45,833 bases of DNA. Origin: Chloroflexota bacterium. Its GTDB lineage: Bacteria > Chloroflexota > Dehalococcoidia > CAUJGQ01. The position numbers were made by a program, and so were the translations under genes. Below are positions 1-45,833 of the stretch, piece after piece; positions within the stretch are counted from its first letter, which is position 1; each line of letters begins with the position of its first letter. The notes beneath the pieces were generated by a model. It did not search any database. It was given only the letters and a program-made list of their open reading frames with translations, and was not told the origin of the DNA. The stretch spans positions 1 through 45,833 of the forward strand of contig CAUJGQ010000067.1 of the NCBI GenBank assembly GCA_963170165.1. Direction: 5' to 3'.

Positions 1-1251
1 ATGCCCTGGCCCCATCTGCCGGACAGTTTCCGGCAGGACCATCACTCCGTGTGGGTGGACATCCCCAATACGCTGTATGACCCGGAGAAGGGCCACCACC
101 TGTACCACGAGTACATGGACCAGCTCGAGTACGCCGAGAGCCTGGGGTTTGACGGTATCGGCGTCAACGAGCATCACCAGAACGGCTACGGCCTGATGCC
201 CTCGCCCAATATCATCGCGGCGGGGCTGGCGCGGCGCACCTCCAAGGCGGCGCTGGCCGTCATCGGCAACTCCATCGCCCTCTACAATCCGCCGATCCGC
301 GTGGCCGAGGAGTTCGCCATGCTGGATGTGATCTCCGGCGGGCGGCTGCTGGCCGGCTTCCCCGTGGGCACGCCCATGGACACCAACTTCTGCTACGGCC
401 AGATCCCCGCGCTGACGCGCGACAAGTACTATGAAGCGCACGAGCTGATCATGCGCGCCTGGCGCGAGGACGACGTCTTCGCCTTCGACGGCAAGTACAA
501 CCAGCTGCGCTACGTCAACTGCTGGCCCAAGCCCATCCAGAAGCCCAACCCGCCGATCTACATCCCCGGCGGTGGCTCCATCGAGACGTGGGACTTCTGC
601 GTCGACAACGACTACAACTACTCCTACCTCTCCTTCTCCGGCTACAAGGCAGGAAAGGCGCTGCTGGATGGTTACTGGGAGCGGGTGCAGGCCAGCGGCA
701 AGGATATGTCCCCCTACCGCGCCTCCTTCGCCCAGATCATCTGCGTGGGCGAGACGGATCGCGAGGCGGAGGAGCTGTACGCCGAGCATATCCTGTACTT
801 CTTCAACCGCTGCCTGCACATCTACCCGGGTTTCTCTGACCCGCCCGGCTACCGCACGATCAAGACCATCCAGGCGGGAAAGCTGAACCAGCTGCGCGCC
901 GAGAACCAGAAGATGTTCCAGACGCTGACCTGGAAGGACCTGGTGGACGGTGGTTTTGTCATTGCCGGCAGCCCGGAGACGGTACGCCAGCGCATGGAGG
1001 AGATGGCCAAGACATTGCGCATCGGCACGGTCTTCTGCCTGCTGCACATGGGCTCCATGCCGGACGCGATCACCCGCCACTCCACCAAGCTGTTTGCCGA
1101 GAAGGTGATGCCCCATCTGCGCAACATCTGGCCGGAGCACGCGGACGACAACCGCTGGTGGTGCAAGCCGTATGACGGCCGCCGCTCCCCGGAGGAGAGT
1201 GTCGAACAGGCGCGCCAAGACCGGCCGCTGCCGCAGAAGGTGACCGCATAG
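1..1251 (+). CDS. LLM class flavin-dependent oxidoreductase (5' end cut by window edge)
   Basis: The protein belongs to the bacterial luciferase-like (TIM-barrel, FMN/F420-dependent) monooxygenase superfamily. Recognisable family blocks are YAESLGFDGIGVNEHHQ near residue 45, AMLDVISGGRLLAGF near residue 107, and the PNPPIYIPGGGS loop near residue 185. Relatives begin with a short beta strand before the MPWPHLP segment, so the methionine at base 1 is probably internal and a few N-terminal residues lie outside the window (inference from the family). The stop is followed two bases later by the start of an alpha/beta hydrolase, so the two are probably co-transcribed and may act in sequence, oxidising and then hydrolysing a substrate. 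The substrate cannot be told from sequence. Confidence 0.9.
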   Translation: MPWPHLPDSFRQDHHSVWVDIPNTLYDPEKGHHLYHEYMDQLEYAESLGFDGIGVNEHHQNGYGLMPSPNIIAAGLARRTSKAALAVIGNSIALYNPPIRVAEEFAMLDVISGGRLLAGFPVGTPMDTNFCYGQIPALTRDKYYEAHELIMRAWREDDVFAFDGKYNQLRYVNCWPKPIQKPNPPIYIPGGGSIETWDFCVDNDYNYSYLSFSGYKAGKALLDGYWERVQASGKDMSPYRASFAQIICVGETDREAEELYAEHILYFFNRCLHIYPGFSDPPGYRTIKTIQAGKLNQLRAENQKMFQTLTWKDLVDGGFVIAGSPETVRQRMEEMAKTLRIGTVFCLLHMGSMPDAITRHSTKLFAEKVMPHLRNIWPEHADDNRWWCKPYDGRRSPEESVEQARQDRPLPQKVTA

Positions 1252-1253
1252 CC

Positions 1254-2036
1254 ATGCAGACGCGACAAATCACCACCAAGAAGGGCATTACCTCGGCGGT
1301 GCAGGAGGCCGGCTCCGGTGCGCCGCTCGTCTACTTCCACGGCGCCGGCGGCCTGCTCCCCCAAGAGCCGCTGCTTGAGCGGCTGGCGCAGCGCTACCAC
1401 GTCTACGCGCCGGTGTGGCCCGGCTACGGCCCCGAGCCCACCGAGGACCTCGTCGAGGACATGCTTGATTTCGCCCTGCACGGCTGGGACGTGATCGACG
1501 CCCTCGGCGTGGATCGCCCGGCGGTGGTGGCGCACTCGATGGGCGGCATGATCGCCGCGGAGATGGCGGTGCTCAATCCGGCCGGCCTCGGCCGGCTGGC
1601 GCTGATCGCCCCGGCGGGGCTGTGGCTGGACAGCCATCCCATCCCGGACATCTTTGCCATGCTGCCGTTCGAGCTGCCCGGCTATCTCTTCGCCGATCCG
1701 GCGGCAGGGGCGGCCATGCTCACCGGCGGCGCGTCCTTTGCGGACAACGAAGCGCTCAAGGCATTCATGGTCGGTAATGCCCGGCGGCTGGGCACGGCGG
1801 GGAAGATTCTGTTCCCCATTCCCAACCGGCGGCTGTCCAAGCGGTTGTACCGGCTGTCCACCCCCACCCAGGTGATCTGGGGGGAGCAGGACCGGCTGAT
1901 CGTCCCCGCCTACGCCGATGAGTGGCAGCGGCTCGTTCCGCACGCCCAGTTGGTGCGGGTGAAGGACGCCGGCCACATGGCCCCCTACGAGCAGTCCGCC
2001 GCTGTGGCGGAGGCGCTGGAGGGCTTCTTCACGTAG
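1254..2036 (+). CDS. Alpha/beta hydrolase
   Basis: A 260-residue alpha/beta hydrolase fold protein. The oxyanion HGAGG motif sits near residue 30, the nucleophile elbow AHSMGG (GxSxG-type, Ser near 94) is clear, an acid lies in the WGEQDRLI segment near 208, and the catalytic His is in DAGHMAPYE near 240. No signal peptide is seen, so it is cytoplasmic. Its ATG follows the upstream flavin oxidoreductase stop by two bases, indicating one operon. Relatives include C-C bond hydrolases of aromatic meta-cleavage pathways and esterases. The pairing with an LLM-class enzyme suggests a small degradative unit, but the substrate is unknown. Confidence 0.88.
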   Translation: MQTRQITTKKGITSAVQEAGSGAPLVYFHGAGGLLPQEPLLERLAQRYHVYAPVWPGYGPEPTEDLVEDMLDFALHGWDVIDALGVDRPAVVAHSMGGMIAAEMAVLNPAGLGRLALIAPAGLWLDSHPIPDIFAMLPFELPGYLFADPAAGAAMLTGGASFADNEALKAFMVGNARRLGTAGKILFPIPNRRLSKRLYRLSTPTQVIWGEQDRLIVPAYADEWQRLVPHAQLVRVKDAGHMAPYEQSAAVAEALEGFFT

Positions 2037-2060
2037 GGCGGGGGCGGGCCCTCCCCCCGG

Positions 2061-2090
2061 CCCCCTCTCCCGCTGTGGCGGGAGAGGGGG
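2061..2090. repeat. Dispersed GC inverted repeat with 13-bp arms, possible bidirectional terminator
   Basis: Arms CCCCCTCTCCCGC and GCGGGAGAGGGGG pair perfectly around a TGTG loop. It lies between the convergent hydrolase and thioesterase genes. The same 13-base arms occur with an AG loop at 34544-34571, and looser relatives lie near 20110 and 37826. There is no T-tract, so termination is inferred only from its position between convergent genes. Confidence 0.7.
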
Positions 2091-2110
2091 AAGAGGCGCT
2101 GTTGGGCGGC

Positions 2111-2563
2111 CTAGTCTACGGTGGGATCGCCGCCGTGCTCTTCGGGGCGGAGGAGGGCGGCGGGGCGGAGGGCGTAGCCGACACGGCCCTTGGCCACCAG
2201 CTTGCCGGCGTCGTTGGTGACATCGACATCGCAGACGGCGAGGGTGCGGCCCTTCTTCAGCAGGCGGGCCTCGGCGTAGACGGTGTGGCCGGTGGCGGGG
2301 CGCAGGAAGCTGACGCTGATCTCCGCCGTGCCCGCCATCCGCTCGTCCGGCCGCAACATGCTCGCCACTGCCCCGATGGCGGCGATATCGACCAGGGTGC
2401 AGACGGCGCCGCCATGCAGCGAGCCCGCCACCCCGCCGCGCACCTCCTCCACCACCGGGATGCGGTAACGGGCATACCCGGGCGAGCGCTCCTCTAGCAG
2501 CACACCAATGTGATCGAGGAACGGATTGCCCGTCGCGTGTCCCGGAACAAACGGTTCAGCCAT
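2111..2563 (-). CDS. PaaI-family hotdog thioesterase
   Basis: A 150-residue single hotdog-domain protein. The family block is visible at VRGGVAGSLHGGAVCTLVDIAAIGAVAS (residues roughly 45-72), with the conserved HGG and the helix carrying the catalytic acid. The C-terminal half holds the typical TISVSFLRPATG and CDVDVTNDAGKLVAKGRVGYAL strands. PaaI-type enzymes hydrolyse acyl- or hydroxyphenylacetyl-CoA thioesters in the cytoplasm. It lies downstream of the GerW-like gene on the same strand with a 58-base gap. The substrate is not deducible. Confidence 0.85.
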   Translation of the reverse strand: MAEPFVPGHATGNPFLDHIGVLLEERSPGYARYRIPVVEEVRGGVAGSLHGGAVCTLVDIAAIGAVASMLRPDERMAGTAEISVSFLRPATGHTVYAEARLLKKGRTLAVCDVDVTNDAGKLVAKGRVGYALRPAALLRPEEHGGDPTVD

Positions 2564-2621
2564 GTGTCGTTACCGCCGTGTGTGGGTGTGGCGGGGAGCG
2601 GAGGAGGGCCAACCCTGTCCC

Positions 2622-3068
2622 CTATCCCCGGTTGCGCAGCGCCTTGATGATGCGCGAGGTGGCCCAGGCCAGCACGAGTACGACGGGAATCAGCGGCAAC
2701 ATGGCGGCCGGGCCGGTGGCGTTGATCGGCCGGTAGGTGGCTTTGCCGTCGCTGATCTCGATGAAGCCGGCCGGGCGGGCATCGACGCCGCCGCCGCCAC
2801 CGCTGCCCTGGCCGCCCTCGGGCTGGCCGGTGTCGGCGTTGCGGCTCGTGCCGCTGCCGCCGCCGCCACCGAACCCCCAGCGCACGCGCGCCACGGGGAT
2901 AACGGTGACCTCACCGCGCATCACCGGCTCGCCGTAGACGAGCGATACCCCGGCCTTGCCGCCGACCCGCTCGGCCAGCCGCTCCAGCATGGTATCCAGC
3001 ACGCCTCCGGCCGGCCCCACCGTCATCGGCGTGCCATCCGGCAGGATGATCTCGTTCTGCGTGGTCAT
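2622..3068 (-). CDS. GerW/YtfJ-family protein
   Basis: A 148-residue protein with the GerW (YtfJ) signature: MLERLAERVGGKAGVSLVYGEP, then VTVIPVARVRWGFGGGGG and a Gly-rich disordered loop. The ending differs from Firmicutes GerW in carrying a hydrophobic helix (MLPLIPVVLVLAWATSRII) followed by basic residues, so it is probably tail-anchored. In Bacillus, GerW is a spore cortex/germination factor. In non-sporulating relatives the family has no assigned role, so no sporulation claim is made. The ATG chosen is preceded by AAGGGAGCC. An upstream in-frame ATG would add 11 residues and lacks a comparable ribosome site. Confidence 0.75.
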   Translation of the reverse strand: MTTQNEIILPDGTPMTVGPAGGVLDTMLERLAERVGGKAGVSLVYGEPVMRGEVTVIPVARVRWGFGGGGGSGTSRNADTGQPEGGQGSGGGGGVDARPAGFIEISDGKATYRPINATGPAAMLPLIPVVLVLAWATSRIIKALRNRG

Positions 3069-3102
3069 CGGGGCTCCCTTCTGTGGTGGATTGCGGGGCA
3101 CA

Positions 3103-3256
3103 ACCCCCGCCCGCTGCGCTGGCGGCCGATGGGAGGAGGACCCCCCCGCTCGCTGCGCTGGCGCCGGATGGGGCGAGGACCCCCCCGCTCGCCTTGCTCG
3201 CGACCCCCCTGCAGGGGGGGTGAACGAGGGGCGCCTTGCTCGCGATCCCCCGGCTC
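3103..3256. repeat. Degenerate tandem GC-rich repeat upstream of the GerW-like gene
   Basis: Two close units of about 37-39 bases (each starting with a run of C, then GCTGCGCTGGCG, then GATGGG-GAGG) lie in direct succession, followed by shorter decayed copies carrying GCCTTGCTCGCGA. A perfect palindrome (CCCCCCTGCAGGGGGG, 3204-3219) is embedded. No coding frame is convincing. It fills most of the gap between the GerW-like gene start and the end of pfkA. Confidence 0.6.
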
Positions 3257-3292
3257 GGTGGTAACTTGGCGGCGGCCCGCCCTCCTGGTAGT

Positions 3293-3309
3293 CCCCCCTA
3301 GCAGGGGGG
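3293..3309. repeat. Short C6/G6 inverted repeat (dispersed family)
   Basis: CCCCCC-TAGCA-GGGGGG is followed by GATG. A near copy, CCCCC-TGCTA-GGGGG followed by GATGACG, lies at 23020-23034, and a GGGGGATGACG block lies near 37900. It sits just beyond the end of pfkA, so it may help terminate transcripts, although no T-tract follows on either strand. Confidence 0.5.
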
Positions 3310-3362
3310 ATGCCCGTAGGGCAGGGGGGTCTGGTCTGCCCTCTGGGACGCTGGTTGACGCG

Positions 3363-4334
3363 CTACTGCGCGAGCACGCGGCCCAGGTCCATTAGGCTGA
3401 GGTCGAGCGTTTTCTTGCAGGTAACCACCTCCTCCAGCGGGGTGGCGACGATCTCGCCCTGGCGCAGGCCGAGCAGGGCGCCATGCTGGCCGCGTGCCAG
3501 CCGGTCGACCGCGGCAGCGCCCAGGCGGGTGGCGAGCAGCCGGTCGAAGACGCCGGGGGTTCCGCCGCGCTGGACGTGGCCCAGCGTGGTGACGCGCAGG
3601 TCAAAGCCTAGGCGGGCCTGGTGCTCGGTGAAGTAGCGGGCCAGCGCCTCGGCGTTGTAGGCGGCGCCCTCGGCCACCACTGCCAGGGCATGGGCCTTGC
3701 CGCGGTCATAGGCGCCGCGCAGGCTCTCCGCCACCACCTCCGGGTTGGTGTCCACTTCGGGGATGACGATCACCTCGGCGCCGCCGGCGATGCCCGCCAT
3801 CATCGCCAGGTAGCCGCAGTCCCGCCCCATCAGCTCCACCAGAAAGGCGCGCTTATGGGAGGAGGCCGTCACCTTCAGCCGGTCAATCGCCTCCAGCGCG
3901 ATGTTGAGCGCGGTATCGACGCCGATGGTGATATCGGAGCCGTACAGGTCGTTGTCGATGGTGGAGGCGATGCCGGCCACGGGGAAGCCCATGTGCGAGA
4001 GGGCGTAGCTACCCTGCTGCGAGCCGTTGCCGCCAATGACGATCAGCCCCTCGATGCCCTTCTCCTCGAAGCGGGCGAGCGCCTCGCGGCGGATCTCCTC
4101 GTCTTTGAACTCCGGGCAGCGGGCCGTGCCCAGCAGCGTACCGCCCACGTGGAGGATGCCGCCGACATCGCGCGCCCCCAGCCGCGTGATATCCCCGGCG
4201 ATCAGGCCGGCGTAGCCGTGGCGCACACCGAACACTTCCCAGCCGCGGCTGATGCCGGTGCGCACCACGGCGCGGATCGCCGCGTTCATCCCCGGCGCAT
4301 CGCCGCCGCTGGTCACCACCGCAATCCGCTTCAT
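3363..4334 (-). CDS. pfkA: 6-phosphofructokinase
   Basis: A 323-residue group I phosphofructokinase that phosphorylates fructose 6-phosphate in glycolysis. The N-terminal TSGGDAPGMNAAIRA nucleotide loop, the STIDNDLYGSD-TIGVDTALN block with the catalytic TIDND Asp, and MGRDCGYLA are all present, and the length matches bacterial PfkA. In the GGDGS motif the Asp at position 103 is replaced by Asn (GGNGS). Gly104 is kept, which in characterised enzymes favours ATP over pyrophosphate. The start is preceded by GGGAGAAGG. A possible -10 (TACACT read on the minus strand, 4364-4369) lies 30 bases upstream. Confidence 0.93.
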   Translation of the reverse strand: MKRIAVVTSGGDAPGMNAAIRAVVRTGISRGWEVFGVRHGYAGLIAGDITRLGARDVGGILHVGGTLLGTARCPEFKDEEIRREALARFEEKGIEGLIVIGGNGSQQGSYALSHMGFPVAGIASTIDNDLYGSDITIGVDTALNIALEAIDRLKVTASSHKRAFLVELMGRDCGYLAMMAGIAGGAEVIVIPEVDTNPEVVAESLRGAYDRGKAHALAVVAEGAAYNAEALARYFTEHQARLGFDLRVTTLGHVQRGGTPGVFDRLLATRLGAAAVDRLARGQHGALLGLRQGEIVATPLEEVVTCKKTLDLSLMDLGRVLAQ

Positions 4335-4483
4335 ACGCCTTCTCCCGGCCCCCGGCCACCTCTAGTGTAAGCCCGGCTCCGGTATCCGGCACCCGTCCTG
4401 GTGAGACGTCCGGCTTCCCCTACTACTGCCCGACAGACACGGAGCAGGCCGCGTGCGACACTGGGCAGAGAGCGGGTGAACCG

Positions 4484-4663
4484 ATGGATGCAAGAGGGTT
4501 ACGGATTTACTTGATAGGCGCGGTGATCGTCTGGGCCGGCATCCTGCTCAGCAGCGCCGTGCTGCTGGCAGGCTCGGGCGTCTTCGCAGAGTTGCTGCCC
4601 ATCCTGGCCGGTGGGGCGGTCTGGTTTGTACTGATTGTCCCCAGCGCCCTGCGGCGGCGCTGA
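4484..4663 (+). CDS. Small two-helix membrane protein
   Basis: A 59-residue protein with two hydrophobic helices (about residues 8-30 and 37-54) and a terminal RRR. The reading frame is clean from ATG to TGA and ends 17 bases before the ABC transporter ATPase, on the same strand, so it may be the first gene of that operon. I do not recognise a family. The start is not backed by a strong ribosome site (AGCGGGTGAACCG precedes it), so expression is plausible but unproven. Confidence 0.5.
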   Translation: MDARGLRIYLIGAVIVWAGILLSSAVLLAGSGVFAELLPILAGGAVWFVLIVPSALRRR

Positions 4664-4680
4664 GCAGCGGAGGACCGGCC

Positions 4681-5589
4681 ATGGCGCAGCATGCTACAGC
4701 CGCTATCGAGACAGAGGGACTGATCAAGGATTACGGCTCGATTCGGGCGCTGGACGGGCTCAACCTGCGGGTGGAGCCGGGAGAGATCTTCGGCTTTCTC
4801 GGGCCGAACGGCGCCGGCAAGAGCACGACCATCCGCCTGTTATTGGACTTCATCCGCCCCACCGCCGGGCATGCCCGCATCCTGGGGCAGGACTGCCAGC
4901 ACCACCCGGAGCAGGTGCGCGCACAGACCGGCTACCTGCCCGGTGACCTGCGCCTGTACGACAATCTCAGAGGTCGCGAGCACGTGGCGCTGCTGGCCGG
5001 GCTGCGCGGCCGGCGGCCGGATGCGGCGTATCTGCGGCGGCTGACGGAGGCGCTCGATCTGGATCTGGAACGGCAGGCCGGAGCGCTCTCCAAGGGCAAT
5101 CGCCAGAAGCTCGGTGTGCTGCTGGCGCTGATGGCACGGCCGCCGGTGCTGATCCTCGATGAGCCCACCTCCGGCCTGGACCCGATCGTCCAGCACACCG
5201 TCTGGCGGCTGCTGCGTGAGGAGGCAGAGCGCGGTGTCACCGTGTTCTTCTCCTCCCACGTGATCAGCGAGGTGGAGCACACCTGCTCGCGGGTGGGCAT
5301 CCTCCGTGCCGGAAAGCTGGTGGCGGTGGAGCCGGTGGCCGCGCTGCTGGGGCGGGCGCTCCACCGGCTGGAGGTGACCTTCGCCGCGCCGCCGCCGCCA
5401 AGCGCCTTCGCGCTGCCCGGTGTGCGTGAGCTGCGCCGCGAGCACGCCACCGTCTGGCTGGAGACTGCCGGCGGCATTGATGCCACGCTCAAGGCTGTCG
5501 CCGGCTTCCCCGTGGTGGACCTGCGTACCGAGCAGCCCAGCCTGGAGGACGTGCTGCTTACCTACTACCGGCAGGAGGCGGCGGTATGA
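4681..5589 (+). CDS. ABC transporter ATP-binding protein (ABC-2 type)
   Basis: A 302-residue ATPase of the drug/antibiotic exporter type. Walker A GPNGAGKST lies at residues 41-49, the signature LSKGN at 136-140, and Walker B LILDEP at 157-162 followed by the D-loop SGLDP. The H-loop His is in FFSSHVISEVEH. The last 80 residues form the extra domain usual for CcmA/DrrA-like subunits. It overlaps the permease gene by four bases (ATGA), so translation is coupled. The substrate is unknown. Neighbouring genes do not point to a particular export cargo. Confidence 0.93.
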   Translation: MAQHATAAIETEGLIKDYGSIRALDGLNLRVEPGEIFGFLGPNGAGKSTTIRLLLDFIRPTAGHARILGQDCQHHPEQVRAQTGYLPGDLRLYDNLRGREHVALLAGLRGRRPDAAYLRRLTEALDLDLERQAGALSKGNRQKLGVLLALMARPPVLILDEPTSGLDPIVQHTVWRLLREEAERGVTVFFSSHVISEVEHTCSRVGILRAGKLVAVEPVAALLGRALHRLEVTFAAPPPPSAFALPGVRELRREHATVWLETAGGIDATLKAVAGFPVVDLRTEQPSLEDVLLTYYRQEAAV

Positions 5590-6485
5590 TCGCCCTGATG
5601 TGGAAGACGGTGCGCGACCACCGCACCGCTGCCCTGTGGGTGGGGGTGGCGATGTTCCTGATGGCGCTGGTGGATGTGCTGATCTACCCCGAGTACAGCG
5701 CCCAGATGCAGGATTTCGAGCTGCCCGAATACCTGGAGGGCTTCATCGGTGAGGCGGGCGACCTCGCCTCACCCGCGGGCTTCTTCGCCGCCGAGTACTT
5801 CTCGTGGATCGTGTTGCTGCTGGTGACGGTGGCGATCATCGGCGGGACGGCCACGCTGGCGGGGGAGGAGCGGGCCGGCACGCTGGAACTGCTGCTGGCC
5901 GAGCCCATCGCCCGCTGGCGGTTGGTGCTGGCCAAGGCGGCGGGACTAACGCTGGTGGTAACGCTGGCGGCACTGGCCGGGCTGCCGGGCTTTGTGCTTG
6001 GCTACGCCTTTGTCGATGTCGATCTGTCGCTGTGGCGGCTGGCGGCGGCAACGCTGTATCTGCTGCCGGTTACGTTGCTGTTCCTGATGCTGGCGCTATG
6101 GCTGAGCGCGGCGCTGCCCTCGCGCGGGGCGGCGGCCGGGGTGGTGATCGCTGTGGTGGTGGCCGCCTTCTTCATCAACACCATCGGCGCCGCCGTAGAC
6201 CTGCTGGCAACGCCGCGCAAACTGTCGCCGTTCTACTGGTCCGACGCCTCGCGCGTCCTGGCCCATGGCTTCCATGACTGGGGCCGGTCGCTGGTGATGC
6301 TGGCCGGCGCCGCGCTGTTCCTGGCCCTCGCCGTCCGCTCGTTCCAGCGCCGTGACCTCTCCGGCGGCCGTGCCGAGTGGCGGTGGAGACGCGTGACGCG
6401 CAGCGGTGAGCGGGCAACCGGAGCGCCCGATGACGCGGAGCGGCTGGCCGGACGCGGTGGCCGCCCGGTGACGCGGAGCGGCTGA
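5586..6485 (+). CDS. ABC transporter permease (ABC-2 type)
   Basis: A 299-residue integral membrane protein with about six hydrophobic segments: one near residues 14-32, others at about 73-95, 115-140, 150-170, 178-205 and 235-255. The AGEERAGTLELLLAEPIARWRLVLAK segment is the typical cytosolic coupling region of ABC-2 permeases. It pairs with the ATPase that it overlaps by four bases. The last 35 residues or so (from VTRSG on) are low-complexity and encoded by a 38-base tandem DNA repeat that carries on past the stop, so the real functional end is probably near RRDLSGGRAEWRWRR. Confidence 0.88.
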   Translation: MIALMWKTVRDHRTAALWVGVAMFLMALVDVLIYPEYSAQMQDFELPEYLEGFIGEAGDLASPAGFFAAEYFSWIVLLLVTVAIIGGTATLAGEERAGTLELLLAEPIARWRLVLAKAAGLTLVVTLAALAGLPGFVLGYAFVDVDLSLWRLAAATLYLLPVTLLFLMLALWLSAALPSRGAAAGVVIAVVVAAFFINTIGAAVDLLATPRKLSPFYWSDASRVLAHGFHDWGRSLVMLAGAALFLALAVRSFQRRDLSGGRAEWRWRRVTRSGERATGAPDDAERLAGRGGRPVTRSG

Positions 6486-6508
6486 CCGCACGTGGTGGCC
6501 CCATGCGG
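6394..6508. repeat. Three imperfect 37-40 bp tandem repeats
   Basis: Each copy begins TGACGCG(C/G)AGCGG (6394, 6431, 6469) and runs about 38 bases. Copies 2 and 3 are the closest match (TGACGCGGAGCGGCTG, then CCGCACG/GGACGCG). The array straddles the permease stop codon, which lies inside the third copy. Confidence 0.7.
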
Positions 6509-6559
6509 ATTGCGCATGCCCCCGTCTCCGGCGGCCGCGGGGGCCGGGAGGTGTGCGGG

Positions 6560-6937
6560 TTACCCTGCGCCCCGTGCCTGTTCTATCCGCGCCGCGGCGG
6601 CCTCCGGGCTCTCGCCGTCAATCTCGATGACGATGCGCTTGTAGCGCTCGTCCACGAGGTCGAGGGCGATGCAGCGCTCAGGGTGGTGGACATCGTAAAA
6701 GTACCGGCCTTCGCCGTAGTGGTAGAACGTGCCGGCACGGATCGAGCCGGGTAGCTCTGCCCCCGCCAGCCGGATTTCTTCCTTGATTGAGGACAGGCCC
6801 ATGTTGATGTCGGGCCGCGCCTCCACCCGCTGGATGTGGCTGAGCGGGATATGGAGCGAGGACCTGAGCGCTAAGAAGCGGTCAAACCCCTCGATATGCA
6901 CGGTCAGGCTGCCATCCGCAATCTCGATTCTGGCCAT
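6560..6937 (-). CDS. Small PH-like-domain protein of unknown function
   Basis: A 125-residue soluble protein. It opens MARIEIADGSLTVHIEGFDRF, then alternates short strands (SLHIPLSHIQRVEA, SIRAGTFYHYGEGRYFYDVHH, KRIVIEIDG) and ends in a helix (SPEAAAARIEQA). This resembles a widespread, uncharacterised bacterial family with a PH-like beta barrel and closing helix (inference from pattern only). The frame stays open upstream, but that part is antisense to the S9 peptidase and has no ribosome site, so the internal ATG was chosen. It lies downstream of the S9 peptidase on the same strand. Confidence 0.7.
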   Translation of the reverse strand: MARIEIADGSLTVHIEGFDRFLALRSSLHIPLSHIQRVEARPDINMGLSSIKEEIRLAGAELPGSIRAGTFYHYGEGRYFYDVHHPERCIALDLVDERYKRIVIEIDGESPEAAAARIEQARGAG

Positions 6938-7022
6938 ATGGCGCTCCGCTTCGCTCTGCGCGTGCGCCGGCAACTGACGGGCCCGCACGCCGTGATGGGG
7001 CGGGGGCGCGGGTGATCTCCCG

Positions 7023-9041
7023 CTAGTCCCCCGGCGTGCCCGCCATCTCGCCGGCTGCCCGTTGCCGGATGCCGGTTTCCGTCGTATACCGTTCAACCCA
7101 CTCCACCACGCGGCGGCAGTAATCGACGCGGTGGCTGGGGCGGCCCTGGCCCAGGAACAGGTGCGAGCCGCCGGGATAGCGGACGAAGCCGCAGGGCACC
7201 CGCCCGGCCGCCACCAGCCCGACATAGAACTCCTCCCCCTGGCCGATGGGGCAGCGGTCGTCTGCCTCACCGTGCAGGATGAGGGTGGGAGCGGTCACCT
7301 GGTCCACATAGTTCACGGGCGACAGCCGCCGGTACGTCTCCCGATTCTGGGTGAGCATACCGCCCATCTCACCCTCGCCGAACCACAGACCGATATCCGA
7401 TGTGCCGAAGAACGACTCCAGGTTGGTCACCGGGGCGCCGATGATGGCGGCGCGGAAGCGGTCCGTGTGACCTACCACCCACGAGGTCATGTAGCCGCCG
7501 TAGGAGTAGCCCGTCACCGCCAGCCGTTCCGGGTCGACCAGCCCTTCAGCGATGAGCGCATCGATGGCGGCGTGCTGCTCTGGCAGGTCGTATTCGCCCC
7601 AGCGCCCCAGCAGCGCGCGCATGAACGACTCGCCGTAAGAGCCGGAGCCGGAGGGGTTGAGCGCCAGGGTGGCCCAGCCGCGCGCCGCGAGCACGTATTC
7701 GTAGAAGCCGCTGGTCTTGAAGACATTGCCATGGAAGCCGTGCGGCCCGCCGTGAATGTGCACCAGCAACGGCGCGGGGCCGTCTGCCGCCACCGGGCGG
7801 ATCAACCAGCCGTCGATACTGCCGCCGTTGGGGCTGGGGAAGCGGCGCCGCTCCGCCCGCGGCAGCAGCACCTCCGCCCGCAGCGCCGCGTTGATATCCG
7901 TCAGCCTGCGCTCGCCCGTGCCGTCCGCCTCGGCCACGTACACATCACCGGGGTCCGCCGGATCGGAGGCGGCAAAGGCGATGCGCCCGCCGGGGATGCG
8001 GGAGGACATCGTGATCTGCCGCTCGCCGCCGAGCACCGCACGGACGCCGCCATCGGCCCAACGCGCCAGGTGGACGTTGCCCGCATCCGCCACCAGGAAG
8101 GAGATGGCGGCGCCGTCCGGCGACCACACCGGCGCCGGCGGCGGGCCGGACGGGGTGACGAAGGGGGTGCGGTCGTAGTCGCGCGTCAGGCAGGTGGCCT
8201 CGCCCGCGGGTGAGACACGCCACAGGCGGAGCATGTCGCCGCCCATCTCCCGCTGCTGGCGCTCGGCGCCGAAACAGGCGATAGCCGTCCCATCCGGAGA
8301 CCAGGCCGGTAGCGTGGCGCGGCCGATGTCCTGGGTCAGCGGCCGGGCGTTGCCGCCATCCGCGTCGCACAGCCACACATCGCCGATGTTGTAGTCATCG
8401 GCGCCGGTGCGGGTGCGGATGAAGGCGATGCGGCGGCCGTCTGGCGACCAGGCGGGGGTACGGCTTTCGCCGTCGCCCTGCGTGATCGGGGCAGGCGCGG
8501 CGGAGCCATCGGCGGAGACGGTGAACAACTGGGTGACCGCGTCGAAGGTGTAGCCCTGGCCGTCGTCTTTGTAGTGGGCGCGGGTGACCTCGCGCGGCCG
8601 CTGTTCCCAGCGCTTGCGCGCCTCGGTGTCTTTGGGCGGCTCGTCCTTGGAGACGCGCGCGGCAAAGAGGATGGTCCGGCCATCGGGCGACCACACCGCC
8701 GCACCGGCGCCGCCATCCAGCGCCGTCAGCTTACGCGGCTCGCCGGCGGCCAGCGGCAGCAGATAGAGCTGGGGCTTACCTCCGTCGCGGTCAGACAGGA
8801 AGGCGAGGGTGCTGCCGTCCGGCGACCAGCGCGGGGCCGTGTCACGCTTGGGGCCACGGGTAAGGCGCACCGGTTCGCCACCGTCCGCCGCCACCAGCCA
8901 GATGGAGGCGCGTACCTCGTCCGCCTCGGCGTCCAGCTCGGTGAGCTGATAGGCGATGCGCCGCCCGTCAGGCGCCATCTGCACATCGCCGATGCTCTTG
9001 ATGCGCAGCAGGTCCTCCGGCCGCGCTGCCCGTGCCGTCAT
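7023..9041 (-). CDS. S9 family (prolyl oligopeptidase-type) peptidase
   Basis: A 672-residue serine peptidase of the acylaminoacyl-peptidase/DPP group, without a signal peptide. The N-terminal 400 residues form a WD40/TolB-like propeller with repeated WSPDG motifs. The C-terminal hydrolase domain has Ser513 in GYSYGGY, Asp594 in HGEADDR and His627 in GGSHLF. These enzymes cut short peptides in the cytoplasm. The start chosen, MTARAARPEDLL, is preceded by GGGGGGAAAT. An in-frame ATG 12 codons upstream has no better site. A possible -10 (TATGCT on the minus strand, 9073-9078) lies about 35 bases upstream. Confidence 0.92.
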   Translation of the reverse strand: MTARAARPEDLLRIKSIGDVQMAPDGRRIAYQLTELDAEADEVRASIWLVAADGGEPVRLTRGPKRDTAPRWSPDGSTLAFLSDRDGGKPQLYLLPLAAGEPRKLTALDGGAGAAVWSPDGRTILFAARVSKDEPPKDTEARKRWEQRPREVTRAHYKDDGQGYTFDAVTQLFTVSADGSAAPAPITQGDGESRTPAWSPDGRRIAFIRTRTGADDYNIGDVWLCDADGGNARPLTQDIGRATLPAWSPDGTAIACFGAERQQREMGGDMLRLWRVSPAGEATCLTRDYDRTPFVTPSGPPPAPVWSPDGAAISFLVADAGNVHLARWADGGVRAVLGGERQITMSSRIPGGRIAFAASDPADPGDVYVAEADGTGERRLTDINAALRAEVLLPRAERRRFPSPNGGSIDGWLIRPVAADGPAPLLVHIHGGPHGFHGNVFKTSGFYEYVLAARGWATLALNPSGSGSYGESFMRALLGRWGEYDLPEQHAAIDALIAEGLVDPERLAVTGYSYGGYMTSWVVGHTDRFRAAIIGAPVTNLESFFGTSDIGLWFGEGEMGGMLTQNRETYRRLSPVNYVDQVTAPTLILHGEADDRCPIGQGEEFYVGLVAAGRVPCGFVRYPGGSHLFLGQGRPSHRVDYCRRVVEWVERYTTETGIRQRAAGEMAGTPGD

Positions 9042-9170
9042 GGCATTTCCCCCCACCGTGGTAGTCTGCCTCAGCATACGCCGTCACCGGCGCGTAGGGG
9101 GACAGGCGCGGGCCGGAGACAGGAACCGCCGCCCTGGCATACGGCACGCTGCCGCTCTTGCGGGAGCCGG

Positions 9171-9196
9171 GGGAGAGCGGAGCCGGTCCGCTCCCC
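9171..9196. terminator. GC hairpin downstream of the lipoprotein gene
   Basis: GAGCGGA and TCCGCTC (9175-9181 and 9187-9193) pair around GCCGG, with outer G and C runs extending the stem. It lies just past the lipoprotein stop on the minus strand. There is no T-tract, so a terminator role rests on position alone. Confidence 0.35.
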
Positions 9197-9206
9197 GTTG
9201 TCTCGG

Positions 9207-9764
9207 TTACGGTGTGGGGGTGGCAGACGGCGTGCTGCCGGCCATCTGCGTGCCGGCGACGCCGGGGCCGGGCTGCACGCCGGAGCCGCTGGGGTTGGGT
9301 GTCACGGCACCCGGGTCGGTGGAGGGGCCGCGCGCCTCGACGACGAGCGATCCCTGCCGGTCCTTGTCGCCCTCGCAGCCCATATCGACGACGTTCGCCC
9401 CTTGCAGACCCGTGTTGCGGGCCACATCCGGCGTGGTCAGGTTCACCGTTACGGTCTGGCCAGGCGGCACCTCGACGGCGAGAATGTACGGCGGCGCGGC
9501 GAAGCGGCAGGCTGTATCGCCGGCGTTGGTTACCTGGAGTTGCTGGTTCACCCCGGCGGCCACCGCCAGCTGGTCCGGCGTCACGCCGTCGCGCTCGATG
9601 GTGACCCGGTGCCGGCGCGGCTCGGTATAGGTCTGGTTCGGTGGAATTTGCTGCCCAACGTTGACATTATCGCCGCCGGTGTCGCCGGTGCGGTCGGTAT
9701 CATCGCAGGCAGCGGCCAGCAGCAACAGCGCCGCGGCCGGTATGGTCACCAGAATGCGCAACAT
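9207..9764 (-). CDS. Cupredoxin-like lipoprotein
   Basis: A 185-residue lipoprotein with a hydrophobic signal peptide ending in a lipobox (LLAAAC, Cys20). Residues 65-150 look like a small beta-sandwich of the cupredoxin type (VTIERDGVTPDQLAVAAG, LQVTNAGDTACRF, VEVPPGQTVTVNL, GCEGDKDRQGSLVV). The usual copper ligand set His-Cys-His-Met is not present: there is a Cys but no suitable His or Met, so metal binding is unlikely. The last 30 residues are a disordered Pro/Gly/Ser/Thr tail. It faces the outside of the membrane. The function is unknown. Confidence 0.7.
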   Translation of the reverse strand: MLRILVTIPAAALLLLAAACDDTDRTGDTGGDNVNVGQQIPPNQTYTEPRRHRVTIERDGVTPDQLAVAAGVNQQLQVTNAGDTACRFAAPPYILAVEVPPGQTVTVNLTTPDVARNTGLQGANVVDMGCEGDKDRQGSLVVEARGPSTDPGAVTPNPSGSGVQPGPGVAGTQMAGSTPSATPTP

Positions 9765-9957
9765 CAGCCCATCTCCTCAGTGTGCAGTGCTCCCTTTGAG
9801 CGTAGCGACCCCTCGGCTGCACAAAAGACACTCATGCGAGCTATCCCCAACGGAGGACGGTGGCAGGCACGGGCGGGGGTTGGGGGGGTGAGGGCCAGCC
9901 GGAAGGGGAGGGCCAGACCGGGTGGCGGGCCGAAAGCGGAAAGCGGAAAGTATACCG

Positions 9958-11196
9958 ATGAACGATGACCGGCCGGCGATGGCCAGTGGGACAGCGTATG
10001 AGGCGGCGGGGCCGGCGCCTTCGCCACCTCCGCCCGCTGCTCCCCAATCCCCGCTGCCTGTCCTGTGGGTGGCGCTGCGGCTGGGGTTGACCTCCTTTGG
10101 CGGTCCGGCCGCGCACCTCGGCTACTTCCACGACACGTACGTGCACCGCCGTCGCTGGCTGGATGAAGCGACCTACGCGGACCTGGTGGCGCTGTGCCAG
10201 TTTCTACCCGGCCCCGCCAGCAGCCAGGCCGGCATCGCCATCGGCACGCTGCGGGCGGGGCTGCTGGGTGGGGTGCTGGCGTGGGTGGGGTTCACGCTGC
10301 CCTCGGCGGTGGCGCTGGTGCTGCTGGCGGCGGGGGTGCGCGCCGCGGGGGTAGACGCCGGCGCCGGCTGGCTGCACGGGCTGAAACTGGCAGCGGTGGC
10401 CGTGGTGGCGCTGGCCGTGTGGAGCATGGCCCGTACCCTCGCCCCGGACCGTCCCCGCGCATCGCTGGCGATTGCCGCTGCCATCGCCGCCCTGCTCGCC
10501 CCCCATCCGCTCGTGCAGGTGGCGGTGATCCTGGCCGCGGCGGTGGCCGGCCGGTGGCTGACGCCGGCGCCGGTGGCCATGCCGGTGACACACCACGAGC
10601 TGCCCGTCAGCCGCCGGGTGGGGGCGGTGTGCTTGGCGCTGTTTGCCCTGCTGCTGGCGGCGCTGCCGCTACTGCGTGGGGCGGGGCACGACGCGGCCGT
10701 GTTCGATGCCTTCTTCCGCACGGGCGCGCTGGTCTTCGGTGGCGGTCATGTCGTGTTGCCGCTGCTTCAGGCCGAGGTAGTGGAGCCAGGCTGGGTGAGC
10801 ACGGAGGCCTTCACCGCCGGTTACGGCGCGGCGCAGGCGGTCCCCGGTCCGCTGTTCACCTTCGCTGCGTATCTGGGCGCGGTGATGGATGGCGTGCGGG
10901 GCGCGGCGCTGGCGACGGCGGCGATCTTCTTGCCCTCGTTCCTGCTGGTTTGGGGGGCAATGCCCTGGTGGCAGGCGCTGCGCGCGCGGCCCGCCCTCCA
11001 GCAGGCGTTACGTGGCGCCGGCGCGGCGGTGGTAGGGCTGCTGCTGGCGGCCCTGTATGACCCGGTGTGGACCAGCGCCGTGCACGCGCCGCGCGACCTG
11101 GCGCTGGTGCTTGCCGCGTTCGCCCTGCTCGCCTGGTGGCGGCTCCCCCCTTGGATGGTCGTGGCTGGCTGTGCCCTGGTGGCGGCGCTGTGGTGA
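9958..11196 (+). CDS. chrA: ChrA-family chromate transporter
   Basis: A 412-residue integral membrane protein of the CHR family, with two homologous CHR domains of about 180 residues each. The first carries LRLGLTSFGGPAAHLGYFHD and FLPGPASSQAGIAIG. The second carries FRTGALVFGGGHVVLPLL and AQAVPGPLFTFAAYLGA, the two family signatures. Characterised members export chromate using the proton gradient, though many family members have no tested substrate. The start was placed at the ATG after GCGGAAAGTATACCG. An upstream in-frame ATG adds 12 basic residues and is less likely. The next genes start an ArsR operon with its own promoter. Confidence 0.9.
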   Translation: MNDDRPAMASGTAYEAAGPAPSPPPPAAPQSPLPVLWVALRLGLTSFGGPAAHLGYFHDTYVHRRRWLDEATYADLVALCQFLPGPASSQAGIAIGTLRAGLLGGVLAWVGFTLPSAVALVLLAAGVRAAGVDAGAGWLHGLKLAAVAVVALAVWSMARTLAPDRPRASLAIAAAIAALLAPHPLVQVAVILAAAVAGRWLTPAPVAMPVTHHELPVSRRVGAVCLALFALLLAALPLLRGAGHDAAVFDAFFRTGALVFGGGHVVLPLLQAEVVEPGWVSTEAFTAGYGAAQAVPGPLFTFAAYLGAVMDGVRGAALATAAIFLPSFLLVWGAMPWWQALRARPALQQALRGAGAAVVGLLLAALYDPVWTSAVHAPRDLALVLAAFALLAWWRLPPWMVVAGCALVAALW

Positions 11197-11225
11197 TGGC
11201 CACCGCCATCCGGCCCGGCGCTTAA

Positions 11226-11261
11226 TATACCGTTGCGCTTATATAATCCTGTCGGTATAAT
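11226..11261 (+). promoter_or_regulatory. Promoter with nested operator dyad for the ArsR-family gene, probably leaderless
   Basis: TATACCG (11226-11232) and CGGTATA (11253-11259) form a dyad, and TTATATAA (11239-11246) is a perfect palindrome with exactly the same centre. A -35-like TTGCGC (11233-11238) and a consensus -10 TATAAT (11256-11261) are spaced by 17 bases. Transcription would start at about the A of the ATG (11269), and no usable ribosome site lies between, so the mRNA is probably leaderless. The dyad covers the core promoter, which suits autorepression. Confidence 0.65.
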
Positions 11262-11268
11262 CGGCGGG

Positions 11269-11601
11269 ATGGATGTCTTCGAAGCCGTGGCTGAGCCCAC
11301 CCGGCGTGCCGTCCTGGACCTGCTCGCCGGGCGCGAGCGTTCCGCGGGGGAGCTGGTCGCCGCCTTCCCGGCGCTGACGCAGCCGGCCGTCTCTCGCCAC
11401 CTGCGTATCCTGCGTGAATCGCGCCTGGTTGATGTCCGCGTGGACGGGGCGCGGCGAATGTACTCGCTCCGGCCGGATGCGCTGGCGGAGCTTGACCGCT
11501 GGCTCGATACCTACCGGCGCTTCTGGGCCGGGCGGTTGGACCGTCTCGCCGGGCACCTCGATGCAAAAACCGGCGGCGGGCGGGAGGAGGATACAACGTG
11601 A
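11269..11601 (+). CDS. ArsR/SmtB-type winged-helix repressor
   Basis: A 110-residue HTH protein opening MDVFEAVAEPTRRAVLDLL, with the recognition helix in LTQPAVSRHLRILRESRLV and the wing in VRVDGARRMYSLRP. It has no metal-binding ELCV(C/G)D motif, so it is the metal-free type commonly paired with SRPBCC proteins, as here. It overlaps the SRPBCC gene by four bases (GTGA). The promoter palindrome directly upstream is its likely operator. An in-frame upstream ATG at 11233 falls inside the promoter and is rejected. Confidence 0.9.
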   Translation: MDVFEAVAEPTRRAVLDLLAGRERSAGELVAAFPALTQPAVSRHLRILRESRLVDVRVDGARRMYSLRPDALAELDRWLDTYRRFWAGRLDRLAGHLDAKTGGGREEDTT

Positions 11602-12110
11602 CCCAGGCAGATGGCACGCTGGCCGTCTCCGGCGAGGTCGCCGTGATCGCCTTCGAGCGCTGGCTTGACCACCCGGTAGAGGCGGTGTGGGCGGCGTTGA
11701 CGGAGCCGGAGGAACTGGCGGCCTGGTTAGGCCCGGGCACCGTGGAGCCGCGTGCGGGCGGCCGGGTGGCGATCCGCACCGGCGCGGGTGACCGGCCCGA
11801 GCAAGGGCGGCTGCTCTCCGGCCGGGTACTGGCGTGGGAGCCTCCGCACCTGCTCGAACATGAATGGCTCCAGCCCGGGCTTGACCTCTCCGTCGTGCGC
11901 TACGAGCTCGAGGCGGATGCCGGCGGCACCATCCTCAGGCTGACGCATCGCAGAAGCGTGGCGCCGGGGGCAACCGGCGGCCGGGCCGGCTGGCACGCGT
12001 ACCTCGACCGGCTGGCCGCGCATCTCGCTCGGCTGCCGGTCCCCGCCTGGTCCGAGCGCCGCGCGGCGGTCCAGGAGGTGTACGGAGAAGCGCCGCTCCC
12101 CGGCGTATAG
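11598..12110 (+). CDS. SRPBCC (AHSA1-like) domain protein
   Basis: A 170-residue START/Bet v1-like protein. Family features include the early strand IAFERWLDHPVEAVWAALTEPEELAAWLGPGTVEPRAGG and the late VVRYELEADAGGTILRLTHR. AHSA1-like bacterial proteins bind hydrophobic ligands; most have no assigned ligand. The GTG start overlaps the upstream ArsR stop and is preceded by GGGAGGAGG, so translation is coupled. The ArsR-SRPBCC pair is a common two-gene unit. Confidence 0.87.
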   Translation: MTQADGTLAVSGEVAVIAFERWLDHPVEAVWAALTEPEELAAWLGPGTVEPRAGGRVAIRTGAGDRPEQGRLLSGRVLAWEPPHLLEHEWLQPGLDLSVVRYELEADAGGTILRLTHRRSVAPGATGGRAGWHAYLDRLAAHLARLPVPAWSERRAAVQEVYGEAPLPGV

Positions 12111-12185
12111 GAACCAGGGCCGGCGCAGGATCACCGAACCGGCGGCGGTGGGCGCCGGCGGCATCACGACTGCGGGAGGACACTG

Positions 12186-12569
12186 ATGGAAGACATGGTC
12201 CATGTCCGTTACATGGTAAGCGACGTGTCGAAGGCGCTGGCCTTCTACACCGGACACCTGGGATTCACGGTCGAATCCGACTACGCACCGGCGTTTGGTT
12301 CGGTGCAGCGCGGGAAGCTGCGCCTGTTGCTGGCGGGCCCGCAGAGCTCGGCCGGCCGGCCGATGCCGGATGGCGCCGTGCCCGGCCCCGGCGGCTGGAA
12401 CCGCATCCATCTCATCGTCCCTGACCTGGCAGCGGAGGTCGCCCGGCTGAAGGGCGAAGGGTGCGCCTTCCGCAACGACATGATCACCGGCCCGGGTGGC
12501 TCCCAGGTCCTGCTGCTCGATCCTTCCGGCAACGTGATCGAACTGTTCCAGCCTGCCGCTCAGCGGTAA
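12186..12569 (+). CDS. VOC family (glyoxalase/bleomycin-resistance-like) protein
   Basis: A 127-residue protein with two beta-alpha-beta-beta-beta modules: VHVRYMVSDVSKALAFYTGHLGFTVE at the start, and NRIHLIVPDLAAEVARLKGEGCAFRN in the second half. The end, VLLLDPSGNVIELFQP, is the typical VOC finish with the metal-binding Glu. The metal site is probably the first-strand His, the second-module His and this Glu. The start has GGGAGGACACTG before it. It lies 75 bases after the SRPBCC gene on the same strand and may share its transcript. Confidence 0.88.
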   Translation: MEDMVHVRYMVSDVSKALAFYTGHLGFTVESDYAPAFGSVQRGKLRLLLAGPQSSAGRPMPDGAVPGPGGWNRIHLIVPDLAAEVARLKGEGCAFRNDMITGPGGSQVLLLDPSGNVIELFQPAAQR

Positions 12570-12681
12570 CCGGGGACCGGCGGGGCCCCGCCCCCTGCTC
12601 CCTTCCCCCTTCCCCCTGCTCCCCGTATGCTGGCCGCGCGGACGGTGACCAGGGCGACCGTAGAGTCCAGGAGGTATCGAC

Positions 12682-13482
12682 ATGACCGCGGCGACGCAAT
12701 CTCCGGTGCTGTTGGAGCGGCGCGGGCGGGTCGGGCTGATCACGCTCAACCGGCCCGAGAAGCTCAACGCGATGGACACGCCCACGCAGCACATCCTGCA
12801 GCGCACCATCGAGCAGTGCAACACCGACAACGCCATCGGCGCGATCGTCCTCACCGGCGCGGGGCGCGGCTTTTGCTCCGGCTGGGACATGGGCGGTCGT
12901 TCCAGTGCCGAGACGGAGACCGCTCCCGCCGCCCCTGTCTCCAACTGGAAGGGAGAAGAGGGCGACTTGGCGCGTGTGCTCACGTCCTCCAAGCCGTTGA
13001 TCGCCGCCATCAACGGCGCCGCCGTTGGCTGGGGGCTGACACTGACGCTGGCCTGTGATGTGCGCCTCGCCTCCGACCGCGCGCGCCTGTCCATGCGCTT
13101 CATCCGCGTGGGGCTGACACCGGAGCTGGGCAGCACCCACTTCCTGCCGCAGATCGTTGGGTTAGGTCAGGCGCTGGAGCTGGTGCTGACCGGCCGTATC
13201 ATCGGCGCCGAGGAGGCCGGGCGGATCGGCCTGGTCAACCGCGTGGTGCCGCACGACGATCTCGTCGATACCGCGGTGACGCTGGGCGAGGAGATCGCCT
13301 TCAACCCCACCACCCACGTCCAGTGGGCCAAGAAGCTGATCTACGCCAACGCCGCCAACGACAACTTTCGCTCCGTGATCACGGCTGAGGCGGAGGTGTT
13401 CGTGCAGTCAGTGCGCTCGGAGGCGTACTTCGAGGCAGGCCGCGCCTTTGGTGAGAAGCGCGAGCCGAACTACCACGCCTAG
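12682..13482 (+). CDS. Enoyl-CoA hydratase/isomerase family protein
   Basis: A 266-residue crotonase. Oxyanion-hole segments are GAGRGFCSGWDMGGR (about 59-73) and NGAAVGWGLTLTLACD (about 112-127). A Glu in TPELGST (about 151) fits the catalytic glutamate position of hydratases, while the second catalytic Glu is not obvious. These enzymes act on acyl-CoA esters in fatty-acid or aromatic catabolism. The start is preceded by AGGAGGTATCGAC. A possible -10 TATGCT lies at 12626-12631. It converges on the HEAT-repeat gene with a four-base overlap of the stops. Confidence 0.9.
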   Translation: MTAATQSPVLLERRGRVGLITLNRPEKLNAMDTPTQHILQRTIEQCNTDNAIGAIVLTGAGRGFCSGWDMGGRSSAETETAPAAPVSNWKGEEGDLARVLTSSKPLIAAINGAAVGWGLTLTLACDVRLASDRARLSMRFIRVGLTPELGSTHFLPQIVGLGQALELVLTGRIIGAEEAGRIGLVNRVVPHDDLVDTAVTLGEEIAFNPTTHVQWAKKLIYANAANDNFRSVITAEAEVFVQSVRSEAYFEAGRAFGEKREPNYHA

Positions 13483-14579
13483 GCGGCCGCGAGGGTGCGC
13501 TTGATGGCGGCGAGCGCCCGTAGCTCGTCGCCATCCATCGGCGCGTGGGTGCGTTCGCGCACCTGCTCCAGCGCAGCGATCGCCTGTGGGGCGACGCGCG
13601 GCAGATCCATCGCCATTTGCAGCAGTATCGGCAGAGCGCGGCCGTCGTGGCTGTCCGCCACCAGGGTCAGCACCTGCTCCAGCACCGACGTAGGCACCGC
13701 CTGTGGCGACAGCAGCACCGGTAGGAATGGGTCAATCGTCCCCTGGGCGATGGTGCCCAGCGCCGCCAGCACCGCTGTGCGCACGTTCGGCCCGCGCCGC
13801 ATCAGCGCCTCCAGCAGCGCCGGCGCAGCCGCGCCCGGCTCGGCCGTCTGCGCCAGGGCGATAGCCGCCTCACTGGCGATGGCGTCCTCGGGCGTGCGCA
13901 GCGCCTCTATCAGCGCCGGCACGGCTGCCGCGTCGCCGATATCACCCAGTGCCCGCACGATCTCGACGGTCACCGCCAGCCCGCCGCCGCCCTTGCGCTG
14001 GCTGCGATACAGCGCGCGGGTGAGCGGCTCCACCGCCGCCGCACCGGCCAGCACCGCCGCCTCCCAGTTGCGCTTGGCCACGGCGAACAGCGCCTTATCT
14101 GTCGGGCTGATCGCCTTCCAGCTCATCGCTGCCAGTACTTGCAGCGTCTGCTCCATCACCTCGGGGCTGTCGTCTTGCAGGGTGCGCACCAGCGCTTTCA
14201 CCGCGCGCGTTCCGCCGATGCGCGCCAGGGCGATGACGGCGGCGGAACGGATAAACTCGTCTGAATCGGACAGCGCCGTCATGACGCTGTCGAGGCTGCT
14301 TTCATCGCCGCAGTTTGCCAGCGCCATGGCGACGGCGCTGCGTACGGCCCAGTCTTTGTCACGGAGGGCTTTGACCAGCGTCTCGGCGGCGATGGCATCG
14401 CCGATCATGCCCAGCGCCTCCGCCGCTGTCCGCCGCACTTCCCATACCGGGTCGTCGAGCAGCGCCACTGCCAGGGCAGGCACGGCCCCCCGCCGCCGCC
14501 GCTGCCCCAGCCGGAAGGCGGCGCGGCGCCGGATATCGGCGTTCTTGGACCTGAGCTGGCGGACAATCCACCACTGCAT
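13479..14579 (-). CDS. HEAT-repeat protein
   Basis: A 366-residue protein built of roughly ten HEAT/PBS-lyase-type helical repeats of about 31 residues. Examples are AVPALAVALLDDPVWEVRRTAAEALGMIGD, AAETLVKALRDKDWAVRSAVAMALANCGD and AVPALIEALRTPEDAIASEAAIALAQ. Such solenoids bind proteins or act as phycobilin-lyase-like scaffolds; nothing here shows a catalytic role. It is cytoplasmic and stands alone on the minus strand, with its stop codon overlapping that of the crotonase. Confidence 0.85.
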   Translation of the reverse strand: MQWWIVRQLRSKNADIRRRAAFRLGQRRRRGAVPALAVALLDDPVWEVRRTAAEALGMIGDAIAAETLVKALRDKDWAVRSAVAMALANCGDESSLDSVMTALSDSDEFIRSAAVIALARIGGTRAVKALVRTLQDDSPEVMEQTLQVLAAMSWKAISPTDKALFAVAKRNWEAAVLAGAAAVEPLTRALYRSQRKGGGGLAVTVEIVRALGDIGDAAAVPALIEALRTPEDAIASEAAIALAQTAEPGAAAPALLEALMRRGPNVRTAVLAALGTIAQGTIDPFLPVLLSPQAVPTSVLEQVLTLVADSHDGRALPILLQMAMDLPRVAPQAIAALEQVRERTHAPMDGDELRALAAIKRTLAAA

Positions 14580-14698
14580 CGCCCTGCACTCCCGTGCGGG
14601 TCCTCACCCACGTGTACCCTGCCTCCCACCTTAGTATCGGGCTGCCGGGCGATTGCCTTAGTGTCGAGACCGTCCGGGCCCGGACGGTCTCATGGCGC

Positions 14699-15508
14699 TT
14701 ACAGGATCGTGACCTCATCCAGCAGGCGGCCATCGGCCCCGAGCAGCTGCAACACGTTGCCCGGCGGTAAGAGTGGCACGCTCTGGGCGCCGGCATCCAT
14801 CCCCGGGCAGGGAACGGTGGCGGCGGCCCCTAGCTCGCAGCGGGCGCCGGCGGCCAGCGTGGCGCCGGCAGGCAGCGGCGGCCCGCCCGGCAGCGTCACC
14901 CCGGCCAGAGAGGCGGGCGCGGCGCCGAGGTTGGCCAGTTCCACCGCCATGACCCGCCGTTCATCCCCCCGCCCGCGCAGCCGTACACGCGTGATCAGCA
15001 CCAGTGGCCGGCCGGTGGCGCGGGCAAAGTCAATCTGCGCCGCCGGGTCACCCGCCCCCAGCCGTAGGGCAATGGTCGCTACCTGCGCCTCGGCGGGGCT
15101 GGGTGGCGGGCTACCTTGCAGCGCCGCCCATTGCCGCCACGTCTCCAGGTCTCCGGCCCACAGCCCGGAGCGCAGCGCATCGCAGGCTGCCGCCCCCGGC
15201 ACGGGAATGCAGCCCCCGGCCAGCGAGCGCAGGATAACCTGGTCGGCGCCGGCGTTCGCGGTGGCGGTAGGGAGCGCCGTGGGGGGGGGCGTGGCCGGGC
15301 CCGTCACGCTCACCGCCGCCCGGGGCGCCTCGGCGCCGCCGCCCCCCAGCACCACCGCCAGCAGCGCCAGTGCCGCCAGTGCCGTCAGCGCCACCGCCAG
15401 CCCGACAAACGGGGAGACAGCCCTGCTGGTGACCGTGGTATCCGGCGTCCGGCGTGCGATGCCCGGCAGCGGGGACGCGTCCCCTGTTATCCCTCCCGCT
15501 TCCGGCAC
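14699..15508 (-). CDS. Single-pass anchored protein with an extracytoplasmic domain
   Basis: A 269-residue protein with a short cytosolic N-terminus, one hydrophobic helix (SPFVGLAVALTALAALALLAVVLGGGG, about 32-58), a Pro/Thr/Ala linker and a 190-residue outside domain. The C-terminal part (LVLITRVRLRGRGDERRVMAVELANLG, then GVTLPGG) looks like a lamin-tail or CARDB-like beta sandwich, but I cannot name the family. The GTG start lies 33 bases after the GGDEF-like gene stop on the same strand, so the two probably form an operon. Confidence 0.6.
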   Translation of the reverse strand: MPEAGGITGDASPLPGIARRTPDTTVTSRAVSPFVGLAVALTALAALALLAVVLGGGGAEAPRAAVSVTGPATPPPTALPTATANAGADQVILRSLAGGCIPVPGAAACDALRSGLWAGDLETWRQWAALQGSPPPSPAEAQVATIALRLGAGDPAAQIDFARATGRPLVLITRVRLRGRGDERRVMAVELANLGAAPASLAGVTLPGGPPLPAGATLAAGARCELGAAATVPCPGMDAGAQSVPLLPPGNVLQLLGADGRLLDEVTIL

Positions 15509-15541
15509 CCCTTCGTCCCCGCCCGGGTCCGGCGCGGCCCT

Positions 15542-16189
15542 TCAGGTGGCGGCGTCGCGCTGGTCGGGGGAGAGGCGGGAGCGGGCCAGATCCAGTGCTT
15601 CTTCCAGCGAGCCGGCCTCGTCGCGCGTGGCGATACCGCTGCTGAGGCGAACGGGGACGGTGCTGCCATCGGGCAGGGCGACGGCCGGGACGGCGGTGGC
15701 GACGCGCTCGCAGAAGATGCGCGCCCCGGCCGGCGAGGCGCCGAGCAGGAGCACGGCAAAGGTGGCATCGGTGCAGCGGGCGACGACATCGGAGGCGCGG
15801 CCGCTATCCTGGATGGCGGTGGCAACGGCGCGCACGACGGCATCGGCGGCGGCCTCGCCCCGCGCCTGGCGCAAGGGGGACAGCCCCTCCACCACCAGCA
15901 GCAGCGCCACGACCGAGGCGCCGAAGCGGCGGGCGCGCGCCTCCTCGCGGGCCAGGTCGGCGGTAAAGCCGCGGGCGTTGAGCAGGCCGGTAACGGGGTC
16001 AAAGCCGCTGGCGCCAGCCAGGCGCTGCTCCAGCTCCTGGTTCTGGCGGCGCAGCTCGGCCACGGTGCGGCTGCTTTCGCGCATGACGGCCAGGAGTTGC
16101 TCGGTGGCCGCCAGGCCGCGCTCGTTCAGCGCCATAATGCGCCGCAGGGGCCCGTTGCCGTCGGGGCCGTCCGGTGGCTCGCTGGTCAT
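15542..16189 (-). CDS. Degenerate GGDEF-domain protein
   Basis: A 215-residue protein with a coiled-coil lead (about residues 28-58) followed by a GGDEF fold. The entry motif DPVTGLLNARGF at 64-75 matches the family DxLTGLxNR segment. At the active site the RxGGDEF sequence is replaced by RCTDATF (138-144), so all catalytic and metal-binding residues are lost. No diguanylate cyclase activity is expected. It might bind nucleotide or serve as a partner. It shares an operon with the anchored protein and is divergent from plsC. Confidence 0.8.
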   Translation of the reverse strand: MTSEPPDGPDGNGPLRRIMALNERGLAATEQLLAVMRESSRTVAELRRQNQELEQRLAGASGFDPVTGLLNARGFTADLAREEARARRFGASVVALLLVVEGLSPLRQARGEAAADAVVRAVATAIQDSGRASDVVARCTDATFAVLLLGASPAGARIFCERVATAVPAVALPDGSTVPVRLSSGIATRDEAGSLEEALDLARSRLSPDQRDAAT

Positions 16190-16284
16190 GCCGCTATCCT
16201 ACCGTGCGAGAAGTGGTGAGGAGCGCTGGCTGCAAGCGGCCGGCACGCTATGATCGGCGCGGAGATCTCCTCAGTGAGGATATC

Positions 16285-16923
16285 GTGCAAACTCGCCACA
16301 CGGAAATCGGGTCCCGCCCCGATGCGATGACGTGGACATACCGGGCGTTCCACTATCTGCTGACGCCGCTCATCCTCCGGTTGTGGACCCGCACCCGCGT
16401 CCACGGGCGCGAGCATCTGCCCGCCACCGGCCCGCTGATCGTCATCACCAATCACCGCGATAACTGGGATACGTACCTGGTGGCCGGCTGCCTGCGCCAC
16501 CGCGTGCTGCATTTCCTGGCGCGGCCCAGCGGGCTGGAGGCGCGGTTTTTGGGCTGGTACTGGCGGCGGCTGCACGCCATCCCGGCCGACCGCGAGGGGG
16601 TGGCAGAGGCGCTGCGGCTGCTGCGCGCCGGTGGGGCGGTGGGTGTGTTTGCCGAGGGGGTGATTGCCGGAGAGTTACAGCGGGCGCTGCCGGGGGGGGC
16701 GGTGCTGGCGCTGCGCTCCGGCGCGCCGGTGGTGCCCGCCGCCATCACCGGCACCGAACGCATCCGCCCCTGGACGTTCCTCACCCGCCCGCGCGTGACG
16801 GTCACCTTCGGCCCGCCGCGCGTGCTGCGCCGCCACGGGCGTGACTCGCAGGCCGTCATCGACGAGCTGATGTGCGAAATCGCCGCCATGCTCCCGGAGT
16901 GCTACCGCGGCATGTACGGGTAG
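16285..16923 (+). CDS. 1-acyl-sn-glycerol-3-phosphate acyltransferase family protein
   Basis: A 212-residue PlsC-type acyltransferase that would transfer an acyl chain to lysophosphatidic acid or a related acceptor at the membrane. The HX4D motif is His57 to Asp62 in NHRDNWD. The second block is FAEGVIAGEL and the third PVVPAAITGTER, all in family order. The GTG start at 16285 is preceded by TGAGGATATC, a good ribosome site. The ATG at 16327 is an alternative that would drop 14 residues. A possible -10 (TATGAT, 16249-16254) lies upstream in the gap shared with the divergent GGDEF-like gene. Confidence 0.85.
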   Translation: MQTRHTEIGSRPDAMTWTYRAFHYLLTPLILRLWTRTRVHGREHLPATGPLIVITNHRDNWDTYLVAGCLRHRVLHFLARPSGLEARFLGWYWRRLHAIPADREGVAEALRLLRAGGAVGVFAEGVIAGELQRALPGGAVLALRSGAPVVPAAITGTERIRPWTFLTRPRVTVTFGPPRVLRRHGRDSQAVIDELMCEIAAMLPECYRGMYG

Positions 16924-16993
16924 CGGGGGCCGGGAGGTGGGGGACACACCGCTGCAGCGCCTCGGAATTGGCCGCAGCGGTGCGCCCCACCTC

Positions 16994-19726
16994 CTACACG
17001 TCCTTTTCCTTTGTCCCCAGCGCGGCCTGGCCGGCGGCGAGGCGGGCGACGGGCACGCGGAAGGGGGAGCAGGAGACGTAGTTGAGCCCCGCCTCGTGGC
17101 AGAAGACCACGGAGGAGGGGTCGCCGCCGTGCTCGCCGCAGATGCCGACGGAGAGATCGGCGCGGACGGCGCGGCCCTCGGCGGTGGCGAGCTTGATCAG
17201 CCGGCCAACGCCGGTGCGGTCCAGCTCGGCGAAGGGGTTGACCGGCAGGATGCCCTGCTCGATGTACTCGGTCAGGAACTTCTCCTCGGCGTCATCGCGC
17301 GAGAAGGCCAGGCTCATCTGTGTCAGGTCGTTGGAGCCGAAGGAGAAGAACTCCGCTGTCTGCGCCAGCTCACCCGCCACCAGCGCCGCCCGCGGCGTCT
17401 CCACCATCGTGCCGTAGGGGACGTGCAGGTCCACGCCGGCATCACGGATCAGCCCCTCGACCAGCGGTACCAGCCGGTCACGCAGCCGTTCCAGCTCCGC
17501 CGCGAAGGCAGTGAGCGGGATCATGATCTCTGGGCGGGCGTCGATGCCGCGCCGCTTGAGCGCGATGCCGGCGTTGGTGATGGCGCGTGCCTGCATCTCG
17601 TACAGGCCGGGGAAGGTAATACCGACGCGCAGGCCGCGATGGCCGAGCATCGGATTGGCCTCGTGCAGGCGCTGCACCCGCCGCAGCTCCTCTTGCTTGG
17701 TGGCGGCGGCGCCGCCGGACAGGCCACGGATCTCCCGCTCGAGGGCCTCCTCGCGCGGCTTGAGGAACTCGTGCAGTGGCGCATCGAGCAGGCGGATGAT
17801 GACGGGCTTGCCCTGCATCGTCTCCAGGATGCCGGTGAAGTCCGCCGTCTGGAATTCCTCCAGCTTGGCCAGCGCCGCCTGATAGCTCTGCCACACGGGC
17901 GAGGACTCGCGCGCCGCCGCATCGCCCGCCGCCAGCCGTGCCGCCTCGGGGGCCAGCATCAGCATGTCCTGGACATGGGGGAGGCGGTCCTGCTGGAAGA
18001 ACATGTGCTCTGTGCGGCACAGGCCGATACCCTGGGCGCCGTGGGCCAGCGCTGCCTGGGCATCGGTTGGGTAATCGGCATTCGCCCACACCTGCAACCG
18101 GCGCACGCTGTCTGCCCACTCCAGCAGGGTGAGCAGCTCGGCGCTGTCGGATAGTTTCTGCTGGACGGTGTCCACCGCGCCGGCGTAGACCTCGCCCGCG
18201 CCGCCATCGATGGAGATCAGGTCCCCCTCGTTGATAACGTGGTCACCGGAGGTGAAGCGGCGGGCAGCCGGGTCCACGGCGATACCGGTGGCGCCGACGA
18301 TGCAGGGCTTGCCCAGCCCGCGTGTGACGACGGCGGCGTGGGAGGTGATGCCACCGCGGGAGGTGAGCACCCCGGCCGCCTTGAGGATGCCGTGCACGTC
18401 GTCCGGGTTGGTCTCCGGGCGGACCAGGATCACGGTCTCGCCGGCATTGGCCATGGCCACGGCGCGATCCGCGTCGAACACCGCCTTGCCGGAGGCCGCG
18501 CCGGGGGAAGCGGCGAGCCCGGCGCCGATGCGGCGGCCCTCCTCCAGCGCCTGCTGCTTGGCCGCCGCCACAAACCGCGGCAGCAAGAGCTGAACGATAT
18601 CGCCGGGGGGGACACGTAGCAGCGCCTCGTTGCGGTCGATCAGCCCTTCAGCGGCCATCTCCACCGCCATCCGCACGGCGGCCGGGCCGGTGCGCTTGGC
18701 GCTGCGCGTCTGGAGGATATAGAGCGTGCCACGTTCGACGGTGAACTCAATGTCCTGGGCGTCGCGGTAGTGCTGCTCCAGGCGGCGGGCGATATCGGCC
18801 AGCTGCTCGTACAGGTGCGGCTGCTGCTCGTGCAGTTGCTTGATCTTGGTGGGGGTGCGGATACCGGCAACGACATCCTCGCCCTGGGCGTTCGTCAGGT
18901 ACTCGCCGTACAGCTCGTTCTGGCCGGTGGCGGCATCCCGCGTGAACAGTACGCCGGAGCCGGAGTCCTCGCCCATATTGCCGAAGACCATCGCGACAAT
19001 ATTGACGGCGGTGCCGAGGTCATGAGGGATACGGTTGAAGTTGCGGTAGGTGACGGCGCGGGGGTTGTTCCAGGAGTTGAAGACGGCGAGTGAGGCGAGC
19101 TGCAGCTGTTCCCAGGCGTCGTCCGGCACGCCGCGGCCGGTCTCGCGGGCGGCGATCTGCTTGAACTCCGCCACCAAGCCCTTGAGGGCGGTGGCAGACA
19201 GCTCGGCGTCGGTGGCGGCGCCGGCCCGCTCCTTGGCGTGATGCAGCACCTCCTCGAACAGGTCAGCATTCACGCCGAGCACGACCTTGGAGAACATCTG
19301 AACGAAGCGACGGTAGGCGTCGTAGGCGAAGCGCTCGTCGTTGGTCAGCCGCGCTAGTCCCTGGGCCGTCTGATCGTTGAGGCCGAGGTTGAGGACGGTG
19401 TCCATCATGCCCGGCATGGAGAACTTGGCGCCGGAACGGACGGAGACCAGCAAGGGATTGGCGGCGTCGCCCAGCGTCTTACCGGTCTTCTGCTCCAGGT
19501 CCGTTAGGTAGGCGCGAAACTCCTCCCAAAAGCCGTCTGGGACGCGGTTGCCGAGGGCGATGTACTCGCGACAGGTCTCGGTGGTGACGGTGAAGCCGGG
19601 GGGGACGGGGAGGCCGAGGCGGACCATCTCGGACAGGCCGGCGCCCTTGCCGCCGAGCAGGTCGCGCATGGAAGCGTCGCCTTCTTCGAAGCGATAGATG
19701 TGTTTGCGCTCCGTGGTGGTGGCCAC
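16994..19726 (-). CDS. ppdK: Pyruvate, phosphate dikinase
   Basis: A 910-residue enzyme interconverting pyruvate, ATP and phosphate with phosphoenolpyruvate, AMP and pyrophosphate. The order is an N-terminal ATP-grasp domain (LLGGKGAGLSEM near 18, GMMDTVLNLGLND near 114), the swivelling domain with catalytic His463 in GGITSHAAVVTRG, and a C-terminal TIM barrel with GLCRTEHMFF, GSNDLTQM and a CGEHGGDP end. The GTG start is preceded by GAAGGAG with a 10-base spacer. Earlier in-frame codons lie in a leader that contains a 16-base palindrome. With pfkA in the same window it supports central carbon metabolism, but the genes are not linked. Confidence 0.96.
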   Translation of the reverse strand: MATTTERKHIYRFEEGDASMRDLLGGKGAGLSEMVRLGLPVPPGFTVTTETCREYIALGNRVPDGFWEEFRAYLTDLEQKTGKTLGDAANPLLVSVRSGAKFSMPGMMDTVLNLGLNDQTAQGLARLTNDERFAYDAYRRFVQMFSKVVLGVNADLFEEVLHHAKERAGAATDAELSATALKGLVAEFKQIAARETGRGVPDDAWEQLQLASLAVFNSWNNPRAVTYRNFNRIPHDLGTAVNIVAMVFGNMGEDSGSGVLFTRDAATGQNELYGEYLTNAQGEDVVAGIRTPTKIKQLHEQQPHLYEQLADIARRLEQHYRDAQDIEFTVERGTLYILQTRSAKRTGPAAVRMAVEMAAEGLIDRNEALLRVPPGDIVQLLLPRFVAAAKQQALEEGRRIGAGLAASPGAASGKAVFDADRAVAMANAGETVILVRPETNPDDVHGILKAAGVLTSRGGITSHAAVVTRGLGKPCIVGATGIAVDPAARRFTSGDHVINEGDLISIDGGAGEVYAGAVDTVQQKLSDSAELLTLLEWADSVRRLQVWANADYPTDAQAALAHGAQGIGLCRTEHMFFQQDRLPHVQDMLMLAPEAARLAAGDAAARESSPVWQSYQAALAKLEEFQTADFTGILETMQGKPVIIRLLDAPLHEFLKPREEALEREIRGLSGGAAATKQEELRRVQRLHEANPMLGHRGLRVGITFPGLYEMQARAITNAGIALKRRGIDARPEIMIPLTAFAAELERLRDRLVPLVEGLIRDAGVDLHVPYGTMVETPRAALVAGELAQTAEFFSFGSNDLTQMSLAFSRDDAEEKFLTEYIEQGILPVNPFAELDRTGVGRLIKLATAEGRAVRADLSVGICGEHGGDPSSVVFCHEAGLNYVSCSPFRVPVARLAAGQAALGTKEKDV

Positions 19727-19758
19727 GCGGTGTTGTCTCCTTCGTTGTGATCCCATTG

Positions 19759-19774
19759 TCGTGCCGCGGCACGA
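19759..19774. promoter_or_regulatory. Perfect 16-bp palindrome in the ppdK leader
   Basis: TCGTGCCGCGGCACGA is fully self-complementary and lies 32 bases before the ppdK GTG start. It could be a repressor operator or an RNA hairpin near the ribosome site. No protein can be assigned. Confidence 0.5.
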
Positions 19775-19889
19775 TCGACCCGGCGCGAGGGCCGGGCGCA
19801 TTCCTTGTTATTGTCCCCCCACCACACCACTGGGGGCTACCTGAAGTGGATAGTTTCCCAGCCCTCCGGTTTCGGAAGACGTCAATTGT

Positions 19890-19932
19890 CGATGGTATTG
19901 CCACGTAGCTATCGATAGCGCTGATACCATCG
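19890..19932. promoter_or_regulatory. Nested dyad upstream of ppdK
   Basis: CGATGGTAT (19890-19898) and ATACCATCG (19924-19932) are 9-base inverted arms. Between them is the perfect 12-base palindrome GCTATCGATAGC (19908-19919), offset from the outer centre by about 2.5 bases. The segment is more AT-rich than its surroundings. It could be a regulator site for ppdK, about 165 bases upstream of its start, or a relic of another gene. Confidence 0.45.
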
Positions 19933-20199
19933 CCCGCCTGCTCGGAATCTCCCTCGCCCGCAGGGCTCTATCCCGCCAGGGCTGTGCCACTGGCAACAGG
20001 AATGAGCAACAAGCAGACCGGGTACGAGGCAAGGGTACGGCGCCAGGAGCAATGGGCGGGGCTGGGACAAGGGGCTAGCACACCGAGCACCAGCGCAGAG
20101 GGCAACGTGCTCCCCCCTCGCCGGCTTGCGGGAGAGGGAGCCGGGGGGTGCGGGTGCCGGGGGTGCCGGGGCGATCCCCATCCCCCCGGCCCTCATCCG

Positions 20200-20526
20200 C
20201 TACGCCCCGGTCTCCTGCGCCCAGGCGCCGCGGCGGGAGTGGAGCAGCATCAGTGCGCTGCCGCCGGCCAGGCGGACGAGCAGGCGGCGGCTTTCGGCCG
20301 GCAGCAGCGGCAACCGTGGCTCACCGGCCGGCTGCGGCTGCTCCTCGATGGCGATGACCCGCTGGCGGCGGCCGTCGTGCGTCACCCACAGCGGCTCACC
20401 CGCGGGCGCATATACGGCAACCGGCCGGGTGGTCACTACCCGCGGGCGGCGGGCGGTGTGCGGCCTGTCCATCACGGGCCCGGCAAACACGGCGACCATC
20501 GGCGCGACCCCCATCTGCGGCAGCAT
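20200..20526 (-). CDS. DUF6504-like small protein, likely SOS-regulated
   Basis: A 108-residue soluble protein. Residues 28-60 (RVVTTRPVAVYAP, then WVTHDGRRQRVIAIEE) and 80-108 (ESRRLLVRLAGGSALMLLHS, then RRGAWAQ) resemble the two beta segments of DUF6504, which in actinobacteria often lies with imuA/imuB/dnaE2 damage-mutagenesis genes (inference from pattern). A LexA-box-like dyad abuts its start codon. A minus-strand promoter TTGACG-N18-TATAAC is visible upstream, with a second box in its spacer. It is divergent from the terminase operon and probably shares its regulation. No function is proven for the family. Confidence 0.6.
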   Translation of the reverse strand: MLPQMGVAPMVAVFAGPVMDRPHTARRPRVVTTRPVAVYAPAGEPLWVTHDGRRQRVIAIEEQPQPAGEPRLPLLPAESRRLLVRLAGGSALMLLHSRRGAWAQETGA

Positions 20527-20540
20527 CGAACGTCTGTTCG
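20527..20540. promoter_or_regulatory. LexA-box-like operator 1
   Basis: CGAACGTCTGTTCG matches the CGAAC-N4-GTTCG core of the Gram-positive-type SOS box with perfect 5-base arms. It directly abuts the start codon of the minus-strand DUF6504-like gene and would lie at or just after its transcription start. Confidence 0.7.
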
Positions 20541-20543
20541 CTA

Positions 20544-20573
20544 GTTATAGAACATTCGTTTGAATGCCGTCAA
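20544..20573 (-). promoter_or_regulatory. Minus-strand promoter of the DUF6504-like gene with LexA-like operator 2 in its spacer
   Basis: Read on the minus strand, TTGACG (20573-20568) and TATAAC (20549-20544) are separated by 18 bases. The spacer contains GAACATTCGTTT (20550-20561), a GAAC-N4-GTTY dyad with one mismatch. Binding there would block RNA polymerase. Confidence 0.6.
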
Positions 20574-20645
20574 CCCTCATGACGGTTGTTGCTTGACATG
20601 CCGGTACCGCCGCTCCAGTGACATGGATCGGTTGACGCCTTGCAG

Positions 20646-20657
20646 GAACATTTGTTC
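20646..20657. promoter_or_regulatory. LexA-box-like operator 3, before the terminase operon
   Basis: GAACATTTGTTC has perfect GAAC and GTTC arms around ATTT. It lies 60 bases upstream of the first plus-strand gene, after a -35-like TTGACG (20632-20637) and overlapping the place where a -10 would fall (TTCTAT, or TATTGA at 20658-20663). It fits repression of the plus-strand operon. Confidence 0.65.
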
Positions 20658-20716
20658 TATTGACCTACGGCGGTCGCCGGCGGGCCAGGCGCCGTGCCGT
20701 GCAAGGAGGGCAAACG

Positions 20717-21055
20717 ATGACGGGACGCAGGGTACCGCGGCGCAAGCCGCGGACGGGCAACTACTACCAGCCGGTGCTGGAGCGGTCGGCACAGGGCGAC
20801 CTGCAGGACGCCGCCGCGGCCGAGGGCCTGGACGACGAGGTGGCGCTGCTGCGGCTACTGGTGCGGCGCGAGCTGGCGGCGCAGCCAGAGGATATCCGGC
20901 CGCTGCTGCAGGGGTTGACGCTGCTGGTGCGGGCCGTCGCCACCCGCCACCGGATCTCGCCCGCCGATCAGGAGGCGCTGGAGCAGCGCATGGCCGAGGC
21001 GCTCACCGCCCTCACCCTCTCGCTCCAGCGCGATGACGTGGGAGGTGCAGGATGA
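20717..21055 (+). CDS. Small helical protein of the terminase cassette, possibly TerS-like
   Basis: A 112-residue, mostly helical protein with a basic N-terminus (RRVPRRKPRTGNYYQP). Helices follow at about 18-30 (VLERSAQGDLQDAAAAEG), 31-48 (LDDEVALLRLLVRREL), 55-76 (EDIRPLLQGLTLLVRAVATRH) and 79-104. I know similar GLDEEIALLR-type proteins next to terminases in Chloroflexota and their phages, but no named function. The small size, basic tail and place directly before TerL suggest a small-terminase or DNA-binding role (inference). The start has AAGGAGG six bases upstream. The stop overlaps the next start by four bases (ATGA). Confidence 0.7.
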   Translation: MTGRRVPRRKPRTGNYYQPVLERSAQGDLQDAAAAEGLDDEVALLRLLVRRELAAQPEDIRPLLQGLTLLVRAVATRHRISPADQEALEQRMAEALTALTLSLQRDDVGGAG

Positions 21056-21255
21056 GCGAGCAACGTTCGCCCTCGCTGGAGCGCAGCCTGAGCGGGCTGG
21101 CCGCTGCGCAGCGCGCTGCCGCCCGCCGCGCCGTGCTGGAGGAGCGCATCCGCCGCATGGAGCAGGAGCTTGCCGATCTGCGCGGACGGCTGACGGGCCT
21201 GATCTTCCTGGTGCTGGGGGCGGAGATCACGCAGCTGCTGGTGCGGCTGCTGTGA
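21052..21255 (+). CDS. Small coiled-coil/membrane protein, XhlA-like
   Basis: A 67-residue protein. Residues about 10-47 form an amphipathic coiled coil (LEERIRRMEQELADLRGR), then one hydrophobic helix (LTGLIFLVLGAEITQLLVRLL) ends the chain. This layout matches XhlA-type phage accessory lysis proteins and small tail-anchored scaffold proteins; sequence identity to any one is not claimed. It overlaps both neighbours by four bases, so its amount is tied to the helical protein and TerL. It may recruit the cassette to the membrane or act in lysis. Confidence 0.7.
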   Translation: MSEQRSPSLERSLSGLAAAQRAAARRAVLEERIRRMEQELADLRGRLTGLIFLVLGAEITQLLVRLL

Positions 21256-22655
21256 GCGGGACACCGGCCGCGCTGCCGCCGCTACGGCCGTATCAACACC
21301 AGGTGCTGCGGGCGGTGCTGGCCAGTGTGCTCGGCGGCCGCGGCCTCACCTTCTCGGTGATGGTCTCCCGCCAGGGCGGCAAGAACGAGCTGTCCGCCCA
21401 GCTGGAGCTGGCGCTGCTGCTACTGCACGCCGGCCGCACCGCTGACGCGGTCAAGTGCGCCCCGACGCTGCACCCGCAGGGGCTGGTGAGCCTGCGGCGC
21501 CTGTGGTCCCGGGTGGAGGGCTGCGGGCTGGCGGGCGTGGCGCGGCGGGAGGGCGGCAACGCGGTCCGCCTCGGCCGGGCGCGGCAGTTGTTCTTCTCTG
21601 CTGCGCCCGCCGCCGCCGTGGCCGGTCACACCTGTCACCTGCTGCTGGAGTGCGATGAGGCGCAGGACGTGGATGCGGAGACGTTCGACCGCGTCTTCCG
21701 GCCGATGGCCGCCACCACCAACGCCACCACCGTGTATTACGGCACCGCCTGGAGCGAGACCGATCTGCTGGCCACGGTGCGGGAGCGGCACTTGGCACTT
21801 GAGCGGCAGGACGGCATCCGCCGCCACTTCGCGGTGGACTGGCAGGAGGTGGCGCGCTACAACCCGGCCTACGCTACCTATGTCGAAGGCGAGCGGCGGC
21901 GGCTGGGGGAGGAGCATCCGCTGTTCACTACCCAGTATCTGCTGCGACCGCTGGCGGGCGGCGGGCGGCTGCTCTCACCGGCGCAACGGGCGCTGCTGGC
22001 GGGCGCTCATCCCCGGCTGGCGGCGCCCGGCCCCACGGAGCCCGGCCTGCTCGGTTATGTGGCCGGTCTGGATGTGGCAGGGGAGGCGCTGGGCGCGCCG
22101 CCCGGCCGTCACGGTCAGGACGCCACGGTGCTGACCATCGCCCGCGTGCGGGCTGCCGCGCCGGCTGCGCTCGCGCCGGAACCGCAGATTGAGGTGGTGG
22201 AGCAGGCGGTGTGGCGCGGCGTCTCCCATGCTGACCTGACCGGCGGGCTGGCGCGGCTGCTCCTGGCCGTGTGGCGCGTGCGGCGGGTGGTGGTGGATGC
22301 CACCGGCGTCGGCGAGGGGCTGGCGGCCGGGCTGGCCGCGGCGGCGCGGGGGCGTGCCGAGGTGGTGCGGCTGAGGCTGACGGAGGAGCGCAAGAGTGCG
22401 CTGGGCTTCGGCCTGCTGGCTGCGGTCAACAGCGGCCGGTTGCAGCTGTTCCGCGCCGATGGCTCGGCTGAGTGGCGGGCGCTGGCGCGAGAAATGGAGC
22501 TGGCGCGTGCCGCCTACCGGCCCGGCCGCCGCCTGGCCTGGGGGGTCGACCCGGCAGATGGCCACGACGACGCCCTGGTGAGCCTGGCGCTGACGGTGGA
22601 AGCCGCCCGCGGGCTGACGCCGCGCGTCGCCTGGGGCAGCTCCCCGCCGGATTGA
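21252..22655 (+). CDS. Phage-type terminase large subunit (ATPase and nuclease)
   Basis: A 467-residue protein with both halves of a DNA-packaging motor. The ATPase half has a deviant Walker A SRQGGKNE (39-46) and Walker B LLLECDEAQD (130-139), with YYGTAW at 162-167 as the coupling motif. The RNase H-like nuclease half has its acidic residues in GLDVAG (Asp274), VVDATGVG (Asp349) and DGHDDAL (Asp439/440). The length is normal and no frameshift is seen, so it appears functional. The GTG start overlaps the preceding stop (GTGA). The frame is open further upstream, but that part is antisensible filler overlapping two genes. No portal, capsid or tail genes are nearby. Confidence 0.82.
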   Translation: MSGTPAALPPLRPYQHQVLRAVLASVLGGRGLTFSVMVSRQGGKNELSAQLELALLLLHAGRTADAVKCAPTLHPQGLVSLRRLWSRVEGCGLAGVARREGGNAVRLGRARQLFFSAAPAAAVAGHTCHLLLECDEAQDVDAETFDRVFRPMAATTNATTVYYGTAWSETDLLATVRERHLALERQDGIRRHFAVDWQEVARYNPAYATYVEGERRRLGEEHPLFTTQYLLRPLAGGGRLLSPAQRALLAGAHPRLAAPGPTEPGLLGYVAGLDVAGEALGAPPGRHGQDATVLTIARVRAAAPAALAPEPQIEVVEQAVWRGVSHADLTGGLARLLLAVWRVRRVVVDATGVGEGLAAGLAAAARGRAEVVRLRLTEERKSALGFGLLAAVNSGRLQLFRADGSAEWRALAREMELARAAYRPGRRLAWGVDPADGHDDALVSLALTVEAARGLTPRVAWGSSPPD

Positions 22656-22673
22656 GGAAGAGGAGGTACGCCC

Positions 22674-22976
22674 ATGACGGATGCGCCCCACCCGAGCGGC
22701 CCCGCGCTGCCGGCACTGGACATGCTGCCGGAGCACACCCGCTACCAGGACACCGGCTGCGTGATGGCGCCCGCCTGCCTGCGCTGCCATCTGCCGATCT
22801 GCATTTACGATGATCCCCGCGGCCTCCGCGGCGCCACCCAGCAGGAACGTGATGCAGATATCGCCCGCCGGCTGGCCGGGGGGGAACACAGCGACGCGCT
22901 CGCACGGGAGTACGGCATCTCCCGCCGCCAGGTGTTCCGCATCCTGCGGCGGTTGCGCGTAGAACCAGCCGAATGA
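22674..22976 (+). CDS. Cys4 and helix-turn-helix protein of the terminase cassette
   Basis: A 100-residue protein with a zinc-binding-like cluster Cys29, Cys35, Cys38, Cys43 (pattern Cx5CxxCx4C, followed by IYD). After it comes an HTH at about 60-96 (DIARRLAGGEHSDALAREYGISRRQVFRILRRL) similar to resolvase/HTH_23 types. It begins 18 bases after TerL with GAGGAGG upstream, so it ends the operon. It may be a DNA-binding partner of TerL or a regulator of the cassette. Related Cys4-HTH proteins are frequent in Chloroflexota genomes (from memory; not verified here). Confidence 0.7.
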   Translation: MTDAPHPSGPALPALDMLPEHTRYQDTGCVMAPACLRCHLPICIYDDPRGLRGATQQERDADIARRLAGGEHSDALAREYGISRRQVFRILRRLRVEPAE

Positions 22977-23019
22977 ATTGGGCATCGAGGAGCAACCGGC
23001 CCCCCACCTCTGCAGGCTT

Positions 23020-23034
23020 CCCCCTGCTAGGGGG
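23020..23034. repeat. Short C5/G5 inverted repeat (dispersed family)
   Basis: CCCCC-TGCTA-GGGGG followed by GATGACGAGGCGAGG. It is a near copy of the element at 3293-3309 and lies after the terminase operon, possibly marking its end. Confidence 0.5.
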
Positions 23035-23131
23035 ATGACGAGGCGAGGACGGGCGGCGAGGTGGTGCGCCCCACTTCCTTCCTCCCGTTTGGTGGTAGAC
23101 TGGCGCGGGAATATGGGAGAGGAGCACGCGC

Positions 23132-23329
23132 ATGCTCGCGGGGTTGCTGGTGGTGCTGGGGGTGCTGGCCGGGGCCGGCCTGTTCATGCTGGGCGCGGCG
23201 TCCGACACCGGGGCCGGGGTGTTTGCCGTCATCGCCGGCGGCCTGCTGGTCACCATCTCCATCTGGGCCGGCATCCTCTCCGGCCGCAAAGACGGCGAGA
23301 GCCACACGGGTCACGGACCGGCGCACTAA
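23132..23329 (+). CDS. Small two-helix membrane protein
   Basis: A 65-residue protein with two hydrophobic helices (about 2-21 and 29-49, GVFAVIAGGLLVTISIWAGIL) and a short hydrophilic, His-containing tail. The ribosome site GGGAGAGGAG lies nine bases before the ATG. A possible -10 TAGACT is at 23096-23101. It converges on the lysozyme-like gene. I do not recognise a family. Confidence 0.65.
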   Translation: MLAGLLVVLGVLAGAGLFMLGAASDTGAGVFAVIAGGLLVTISIWAGILSGRKDGESHTGHGPAH

Positions 23330-23346
23330 CGCCCCACAGGCTGCGC

Positions 23347-24420
23347 TCAGAAGCCGTACGCCAGCCAGGCGCGCTCGTCTAGATAGCGGCGGATGCGGGC
23401 TATGTACTGCTCGGCGGCGGCGCTGTGCCAGTCGCCGGTGTACCACAAGCCGATGCAGCCCCACTCGTCACCGTGGGCCTCGTCCGGCACCCAGTGGAAG
23501 TCACCTTCGAAGCAGGCCCGCCGCCAGGCCAGCGCGTAGTCAACGTTCAACGCGGTGGAGAGCGCCGACCAAGGGTGCGTGCCGCCGTGGACGGAGGCTT
23601 TCACCTGGAGGATGCCGAAGGTGTGCCCCTCGTCGCCGACGAAGTCTTGCCGCCACGAGCTTTCACCGGCCGCCACGGCGCGCACCGTGTCCAGGTCAAA
23701 GCCCCACTTGCAGGCGCCCCACTGCAGGATCTCATCGGTGGTGCCGGTGAAGGCGCCATCGATGCGCGGGAAGATGTCCTCCAGCGCCGCCGGCGCCAGA
23801 TCATACCAGGGATCGAGCGCGAGCTGATCCGGCGTGGTGTGATTGGGAAGCGTGTTCTCCGGGCGCGGCTCCCAGGTGTTGCGGCGGACAGCGGCGGCGC
23901 AGGTCGCGCCATCGGGCAGCGACGTCCCCGGCGGCAGCGTGAGGAAGGGGAACACCGGGCCGGACGGCAAGGGTACCGGCGGCTCGCCCGGCGCCGCTAC
24001 CACCAGCTCTGCCGCCACATCCTGCCAGTGACGCAGCTCTCCCCAACCGGGGGCAAACACGCCGGTAGAGATGAGGTATACCCCGCGCTCGGCCGCCGCC
24101 GGCACGCTCCAGGCCAGGCGCAGCGTGACGGGCGTCTCCGGCGCGAGCGAGTGGCCGTCTTCAAATCGCTGGGCGACGCGGGCGCCGTTGGGCAGCCGCA
24201 CCTCGACATCGAGCAGCGCGGCCTGCGCCGTCTCGCTGCGGAACGTGGCGGTGATCACCGCCTCCTCCCCCGTGCGCGCCACGGCCGGCGCCTGCACCTG
24301 CACCGTCACGCCCGTCTGCGCCTTGACAGCGCCCGTGGTCGCTATCCCTGCGAACAGCCGCGCTGCGATCAGCACTGCCACCACCACGCCCGCCCGCTGT
24401 CTGCTCACCGGTTGCTCCAC
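23347..24420 (-). CDS. Secreted protein with a lysozyme/transglycosylase-like domain
   Basis: A 357-residue protein with a signal peptide (about residues 11-35, ending VKAQ). Residues 38-140 form a CARDB-like beta sandwich, then a Pro-rich linker. Residues about 225-350 resemble an SLT-type muramidase fold: AAGESSWRQDFVGDEGHTFGILQVK carries the likely catalytic Glu and the GxxxGILQ motif, and WGCIGLWYTGDWH follows. It would act on peptidoglycan outside the membrane, or be an inactive relative. It is near, but not in, the terminase cassette and faces the other way. Confidence 0.7.
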   Translation of the reverse strand: MEQPVSRQRAGVVVAVLIAARLFAGIATTGAVKAQTGVTVQVQAPAVARTGEEAVITATFRSETAQAALLDVEVRLPNGARVAQRFEDGHSLAPETPVTLRLAWSVPAAAERGVYLISTGVFAPGWGELRHWQDVAAELVVAAPGEPPVPLPSGPVFPFLTLPPGTSLPDGATCAAAVRRNTWEPRPENTLPNHTTPDQLALDPWYDLAPAALEDIFPRIDGAFTGTTDEILQWGACKWGFDLDTVRAVAAGESSWRQDFVGDEGHTFGILQVKASVHGGTHPWSALSTALNVDYALAWRRACFEGDFHWVPDEAHGDEWGCIGLWYTGDWHSAAAEQYIARIRRYLDERAWLAYGF

Positions 24421-24549
24421 CCGCTGCCTGTGCTGTCACGAGCATCGCACATCCATCGCCTATCTGCCGTACCCCAGAGGCGGCCCGCGTTGCCCGTTGG
24501 GGGTAGCGCTGGTAGATTGGCGCCAGAGTCCGATGCAGGAGCAGGTGCG

Positions 24550-24933
24550 ATGTGGTGGGATCGGGAGCGGCCGTGGAGTGTGATGGTAGCGCCGATCGTG
24601 GCGCTGGCGGTGATGCTCGGCTACTTCTTCCTGTTTGACCGCTGGGAGCACCTGGAGAACCCGATTGCCTCGCAACTGGCAATCGGCGCGGCGCTGGCGG
24701 GCTTTGTCGCGGCGCTGGCGGCGCAGCGGATCACCCGCTGGTGGCTGCTGCTGGTTCCCGGCCTGCTGGCCGCTGTCGCCGGCATCTGGGCCTATCTTGC
24801 CCCCACCGAGACCCCAGACGACTACAACTTCCGTAACACGCTGTGGGTGCTGACCGCCGTGCTGGTCATTACCACAGTGGCCGTCAACCTGCCGCAGATC
24901 ATCCGCGGCCGCTATCAGCGCCCGGAGGCATAA
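24550..24933 (+). CDS. Four-helix membrane protein of unknown function
   Basis: A 127-residue protein opening MWWDRERPWSVMVAPIVALAVML with four predicted membrane helices (about 10-28, 41-58, 63-82 and 98-116) and a basic tail. A -35/-10 pair TTGCCC-N17-TAGATT (24490-24518) lies just upstream. The ATG follows GCAGGAGCAGGTGCG. The frame is open far upstream, but that part is antisense to the lysozyme-like gene. The prepilin peptidase gene follows 62 bases later. Confidence 0.7.
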   Translation: MWWDRERPWSVMVAPIVALAVMLGYFFLFDRWEHLENPIASQLAIGAALAGFVAALAAQRITRWWLLLVPGLLAAVAGIWAYLAPTETPDDYNFRNTLWVLTAVLVITTVAVNLPQIIRGRYQRPEA

Positions 24934-24995
24934 GCTCCGCGCCCGCCCGCGCCGATGGTTTCCCTGGGGATACCGTCCCCAAGCGACGCGCTGCC

Positions 24996-25679
24996 GTGCT
25001 CACCGCCATCGCCGCCATCATTGGCTACGCCGCCGGAACGCTGATCGCGCTGCTGCTGGAGCGGCTGTACACCGGCGCGCCCTGGCGCGGGCCGCTGCGC
25101 CCTTGCCATCCGGCGCTGTGGGCCGGCGCCGCCGGCTACCTGCTGGCGCGCGGGCGCGGTCCCGGCGGCACGCCGCTGGCTACCCGCTACGCCTATCTGC
25201 CGGTACTGGGCGCGGCGGCGGGTGCGGCCATTGCCCTGCGGGTGAGCGACCCGCGCCACGCGCTGCTGGCGGCGGTGTTTGCCCTGCCGCTGCTGGCATT
25301 CGTGGCTACGGACTTCGAGCGTCACTTGTTGCCCAATCGCATGATGTACCCGGCGATTGCCGCCGCGGCGCTGCTGTGCTGGGCGTGGCCCGGCCGCTCA
25401 CCGGTATGGGTGCTGGCGGGGGGTGGGCTGGCCTTTGCGCTGCTGTTCGTGCTGTTTGTGATCATCCCCGGCTTCGGCTACGGCGATGTCAAGCTGGCTG
25501 GGCTGCTGGGGTTGCTGTGCGGCTGGCCCGCCATCATCTCGGCGCTGGCGGTGGGCGCCGTGGCGGCCGGGGCGGGTGTCGTGCTGATGCTCGCCACCCG
25601 CCGCATCGGCCGCCGCTCGGCCATTGCCTACGGCCCCTACCTCATCTTCGGCGGCTTCCTCACCATGCTTGCCGCCTGA
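24996..25679 (+). CDS. A24 family prepilin peptidase
   Basis: A 227-residue polytopic membrane aspartyl peptidase. The catalytic aspartates are in VATDFERHLLPNR (about residue 108) and GFGYGDVKLAGLL (about 164; the GxGD motif). The N-terminal cytosolic methyltransferase domain with its CxxC pair is missing, so it is the short, peptidase-only type. Pilin genes are not in the window. The start is uncertain: the GTG at 24996 is the first in-frame start codon outside the preceding gene, but it has no clear ribosome site. Confidence 0.85.
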   Translation: MLTAIAAIIGYAAGTLIALLLERLYTGAPWRGPLRPCHPALWAGAAGYLLARGRGPGGTPLATRYAYLPVLGAAAGAAIALRVSDPRHALLAAVFALPLLAFVATDFERHLLPNRMMYPAIAAAALLCWAWPGRSPVWVLAGGGLAFALLFVLFVIIPGFGYGDVKLAGLLGLLCGWPAIISALAVGAVAAGAGVVLMLATRRIGRRSAIAYGPYLIFGGFLTMLAA

Positions 25680-25776
25680 TCGGGCTGCAGCATCTCTGCA
25701 CCGGCGCTCCGTTTGGATGATGCCAGGGCGCCCCGTATTCCGGAGCATGAGGGTAACCATTCCGGAGAGGGGCGCC

Positions 25777-26061
25777 ATGGAACGGGACAATGCCAGGGAG
25801 CAACGGGGCGAACAGCGGGCGGCGACCGGGGAGGAATCGGCGGTCGATGATGTGCTGCAAGGGGACAGCGCCGCGGCCCGGCGGATGGGCAAGTCTCCGG
25901 CATTCGGCAACACTGGCGCCGCCCAACAGCCGGTGATCGACCCCACGTCCGCCGCCCTAGGCATCACCGCCGCGATCACAACTCCGCACCAGGCGGATGG
26001 CAACGAGCAGCACACCATCATCGACGAGCGCCGCAACAGCAGCGACATTGGCAGACGATAG
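25777..26061 (+). CDS. Small hydrophilic protein of unknown function
   Basis: A 94-residue, charged, Ala/Gln/Asp-rich protein with no membrane segment and little predicted structure. The ATG follows CGGAGAGGGGCGCC. The last eight of those bases, GGGGCGCC, form an inverted repeat with GGCGCCCC at 25727-25734, so the ribosome site may be folded into a hairpin. An ATG ten codons earlier is an alternative start. I do not recognise a family, so reality as a gene is moderately supported only. Confidence 0.45.
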   Translation: MERDNAREQRGEQRAATGEESAVDDVLQGDSAAARRMGKSPAFGNTGAAQQPVIDPTSAALGITAAITTPHQADGNEQHTIIDERRNSSDIGRR

Positions 26062-26115
26062 CCCAGCGGGCCGGGTGGCGCCGCCGTCCCTGGATGCCGG
26101 ATGCCGCGGCGCCTG

Positions 26116-26520
26116 CTAGTCCGTGCCCTGGCCGGTGAGGCGCTCGGGCAGGATCTTGACGATCACGCGTTGCTCGGCGGCGTTGCGCCAGGGATAGGCG
26201 TCCTGGTTCAGGTACTTCTTCGCCATCGCGTCGATGTGGGCATCGGCGCCGTCGTGCGTCATCTCCACCACCCGGCCGCGCACCGACAGCCAGCGATAGG
26301 GATTGGCGCGGTCCACCACCGACACGGCAACCCGGGCGTTGCGCTGGAGGTTGCGGGTCTTCTGGCGGCCCTCGGCGGTGTTGAAGATGACGTGCGTGCC
26401 GTCGGTGTCGATCCACACCGGCGTCAGTTGCGGCGTGCCATCGGGCATGACGGTGGCGATATTCGCGATCTGGGCTTCGCGCAACAGCGCCTGCTGTCCC
26501 GCGGTGAGCGTTGCGGCCAT
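26116..26520 (-). CDS. PPOX class (F420/FMN-binding split barrel) oxidoreductase
   Basis: A 134-residue split beta-barrel protein. Family features are IANIATVMPDGTPQLTPVWIDTDGTHVIFNTAEGRQKTRNLQRNARVAVSVVD in the first half and WLSVRGRVVEM in the second. Relatives with F420 reduce quinones, biliverdin or other ligands; FMN is possible. The cofactor cannot be decided from sequence alone. The gene stands alone on the minus strand. Its ATG follows GAAAGGAACCCGGCAG. Confidence 0.87.
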   Translation of the reverse strand: MAATLTAGQQALLREAQIANIATVMPDGTPQLTPVWIDTDGTHVIFNTAEGRQKTRNLQRNARVAVSVVDRANPYRWLSVRGRVVEMTHDGADAHIDAMAKKYLNQDAYPWRNAAEQRVIVKILPERLTGQGTD

Positions 26521-26629
26521 CTGCCGGGTTCCTTTCTGGTGCCTGTGCTGGGTATGCCGTTAGCGGCTTATCCATCGTAGGTCACGGGCCGCGCTGCCGC
26601 CAGCCGCTGGGGCACGCTACACTCCGCGC

Positions 26630-27160
26630 ATGACCGCAGATGCACAACCTGAATCAGACCGCGCGGCCACAGACGAGCTGCGCCGCCACCTGGATGCGCT
26701 GGGCAGCCCGTACGCAATTATCCCCTGTGACCCGGCGAAAGCGGACACCGCCGTCTTCTGCGCCACCTACGGCTACGCGCCGGAGGAATCGGCTAACACC
26801 ATCGTTGTCGCGGGCAAGAGTACCCCGCCGGTATACGCCGCCTGTGTGGTGCTGGCGCACACCCGCCTGGATGTCAACCGCGCCGTCCGCCAGCGGCTGG
26901 GGGTGCGCAAGGCCTCCTTTGCCGCCGCTGCGGAGACGCAGGATCTGACCGGGATGGAGATTGGCGGAGTGACGGTCTTTGGCCTGCCGCCGGGGATGCC
27001 GGTGTGGGTCGATGCCCGGGTGATGCAGCAGCCGCGCATCATCCTCGGTGGTGGGGTGCGCTCCTGCAAGGTGATTGCGCCACCGGCCATCCTGCTGCGG
27101 CTGCCGGATGTCACCGTCGTGGAGGATCTGGCGCTGCTTGCCCCCACCAGCTCAGCGTAG
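26630..27160 (+). CDS. YbaK/EbsC-type aminoacyl-tRNA deacylase family protein
   Basis: A 176-residue YbaK/ProX-like protein of the family that removes mischarged amino acids from tRNA. Family marks are the CCTYGYAPEE-like FCATYGYAPEESANTIVVAG, the DVNRAVRQRLGVRKASFA block, GGVTVFGLPPGMPVWVDARV and IILGGGVRSCKV. A -10-like TACACT (26618-26623) ends seven bases before the ATG, so the mRNA may be leaderless. It converges on the LysR gene with a nine-base overlap of the coding ends. Confidence 0.85.
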   Translation: MTADAQPESDRAATDELRRHLDALGSPYAIIPCDPAKADTAVFCATYGYAPEESANTIVVAGKSTPPVYAACVVLAHTRLDVNRAVRQRLGVRKASFAAAAETQDLTGMEIGGVTVFGLPPGMPVWVDARVMQQPRIILGGGVRSCKVIAPPAILLRLPDVTVVEDLALLAPTSSA

Positions 27161-28072
27161 GAGGTGCGGCTCCCCGGCAGGTTGCCGGCTGCCGGACGCT
27201 GCGTAGAACCGCTGGCAGAACTGGATGAAGGCGGCGGCCACCGGCCGGGGGTGGACAGGGTGGATGGCGATCACGCGGCGGTGCAGGGCAAAGCCGGGCA
27301 GCGCCAGCTCGCGTAGCTGCCCGCGCAGCGGCCCGGTTCGCGCCACGTAGCCCGCCACCATCCCCACGCACCCCCCCGCCAGCACATAGGCGCAGATACC
27401 GTCAAAGGCGCCGTGCTCGTACTGAATGCGCAGCTGCAGCCCCTGCTCGCGCGCCCAGCGCTCCAGGTACTGGCGGTAGCCGCTGGTGGGGGCCTGAGTG
27501 GCGATGGGGTAGCGCGCCAGCAGCGCCAGCGGGTCGCGCTCTGACTCGTCTCGCCGCACCACCAATACCAGCTCATCCTCATACAGCACCGTCGCGGCGT
27601 ACTGGCCAGTAGCCATATCGGTGTGCAAGTCGTTGGTGACAGCCAGGTCAACCTGGCCGCTGAGCAACGCGGCGAACGACTCGCCCACCCCCCGCGCTTC
27701 GATGGCGACGCGCGTACCGGGCGCCTGCTCCTGGAAGGCGCGCACCGCCGGGGGCAGCAGGTGGACGCTGGGGCCGTGCAGGCTGACCACGTTCAGCCGC
27801 TCCGCCGCCGGGTGGGCGAGGCCACGGATGCTATCCTGGATGCCGCTCCAGTCCGTCAGGGACCGCTCGGCAAACAGCAGAAACTGCCCGCCTGCCTGCG
27901 TGAGCTCCAACCGCCGGTTGCTGAAGGTGACCAGCGTCGCCCCCATCTCCTCCTCGATGGCGCGAATGTGGCCGTGCACCGTGGTGGGGCTGAGAAACAG
28001 CGCCGCCGCCGCCCCCGTATACGAGCCGGTTTCTACCAGTGCCTTAAATGAGCGCAGCGCTTCGAACCGCAC
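27152..28072 (-). CDS. LysR-family transcriptional regulator
   Basis: A 306-residue regulator with an N-terminal HTH (FEALRSFKALVETGSYTGAAAALFLSPTTVHGHIRAIEEEMGATL) and a C-terminal two-lobed effector-binding domain from about residue 85. The GTG start is preceded by GGGAGAGGAAGA. The frame is open further upstream but this lies antisense to the start of the lipoprotein gene, and no ribosome site supports it. It is divergent from the lipoprotein gene, which could be its target. Effector unknown. Confidence 0.9.
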   Translation of the reverse strand: MRFEALRSFKALVETGSYTGAAAALFLSPTTVHGHIRAIEEEMGATLVTFSNRRLELTQAGGQFLLFAERSLTDWSGIQDSIRGLAHPAAERLNVVSLHGPSVHLLPPAVRAFQEQAPGTRVAIEARGVGESFAALLSGQVDLAVTNDLHTDMATGQYAATVLYEDELVLVVRRDESERDPLALLARYPIATQAPTSGYRQYLERWAREQGLQLRIQYEHGAFDGICAYVLAGGCVGMVAGYVARTGPLRGQLRELALPGFALHRRVIAIHPVHPRPVAAAFIQFCQRFYAASGSRQPAGEPHLLR

Positions 28073-28175
28073 CGCCGTCTTCCTCTCCCACGGAACGGAT
28101 GCTAGGCGCGCATCCCCCCAGCCGCAAGCGCCGGGTGTACCGTGTGGGGCAGGAACGGATAAGGAGGGCTGCGCC

Positions 28176-28721
28176 ATGCCACGGTGGTGCTGGCTGTTGC
28201 TGTCTGCGCTGGTGCTGGCCTGTACCACCTCGGCGCAGGAGGAGCCCGGGGGGACGGAGCCCGGCCTGCTGCCGCCGGACCCGCCGGCCACCGCCGCCCC
28301 GGCGCCGCCCGCCGCCGGCCTGGGCGAGCCGGTGACGGTACTACCGGGTGTGGTGACCGTGCAGGCCGGCGGCGGTGACGTTGCCCTGGGCGCGCCGCTG
28401 ACCGGCGAGGTAGCCAGCGGCCTGGGAGTGACCATCTACCTGGAGGACATGCACAGCGATTGCAGCATCCTCACGCTGGAGCGGCAGGACGGGGCGGCGT
28501 GGCTGCCGCTGGGCGAGTGCGCGATGGAGCGGGCGGCGCAGGTGCTGGCGATTGGTCCGGGGCGGGGCCGCGCCGTCACCATCCATCCCGGCAGCGTCCA
28601 CTTTGCCGCTACCCCGGTGACGGCGGGAACGTACCGGCTGGTGGCCCGCTACTGGCTCACCGCCGCACCCGGGCCAGACGCTGCGGAGGTCGCGGTGTCG
28701 GCGCCGTTCACGGTCCGGTGA
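28176..28721 (+). CDS. Lipoprotein of unknown function
   Basis: A 181-residue lipoprotein with a signal ending at a lipobox (LVLAC, Cys16), a Pro/Ala-rich linker at about 27-47, and a beta-rich domain from about 52 to 181 (VTVQAGGGDVALGAPLTGEV, SGLGVTIYLED, TPVTAGTYRLVARYWL) that looks like an Ig-like fold. The ribosome site AAGGAGG lies before the ATG. The lipoprotein stops six bases before the convergent histidine kinase. No function is assigned. Confidence 0.7.
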   Translation: MPRWCWLLLSALVLACTTSAQEEPGGTEPGLLPPDPPATAAPAPPAAGLGEPVTVLPGVVTVQAGGGDVALGAPLTGEVASGLGVTIYLEDMHSDCSILTLERQDGAAWLPLGECAMERAAQVLAIGPGRGRAVTIHPGSVHFAATPVTAGTYRLVARYWLTAAPGPDAAEVAVSAPFTVR

Positions 28722-28727
28722 GGGGTG

Positions 28728-30740
28728 TCAGCCCGCGCGGACCGGGGCCGGCCCGGCCAGCAGTCCGTCGACGGCATCGAGGAAGCGGCGGACGTTGATA
28801 GGCTTGGTGATGTAGTCCTGTGCTCCGGCGGCGCGCAGCCGTTCGACGTGGGCGGGGATGGCGTCGGCGCTGACGATCACCACGGGAATATCGCGCGTTT
28901 CGGGCAGGGCGCGCAGCCGGGACAGCACCTCGGCGCCGTGCATATCCGGCAGGTTGGCATCGAGCAGGATCAGCCGCGGTCGGTGCTGGCGGGCGAGGTC
29001 CACACCCAGGCTGCCCTGCATCGCGGCCAGCAGCTGCACCGCCGGACGCTGGGCAAGGATGCGCTCCACCAACCGGAAGTTAGACAGGTTGTCCTCGATA
29101 TACAGTACCAGTGCCTCGGCCAGGGCAGGGATGATGGCCGGCGGGCAGGCCGGGGTGCGGTCGCCGGCGGTGGCGGGTGGCGAGGCGACCGGCAGGGTGA
29201 GAGCGAAGGTAGAGCCGGTGCCGGGCAGGCTTTCGGCCGTGATGGTGCCGTCCATCGCCTCCATCAGGCGCAACGACAGCGCCAGCCCCAGGCCGGTGCC
29301 CTGCGTGCTACCGCGCTCGGCCCCCAGCCGGTCAAACGGCGTGAACAGCCGCCCCAACTGCTCCGGGGCCATGCCGGCGCCGGTGTCCTGCACGAGCAGC
29401 CGCAGCCGCCCCCCACCCGGCGCCTGCCAGCGGATGATCACGCGGCCACCGGCGTGGTTGTACTTGATCGCGTTAGACAGCAGGTTGAGCAGCACCTGCT
29501 TGAGCCGCTGCTCGTCGGCCAGGACGGCCATCCCGTCATCCAGCGGTTGATCGACGTGGCAGAGGACGCGCTGCTCGGCGGCCAGCGGCCGCACCAGCTG
29601 CAGCACTTCCTCCACCAACATCCGCAGCCGCACCGGCTCTGGGTGCAGCTCCAGCCGCCCGGCCTCGATACGGGCGATATCGAGTGTTTCGTTGATCAGG
29701 TCCAGCAGATGGCGGCCCGCCTTGAGGATGAAGCCCACCCCCTCCACTTGCGCCGGGCTGGTGGCGTCTGTTTCCAGCAACTGGGCAAAGCCCAGGATGG
29801 CATTGAGCGGCGTGCGTAGCTCGTGGCTCATGCGCGACAGGAAGTCATTCTTGGCGCGGCTGGCGCGTTCGGCCTCGTCGCGCGCCTGGTGGGTCAGCTG
29901 CTCGGCGCGCAGCCGCTCCGTCACATCACGTGCCAGCACCAGCCAGGCGACGGGCGTCCCCCCGGCGTCGGTCAGCACCTGCGCCCGCAGTTCCAGCGGT
30001 ACCCAGTGCCCGGCGCGGTGGCGGGCACGGGCGGTCATCTCCAGCCCGTGGGCGGGTAGCCGGTCGCGCTCGGCCAGCGCCTCTTCGAACGTGGCCGTCA
30101 GCGCGGGCAGATCCTCCGGATGGAACACATCCTCCATCGGGCCGCCCACGACAAAGTACGGCTCCTGTCCCAGCACATGGCGGAAGGCCGAGTTGGCGAC
30201 CAGCATCAGCCCGTCCAGGGCGATGACGGTGATCAGGTCAGGCGACGTCTCGATGATGTGATGGAGCCGCTCGCGGCTCTCATGCAGCGCCTCCTGGTCG
30301 CGCAGCCGCTCCGTCTGGTCCAGCAGCAACAGCACCGCGCCCGGCTGCTCCGCCAGCGGCGTGAGCAGATAAGCCACCGGTAGCGGTGGACCGCCGCCGG
30401 CACGCACCAGCAGGCCTTCGTCGGGGCAGGCACGGCCGCCGCCCGGCCGCAGCAGCGGTGTGGCGCCACCGGGCGAGGTCAGCAGCTCATCCAGCGGCTG
30501 CCCGGCCAGCGTGGCGGCATCGCGGCCACACAGCCGCTGGGCGGTGACATTGGCGTACGTGATGCGCCCAGCGCCGTCCAGCAGGCACAGCCCCGCACCC
30601 AGCGCCTCCAGCACGGCCGGCGGGTGGGTGCGCTCTGCCTCGAGCAGAGCCAGCAACCGCGGCCACTGCTCGGCGTCCGGGGGGCCTTGTGCGGGATCGA
30701 TGCCCGCCGCGGCCAGCAGGCAGGTCAGGTGCAGCTGCAT
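28728..30740 (-). CDS. PAS-containing hybrid histidine kinase/response regulator
   Basis: A 670-residue soluble hybrid kinase. Order: PAS 1 (about 41-145), PAS 2 (about 152-275), HisKA with the phosphorylated His306 in MSHELRTP, HATPase_c with Asn423 in NLLSNAIKY, DTGAG (452-456) and GTGLGLALS (481-489), then a receiver domain with phosphoacceptor Asp594 in LLDANLPDM and Lys646. There is no membrane segment, so signals are sensed in the cytosol. The start follows GGTGAGGTATCTC. The upstream ATG (MVRYL) would add five residues. No cognate output regulator is adjacent. Confidence 0.9.
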   Translation of the reverse strand: MQLHLTCLLAAAGIDPAQGPPDAEQWPRLLALLEAERTHPPAVLEALGAGLCLLDGAGRITYANVTAQRLCGRDAATLAGQPLDELLTSPGGATPLLRPGGGRACPDEGLLVRAGGGPPLPVAYLLTPLAEQPGAVLLLLDQTERLRDQEALHESRERLHHIIETSPDLITVIALDGLMLVANSAFRHVLGQEPYFVVGGPMEDVFHPEDLPALTATFEEALAERDRLPAHGLEMTARARHRAGHWVPLELRAQVLTDAGGTPVAWLVLARDVTERLRAEQLTHQARDEAERASRAKNDFLSRMSHELRTPLNAILGFAQLLETDATSPAQVEGVGFILKAGRHLLDLINETLDIARIEAGRLELHPEPVRLRMLVEEVLQLVRPLAAEQRVLCHVDQPLDDGMAVLADEQRLKQVLLNLLSNAIKYNHAGGRVIIRWQAPGGGRLRLLVQDTGAGMAPEQLGRLFTPFDRLGAERGSTQGTGLGLALSLRLMEAMDGTITAESLPGTGSTFALTLPVASPPATAGDRTPACPPAIIPALAEALVLYIEDNLSNFRLVERILAQRPAVQLLAAMQGSLGVDLARQHRPRLILLDANLPDMHGAEVLSRLRALPETRDIPVVIVSADAIPAHVERLRAAGAQDYITKPINVRRFLDAVDGLLAGPAPVRAG

Positions 30741-31001
30741 GAGATACCTCACCATGGGTATCGGCCGGATCGGCAGCAATCTTGACCGGCGCGATAACGG
30801 CCCGGCTAGGGGCGGGCCGGCTTGGTGGCCACCCGGAAGCAGCCGAGGGCGGAGGTATCGTCGGCGGAGAGCGCGCGGGCGATCTCCGTCACCCCGACCC
30901 ACGACCACAGACGGGTCGCCGGCTACCACGCTGCTCCGTGGCGAGCGTCTTAGGGACGGCTGCGGTACGCTAAGGCGCGAGTCCCGCGCCGGGTGAAAGC
31001 G

Positions 31002-32078
31002 ATGACCAACCCTGCCACCGAAATGTATCTCGACCCCTGGGCCGCCCCCCTGCTGGAGGGCGGTCCGGTGGATAACCGGCGGACGCTGGGCCTGCCCGCC
31101 CCCCACGCCGAGAATGTCGCCCGCGCTGCCGCCGCGCTGGCCAACACCCGTGGCGGCGATCTGCTGCTGGGGGTGGCGCTCGGCGCCGATGCCTGCCTCT
31201 CTGCCCCGGCCGGCCTCTCCGCCGAGACGGCAGAGACGGCGTTGATTGACGGCCTGTCACTGGTGGATCCGCCCATCACCCACCTGGTCAAGACCCGGCT
31301 GGTAGAGCAGGCGGCCGGCGCGGTGCTGGTGGCGCGGGTGCGGATGAGCCCGTCCACCCCGCACCTGGTGACCGACGGCGGCGGCATCCCCCGCCTGGGC
31401 GATGACGGCATCCGTCCCGTCGCCAGCCGCCGTGAGCTGGACGACCTGTACGCCCGCGGCCGGGGTGAGCGTGAGCGTGCCGATCGCTTGATCGACGCGA
31501 TGATCGAGAAGCTGACGCTGGCGCACTATGCCTTCTACAGCGTGGCAATCATCGCCTGCACGCATGAGCCCTCGGCCGAGCCGTTCAGCGCCGCCGCCGC
31601 CGGGCTGCTGGCTCCGCCAGATGACCCGTTCGTGCGTGCCTTTGGCCTGGCCGCCTACGAGCCCCGTAGCGGCCCGGCCGAGCTGGAGCTGCGCGGGCCG
31701 GAGGAGACCGGCGCCTATCTGCGCGTCACCCGTAGCGGCTGTGTGGCGGCGGGCGAGGTGCAGCGCCGTCCCTATCATGAGGAGCTGGACCAGGCAGCCC
31801 GCTTCCGTGACCGGCTGGAATCGCTGGCGGCCTCGGCCTGCCGGCTGCTGGGCCACGCGGCCGACCCGGTAATGGTGCCGCATCTGTTTGTGGAAGGGGT
31901 GCGCGGTCTGCGCCTGGTGCTCAACGCGGAGCGGCGCATCACCACCGGCTCGGCCCCCCAGGATACCGCTCGCTACGCTCTCCCCCTGGGCGATGCCCGC
32001 GACCCCGAATACCCCGCGCGCCTGGCGCTGGAGGCCTTCGCCCGCCTGGAGTCGCTCTTCCGCCCGCCGGAGGCGTAA
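31002..32078 (+). CDS. AlbA_2 (Schlafen-like) domain protein
   Basis: A 358-residue protein. The N-terminal half has the AlbA_2 pattern: ENVARAAAALANTRGGDLLLGVALG (about 38-62), then TPHLVTDGGGIPRLGDDGIRPVASRRELDDLYARG, which fits the later segment of that fold. The C-terminal half (from about 165) is unrecognised. AlbA_2 domains often occur in putative regulators and in nucleic-acid-binding immunity proteins. This copy lacks the usual C-terminal ATPase or HTH. The ATG is preceded by GGGTGAAAGCG; a GTG three codons earlier is an alternative. A possible -10 TACGCT lies at 30966-30971. Confidence 0.65.
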   Translation: MTNPATEMYLDPWAAPLLEGGPVDNRRTLGLPAPHAENVARAAAALANTRGGDLLLGVALGADACLSAPAGLSAETAETALIDGLSLVDPPITHLVKTRLVEQAAGAVLVARVRMSPSTPHLVTDGGGIPRLGDDGIRPVASRRELDDLYARGRGERERADRLIDAMIEKLTLAHYAFYSVAIIACTHEPSAEPFSAAAAGLLAPPDDPFVRAFGLAAYEPRSGPAELELRGPEETGAYLRVTRSGCVAAGEVQRRPYHEELDQAARFRDRLESLAASACRLLGHAADPVMVPHLFVEGVRGLRLVLNAERRITTGSAPQDTARYALPLGDARDPEYPARLALEAFARLESLFRPPEA

Positions 32079-32154
32079 GCGAAGGAATCAGCCGGGGGCG
32101 CCCCCCGCGATGACACGCGTAACGCACATCACGACCTGAGGGAGTCACTGCCAC

Positions 32155-33366
32155 ATGGAGACAGCGCCGGAGCGGGCCGGGTTTGACGGCGGGCGGCTGG
32201 AGCGTATCACCGAGCATCTGGAGCGCAACTACCTCGCACCGGGCAAGATTGCCGGCTGCCAGGTGCTGGTGTCGCGCCACGGTATCCCCGCCTACTTCCG
32301 CAGCATGGGCCTGGCGGACCGCGAGCGAGCCAAGCCGATGGCCGATGACACCATCGTCCGCATCTACTCGATGACCAAGCCCATCACCTCCGTGGCGCTG
32401 ATGCAGCTGTACGAGCGCGGCGCCTTCCAGTTGAACGACCCCGTCTCCCGCTACATCCCGGAGTGGCGCGGCCACCAGGTGTGGGTCTCCGGCGAAGGTG
32501 AGGAGATGGTCACGAAGGCGCCTAACCGGCCGGTGACGTTTCGCCATGTGCTGTCCCACAGCGGCGGCCTCACCTACGGCGCCGGCGATCACCCGGTGGA
32601 CATGGCGTACCAGCAGCGGGGCGTGCGCCGGGCGATGGGTGAAACGCTGGAGAGCTTTGCCCATAAGCTGGCGGGGGTGCCGCTGCGCTACGAGCCGGGG
32701 GAGGCGTGGCTGTACTCGCTCTCCACCGATGTCTGCGGCTATCTCGTGCAGGCGATCTCCGGCCAGCGCTTTGACGAGTACCTCAAGGAGCACATCCTCG
32801 AGCCGCTGGGGATGGTCGATACCGCCTTTCACGTGACGCCGGAGAAGGCACACCGCCTGGCCGCCAACTACCAGCGTGGGGCAGACAAGCGGCTGAAGGT
32901 GGTGGATGACCCGGAGACGAGCACGTATCTGCGCGAGCCAACGTTCTTCTCCGGCGGCGGCGGCCTGACGGGTACGATTCACGATTACGGCCGCTTCTGC
33001 GAGATGCTGCGCCGCGGCGGCGAGCTGGACGGCAAGCGCATCCTCGGCCCGCGCACGCTGCGGCTGATGCACAAGAATCACCTGGCCGGCGGCAAGGACC
33101 TGACGCAGATGGCGATCGGCGCCTTCTCGGAGACCGCCAACGAGGGCGTGGGCTTCGGCCTGGGCTTCGCCCTGACGCTGTCTGAGGTGGAGACGGGGGC
33201 CCTGGGCGAAGGCGACTACTACTGGGGCGGCGCCGCCAGCACCATCTTCTGGGTGGACCCCACGGAAGACCTGTACGCCGTGTTCATGACCCAGCTCATG
33301 CCCTCCGCCACCTTCAACTTCCGTGGCCAGCTCAAGAACATCATCTACTCCGCGATCACGGAGTAA
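32155..33366 (+). CDS. Serine hydrolase of the beta-lactamase/esterase family
   Basis: A 403-residue class C beta-lactamase-like enzyme. The SxxK motif is Ser72-Met-Thr-Lys75, and the general-base tyrosine is Tyr187 in WLYSLSTD. The late GWGGAAST-like segment (YYWGGAASTIFWVDP, near 358) stands for the third motif. It has no signal peptide, so a cytoplasmic esterase like EstB is more likely than a drug-resistance enzyme. The ATG follows GAGGGAGTCACTGCCAC. It sits between the AlbA_2 gene and argC, all on the plus strand. Confidence 0.88.
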   Translation: METAPERAGFDGGRLERITEHLERNYLAPGKIAGCQVLVSRHGIPAYFRSMGLADRERAKPMADDTIVRIYSMTKPITSVALMQLYERGAFQLNDPVSRYIPEWRGHQVWVSGEGEEMVTKAPNRPVTFRHVLSHSGGLTYGAGDHPVDMAYQQRGVRRAMGETLESFAHKLAGVPLRYEPGEAWLYSLSTDVCGYLVQAISGQRFDEYLKEHILEPLGMVDTAFHVTPEKAHRLAANYQRGADKRLKVVDDPETSTYLREPTFFSGGGGLTGTIHDYGRFCEMLRRGGELDGKRILGPRTLRLMHKNHLAGGKDLTQMAIGAFSETANEGVGFGLGFALTLSEVETGALGEGDYYWGGAASTIFWVDPTEDLYAVFMTQLMPSATFNFRGQLKNIIYSAITE

Positions 33367-33461
33367 GGGCAGGGGGAGCGGCCCGCTGCGTTGCTTCCAC
33401 CTGTGCTACGCTCCTCTCGAAGGTGGGGATAGCACCACACCAACCAAAGGAGACACGCAGC

Positions 33462-34523
33462 GTGGTACGGGCGCAGATCGTAGGGGCAACGGGGTACGGC
33501 GGGCTTGGGATGACCGAGCTGCTGCTCCGACACCCTGAGATCACGATCACCTCGTTGCTCGCTACCCAGGACACGGGCAAGTCCATCTCGGCGGTGTATC
33601 CGCATCTGCGCGGATTCTGTGACCTGGTGGTGCAGGCCGCTTCGCCCGATTCGGTCGGCCAGGATGCTGACCTGGTGATCTTCGCCACCCCAGACGGCGT
33701 CGGCCAGAGCTACGCCCGCAAGTTGCTGGACGCCGGTATCAAGGTGATTGACTACAGCGGCGACTTCCGCTTCCGCTCGGCGGCAGAGTACGCCCGCTAC
33801 GCCCGCCGTCATCCCTCCGTCCAGGGGAAGGGGCACCAGGCCGAGGACCTGCTGCCGGAGAGCGTATACGGCGTGCCGGAGCTGTACCGCGAGCAGATCG
33901 CCGGGGCGCGGCTGGTGGGCAACCCCGGCTGTTTCGCCGTGGCGATGATGCTGGGACTGGCCCCCGCTGTTCGCGCCGGCATCATTGACCCCGGCTCCAT
34001 CATCTGCGATGGCAAGACGGGTATCTCCGGCGCCGGCAAGAAGCCCTCGGCCACCCACCACTTCCCGGAGCGCAACGAGAACGTGACCCCCTACCGCATC
34101 GCCAACCATCAGCACGAGGTAGAGGTCACCGTCACGCTGGAGCAGCTCTCCGGCGAGGATGTGCACATCACCTTCGTGCCGCACCTGGTGCCCATCACCC
34201 GCGGCATCATCGTCACCTCATACGCACAGTTGCGCAGCGAGGTGAGCCAAGCGCAGGTGCAGGGGTTGTACGAGGAGATGTATCAGGGGGAGCCGTTCGT
34301 ACGGGTGATGCCCGCCGGCGTGGCGCCGGGGCTGGGCGCCGTGCTGGGCTCCAACCTGTGTGATATCTCGCTGGCCGTCGATGAGGATAACGGCCGGCTG
34401 GTGGTGGCGGCCAGTATCGACAACCTGCTCAAGGGCCAGGCCGGTGTCGCCCTCCAGAACATCAACATCATGCACGGCTTCCCCGAGCGGCTGGGCCTGG
34501 AGCGCGTCCCCATTTACCCGTAG
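33462..34523 (+). CDS. argC: N-acetyl-gamma-glutamyl-phosphate reductase
   Basis: A 353-residue type 1 ArgC that reduces N-acetylglutamyl phosphate with NADPH in arginine synthesis. The nucleotide loop is VGATGYGG (7-14), the catalytic Cys157 is in VGNPGCFA, and the expected His is in the HLVPITRG segment. The GTG start is preceded by AAAGGAG, with a spacer of about nine bases. Other arginine genes (argJ, argB, argD) are not adjacent, so it is a lone copy. A LysW-dependent (LysY) role cannot be excluded from sequence alone. Confidence 0.93.
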   Translation: MVRAQIVGATGYGGLGMTELLLRHPEITITSLLATQDTGKSISAVYPHLRGFCDLVVQAASPDSVGQDADLVIFATPDGVGQSYARKLLDAGIKVIDYSGDFRFRSAAEYARYARRHPSVQGKGHQAEDLLPESVYGVPELYREQIAGARLVGNPGCFAVAMMLGLAPAVRAGIIDPGSIICDGKTGISGAGKKPSATHHFPERNENVTPYRIANHQHEVEVTVTLEQLSGEDVHITFVPHLVPITRGIIVTSYAQLRSEVSQAQVQGLYEEMYQGEPFVRVMPAGVAPGLGAVLGSNLCDISLAVDEDNGRLVVAASIDNLLKGQAGVALQNINIMHGFPERLGLERVPIYP

Positions 34524-34543
34524 CGGGGAGCGAGGCGCGGTCT

Positions 34544-34571
34544 CCCCCTCTCCCGCAGGCGGGAGAGGGGG
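34544..34571. repeat. Dispersed GC inverted repeat with 13-bp arms (second copy)
   Basis: The arms are identical to those at 2061-2090 (CCCCCTCTCCCGC and its complement) with an AG loop. It sits between convergent argC and the small helical gene, the same context as the first copy. Confidence 0.7.
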
Positions 34572-34591
34572 CCGGCGGTTGAGGGTCCGCC

Positions 34592-34867
34592 TTACCCCGC
34601 CTTGCCGGGCGACTTCATCCGGAACTTGCCTTCCTTCACCAGCTTCTCCAGCTCGGTGATAAGGCACTCAACACCCTGGATGTCGTGCTGGGTAAGCTGC
34701 TGCCATACCTGCTGATCGCCGCTCTGGGCGTACTTGCGGTAGGCCTCGAGCCCCTCCAACTTGCTGTGCAGCGCCGCAACCACATTGTAGGCCTCGTTGC
34801 TAATGGGCGAGCCGATGCTGCCCTCGGTCTTGGTCTGCGTGCTCTGGCCGTTGTGCGTCATCGTCAT
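34592..34867 (-). CDS. Small helical protein of unknown function
   Basis: A 91-residue protein. After a disordered head, residues 25-80 make three helices (SNEAYNVVAALHSKLEGLEAYRKYAQ, QVWQQLTQHDIQGVECLITELEKLVKEG). The layout looks ferritin-like or four-helix in type, but no metal ligands are clear. The ATG follows TAGGAGCACGCATC. I do not recognise a named family; similar short proteins are known to me in Thermomicrobia-like genomes. It converges on argC. Confidence 0.65.
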   Translation of the reverse strand: MTMTHNGQSTQTKTEGSIGSPISNEAYNVVAALHSKLEGLEAYRKYAQSGDQQVWQQLTQHDIQGVECLITELEKLVKEGKFRMKSPGKAG

Positions 34868-35073
34868 GATGCGTGCTCCTACATGGATATCGCCCCAGAC
34901 GGGCATACCCCGATGCTAGCGGCCCGTCGCGCGGGCTCGGTTACCCCGCACGCGGTAAACCCGGGAGCGGCAACCGGTATCCGCCGGTGGTATGGCGGCA
35001 GGTGCGGCCCGCCGCCCGGCTGCATCCGCTACGCTGAAAGGAGCTGTGCCGCCCCCGTTCCGGCCGCCACAAA

Positions 35074-35898
35074 GTGAGGCAGCTCGTGATTCGTACCATC
35101 CGCGAAGGGGACCGCTGGCGGCTGCAAACCGCTGCCATCGCGCTGGAGCAGCCGCAAACCGGGAAGCGGGTGCTGCTGCTGTCCATGATCCACATCGGCC
35201 GGCCTGACTATTACGCCCGTCTGGCGGCGCTGGTGGAGGAACACCCCGGCACGGTGTTGTTCGAGGGCGTGGGGGAGCTGTCACCAGAGGAGCAGGCGGC
35301 GCTGCCGGAGGAGGAGCGGCGGGTATACGCCGGGCTGGCCTCGCTCAACGCCGGCTATCGCCGTATCGCCGCCGCCCTGGGCCTGGTGGCCCAGCCGGAC
35401 GCCATGCCCAAGCCGCGACCGGGCTGGGTACGCGCCGACCTGCCCGTGCGCGAGCTGTTGCGCCGGTGGGTGGCCGGGCGGCTGCCACTGGTACCGCTGA
35501 TGGACCAGGCCGGCCAGGCGCTGGAATCGGCGCTGGCCCGGCGGGTCACCCGCCTGCTGCTGTTGCAGGAGCCGTGGATCCTCTCTGTCTTCCGCCTGGT
35601 GAAGGGCATCTCTCCCAACCTCGGGCGGCTTACCGGCCTGCTGGTGGATGAGCGCAACGCCGCCGCGCTCGCCACGTTCGATACGCTGGCCGGGCCGGCT
35701 GCTCAGGACGTGCTGATCACCTATGGCGCCGGGCACGTTCCCGGCCTGCTGGCCGGCTTTCGCACCCGCGGCTACCGCGTCCGCCACCAGGACTGGTACA
35801 CCGCTCACGAGGAGCGCATCCCCTATACCGACCTGCTGGACCGCGCCGCCCCCATCTTCGCCCAGCGCGGCAGCAAAGGGGCGGGGAGCGGGGAATAG
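35074..35898 (+). CDS. TraB/TIKI-family protein
   Basis: A 274-residue protein of the TraB/PrgY/TIKI group. The first motif is LLSMIHIGRPDYYARL (about 36-51) followed by VLFEGVGE, and the last is TYGAGHVPGLLAGF (about 218-231), the two ends of a putative metal-dependent hydrolase site. No signal peptide or membrane helix is seen. The GTG start has only a poor ribosome site (CCGCCACAAA precedes it). A possible -10 TACGCT (35030-35035) lies 38 bases upstream. The role in bacteria is not settled. Confidence 0.75.
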   Translation: MRQLVIRTIREGDRWRLQTAAIALEQPQTGKRVLLLSMIHIGRPDYYARLAALVEEHPGTVLFEGVGELSPEEQAALPEEERRVYAGLASLNAGYRRIAAALGLVAQPDAMPKPRPGWVRADLPVRELLRRWVAGRLPLVPLMDQAGQALESALARRVTRLLLLQEPWILSVFRLVKGISPNLGRLTGLLVDERNAAALATFDTLAGPAAQDVLITYGAGHVPGLLAGFRTRGYRVRHQDWYTAHEERIPYTDLLDRAAPIFAQRGSKGAGSGE

Positions 35899-36004
35899 GA
35901 GGCAAGGGCGCGAGGGCGCGTTGCCCGCGGCCCTGTCTCCTTGTCTGGTAGCATGGCTGGGGCGTCCCTGCCATGGGGCGCACTTGTGCGTGTGAGTGCG
36001 TGTG

Positions 36005-37030
36005 ATGAGCGATACCGCCGCCTGTCGTGATGCCATCCGGCAGGCGTTCCAGGACTTTGGCGAGGTGCTGACTGCAGCGGAGGTGGTAACGCGGGTGACC
36101 TCCCGGCACGGGGCGGCGTTCGCCGCCGCGCAACTCCAGTCCGAAGCCGCGGCGATGACCGCGGGGGAGGATGCGCCGCTGCGCGATCTCGGTGGGGGCA
36201 AGCTGAAGCTGGCCCAGCAGCCACCGGTGCCGCCGCCGTCTCCGGATGACGTGCTGTACCGCAGCGAGAACGGCATCGCCTGGATCACCCTCAACCGGCC
36301 GGTGGTGCTGAATGCCGTTAACTGGTCGCTGCGCAAGGGGTTGATGCTGGCGTTGCAGCGCGCAGTAGAGGACAGCGGCGCCAGCGTGGTGATCCTCACC
36401 GGCGCGGGCCGCTCGTTTTGCGCCGGTGGTGATGTCCAATCAGCGCCGCAGCCCGAGGGGGAGGTGGTGCCCGGAGCGATGGAGATCTACCTCACCATCT
36501 GGAGTATGCCCAAGCCGGTGATCGCCGCGGTGCGCGGCCACGCCGTCGGCCAGGGCTGCGAGCTGGCGGGAGTATGCGACTTCACCATCGCCTCGGAGAC
36601 GGCACAACTGGGCGAGATCCAGATCCGCCACGGCTTTGGCCCGCCCTTCCTGATCTCCCCCTTTCTGGTGGGGCTCAAGCAGGCGAAAGAGCTCCTGATG
36701 CTGGGCGAGGTGGTGGACGCCCACGAGGCGCGACGGCTGGGGCTGGTCAACCGTGTGGTGGCCAACGACCGGCTGGAGGCGGAGGCGGAGGCGGTGGCGC
36801 GCAAACTGACGGCGCTGCCCCAGCGCACCGTTCGCCAGAACAAGCTGTTGGTCAACCGCGTCTATGAGATCGCCGGCTTCCACAACGCGCTCAACTACCG
36901 CGATGACCCCACCATCCAGGCCGCCGCGGATGCCGCCGGGACGGAGACGCTGAACGAGCACCTGCGCATCCTGCGCGAGCAGGGCTGGGATGCCTTCCGC
37001 ACCTCCCGCGACGCCCAGTACCGGCAGTAG
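36005..37030 (+). CDS. Enoyl-CoA hydratase/isomerase family protein with an N-terminal extension
   Basis: A 341-residue protein. The crotonase core begins near residue 83 (VLYRSENGIAWITLNRP). Oxyanion segments are GAGRSFCAGGDVQS (about 138-151) and GHAVGQGCELAGVCD (about 179-193). The first 80 residues are extra: a helical, winged-helix-like piece (ACRDAIRQAFQDFGEVLTAAEVVTRV, then LRDLGGGKLKL) and a Pro-rich linker. Such a fusion is uncommon. The ATG is preceded by a GTG three codons earlier. A -10-like TAGCAT is at 35949-35954. Substrate unknown. Confidence 0.87.
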   Translation: MSDTAACRDAIRQAFQDFGEVLTAAEVVTRVTSRHGAAFAAAQLQSEAAAMTAGEDAPLRDLGGGKLKLAQQPPVPPPSPDDVLYRSENGIAWITLNRPVVLNAVNWSLRKGLMLALQRAVEDSGASVVILTGAGRSFCAGGDVQSAPQPEGEVVPGAMEIYLTIWSMPKPVIAAVRGHAVGQGCELAGVCDFTIASETAQLGEIQIRHGFGPPFLISPFLVGLKQAKELLMLGEVVDAHEARRLGLVNRVVANDRLEAEAEAVARKLTALPQRTVRQNKLLVNRVYEIAGFHNALNYRDDPTIQAAADAAGTETLNEHLRILREQGWDAFRTSRDAQYRQ

Positions 37031-37100
37031 CGAACCGGAACGAGGAAACAGGGGAGACCGCCGCAGGTGGCGAGCCACCCGCGCACGCGCCCCCTGTTTC

Positions 37101-37508
37101 CTAATCCCGGCTGAGGTTGCGCAGCGAGCGGGCGATCAGGCCCAGGCCGCCGAACAGCAGCACCAGCATGACGATCGTGGCAAACAGCGACGTGGGCCGG
37201 AAGAAGAACGTCAGGTGGGAGATGATCCCGGCGAAGATGATGATCACCCCCACGGCGCACAACGCCCAGCCCAGCAGGCTCTTGCTGCTGAAGAACAAGA
37301 AGAAGACGCCGAAGATCAGCGGCACCAGCGACAGGCTGTAGCCGCTCGTGCCGAACAGATCCCAGCGCGTCGTGAACACCGTCACCCGGTCGATGAACAG
37401 GTAGCCCCCGGCCACCGCCATCACCAGCCCCAGCAGGAAGCTGCCCAGCCCGCCGCTGGTGCCGCCCGGCTCCCGCAACCGATGCCGCTCCCGCTCCCGA
37501 GCCGTCAT
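37101..37508 (-). CDS. Small integral membrane protein
   Basis: A 135-residue protein with a charged start (TARERERHRLREPGG) and four hydrophobic helices (about 22-42, 55-75, 79-97 and 105-126, including LFATIVMLVLLFGGLGLIA). The ribosome site AAGGAGG is strong. A longer in-frame start (MLVDVIETSS) would add 22 residues and lies behind it. No recognised family. Confidence 0.75.
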   Translation of the reverse strand: MTARERERHRLREPGGTSGGLGSFLLGLVMAVAGGYLFIDRVTVFTTRWDLFGTSGYSLSLVPLIFGVFFLFFSSKSLLGWALCAVGVIIIFAGIISHLTFFFRPTSLFATIVMLVLLFGGLGLIARSLRNLSRD

Positions 37509-37945
37509 ACCATCCTCCTTCGGTCCCGCTGCCGGGCCGCCGCTGCTCGTCTCAATCACGTCCACGAGCATAGCGCCTCTCACCCCCGCCGCGCTGTATC
37601 CCGCGCGACGAACCACACGGTCGGCAGAAGGGGAAAGCGAAGGCACGATGTGGAGCGCACGGACCGTGCCGGTCACCGTCCGGCGCGGTGCGTTCAGGGC
37701 CGGGGGCGGGCCCTTACCCGCAACCTCCTCTCCCGCCGCAGCGGGCCAGGGGGAGCCGGTGAAAGCGCGAGAGGAATGCTTCCCGCCGAGCGGGTGGGGG
37801 GCGGTGGCGGCGTAGGCGAAGCACACCCCCTCCCCGCTGCGGCGGGCGAGGGGGTGTGGGGGTGAGGGTCGCTCCCTCACTGCGGTCATCCTCCCGAGCG
37901 GGGGGATGACGCTGGGGCTCGTTGCCCCCTGATGAAACGTCCGGG
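37509..37945. other. Noncoding gap rich in dispersed GC inverted repeats
   Basis: No gene is convincing here. The gap holds a CTCTCCCGC-type repeat near 37728, a long hairpin at 37822-37858 (CACACCCCCTC paired with GAGGGGGTGTG, CCCGC with GCGGG), and a GGGGGATGACG block near 37900. These relate to elements at 2061, 34544 and 23020. Confidence 0.6.
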
Positions 37946-38089
37946 TTAGCGGCCGGGGCAGGTGCAGCGGCTGCCGGTGGCGCAGCCATTGCAGCAGTAC
38001 ATGCGCCCGTCCTTCTCGATACCTTGACCGCCGTTGCCACTCCACTGATGCTGGCCCATCCCGCAGCGCGGGCAGCTTTGCTCCTGCAT
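37946..38089 (-). CDS. Metallothionein-like small Cys-rich protein
   Basis: A 47-residue protein with eight cysteines. The first pair is CPRCGMGQH; the tail is MYCCNGCATGSRCTCPGR, which resembles the YYCCEACA...C.C ending of bacterial metallothioneins (SmtA/BmtA type). It lacks the N-terminal CxCxxC part of those proteins. It would bind zinc or similar metals. The ATG follows CAGGAGCCAGGAC. An upstream in-frame ATG adds 13 residues and has no ribosome site. It lies close to a universal stress protein and an arsenic pair. Confidence 0.65.
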   Translation of the reverse strand: MQEQSCPRCGMGQHQWSGNGGQGIEKDGRMYCCNGCATGSRCTCPGR

Positions 38090-38184
38090 GTCCTGGCTCC
38101 TGTCATGTGATGCTTCCACCATAACCACGCGTAGACGAGCGATAGTATCCCCCGCCGGGCGTAGCAGGCTGGGCGCATCACGCC

Positions 38185-38210
38185 AAAAGACCGGGCTGCG
38201 ACGCCCGGTC
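38185..38210 (-). terminator. Intrinsic terminator of the universal stress protein gene
   Basis: Read on the minus strand, GACCGGGC and GCCCGGTC (8-base arms) flank a 6-base loop and are followed by TTTT. It lies about 30 bases past the stop of the universal stress protein gene, a normal intrinsic terminator position. Confidence 0.7.
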
Positions 38211-38239
38211 CTGTTGCCAGGTGGCGCGGGATGATGCGG

Positions 38240-38749
38240 CTACGGCTTGAGCACGAGCACCGGGGCAACGCCGCTGCGAATCACCTTTTCGGTGACGGAG
38301 CCGTTAATCAGGTGGCTGATACCGTGGCGGCCATGGGTGGTCATGGCGATCAGGTCGGCGCCGGTGGCCTTGGCCTCTTTGATGATCGCCTCGGCGGCGT
38401 CATGCGCAATGATGGCACGCACTTCGCAGGTAATGCCTTCAAGCTGGTGGGCGCGCTGGACGAGATAGTCGCGTAGCTCCGCCTCGGCCCGTTCAACGGC
38501 CTGCTCACGTGTCTCGGCGGGCGGCGGGACAAGATCGGCGGTGGTGGGGATATGCAGGCGTGTGCCGTTGGGCGCGGCGGCAGGCACGGTCTCGCGATAG
38601 TTGAAGCTGGATGGGGTCTCGCGCGCCTGCTCCGGCTTGCGCACCGCCAGCAATTCAATCGTCGCGCCCAGTGGTTTTGCCGCGCGGGCCACCGGCTCTA
38701 AGATCGCCTCGCTAAACTGGGTGCCATCGAGCGGGACTAGGAATCGCAT
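38240..38749 (-). CDS. Universal stress protein (UspA family)
   Basis: A 169-residue single-domain Usp. The N-terminal strand MRFLVPLDGTQFSEAIL carries the nucleotide-contact Asp. The C-terminal GRHGISHLINGSVTEKVIRSG fits the ATP-binding G-x2-G-x9-G(S/T) motif, so ATP binding is likely. A Pro/Ala-rich insert lies in the middle. The ribosome site GGAGGAG is strong. An intrinsic terminator lies downstream and a hairpin (38827-38858) lies upstream. Confidence 0.9.
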   Translation of the reverse strand: MRFLVPLDGTQFSEAILEPVARAAKPLGATIELLAVRKPEQARETPSSFNYRETVPAAAPNGTRLHIPTTADLVPPPAETREQAVERAEAELRDYLVQRAHQLEGITCEVRAIIAHDAAEAIIKEAKATGADLIAMTTHGRHGISHLINGSVTEKVIRSGVAPVLVLKP

Positions 38750-39063
38750 GGTGGTCTCCTCCACGGACCCGCCCGGCACGAGCCACCGGGGCACACAGCG
38801 GGCGGTGTTGATCGGTGCCGCATTCCCCGTGGGCGGATGAGATCTTCCCCGCCCACGGATAGCATGCCGTGGCCGCGGATGACAGTCTGCCAGGCAACGC
38901 AGGATCACCGCTGTGGGGTGATACCCCGACGAATGCCTGAACCAGAACCACGAAGGCAGCGGAGCGGTGACCTGTATGACGGGGACGGCCGGAGAGGCGC
39001 TCAGGGCCAGGCACGGCGCAACAGTCGTGTGCGGCCGCAGTCCTGGCCCGGGAAGCGCTCCGG
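38750..39063. other. Noncoding gap between the universal stress protein and arsM genes
   Basis: No coding frame is convincing. It includes a 10-base-arm hairpin (CCGTGGGCGG at 38827-38836 with CCGCCCACGG at 38849-38858), upstream of the stress gene on its strand. The rest shows no clear signal. Confidence 0.55.
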
Positions 39064-39933
39064 CTAGCAGCAGCGGTTGCCGTCCTCGCCGTCGGTGCTG
39101 CAGCAGGCAGCGGTGGCCAGGCCGGCAGGGGCGAGCAGCTCGATACGCTCGGTGGCGGCGGCGCGGAGCCAGGGGCGGGCAGGCGCGGCGCCATCGGGGC
39201 GGCGGGCGTTGATCAGGGCGCTGCGCCAGGGCGTTTGCTTGCCGTCCTGGGCCAGCTCAATCTCGATGTCCGTGAAGCCGGCAGCGGCCAGCCCGGCCGC
39301 GTAGCTGTCGCGTTGCAGGGCGCCGGAGATGCAGCCCGCCCACAGGTTCAGGTCCTGCTGCTCCGCTTCGCTCAATGGGTGCAGCAGCACGACATCGGAC
39401 ACATGCAGGCGACCGCCGGGCCGCAGCACGCGGAAGGCCTCGCGGAAGACAGCGGGCTTGTCCGGCGAAAGGTTGATGACACAGTTGGAGATAATCACAT
39501 CGACGCTCTGGTCAGCGACGGGCATCGCCTCCATCACGCCCTTGCGGAACTCGACATTGGTGACGCCGAGCTTGGCCTTGTTCTGCTCGGCCAGGGCGAG
39601 CATGTCATCGGTCATATCCAGGCCGATGACGTGCCCCTCGGGCCCCACCTGCCTGGCGGAAAGGAAGCAGTCCAGCCCGGCGCCGGAGCCCAGGTCCAGG
39701 ACGGTTTCACCCGCGGCCAGCCCGGCGATAGCGGTGGGGTTGCCGCAGCCGTAAGAGACCGCCGTCTCTGGCAGGTCAGCGGCCTCGACGCTGGAGTAGA
39801 ACTTGGACTTCTGGTCTGGGGCGGCCTGCGGGCCGCAACAGCCGCTGCCCTCCCCGGCCGCCACCTCGCGCGCGCGGGCGCCATAGGCGGCGCTCACCGC
39901 CTCGCGGATATCATCTGCAGTCCGGTTCACCAT
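39064..39933 (-). CDS. arsM: Arsenite methyltransferase
   Basis: A 289-residue SAM-dependent methyltransferase. The SAM motif is VLDLGSGAGLDCFL (about 82-95). The three Cys positions of ArsM appear in VSYGCGNP, IISNCVINLSP and LWAGCISG, which bind As(III). Extra Cys pairs lie at the N-terminal GSGCCGP and the CC-ending tail. It turns arsenite into methylated, volatile forms. The start follows GAGGGAGG. It is downstream of arsR on the same strand with a 57-base gap that holds a second copy of the operator. Confidence 0.93.
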   Translation of the reverse strand: MVNRTADDIREAVSAAYGARAREVAAGEGSGCCGPQAAPDQKSKFYSSVEAADLPETAVSYGCGNPTAIAGLAAGETVLDLGSGAGLDCFLSARQVGPEGHVIGLDMTDDMLALAEQNKAKLGVTNVEFRKGVMEAMPVADQSVDVIISNCVINLSPDKPAVFREAFRVLRPGGRLHVSDVVLLHPLSEAEQQDLNLWAGCISGALQRDSYAAGLAAAGFTDIEIELAQDGKQTPWRSALINARRPDGAAPARPWLRAAATERIELLAPAGLATAACCSTDGEDGNRCC

Positions 39934-39950
39934 GGCCGTGCCTCCCTCGG

Positions 39951-39966
39951 TTCGGCTTTTTCCGAT
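39951..39966. promoter_or_regulatory. ArsR-type operator copy 2, before arsM
   Basis: TTCGGCTTTTTCCGAT matches the upstream-of-arsR element at 13 of 16 positions, keeping the TCGG-N6-CCGA dyad. It lies between arsR and arsM, so arsM may have its own regulated promoter besides readthrough. Confidence 0.65.
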
Positions 39967-39990
39967 ATGCTGCGCGCGCAACAGCCACGC

Positions 39991-40287
39991 CTAGCAGCAG
40001 GTGAGATCGTCCAGCATCCGGCGCAGCACAGCCAGCGCCGTTGGGTCCAGGCAGTAACAGGTGTGCGGCCCCTCGATCACGCCGGTGATGAGGCCGGCCT
40101 GCTTGAGTACCTTGAGATGTTCGGAGACGGTGGACTGCGCCAACGGTAGCTCGTCCACCAGTTCGCCGCAGACGCAGGCCGCCCGCTGCGCCAGCAGCCG
40201 CACGATGCGAAAGCGCACCGGATTGGCCAGCGCGCGCAGCATCTGCACCGCCCGCGCTTCCTCTGCCGTCTGTGTGATCGCCTTCAT
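39991..40287 (-). CDS. arsR: ArsR-family arsenic-type repressor
   Basis: A 98-residue winged-helix repressor. The recognition region is LAQSTVSEHLKVLKQAGLITG, and a Cys pair in AACVCGELVDEL is at the alpha-3 As(III)-binding CxC position. The C-terminal HTCYC and TCC add further Cys ligands. It would repress arsM and itself and release on arsenite. The ATG (MKAITQ) lies four bases from an ATCGG-N6-CCGAT dyad. No ribosome site lies before it, so the mRNA may be leaderless. Confidence 0.88.
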   Translation of the reverse strand: MKAITQTAEEARAVQMLRALANPVRFRIVRLLAQRAACVCGELVDELPLAQSTVSEHLKVLKQAGLITGVIEGPHTCYCLDPTALAVLRRMLDDLTCC

Positions 40288-40290
40288 CGC

Positions 40291-40306
40291 ATCGGTATTT
40301 TCCGAT
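40291..40306. promoter_or_regulatory. ArsR-type operator copy 1, before arsR
   Basis: ATCGGTATTTTCCGAT has 5-base inverted arms (ATCGG and CCGAT) and lies just before the arsR start. The same dyad recurs before arsM. Confidence 0.7.
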
Positions 40307-40433
40307 GGGTTCCGCACCCTGTCAAGTAGGATCATGTACCTGCGGGAGAAGTCGCGACGTGCCCCCAGCTTGACACCAACGGGAGCGGCCCGCAGCGTGG
40401 GTGGCGCCGAACACTGCCGCTGAGGGCTGGACC

Positions 40434-42173
40434 ATGACGCATGCTGTCCGCATTGACCACGACGTGCCGATGACGGCACGCGACGGTGTCACGTTGCGCG
40501 CCGACATCTTCCGTCCGGATGATGACGCCCGCCATCCGGCGCTGCTTACCCGCACGCCCTATGACAAGCGCCTGTCCTGGAACAGTGACTATCTGGGCGC
40601 GGTGCAGGCGGCGCGCGCCGGCTATGCCGTGGTTGTCCAGGACACGCGCGGGCGGTTTGCCTCCGAGGGAGCGTATCTGCCGGGGCAGCCGGAGGGCAAG
40701 GACGGCTACGACGCCGTGGAGTGGGTGGCCGCAGAGCCATGGTGTGACGGCAACGTCGGCATGACCGGCGGCTCCTATCTGGGCCGCATCCAGTGGCAGA
40801 CGGCGCTGGAACAACCACCATCGCTGAAGGCCATCGCTCCCGCCATTATCACCGCCGGGCCGCTGAGCGAGTGGCGGCGGGCCGGGGTGGTGGACTTCGA
40901 GGCCAACGTCAGCTGGTTCTCGCTGATGGCAGTGGAGATGACCAACCGCCTGGAACGGCAGGGGCAGGATGTCACCGAGGCCCGTCGCTGGCTAGAGCGG
41001 GCGCGCCAGAATATCGATGAGGTGCTGGAGCACCTGCCCTTCAAGGAGGTGCCGCACTTCAACTTTCCCGGCATCCGTGAGGGCTTCATCGCCCGCTCCT
41101 CCGACGCGCTGCCCCCCGGCATCCGCACGGAGCAGGACCTGTTCTGGGACGTGAGCCGCGTCACGGTGCCCTGCTTCCACGCCGGAGGTTGGTTCGATAT
41201 GTACTCCGGCTCGCTGTTCACCAGCTTCAACCGGATGCGGACCGGGGGCGGCAGCGCGGCGGCGCGCGCCGGGCAGCATGTCCTGTGCGGCCCGTGGGTA
41301 CACGGTGGCCAGTTGCCATCCTTCTCCGGCGGCTTGCACTTTGGCCCCACGGCTGGTGCGGCCGGGGCCTTCACCCAGGCCCGCCTGCTCGCGTTCTTCG
41401 ATAAGTACCTGCGTGGCCGCGATATCGATATCCCCGCCGTCCGCTACTTCGTGATGGGCGCTAACCAGTGGCGCAACGCGGATGCCTGGCCGCTGCCAGA
41501 GACGGTGTGGACGCCGTTCTACCTGAGCAGCGACGGCCGCGCCCAGACCGCCGCCGGCGCCGGCACGCTCACGCGCGATGCCCCAGGGGCACAGCCGCCG
41601 GACCGCTATCTCTATGACCCGCGCTTCCCCGTCCCCACCACCGGCGGCCGTAGCCTGCCCACGGGCAGGCTCGTTCCCGGCCCGCTCGATCAGACCCATG
41701 TCGAGCGCCGTAGCGATGTGCTGTGCTACACCACGCCGGAGCTACGCGCCGATCTGGAGGTGACCGGCCCGGTGTCGCTGCGCCTGTACGCCGCCACCAC
41801 CGCCACCGACACGGACTTCGTCGCCAAGCTGGTGGATGTCTTCCCGGACGGCGCCGCCTATAACGTGGCGGAAGGGGTGATCCGTGCCCGCTTCCGTGCC
41901 GGGCTGCTAGCACCCAGCCCGGTGACGCCCGGCGTGGTGACCGACTACACGATAGACCTGGCGAATGTGTCCATCCTCTTTCGCGCCGGTCACCGGCTGC
42001 GGCTGGATATCACCAGCAGCAACTTTCCCCGCATTGACCGCAACATGAACACCGGCAACCCGTTGGGCGAGGACGCCGAGGGCATCCCCGCCGTCCAGAG
42101 CATCTATCACGAACCGGCCTACCCCTCGCACCTGCTCCTCCCCGTGATTCCGGGGAATCGGAGCGATGGGTAA
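40434..42173 (+). CDS. CocE/NonD-family hydrolase
   Basis: A 579-residue X-Pro dipeptidyl-peptidase-like alpha/beta hydrolase. The N-terminal catalytic domain opens VPMTARDGVTLRADIFRPDD and has its nucleophile in GMTGGSYLGR (about residue 110). The oxyanion region is RTPYDKR, and the catalytic His is expected in the GPWVHGG segment. From about 370 comes the jelly-roll C-terminal domain (PLDQTHVERRSDVLCYTTPEL, then GHRLRLDITSSNFPRIDRN). It hydrolyses esters or amides. The ATG follows GAGGGCTGGACC. It is divergent from arsR. Confidence 0.92.
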   Translation: MTHAVRIDHDVPMTARDGVTLRADIFRPDDDARHPALLTRTPYDKRLSWNSDYLGAVQAARAGYAVVVQDTRGRFASEGAYLPGQPEGKDGYDAVEWVAAEPWCDGNVGMTGGSYLGRIQWQTALEQPPSLKAIAPAIITAGPLSEWRRAGVVDFEANVSWFSLMAVEMTNRLERQGQDVTEARRWLERARQNIDEVLEHLPFKEVPHFNFPGIREGFIARSSDALPPGIRTEQDLFWDVSRVTVPCFHAGGWFDMYSGSLFTSFNRMRTGGGSAAARAGQHVLCGPWVHGGQLPSFSGGLHFGPTAGAAGAFTQARLLAFFDKYLRGRDIDIPAVRYFVMGANQWRNADAWPLPETVWTPFYLSSDGRAQTAAGAGTLTRDAPGAQPPDRYLYDPRFPVPTTGGRSLPTGRLVPGPLDQTHVERRSDVLCYTTPELRADLEVTGPVSLRLYAATTATDTDFVAKLVDVFPDGAAYNVAEGVIRARFRAGLLAPSPVTPGVVTDYTIDLANVSILFRAGHRLRLDITSSNFPRIDRNMNTGNPLGEDAEGIPAVQSIYHEPAYPSHLLLPVIPGNRSDG

Positions 42174-42268
42174 GCGGTGACGGACGCAGGCAGGGGCGGC
42201 CGGTCCCGATGGATGGGGGCATCCTCTGCTCTCCGCGAAGCTGGTACGCTGGGGCGCGGAGGCGGTGC

Positions 42269-43468
42269 ATGGATGTGAGCGCGGATATCGCGGTGATCGG
42301 TGGGGGGATTGTCGGGCTGGCGGCGGCGCGCGAGATCCTGGCGCGGCGGCCGGGGGCGCGGCTGGTGATCCTGGAGAAGGAGGCCGCGCCCGGGCAGCAT
42401 CAGACCGGCCACAACAGCGGCGTGATTCACTCCGGCATCTACTACGCCCCCGGCTCGCTCAAGGCCAAGCTGTGCGTGGCGGGCGCGACGGATCTCGTGC
42501 GCTACTGCGACGAGAAGGGCATCCCGTACCGGATGATCGGCAAGGTGATCATCGCCCGCAACGACGAGGAGTTGCCGCGGCTGGAGGAGCTGCACCGGCG
42601 CGGGGTGGCCAACGGCGTGCAGGGGCTGGAGATGGTGGGGCCGGAGCGGCTGCGCGAGATCGAGCCGCACGCCGTCGGGGCGCGGGCGCTGTTCTCCCCC
42701 AACACGGGCATCGTCGATTTCACCGCCGTCGCCCGCGCCTATGCCGGGGATGTGCGGGCCGGCGGCGGGGAGATCCACACCGGCGCACAGGTGACGGCGG
42801 TGCGGCAGCGGGACGGGCGTACCGTGCTCGTCACCACCGCCGGTGATGTCGAGGCGGCGACGGTGATCGCCTGCGCCGGGGTGTATGCCGACCGGGTGGC
42901 AGCGCTTACCCGCGCTCCCCGCTCCCCGCGCATCGTTCCCTTCCGCGGTGACTACTGGGTGTTGCGCCCGCAGCGGCGGCACCTCGTCAATACGCTGATC
43001 TACCCGGTGCCGGACCCCTCGTTCCCCTTCCTCGGTGTCCATTTCACGCCACGGATGGACGGCGCCTGCTGGCTTGGCCCGAACGCCGTGCTTGCCTTCT
43101 CGCGCGAGGGCTACCGGCTGCGCGATATCAACCGCCGCGACCTCCAGGAGGCGGTCACCTTCCGCGGCTTTCAGCGGCTGGCGCGGAAGTACTGGAAAAC
43201 CGGGCTGGCGGAGATGTGGCGCGGCGTGAGCAAGCGCGCCTTCCTGCGCTCGTTGCAGGACTACATCCCCGAGGTGCGTGCGGCGGACATGCTGCCCGGC
43301 CCGGCCGGGGTGCGCGCCCAGGCGCTGGGCGACGACGGCGCGCTGGTCGATGACTTCATCGTTCACCGCAGCGGCGGCATGTTGCACGTCCGCAACGCCC
43401 CCTCCCCGGCCGCCACCTCCTCCCTCGCCATCGGCCGCCTGATTGCGGACGAGGTGGAGCAGGGATAG
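42269..43468 (+). CDS. lhgO: L-2-hydroxyglutarate oxidase
   Basis: A 399-residue FAD-dependent oxidase of the LhgO/DAO family that oxidises L-2-hydroxyglutarate to 2-oxoglutarate. The FAD loop IAVIGGGIVGLAAAREIL lies near residue 8, HQTGHNSGVIHSGIYYAPGSLKAKLC near 48, and the C-terminal HVRNAPSPAATSSLAIG closes the FAD site. No membrane helix is seen. The ATG follows GCGGAGGCGGTGC, after a -10-like TACGCT (42245-42250). An in-frame upstream ATG lies before that box and is rejected. Confidence 0.92.
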   Translation: MDVSADIAVIGGGIVGLAAAREILARRPGARLVILEKEAAPGQHQTGHNSGVIHSGIYYAPGSLKAKLCVAGATDLVRYCDEKGIPYRMIGKVIIARNDEELPRLEELHRRGVANGVQGLEMVGPERLREIEPHAVGARALFSPNTGIVDFTAVARAYAGDVRAGGGEIHTGAQVTAVRQRDGRTVLVTTAGDVEAATVIACAGVYADRVAALTRAPRSPRIVPFRGDYWVLRPQRRHLVNTLIYPVPDPSFPFLGVHFTPRMDGACWLGPNAVLAFSREGYRLRDINRRDLQEAVTFRGFQRLARKYWKTGLAEMWRGVSKRAFLRSLQDYIPEVRAADMLPGPAGVRAQALGDDGALVDDFIVHRSGGMLHVRNAPSPAATSSLAIGRLIADEVEQG

Positions 43469-43665
43469 CCCCTGTACGGCCGCCTTACCGCCGGTGGGGT
43501 AGGGGCGCGCCGGGACCTACCGCGCGCGGGCTAACAGACAAATCCCCCGCGGGCCCAACGTGCAGGCGCCGGCAGAACGGCATGATCAGGGTGTACCTCA
43601 CGCCGGCCGGAACGAACGGTGTCAACCAATCAACCGGACGCGGCCTGTGGTGCAAGGAGGTAGCC

Positions 43666-43692
43666 ATGCGGAAGTCCAGAAGCGGCACTTGA
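43666..43692 (+). CDS. Putative leader peptide (8 residues)
   Basis: ATG followed by RKSRSGT and TGA. A full AAGGAGG lies at 43654-43660 with a five-base spacer, an ideal ribosome site. An upstream ATG at 43582 in the same frame gives a 36-residue version, but the internal site argues for the short form. The peptide has two Arg and two Ser but no run of one amino acid that would name a sensed aminoacyl-tRNA. Confidence 0.45.
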   Translation: MRKSRSGT

Positions 43693-43695
43693 TCC

Positions 43696-43712
43696 GGCCC
43701 GCACTTCGGGCC
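43696..43712 (+). promoter_or_regulatory. Leader hairpin 1
   Basis: GGCCCG and CGGGCC pair around CACTT, three bases after the leader peptide stop. Its position next to the stop codon is where a stalled ribosome would change folding. Confidence 0.5.
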
Positions 43713-43728
43713 TGATTGAGCGTCACTA

Positions 43729-43761
43729 GGGACGGAGGCGAAAGCACCCTCCACCCTTTTT
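43729..43761 (+). terminator. Terminator-like hairpin in the leader
   Basis: GGG-AC-GGAGG pairs with CCTCC-A-CCC around a 9-base loop, followed directly by TTTTT (43757-43761). It lies 126 bases before the molybdoenzyme start. It would stop transcription unless the leader folds differently. Confidence 0.6.
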
Positions 43762-43804
43762 GAGCGGCCGGTGCGATGGATGCGTTCCATCCCGCCGGCC
43801 GCTC
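43762..43804 (+). promoter_or_regulatory. Leader hairpin 2 (10 + 6 bp near-perfect stem)
   Basis: GAGCGGCCGG (43762-43771) pairs perfectly with CCGGCCGCTC (43795-43804), and inside it GATGGA pairs with TCCATC. It starts right after the T-run. Its GGCCGG could instead pair with CCGGCC at 43694-43699, giving alternative folds. It may also be a terminator or a protein site. Confidence 0.5.
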
Positions 43805-43887
43805 ACCGTGTGTACCGGATGAGGGGCTTCCACTGAACGGACCGGCCGCGTAGCCTGTGCGGCATCTGCCTCTGCGGAGCGGCTGCC

Positions 43888-45833
43888 ATGGTCACCGAAG
43901 CGCGCGTGCGCACCGTCTGTCCCCACGACTGCCCGGATATGTGTTCCATCATCGCCACCGTGCGTGACGGCCGCCTGGTGGCCGTGGCGGGCGACCCTGA
44001 TCAGCCGTTCACCAACGGCTTTCTCTGCGGCAAGGTGCGGCGTTACCCGGAGCGGGTCCACTCCCCCCACCGGCTGCTGACGCCGCTGCGCCGCACCGGG
44101 CCGAAGGGCGCCGGGCAGCTCACCCCTATCTCCTGGGATGCGGCGCTGACCGAGATCACCGAGCGCTGGCAGCAGGTGCAGGCGGCGTACGGCCCAGAGG
44201 CGCTGTTGGGCTACGCCTACAGCGGCAATCAGGGCATCGTCAACCGCAACATCGTGCGGGCGCTGTTCCACGCCCTCGGCGCCAGCCGCCTGATCGCCGG
44301 TACGGTGTGCGACACCACCTGCGCCGCCGGCTGGACATATGCCCTCGGCAACACGCCGGACACCGACCCTGAAACCGTGGTGGACTCCGACTTCATCCTT
44401 TGCTGGGGTGCGAATCTGGTCACCACCAACGTCCATATGGTGCCGCTGGTAGATGCCGCGCGCGACCGCGGCGCCCAGCTGGTGGTGATCGACCCCTATC
44501 GTACGCGCACCGCCCGCCGGGCAGACCGCCACTTCGCCCCGCGCATTGGCACGGATACGGCGCTGGCACTGGGGATGATGCACGTGCTAGCGCGTGATGG
44601 TATCGCGGACGCGGCCTTCATCGCCGCCCGTAGCACCGGCTGGGAGCGGCTGCGCGACGAGGTGCTGCCGCGCTACACACCGGAGGCGGTGGCGGCGATC
44701 ACCGGCCTGCCCGCCGCGGACATCGAATGGCTGGGCCGGCGGTACGGGGAGGCGCGCGCGCCGTTTCTGCGCGTGGGGATGGGCATGTCGCGCCACTGGG
44801 GCGGCGGCATGGCAACGCGCACCGTGGCGCTGCTGCCGGCGGTTGTCGGGGCCTGGGGCAAACCGGGTGGCGGTGCACTGCTCCACACCTCCGAGGCGTG
44901 GACCTTCAACTTCAACGCGCTCCGCCGCCCGGACCTGATGGCCCGCCCCACCCGCGAGATCAATCACAGCACGCTGGGCCGGGACCTGCTGGAGCTGCGC
45001 GACCCGCCGGTGATGGCGCTGTACGTCTCCTCCAACAACCCCGCCGTCACCTGCCCGGATCAGCGCCGCATGACCGCCGGCCTGGCGCGGGAAGACCTGT
45101 TCACCGTCGTGCATGACAGCTTCCTGACGGACACGGCCCGCTTTGCCGATATCGTGCTGCCCGCCACCACGGCGATGGAGAGCGAGGACCTGTTCCGCAG
45201 TTACGGCAGCTACTACCTCCAGCACAGCGCGCCGGTGCTGGAACCGATTGGTGAGGCCCGCTCTAACCTGTGGCTGACCCAGCAGCTGGCGCGGCGGCTG
45301 GGGCTGGCAGACCCGGTGTTCACGGCGGATACCGGCATGCTGATAGACGCCGCGCTCGCCGGGGCGGGCGGCGTCCTGGCGGGGCTATCGCCGGCGGCGG
45401 TGCGTGGCGCCGGGCCGATCAAGGTCAACGCGCCGCAGGACGGCCCGCCGGTGACATGCTTCTTCAGCGAGCAGATGGCGCGCGACGGCCTGCCGCCGCT
45501 GCCGGAGTGGCAGCCGGACCCCCAGGAGCCGCCCGCCGGTTCAGGGCAGCTACGGCTGCTGACCCTGCCCGGCCACGCCCAGCATCACTCCGCCTTCGCC
45601 GGGGTGGCGGCGCTGCGCCGGCGGGCGGGCCCGGCCACCGCCGTGCTGCACCCGGACGATGCCGGGCAGCGCGGGATTCGGGATGGGGGCGCCGTCCTGC
45701 TCGCCAATGCCAACGGTGAGGCCGGTGTCCGCTGCCGTGTCAGCGACGAGACGCTGCCGGGGACGGTGGCAGTGGAGGGCAGCCCCAGCCGCGAGGACTT
45801 CCTGTGCGGCGGCCCCTTCAACGTCCTGGTCTC
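43888..45833 (+). CDS. Molybdopterin oxidoreductase (3' end cut by window edge)
   Basis: At least 648 residues of a molybdopterin-bis(guanine dinucleotide) enzyme of the DMSO-reductase superfamily. The [4Fe-4S] cysteines are at the start, in CPHDCPDMC and FLCGK. Then come ISWDAALTEI, FILCWGANLVTTNVHM, VIDPYRTRTARRAD and VLPATTAMESEDLF. The C-terminal cofactor-binding domain has begun (LTLPGHAQHHSAF) and runs off the window at FNVLV, probably some tens of residues short of the end. No Tat signal is present, so it is cytoplasmic. The start follows GCGGAGCGGCTGCC. The substrate is unknown. Confidence 0.9.
   Translation, partial: MVTEARVRTVCPHDCPDMCSIIATVRDGRLVAVAGDPDQPFTNGFLCGKVRRYPERVHSPHRLLTPLRRTGPKGAGQLTPISWDAALTEITERWQQVQAAYGPEALLGYAYSGNQGIVNRNIVRALFHALGASRLIAGTVCDTTCAAGWTYALGNTPDTDPETVVDSDFILCWGANLVTTNVHMVPLVDAARDRGAQLVVIDPYRTRTARRADRHFAPRIGTDTALALGMMHVLARDGIADAAFIAARSTGWERLRDEVLPRYTPEAVAAITGLPAADIEWLGRRYGEARAPFLRVGMGMSRHWGGGMATRTVALLPAVVGAWGKPGGGALLHTSEAWTFNFNALRRPDLMARPTREINHSTLGRDLLELRDPPVMALYVSSNNPAVTCPDQRRMTAGLAREDLFTVVHDSFLTDTARFADIVLPATTAMESEDLFRSYGSYYLQHSAPVLEPIGEARSNLWLTQQLARRLGLADPVFTADTGMLIDAALAGAGGVLAGLSPAAVRGAGPIKVNAPQDGPPVTCFFSEQMARDGLPPLPEWQPDPQEPPAGSGQLRLLTLPGHAQHHSAFAGVAALRRRAGPATAVLHPDDAGQRGIRDGGAVLLANANGEAGVRCRVSDETLPGTVAVEGSPSREDFLCGGPFNVLV

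Follow-up and report, generated by a model that had tools for sequence, protein, structure and literature searches.

A LexA-box-flanked DNA-packaging cassette in a Chloroflexota genome as candidate module of a multi-locus, phage-derived gene transfer agent-like system

According to a 2024 review (PMC11841831), experiments have documented gene transfer agents (GTAs) only in alphaproteobacteria, Brachyspira, Desulfovibrio and Methanococcus, and how widespread they really are is an open question. A multi-locus organisation is typical of GTAs (PMC11841831), and Caulobacter GTA particles aid recombination-dependent DNA repair (PMC9632790). VSH-1 of Brachyspira is, to go by the title of Stanton 2009 (cited in PMC11841831), likewise a GTA with a divided genome. 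In searches of open-licence papers on GTAs in Chloroflexota or Dehalococcoidia and on phage-like particles in Dehalococcoides, no system of this type was encountered. The Chloroflexota system described here resembles RcGTA and the Caulobacter GTA in having phage-derived head and packaging genes, several loci, vertical inheritance and host regulation; in contrast, its packaging and capsid operons bear the LexA boxes that mark the SOS regulon of the host itself. It has an SPP1-type portal and a GP7/SU10-like capsid, and is set beside the alphaproteobacterial GTAs by description; VSH-1, which belongs to another phylum, is likened to it by description as well.

The window, that is the whole stretch of 45,833 nt that was analysed, carries between nt 20528 and 22976 two perfect LexA-type boxes and one near-perfect box, followed by four genes:

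20200–20526, minus strand: divergent 108-aa ORF, weakly DUF6504-like, bordering the LexA-box region that it has in common with the cassette
20528–20539, no strand: LexA box 1, GAACGTCTGTTC, dyad pattern GAACN4GTTY
20550–20561, no strand: near-perfect LexA box, GAACATTCGTTT, dyad pattern GAACN4GTTY
20646–20657, no strand: LexA box 2, GAACATTTGTTC, same dyad pattern, 60 bases ahead of the first gene
20717–21055, plus strand: TerS-like protein, 112 aa (P0001), from the family alignment, a relative's PHROG matches and its place before TerL
21052–21255, plus strand: coiled-coil protein, 67 aa, with a hydrophobic helix at its C-terminus (P0002), from same-position homologues in relatives
21252–22655, plus strand: TerL, 467 aa, with both the ATPase and the RNase H-like nuclease intact, from Pfam, PHROG, conserved residues and fold
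22674–22976, plus strand: Cys4 and HTH protein, 100 aa, Mor/late-activator-like, from profile matches and gene neighbourhood in relatives

ORF and dyad scans placed the four genes and the three dyads where a preliminary description of this DNA had located them. The 112-aa and 67-aa genes overlap by 4 bases (nt 21052–21055), and TerL starts from a GTG codon at nt 21252, overlapping the stop of the 67-aa gene. The 112-aa protein owes its TerS name to its position before TerL and to a relative, L076, matching PHROG TerS families at 2e-5; its predicted structure (pLDDT 69) had no significant viral match in a structure search. Pfam searches returned no usable family name for either P0001 or P0002, and no curated family scored above its cut-off with the 67-aa protein, the gene of which is conserved between TerS and TerL in the relatives. 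The Cys4-HTH gene precedes the portal gene in relatives, including those in which the portal is distant from TerL. As for the divergent ORF, its DUF6504-like label is weakly supported: 21 residues aligned (E 0.001) with the gene that precedes dnaE2 in this genome, and no Pfam match was obtained. A DUF6504-like gene was observed between imuB and dnaE2 (L307, nt 624–1121), in the SOS mutagenesis operon region of the same genome.

The product of nt 21252–22655 is, by sequence and structural model, a genuine TerL with intact ATPase and nuclease residues, in agreement with the preliminary description. It matched Pfam Terminase_6C above the cut-off and PHROG TerL at 2e-7. In 30 relatives, little or no variation was seen in its Walker A (SRQGGKNE) and Walker B (LLECDEAQ) motifs, in the coupling residue of GTxW or in the acidic nuclease residues D273, D348 and D438/D439. 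Since a sequence search of the PDB gave a chance-level match only, the placement was settled by fold, the AlphaFold model (pLDDT 89.5) having HK97 TerL 6z6d as best structural match (E 2e-17), and also matching Sf6 and T4 gp17. Neither a portal nor a capsid, tail or integrase gene could be recognised among those ORFs and proteins of the window that were examined, as previously claimed, and the integrase matches of this genome, among those listed, lie on other contigs; the contiguous structural genes and integrase of an ordinary prophage are not what this locus displays.

Dyads of the GAACN4GTTY pattern gave five hits in the window, deriving from three sites (the two perfect ones count on both strands), against a mean of 0.57 and a maximum of 4 in shuffled sequence, with 0 of 100 shuffles reaching five. 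Across the own genome, GAACRNNYGTTC is present at 23 sites, compared with 4 for the reversed control, and, as read from the ORFs beside the boxes, these sites precede recA, imuB, dnaE2, uvrD, radA and dinP, while lexA itself has a pair of boxes immediately before its start codon. The SOS control of the cassette, at first proposed from the dyads, is well supported because the operator is the same that marks lexA and all of these genes. Three of the 23 sites belong to the head/packaging system, namely two in the window and one on a second contig, C31. In the loci fetched across relatives, after removal of duplicates, 26 of 50 distinct GAACN4GTTC sites fell in the 5' zones of head/packaging operons, zones that account for 5.8% of the sequence, compared with 2 of 23 for the reversed control; a first count of box enrichment in these zones had given a p of 7.5e-21. 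In six genomes (G000, which is the window's own, G034, G060, G083, G173 and G206), the TerL operon and the capsid operon each have a box.

Contig C31 (L121) shows, in this order, host genes of the VIT1 family and PAP2, a LexA box (nt 2884–2895) directly ahead of the scaffold gene, the scaffold, the major capsid protein (MCP; G000:C31:3453-4331, E 2e-138 with the capsid profile and 2e-70 with PHROG major head), a protein of 170 aa and an adaptor, the latter identified with a local profile. A papain-like protein, a possible hydrolase and a holin-like protein follow the adaptor, these three being assigned by eye only. The neighbours examined at both the window and C31 loci are host genes, and the nearest capsid and the nearest TerL both come from the family's only other genome. 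Judged from their operator sequences, the packaging module in the window and the scaffold-capsid-adaptor operon on C31 are both placed within the LexA regulon of their own genome. The term "stand-alone", formerly applied to this TerL, is wrong in one respect, because a capsid operon is present elsewhere in the same genome; moreover, many relatives keep the portal beside TerL. Neither a portal nor a tail protein, the latter also searched with a closer query, was found in this genome (97%-complete draft, 213 contigs), which may reflect an assembly gap or a true loss and makes a complete particle putative there. One tail match, with E 9e-6 across 99 codons of a frame of 1078 aa, was taken as chance; the closer query found nothing.

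In a sample of 294 genomes from the host class, TerL relatives were found in 168, usually one per genome, a matching portal in 144 and a matching capsid in 130. The named TerL relatives include Dehalococcoidia and Dehalococcoidales (L054, L046), which makes Dehalococcoidia the probable host class, with more distant kin in Anaerolineae and in one Ktedonobacteraceae genome. Clustering of neighbours returned the same four-gene order of TerS, coiled-coil protein, TerL and Cys4-HTH, often continued by a portal. The portal family is named SPP1-type by both PHROGs and Pfam, and the other structural families recovered by the clustering are a coiled-coil scaffold-like protein, a GP7/SU10-like MCP and an SU10-like adaptor. 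The packaging and head genes that hosts of this class keep are of phage derivation, as expected for a GTA.

The scattered loci typical of such agents were also found. In 49 of the 77 genomes having TerL, portal and capsid, at least one of the three sits on a different contig or is separated by over 15 kb, as in the own genome (TerL on C67, MCP on C31), bearing in mind that "different contig" counts are inflated by contig breaks in draft genomes. In single-contig genomes the separations range from 47 kb to 1.3 Mb (G067, G145, G123, G199), the widest being 1.1–1.3 Mb. A simple prophage had been expected to reveal itself by portal and capsid genes nearby in most genomes; this is the case for the portal, within 15 kb of TerL in 57/82 genomes, but not for the capsid (only 34/78). 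Regarding inheritance, the nearest neighbour was in the same family for 50/55 TerLs, 28/32 portals and 20/23 MCPs, compared with 42/43 for RpoB. The TerL tree requires 38 family changes (minimum 33; 76.8 when shuffled), with most families staying together. Distance correlations with RpoB are moderate (TerL 0.40, portal 0.54 and capsid 0.30, each with p ≤ 0.005), and inside the window's clade TerL and portal track RpoB whereas the capsid (8 genomes) does not; vertical inheritance is accordingly visible at the family level only, with moderate agreement deeper. Close-pair dN/dS values lie mostly at 0.07–0.24, the highest being 0.36 and 0.63, from two TerL pairs, and 0.45, from a single portal pair that is very diverged. 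Judged by sequence, TerL, portal and capsid are class-wide, mostly single-copy, mostly family-inherited, under purifying selection and often at separate loci.

We assign a probability of roughly 60% to the reading in which the cassette supplies the packaging module of a GTA-like system that is phage-derived, host-kept, SOS-wired, vertically inherited and multi-locus, the domesticated option being the best of the three that the preliminary description had offered. That a conserved, LexA-controlled, multi-locus head and packaging system of phage derivation exists is very probable, and a role as gene transfer agent within the class is favoured on balance; for the window's own genome such a candidate function is rated lower, until a portal is found.

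The origin of the system is illuminated by its phage kin. The capsid shares 39–40% identity over its full length with Streptomyces phage Rowa, Gordonia phage Ewald and Paenibacillus larvae phages, which have a capsid of the same family and, unlike the Chloroflexota system, are free phages. Among cultured phages, TerL matched only Bacillus phage vB_BboS-125 (35% over 61%). IMG/VR holds hundreds of contigs with these genes, and the longer ones examined include true phages in which they are contiguous (L372, L354, L356, L359, L318/L319). The 20-kb contig L372 (IMGVR_UViG_3300027740_000108), the ends of which overlap by 137 bases at 99%, is likely a complete small phage relative. Its TerS, TerL, portal, scaffold, MCP and adaptor genes are of the same families as ours; it differs from the Chloroflexota system in their contiguity, in its end overlap, in lacking a LexA box and in its TerL, which falls outside the window's clade. 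No phage TerL is found inside this 48-row clade. Since such kin phages exist and their TerLs cluster in the tree with those of certain class members, the system stems from a phage lineage still alive, and some class loci may be real prophages. Two further IMG/VR contigs (L184, L348) carry clusters of Cys4-HTH, portal, scaffold, MCP and tail genes that lack TerL and are bordered by host-type genes for secreted proteins; they are probably chromosomal loci filed as viruses, a warning that chromosomal fragments of this kind sit among virus collections. On L335, also from IMG/VR, portal and scaffold are immediately followed by a serine-recombinase-like gene (nt 4068–5855) in opposite orientation, which suggests an insertion into the cluster.

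The same kin phages form the basis of the most serious alternative, according to which a phage family common in the class integrated repeatedly, its genomes were broken by rearrangement and the window retains a leftover packaging block. The contiguous TerS-to-adaptor order of these phages agrees with it, as do the 28 of 77 genomes with TerL, portal and capsid within 15 kb, the broken copies of some lineages (a fragmented MCP in G044, a fragmented portal in both G059 and G076) and the own genome with its undetected portal and tail. We nevertheless regard it as unlikely. Against it speak the intact TerL catalytic residues, the mostly low dN/dS values, the family-level inheritance and a constant spacing within genera, such as the 34–36 kb between portal and MCP in G194, G250 and G232. 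In addition, each fragment has separate LexA boxes, and none of the six phage-type IMG/VR contigs examined has an exact R..Y LexA box.

LexA boxes together with head genes, and the kin phages in IMG/VR, could also be read as a functional SOS-induced prophage or satellite with a split genome, packaging mainly itself. This is very improbable, as single-contig genomes have the loci up to megabases apart, one integrase match (G255) among those listed lies within 15 kb of TerL, portal or capsid, and host genes flank the loci of both the window and C31. Finally, a TerL repurposed as a capsid-independent DNA translocase/nuclease for repair or defence, also put forward in the preliminary description, would suit the SOS control shared with repair genes and an assembly without a detected portal, but found no support and was dropped as barely credible because it leaves the co-regulated, intact scaffold and capsid operon of the same genome unexplained, the TerS-like partner being moreover kept and the portal so often close to TerL in relatives.

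For the GTA-like system, we can thus propose a working model. Upon DNA damage, LexA would be cleaved and the packaging and head operons both transcribed, a regulatory step strongly supported by the operator sequences; the Cys4-HTH protein might act as a late activator. From here on we infer: scaffolded heads would assemble, TerS/TerL would load them through the portal, headful-fashion, with chromosomal DNA, lysis proteins would free the particles and neighbours could use the particle DNA, for example for recombinational repair. If these loci have neither an integrase nor a compact genome, the packaged DNA would be mostly chromosomal. We give even odds to the broadest version, in which an ancient class-wide Chloroflexota GTA has its motor and head as separate LexA-fired operons and answers damage by exporting host DNA for the repair of kin. 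If true, the candidate would bring GTAs into a phylum whose members are largely uncultured and would suggest damage repair as a selective reason for GTAs. It was found through co-regulation and scattering rather than likeness to a known GTA, and the same repressor box ahead of separated head and packaging operons is offered as a search rule.

A few additional observations were made. Convergent with the cassette, a secreted protein (nt 23347–24420, minus strand) has a C-terminus resembling a lytic transglycosylase by eye and is a possible, putative lysis candidate; 2 kb downstream of the cassette, a type IV prepilin peptidase (Pfam A24; nt 24843–25679, plus strand) is a possible candidate link to DNA uptake. 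Two single-contig genomes, G067 and G199, have two TerS-TerL copies each at far-apart chromosomal sites (L075/L076 and L091/L092). TerL kin were also observed in Chloroflexota outside the sampled clade, several of them named Anaerolineales (L036, L040, L043, L045, L047, L048, L049, L053); these loci differ in their portal (PHROG 10963 in L036), encode a long protein of some 670 aa and possibly represent a second such system or a prophage family.
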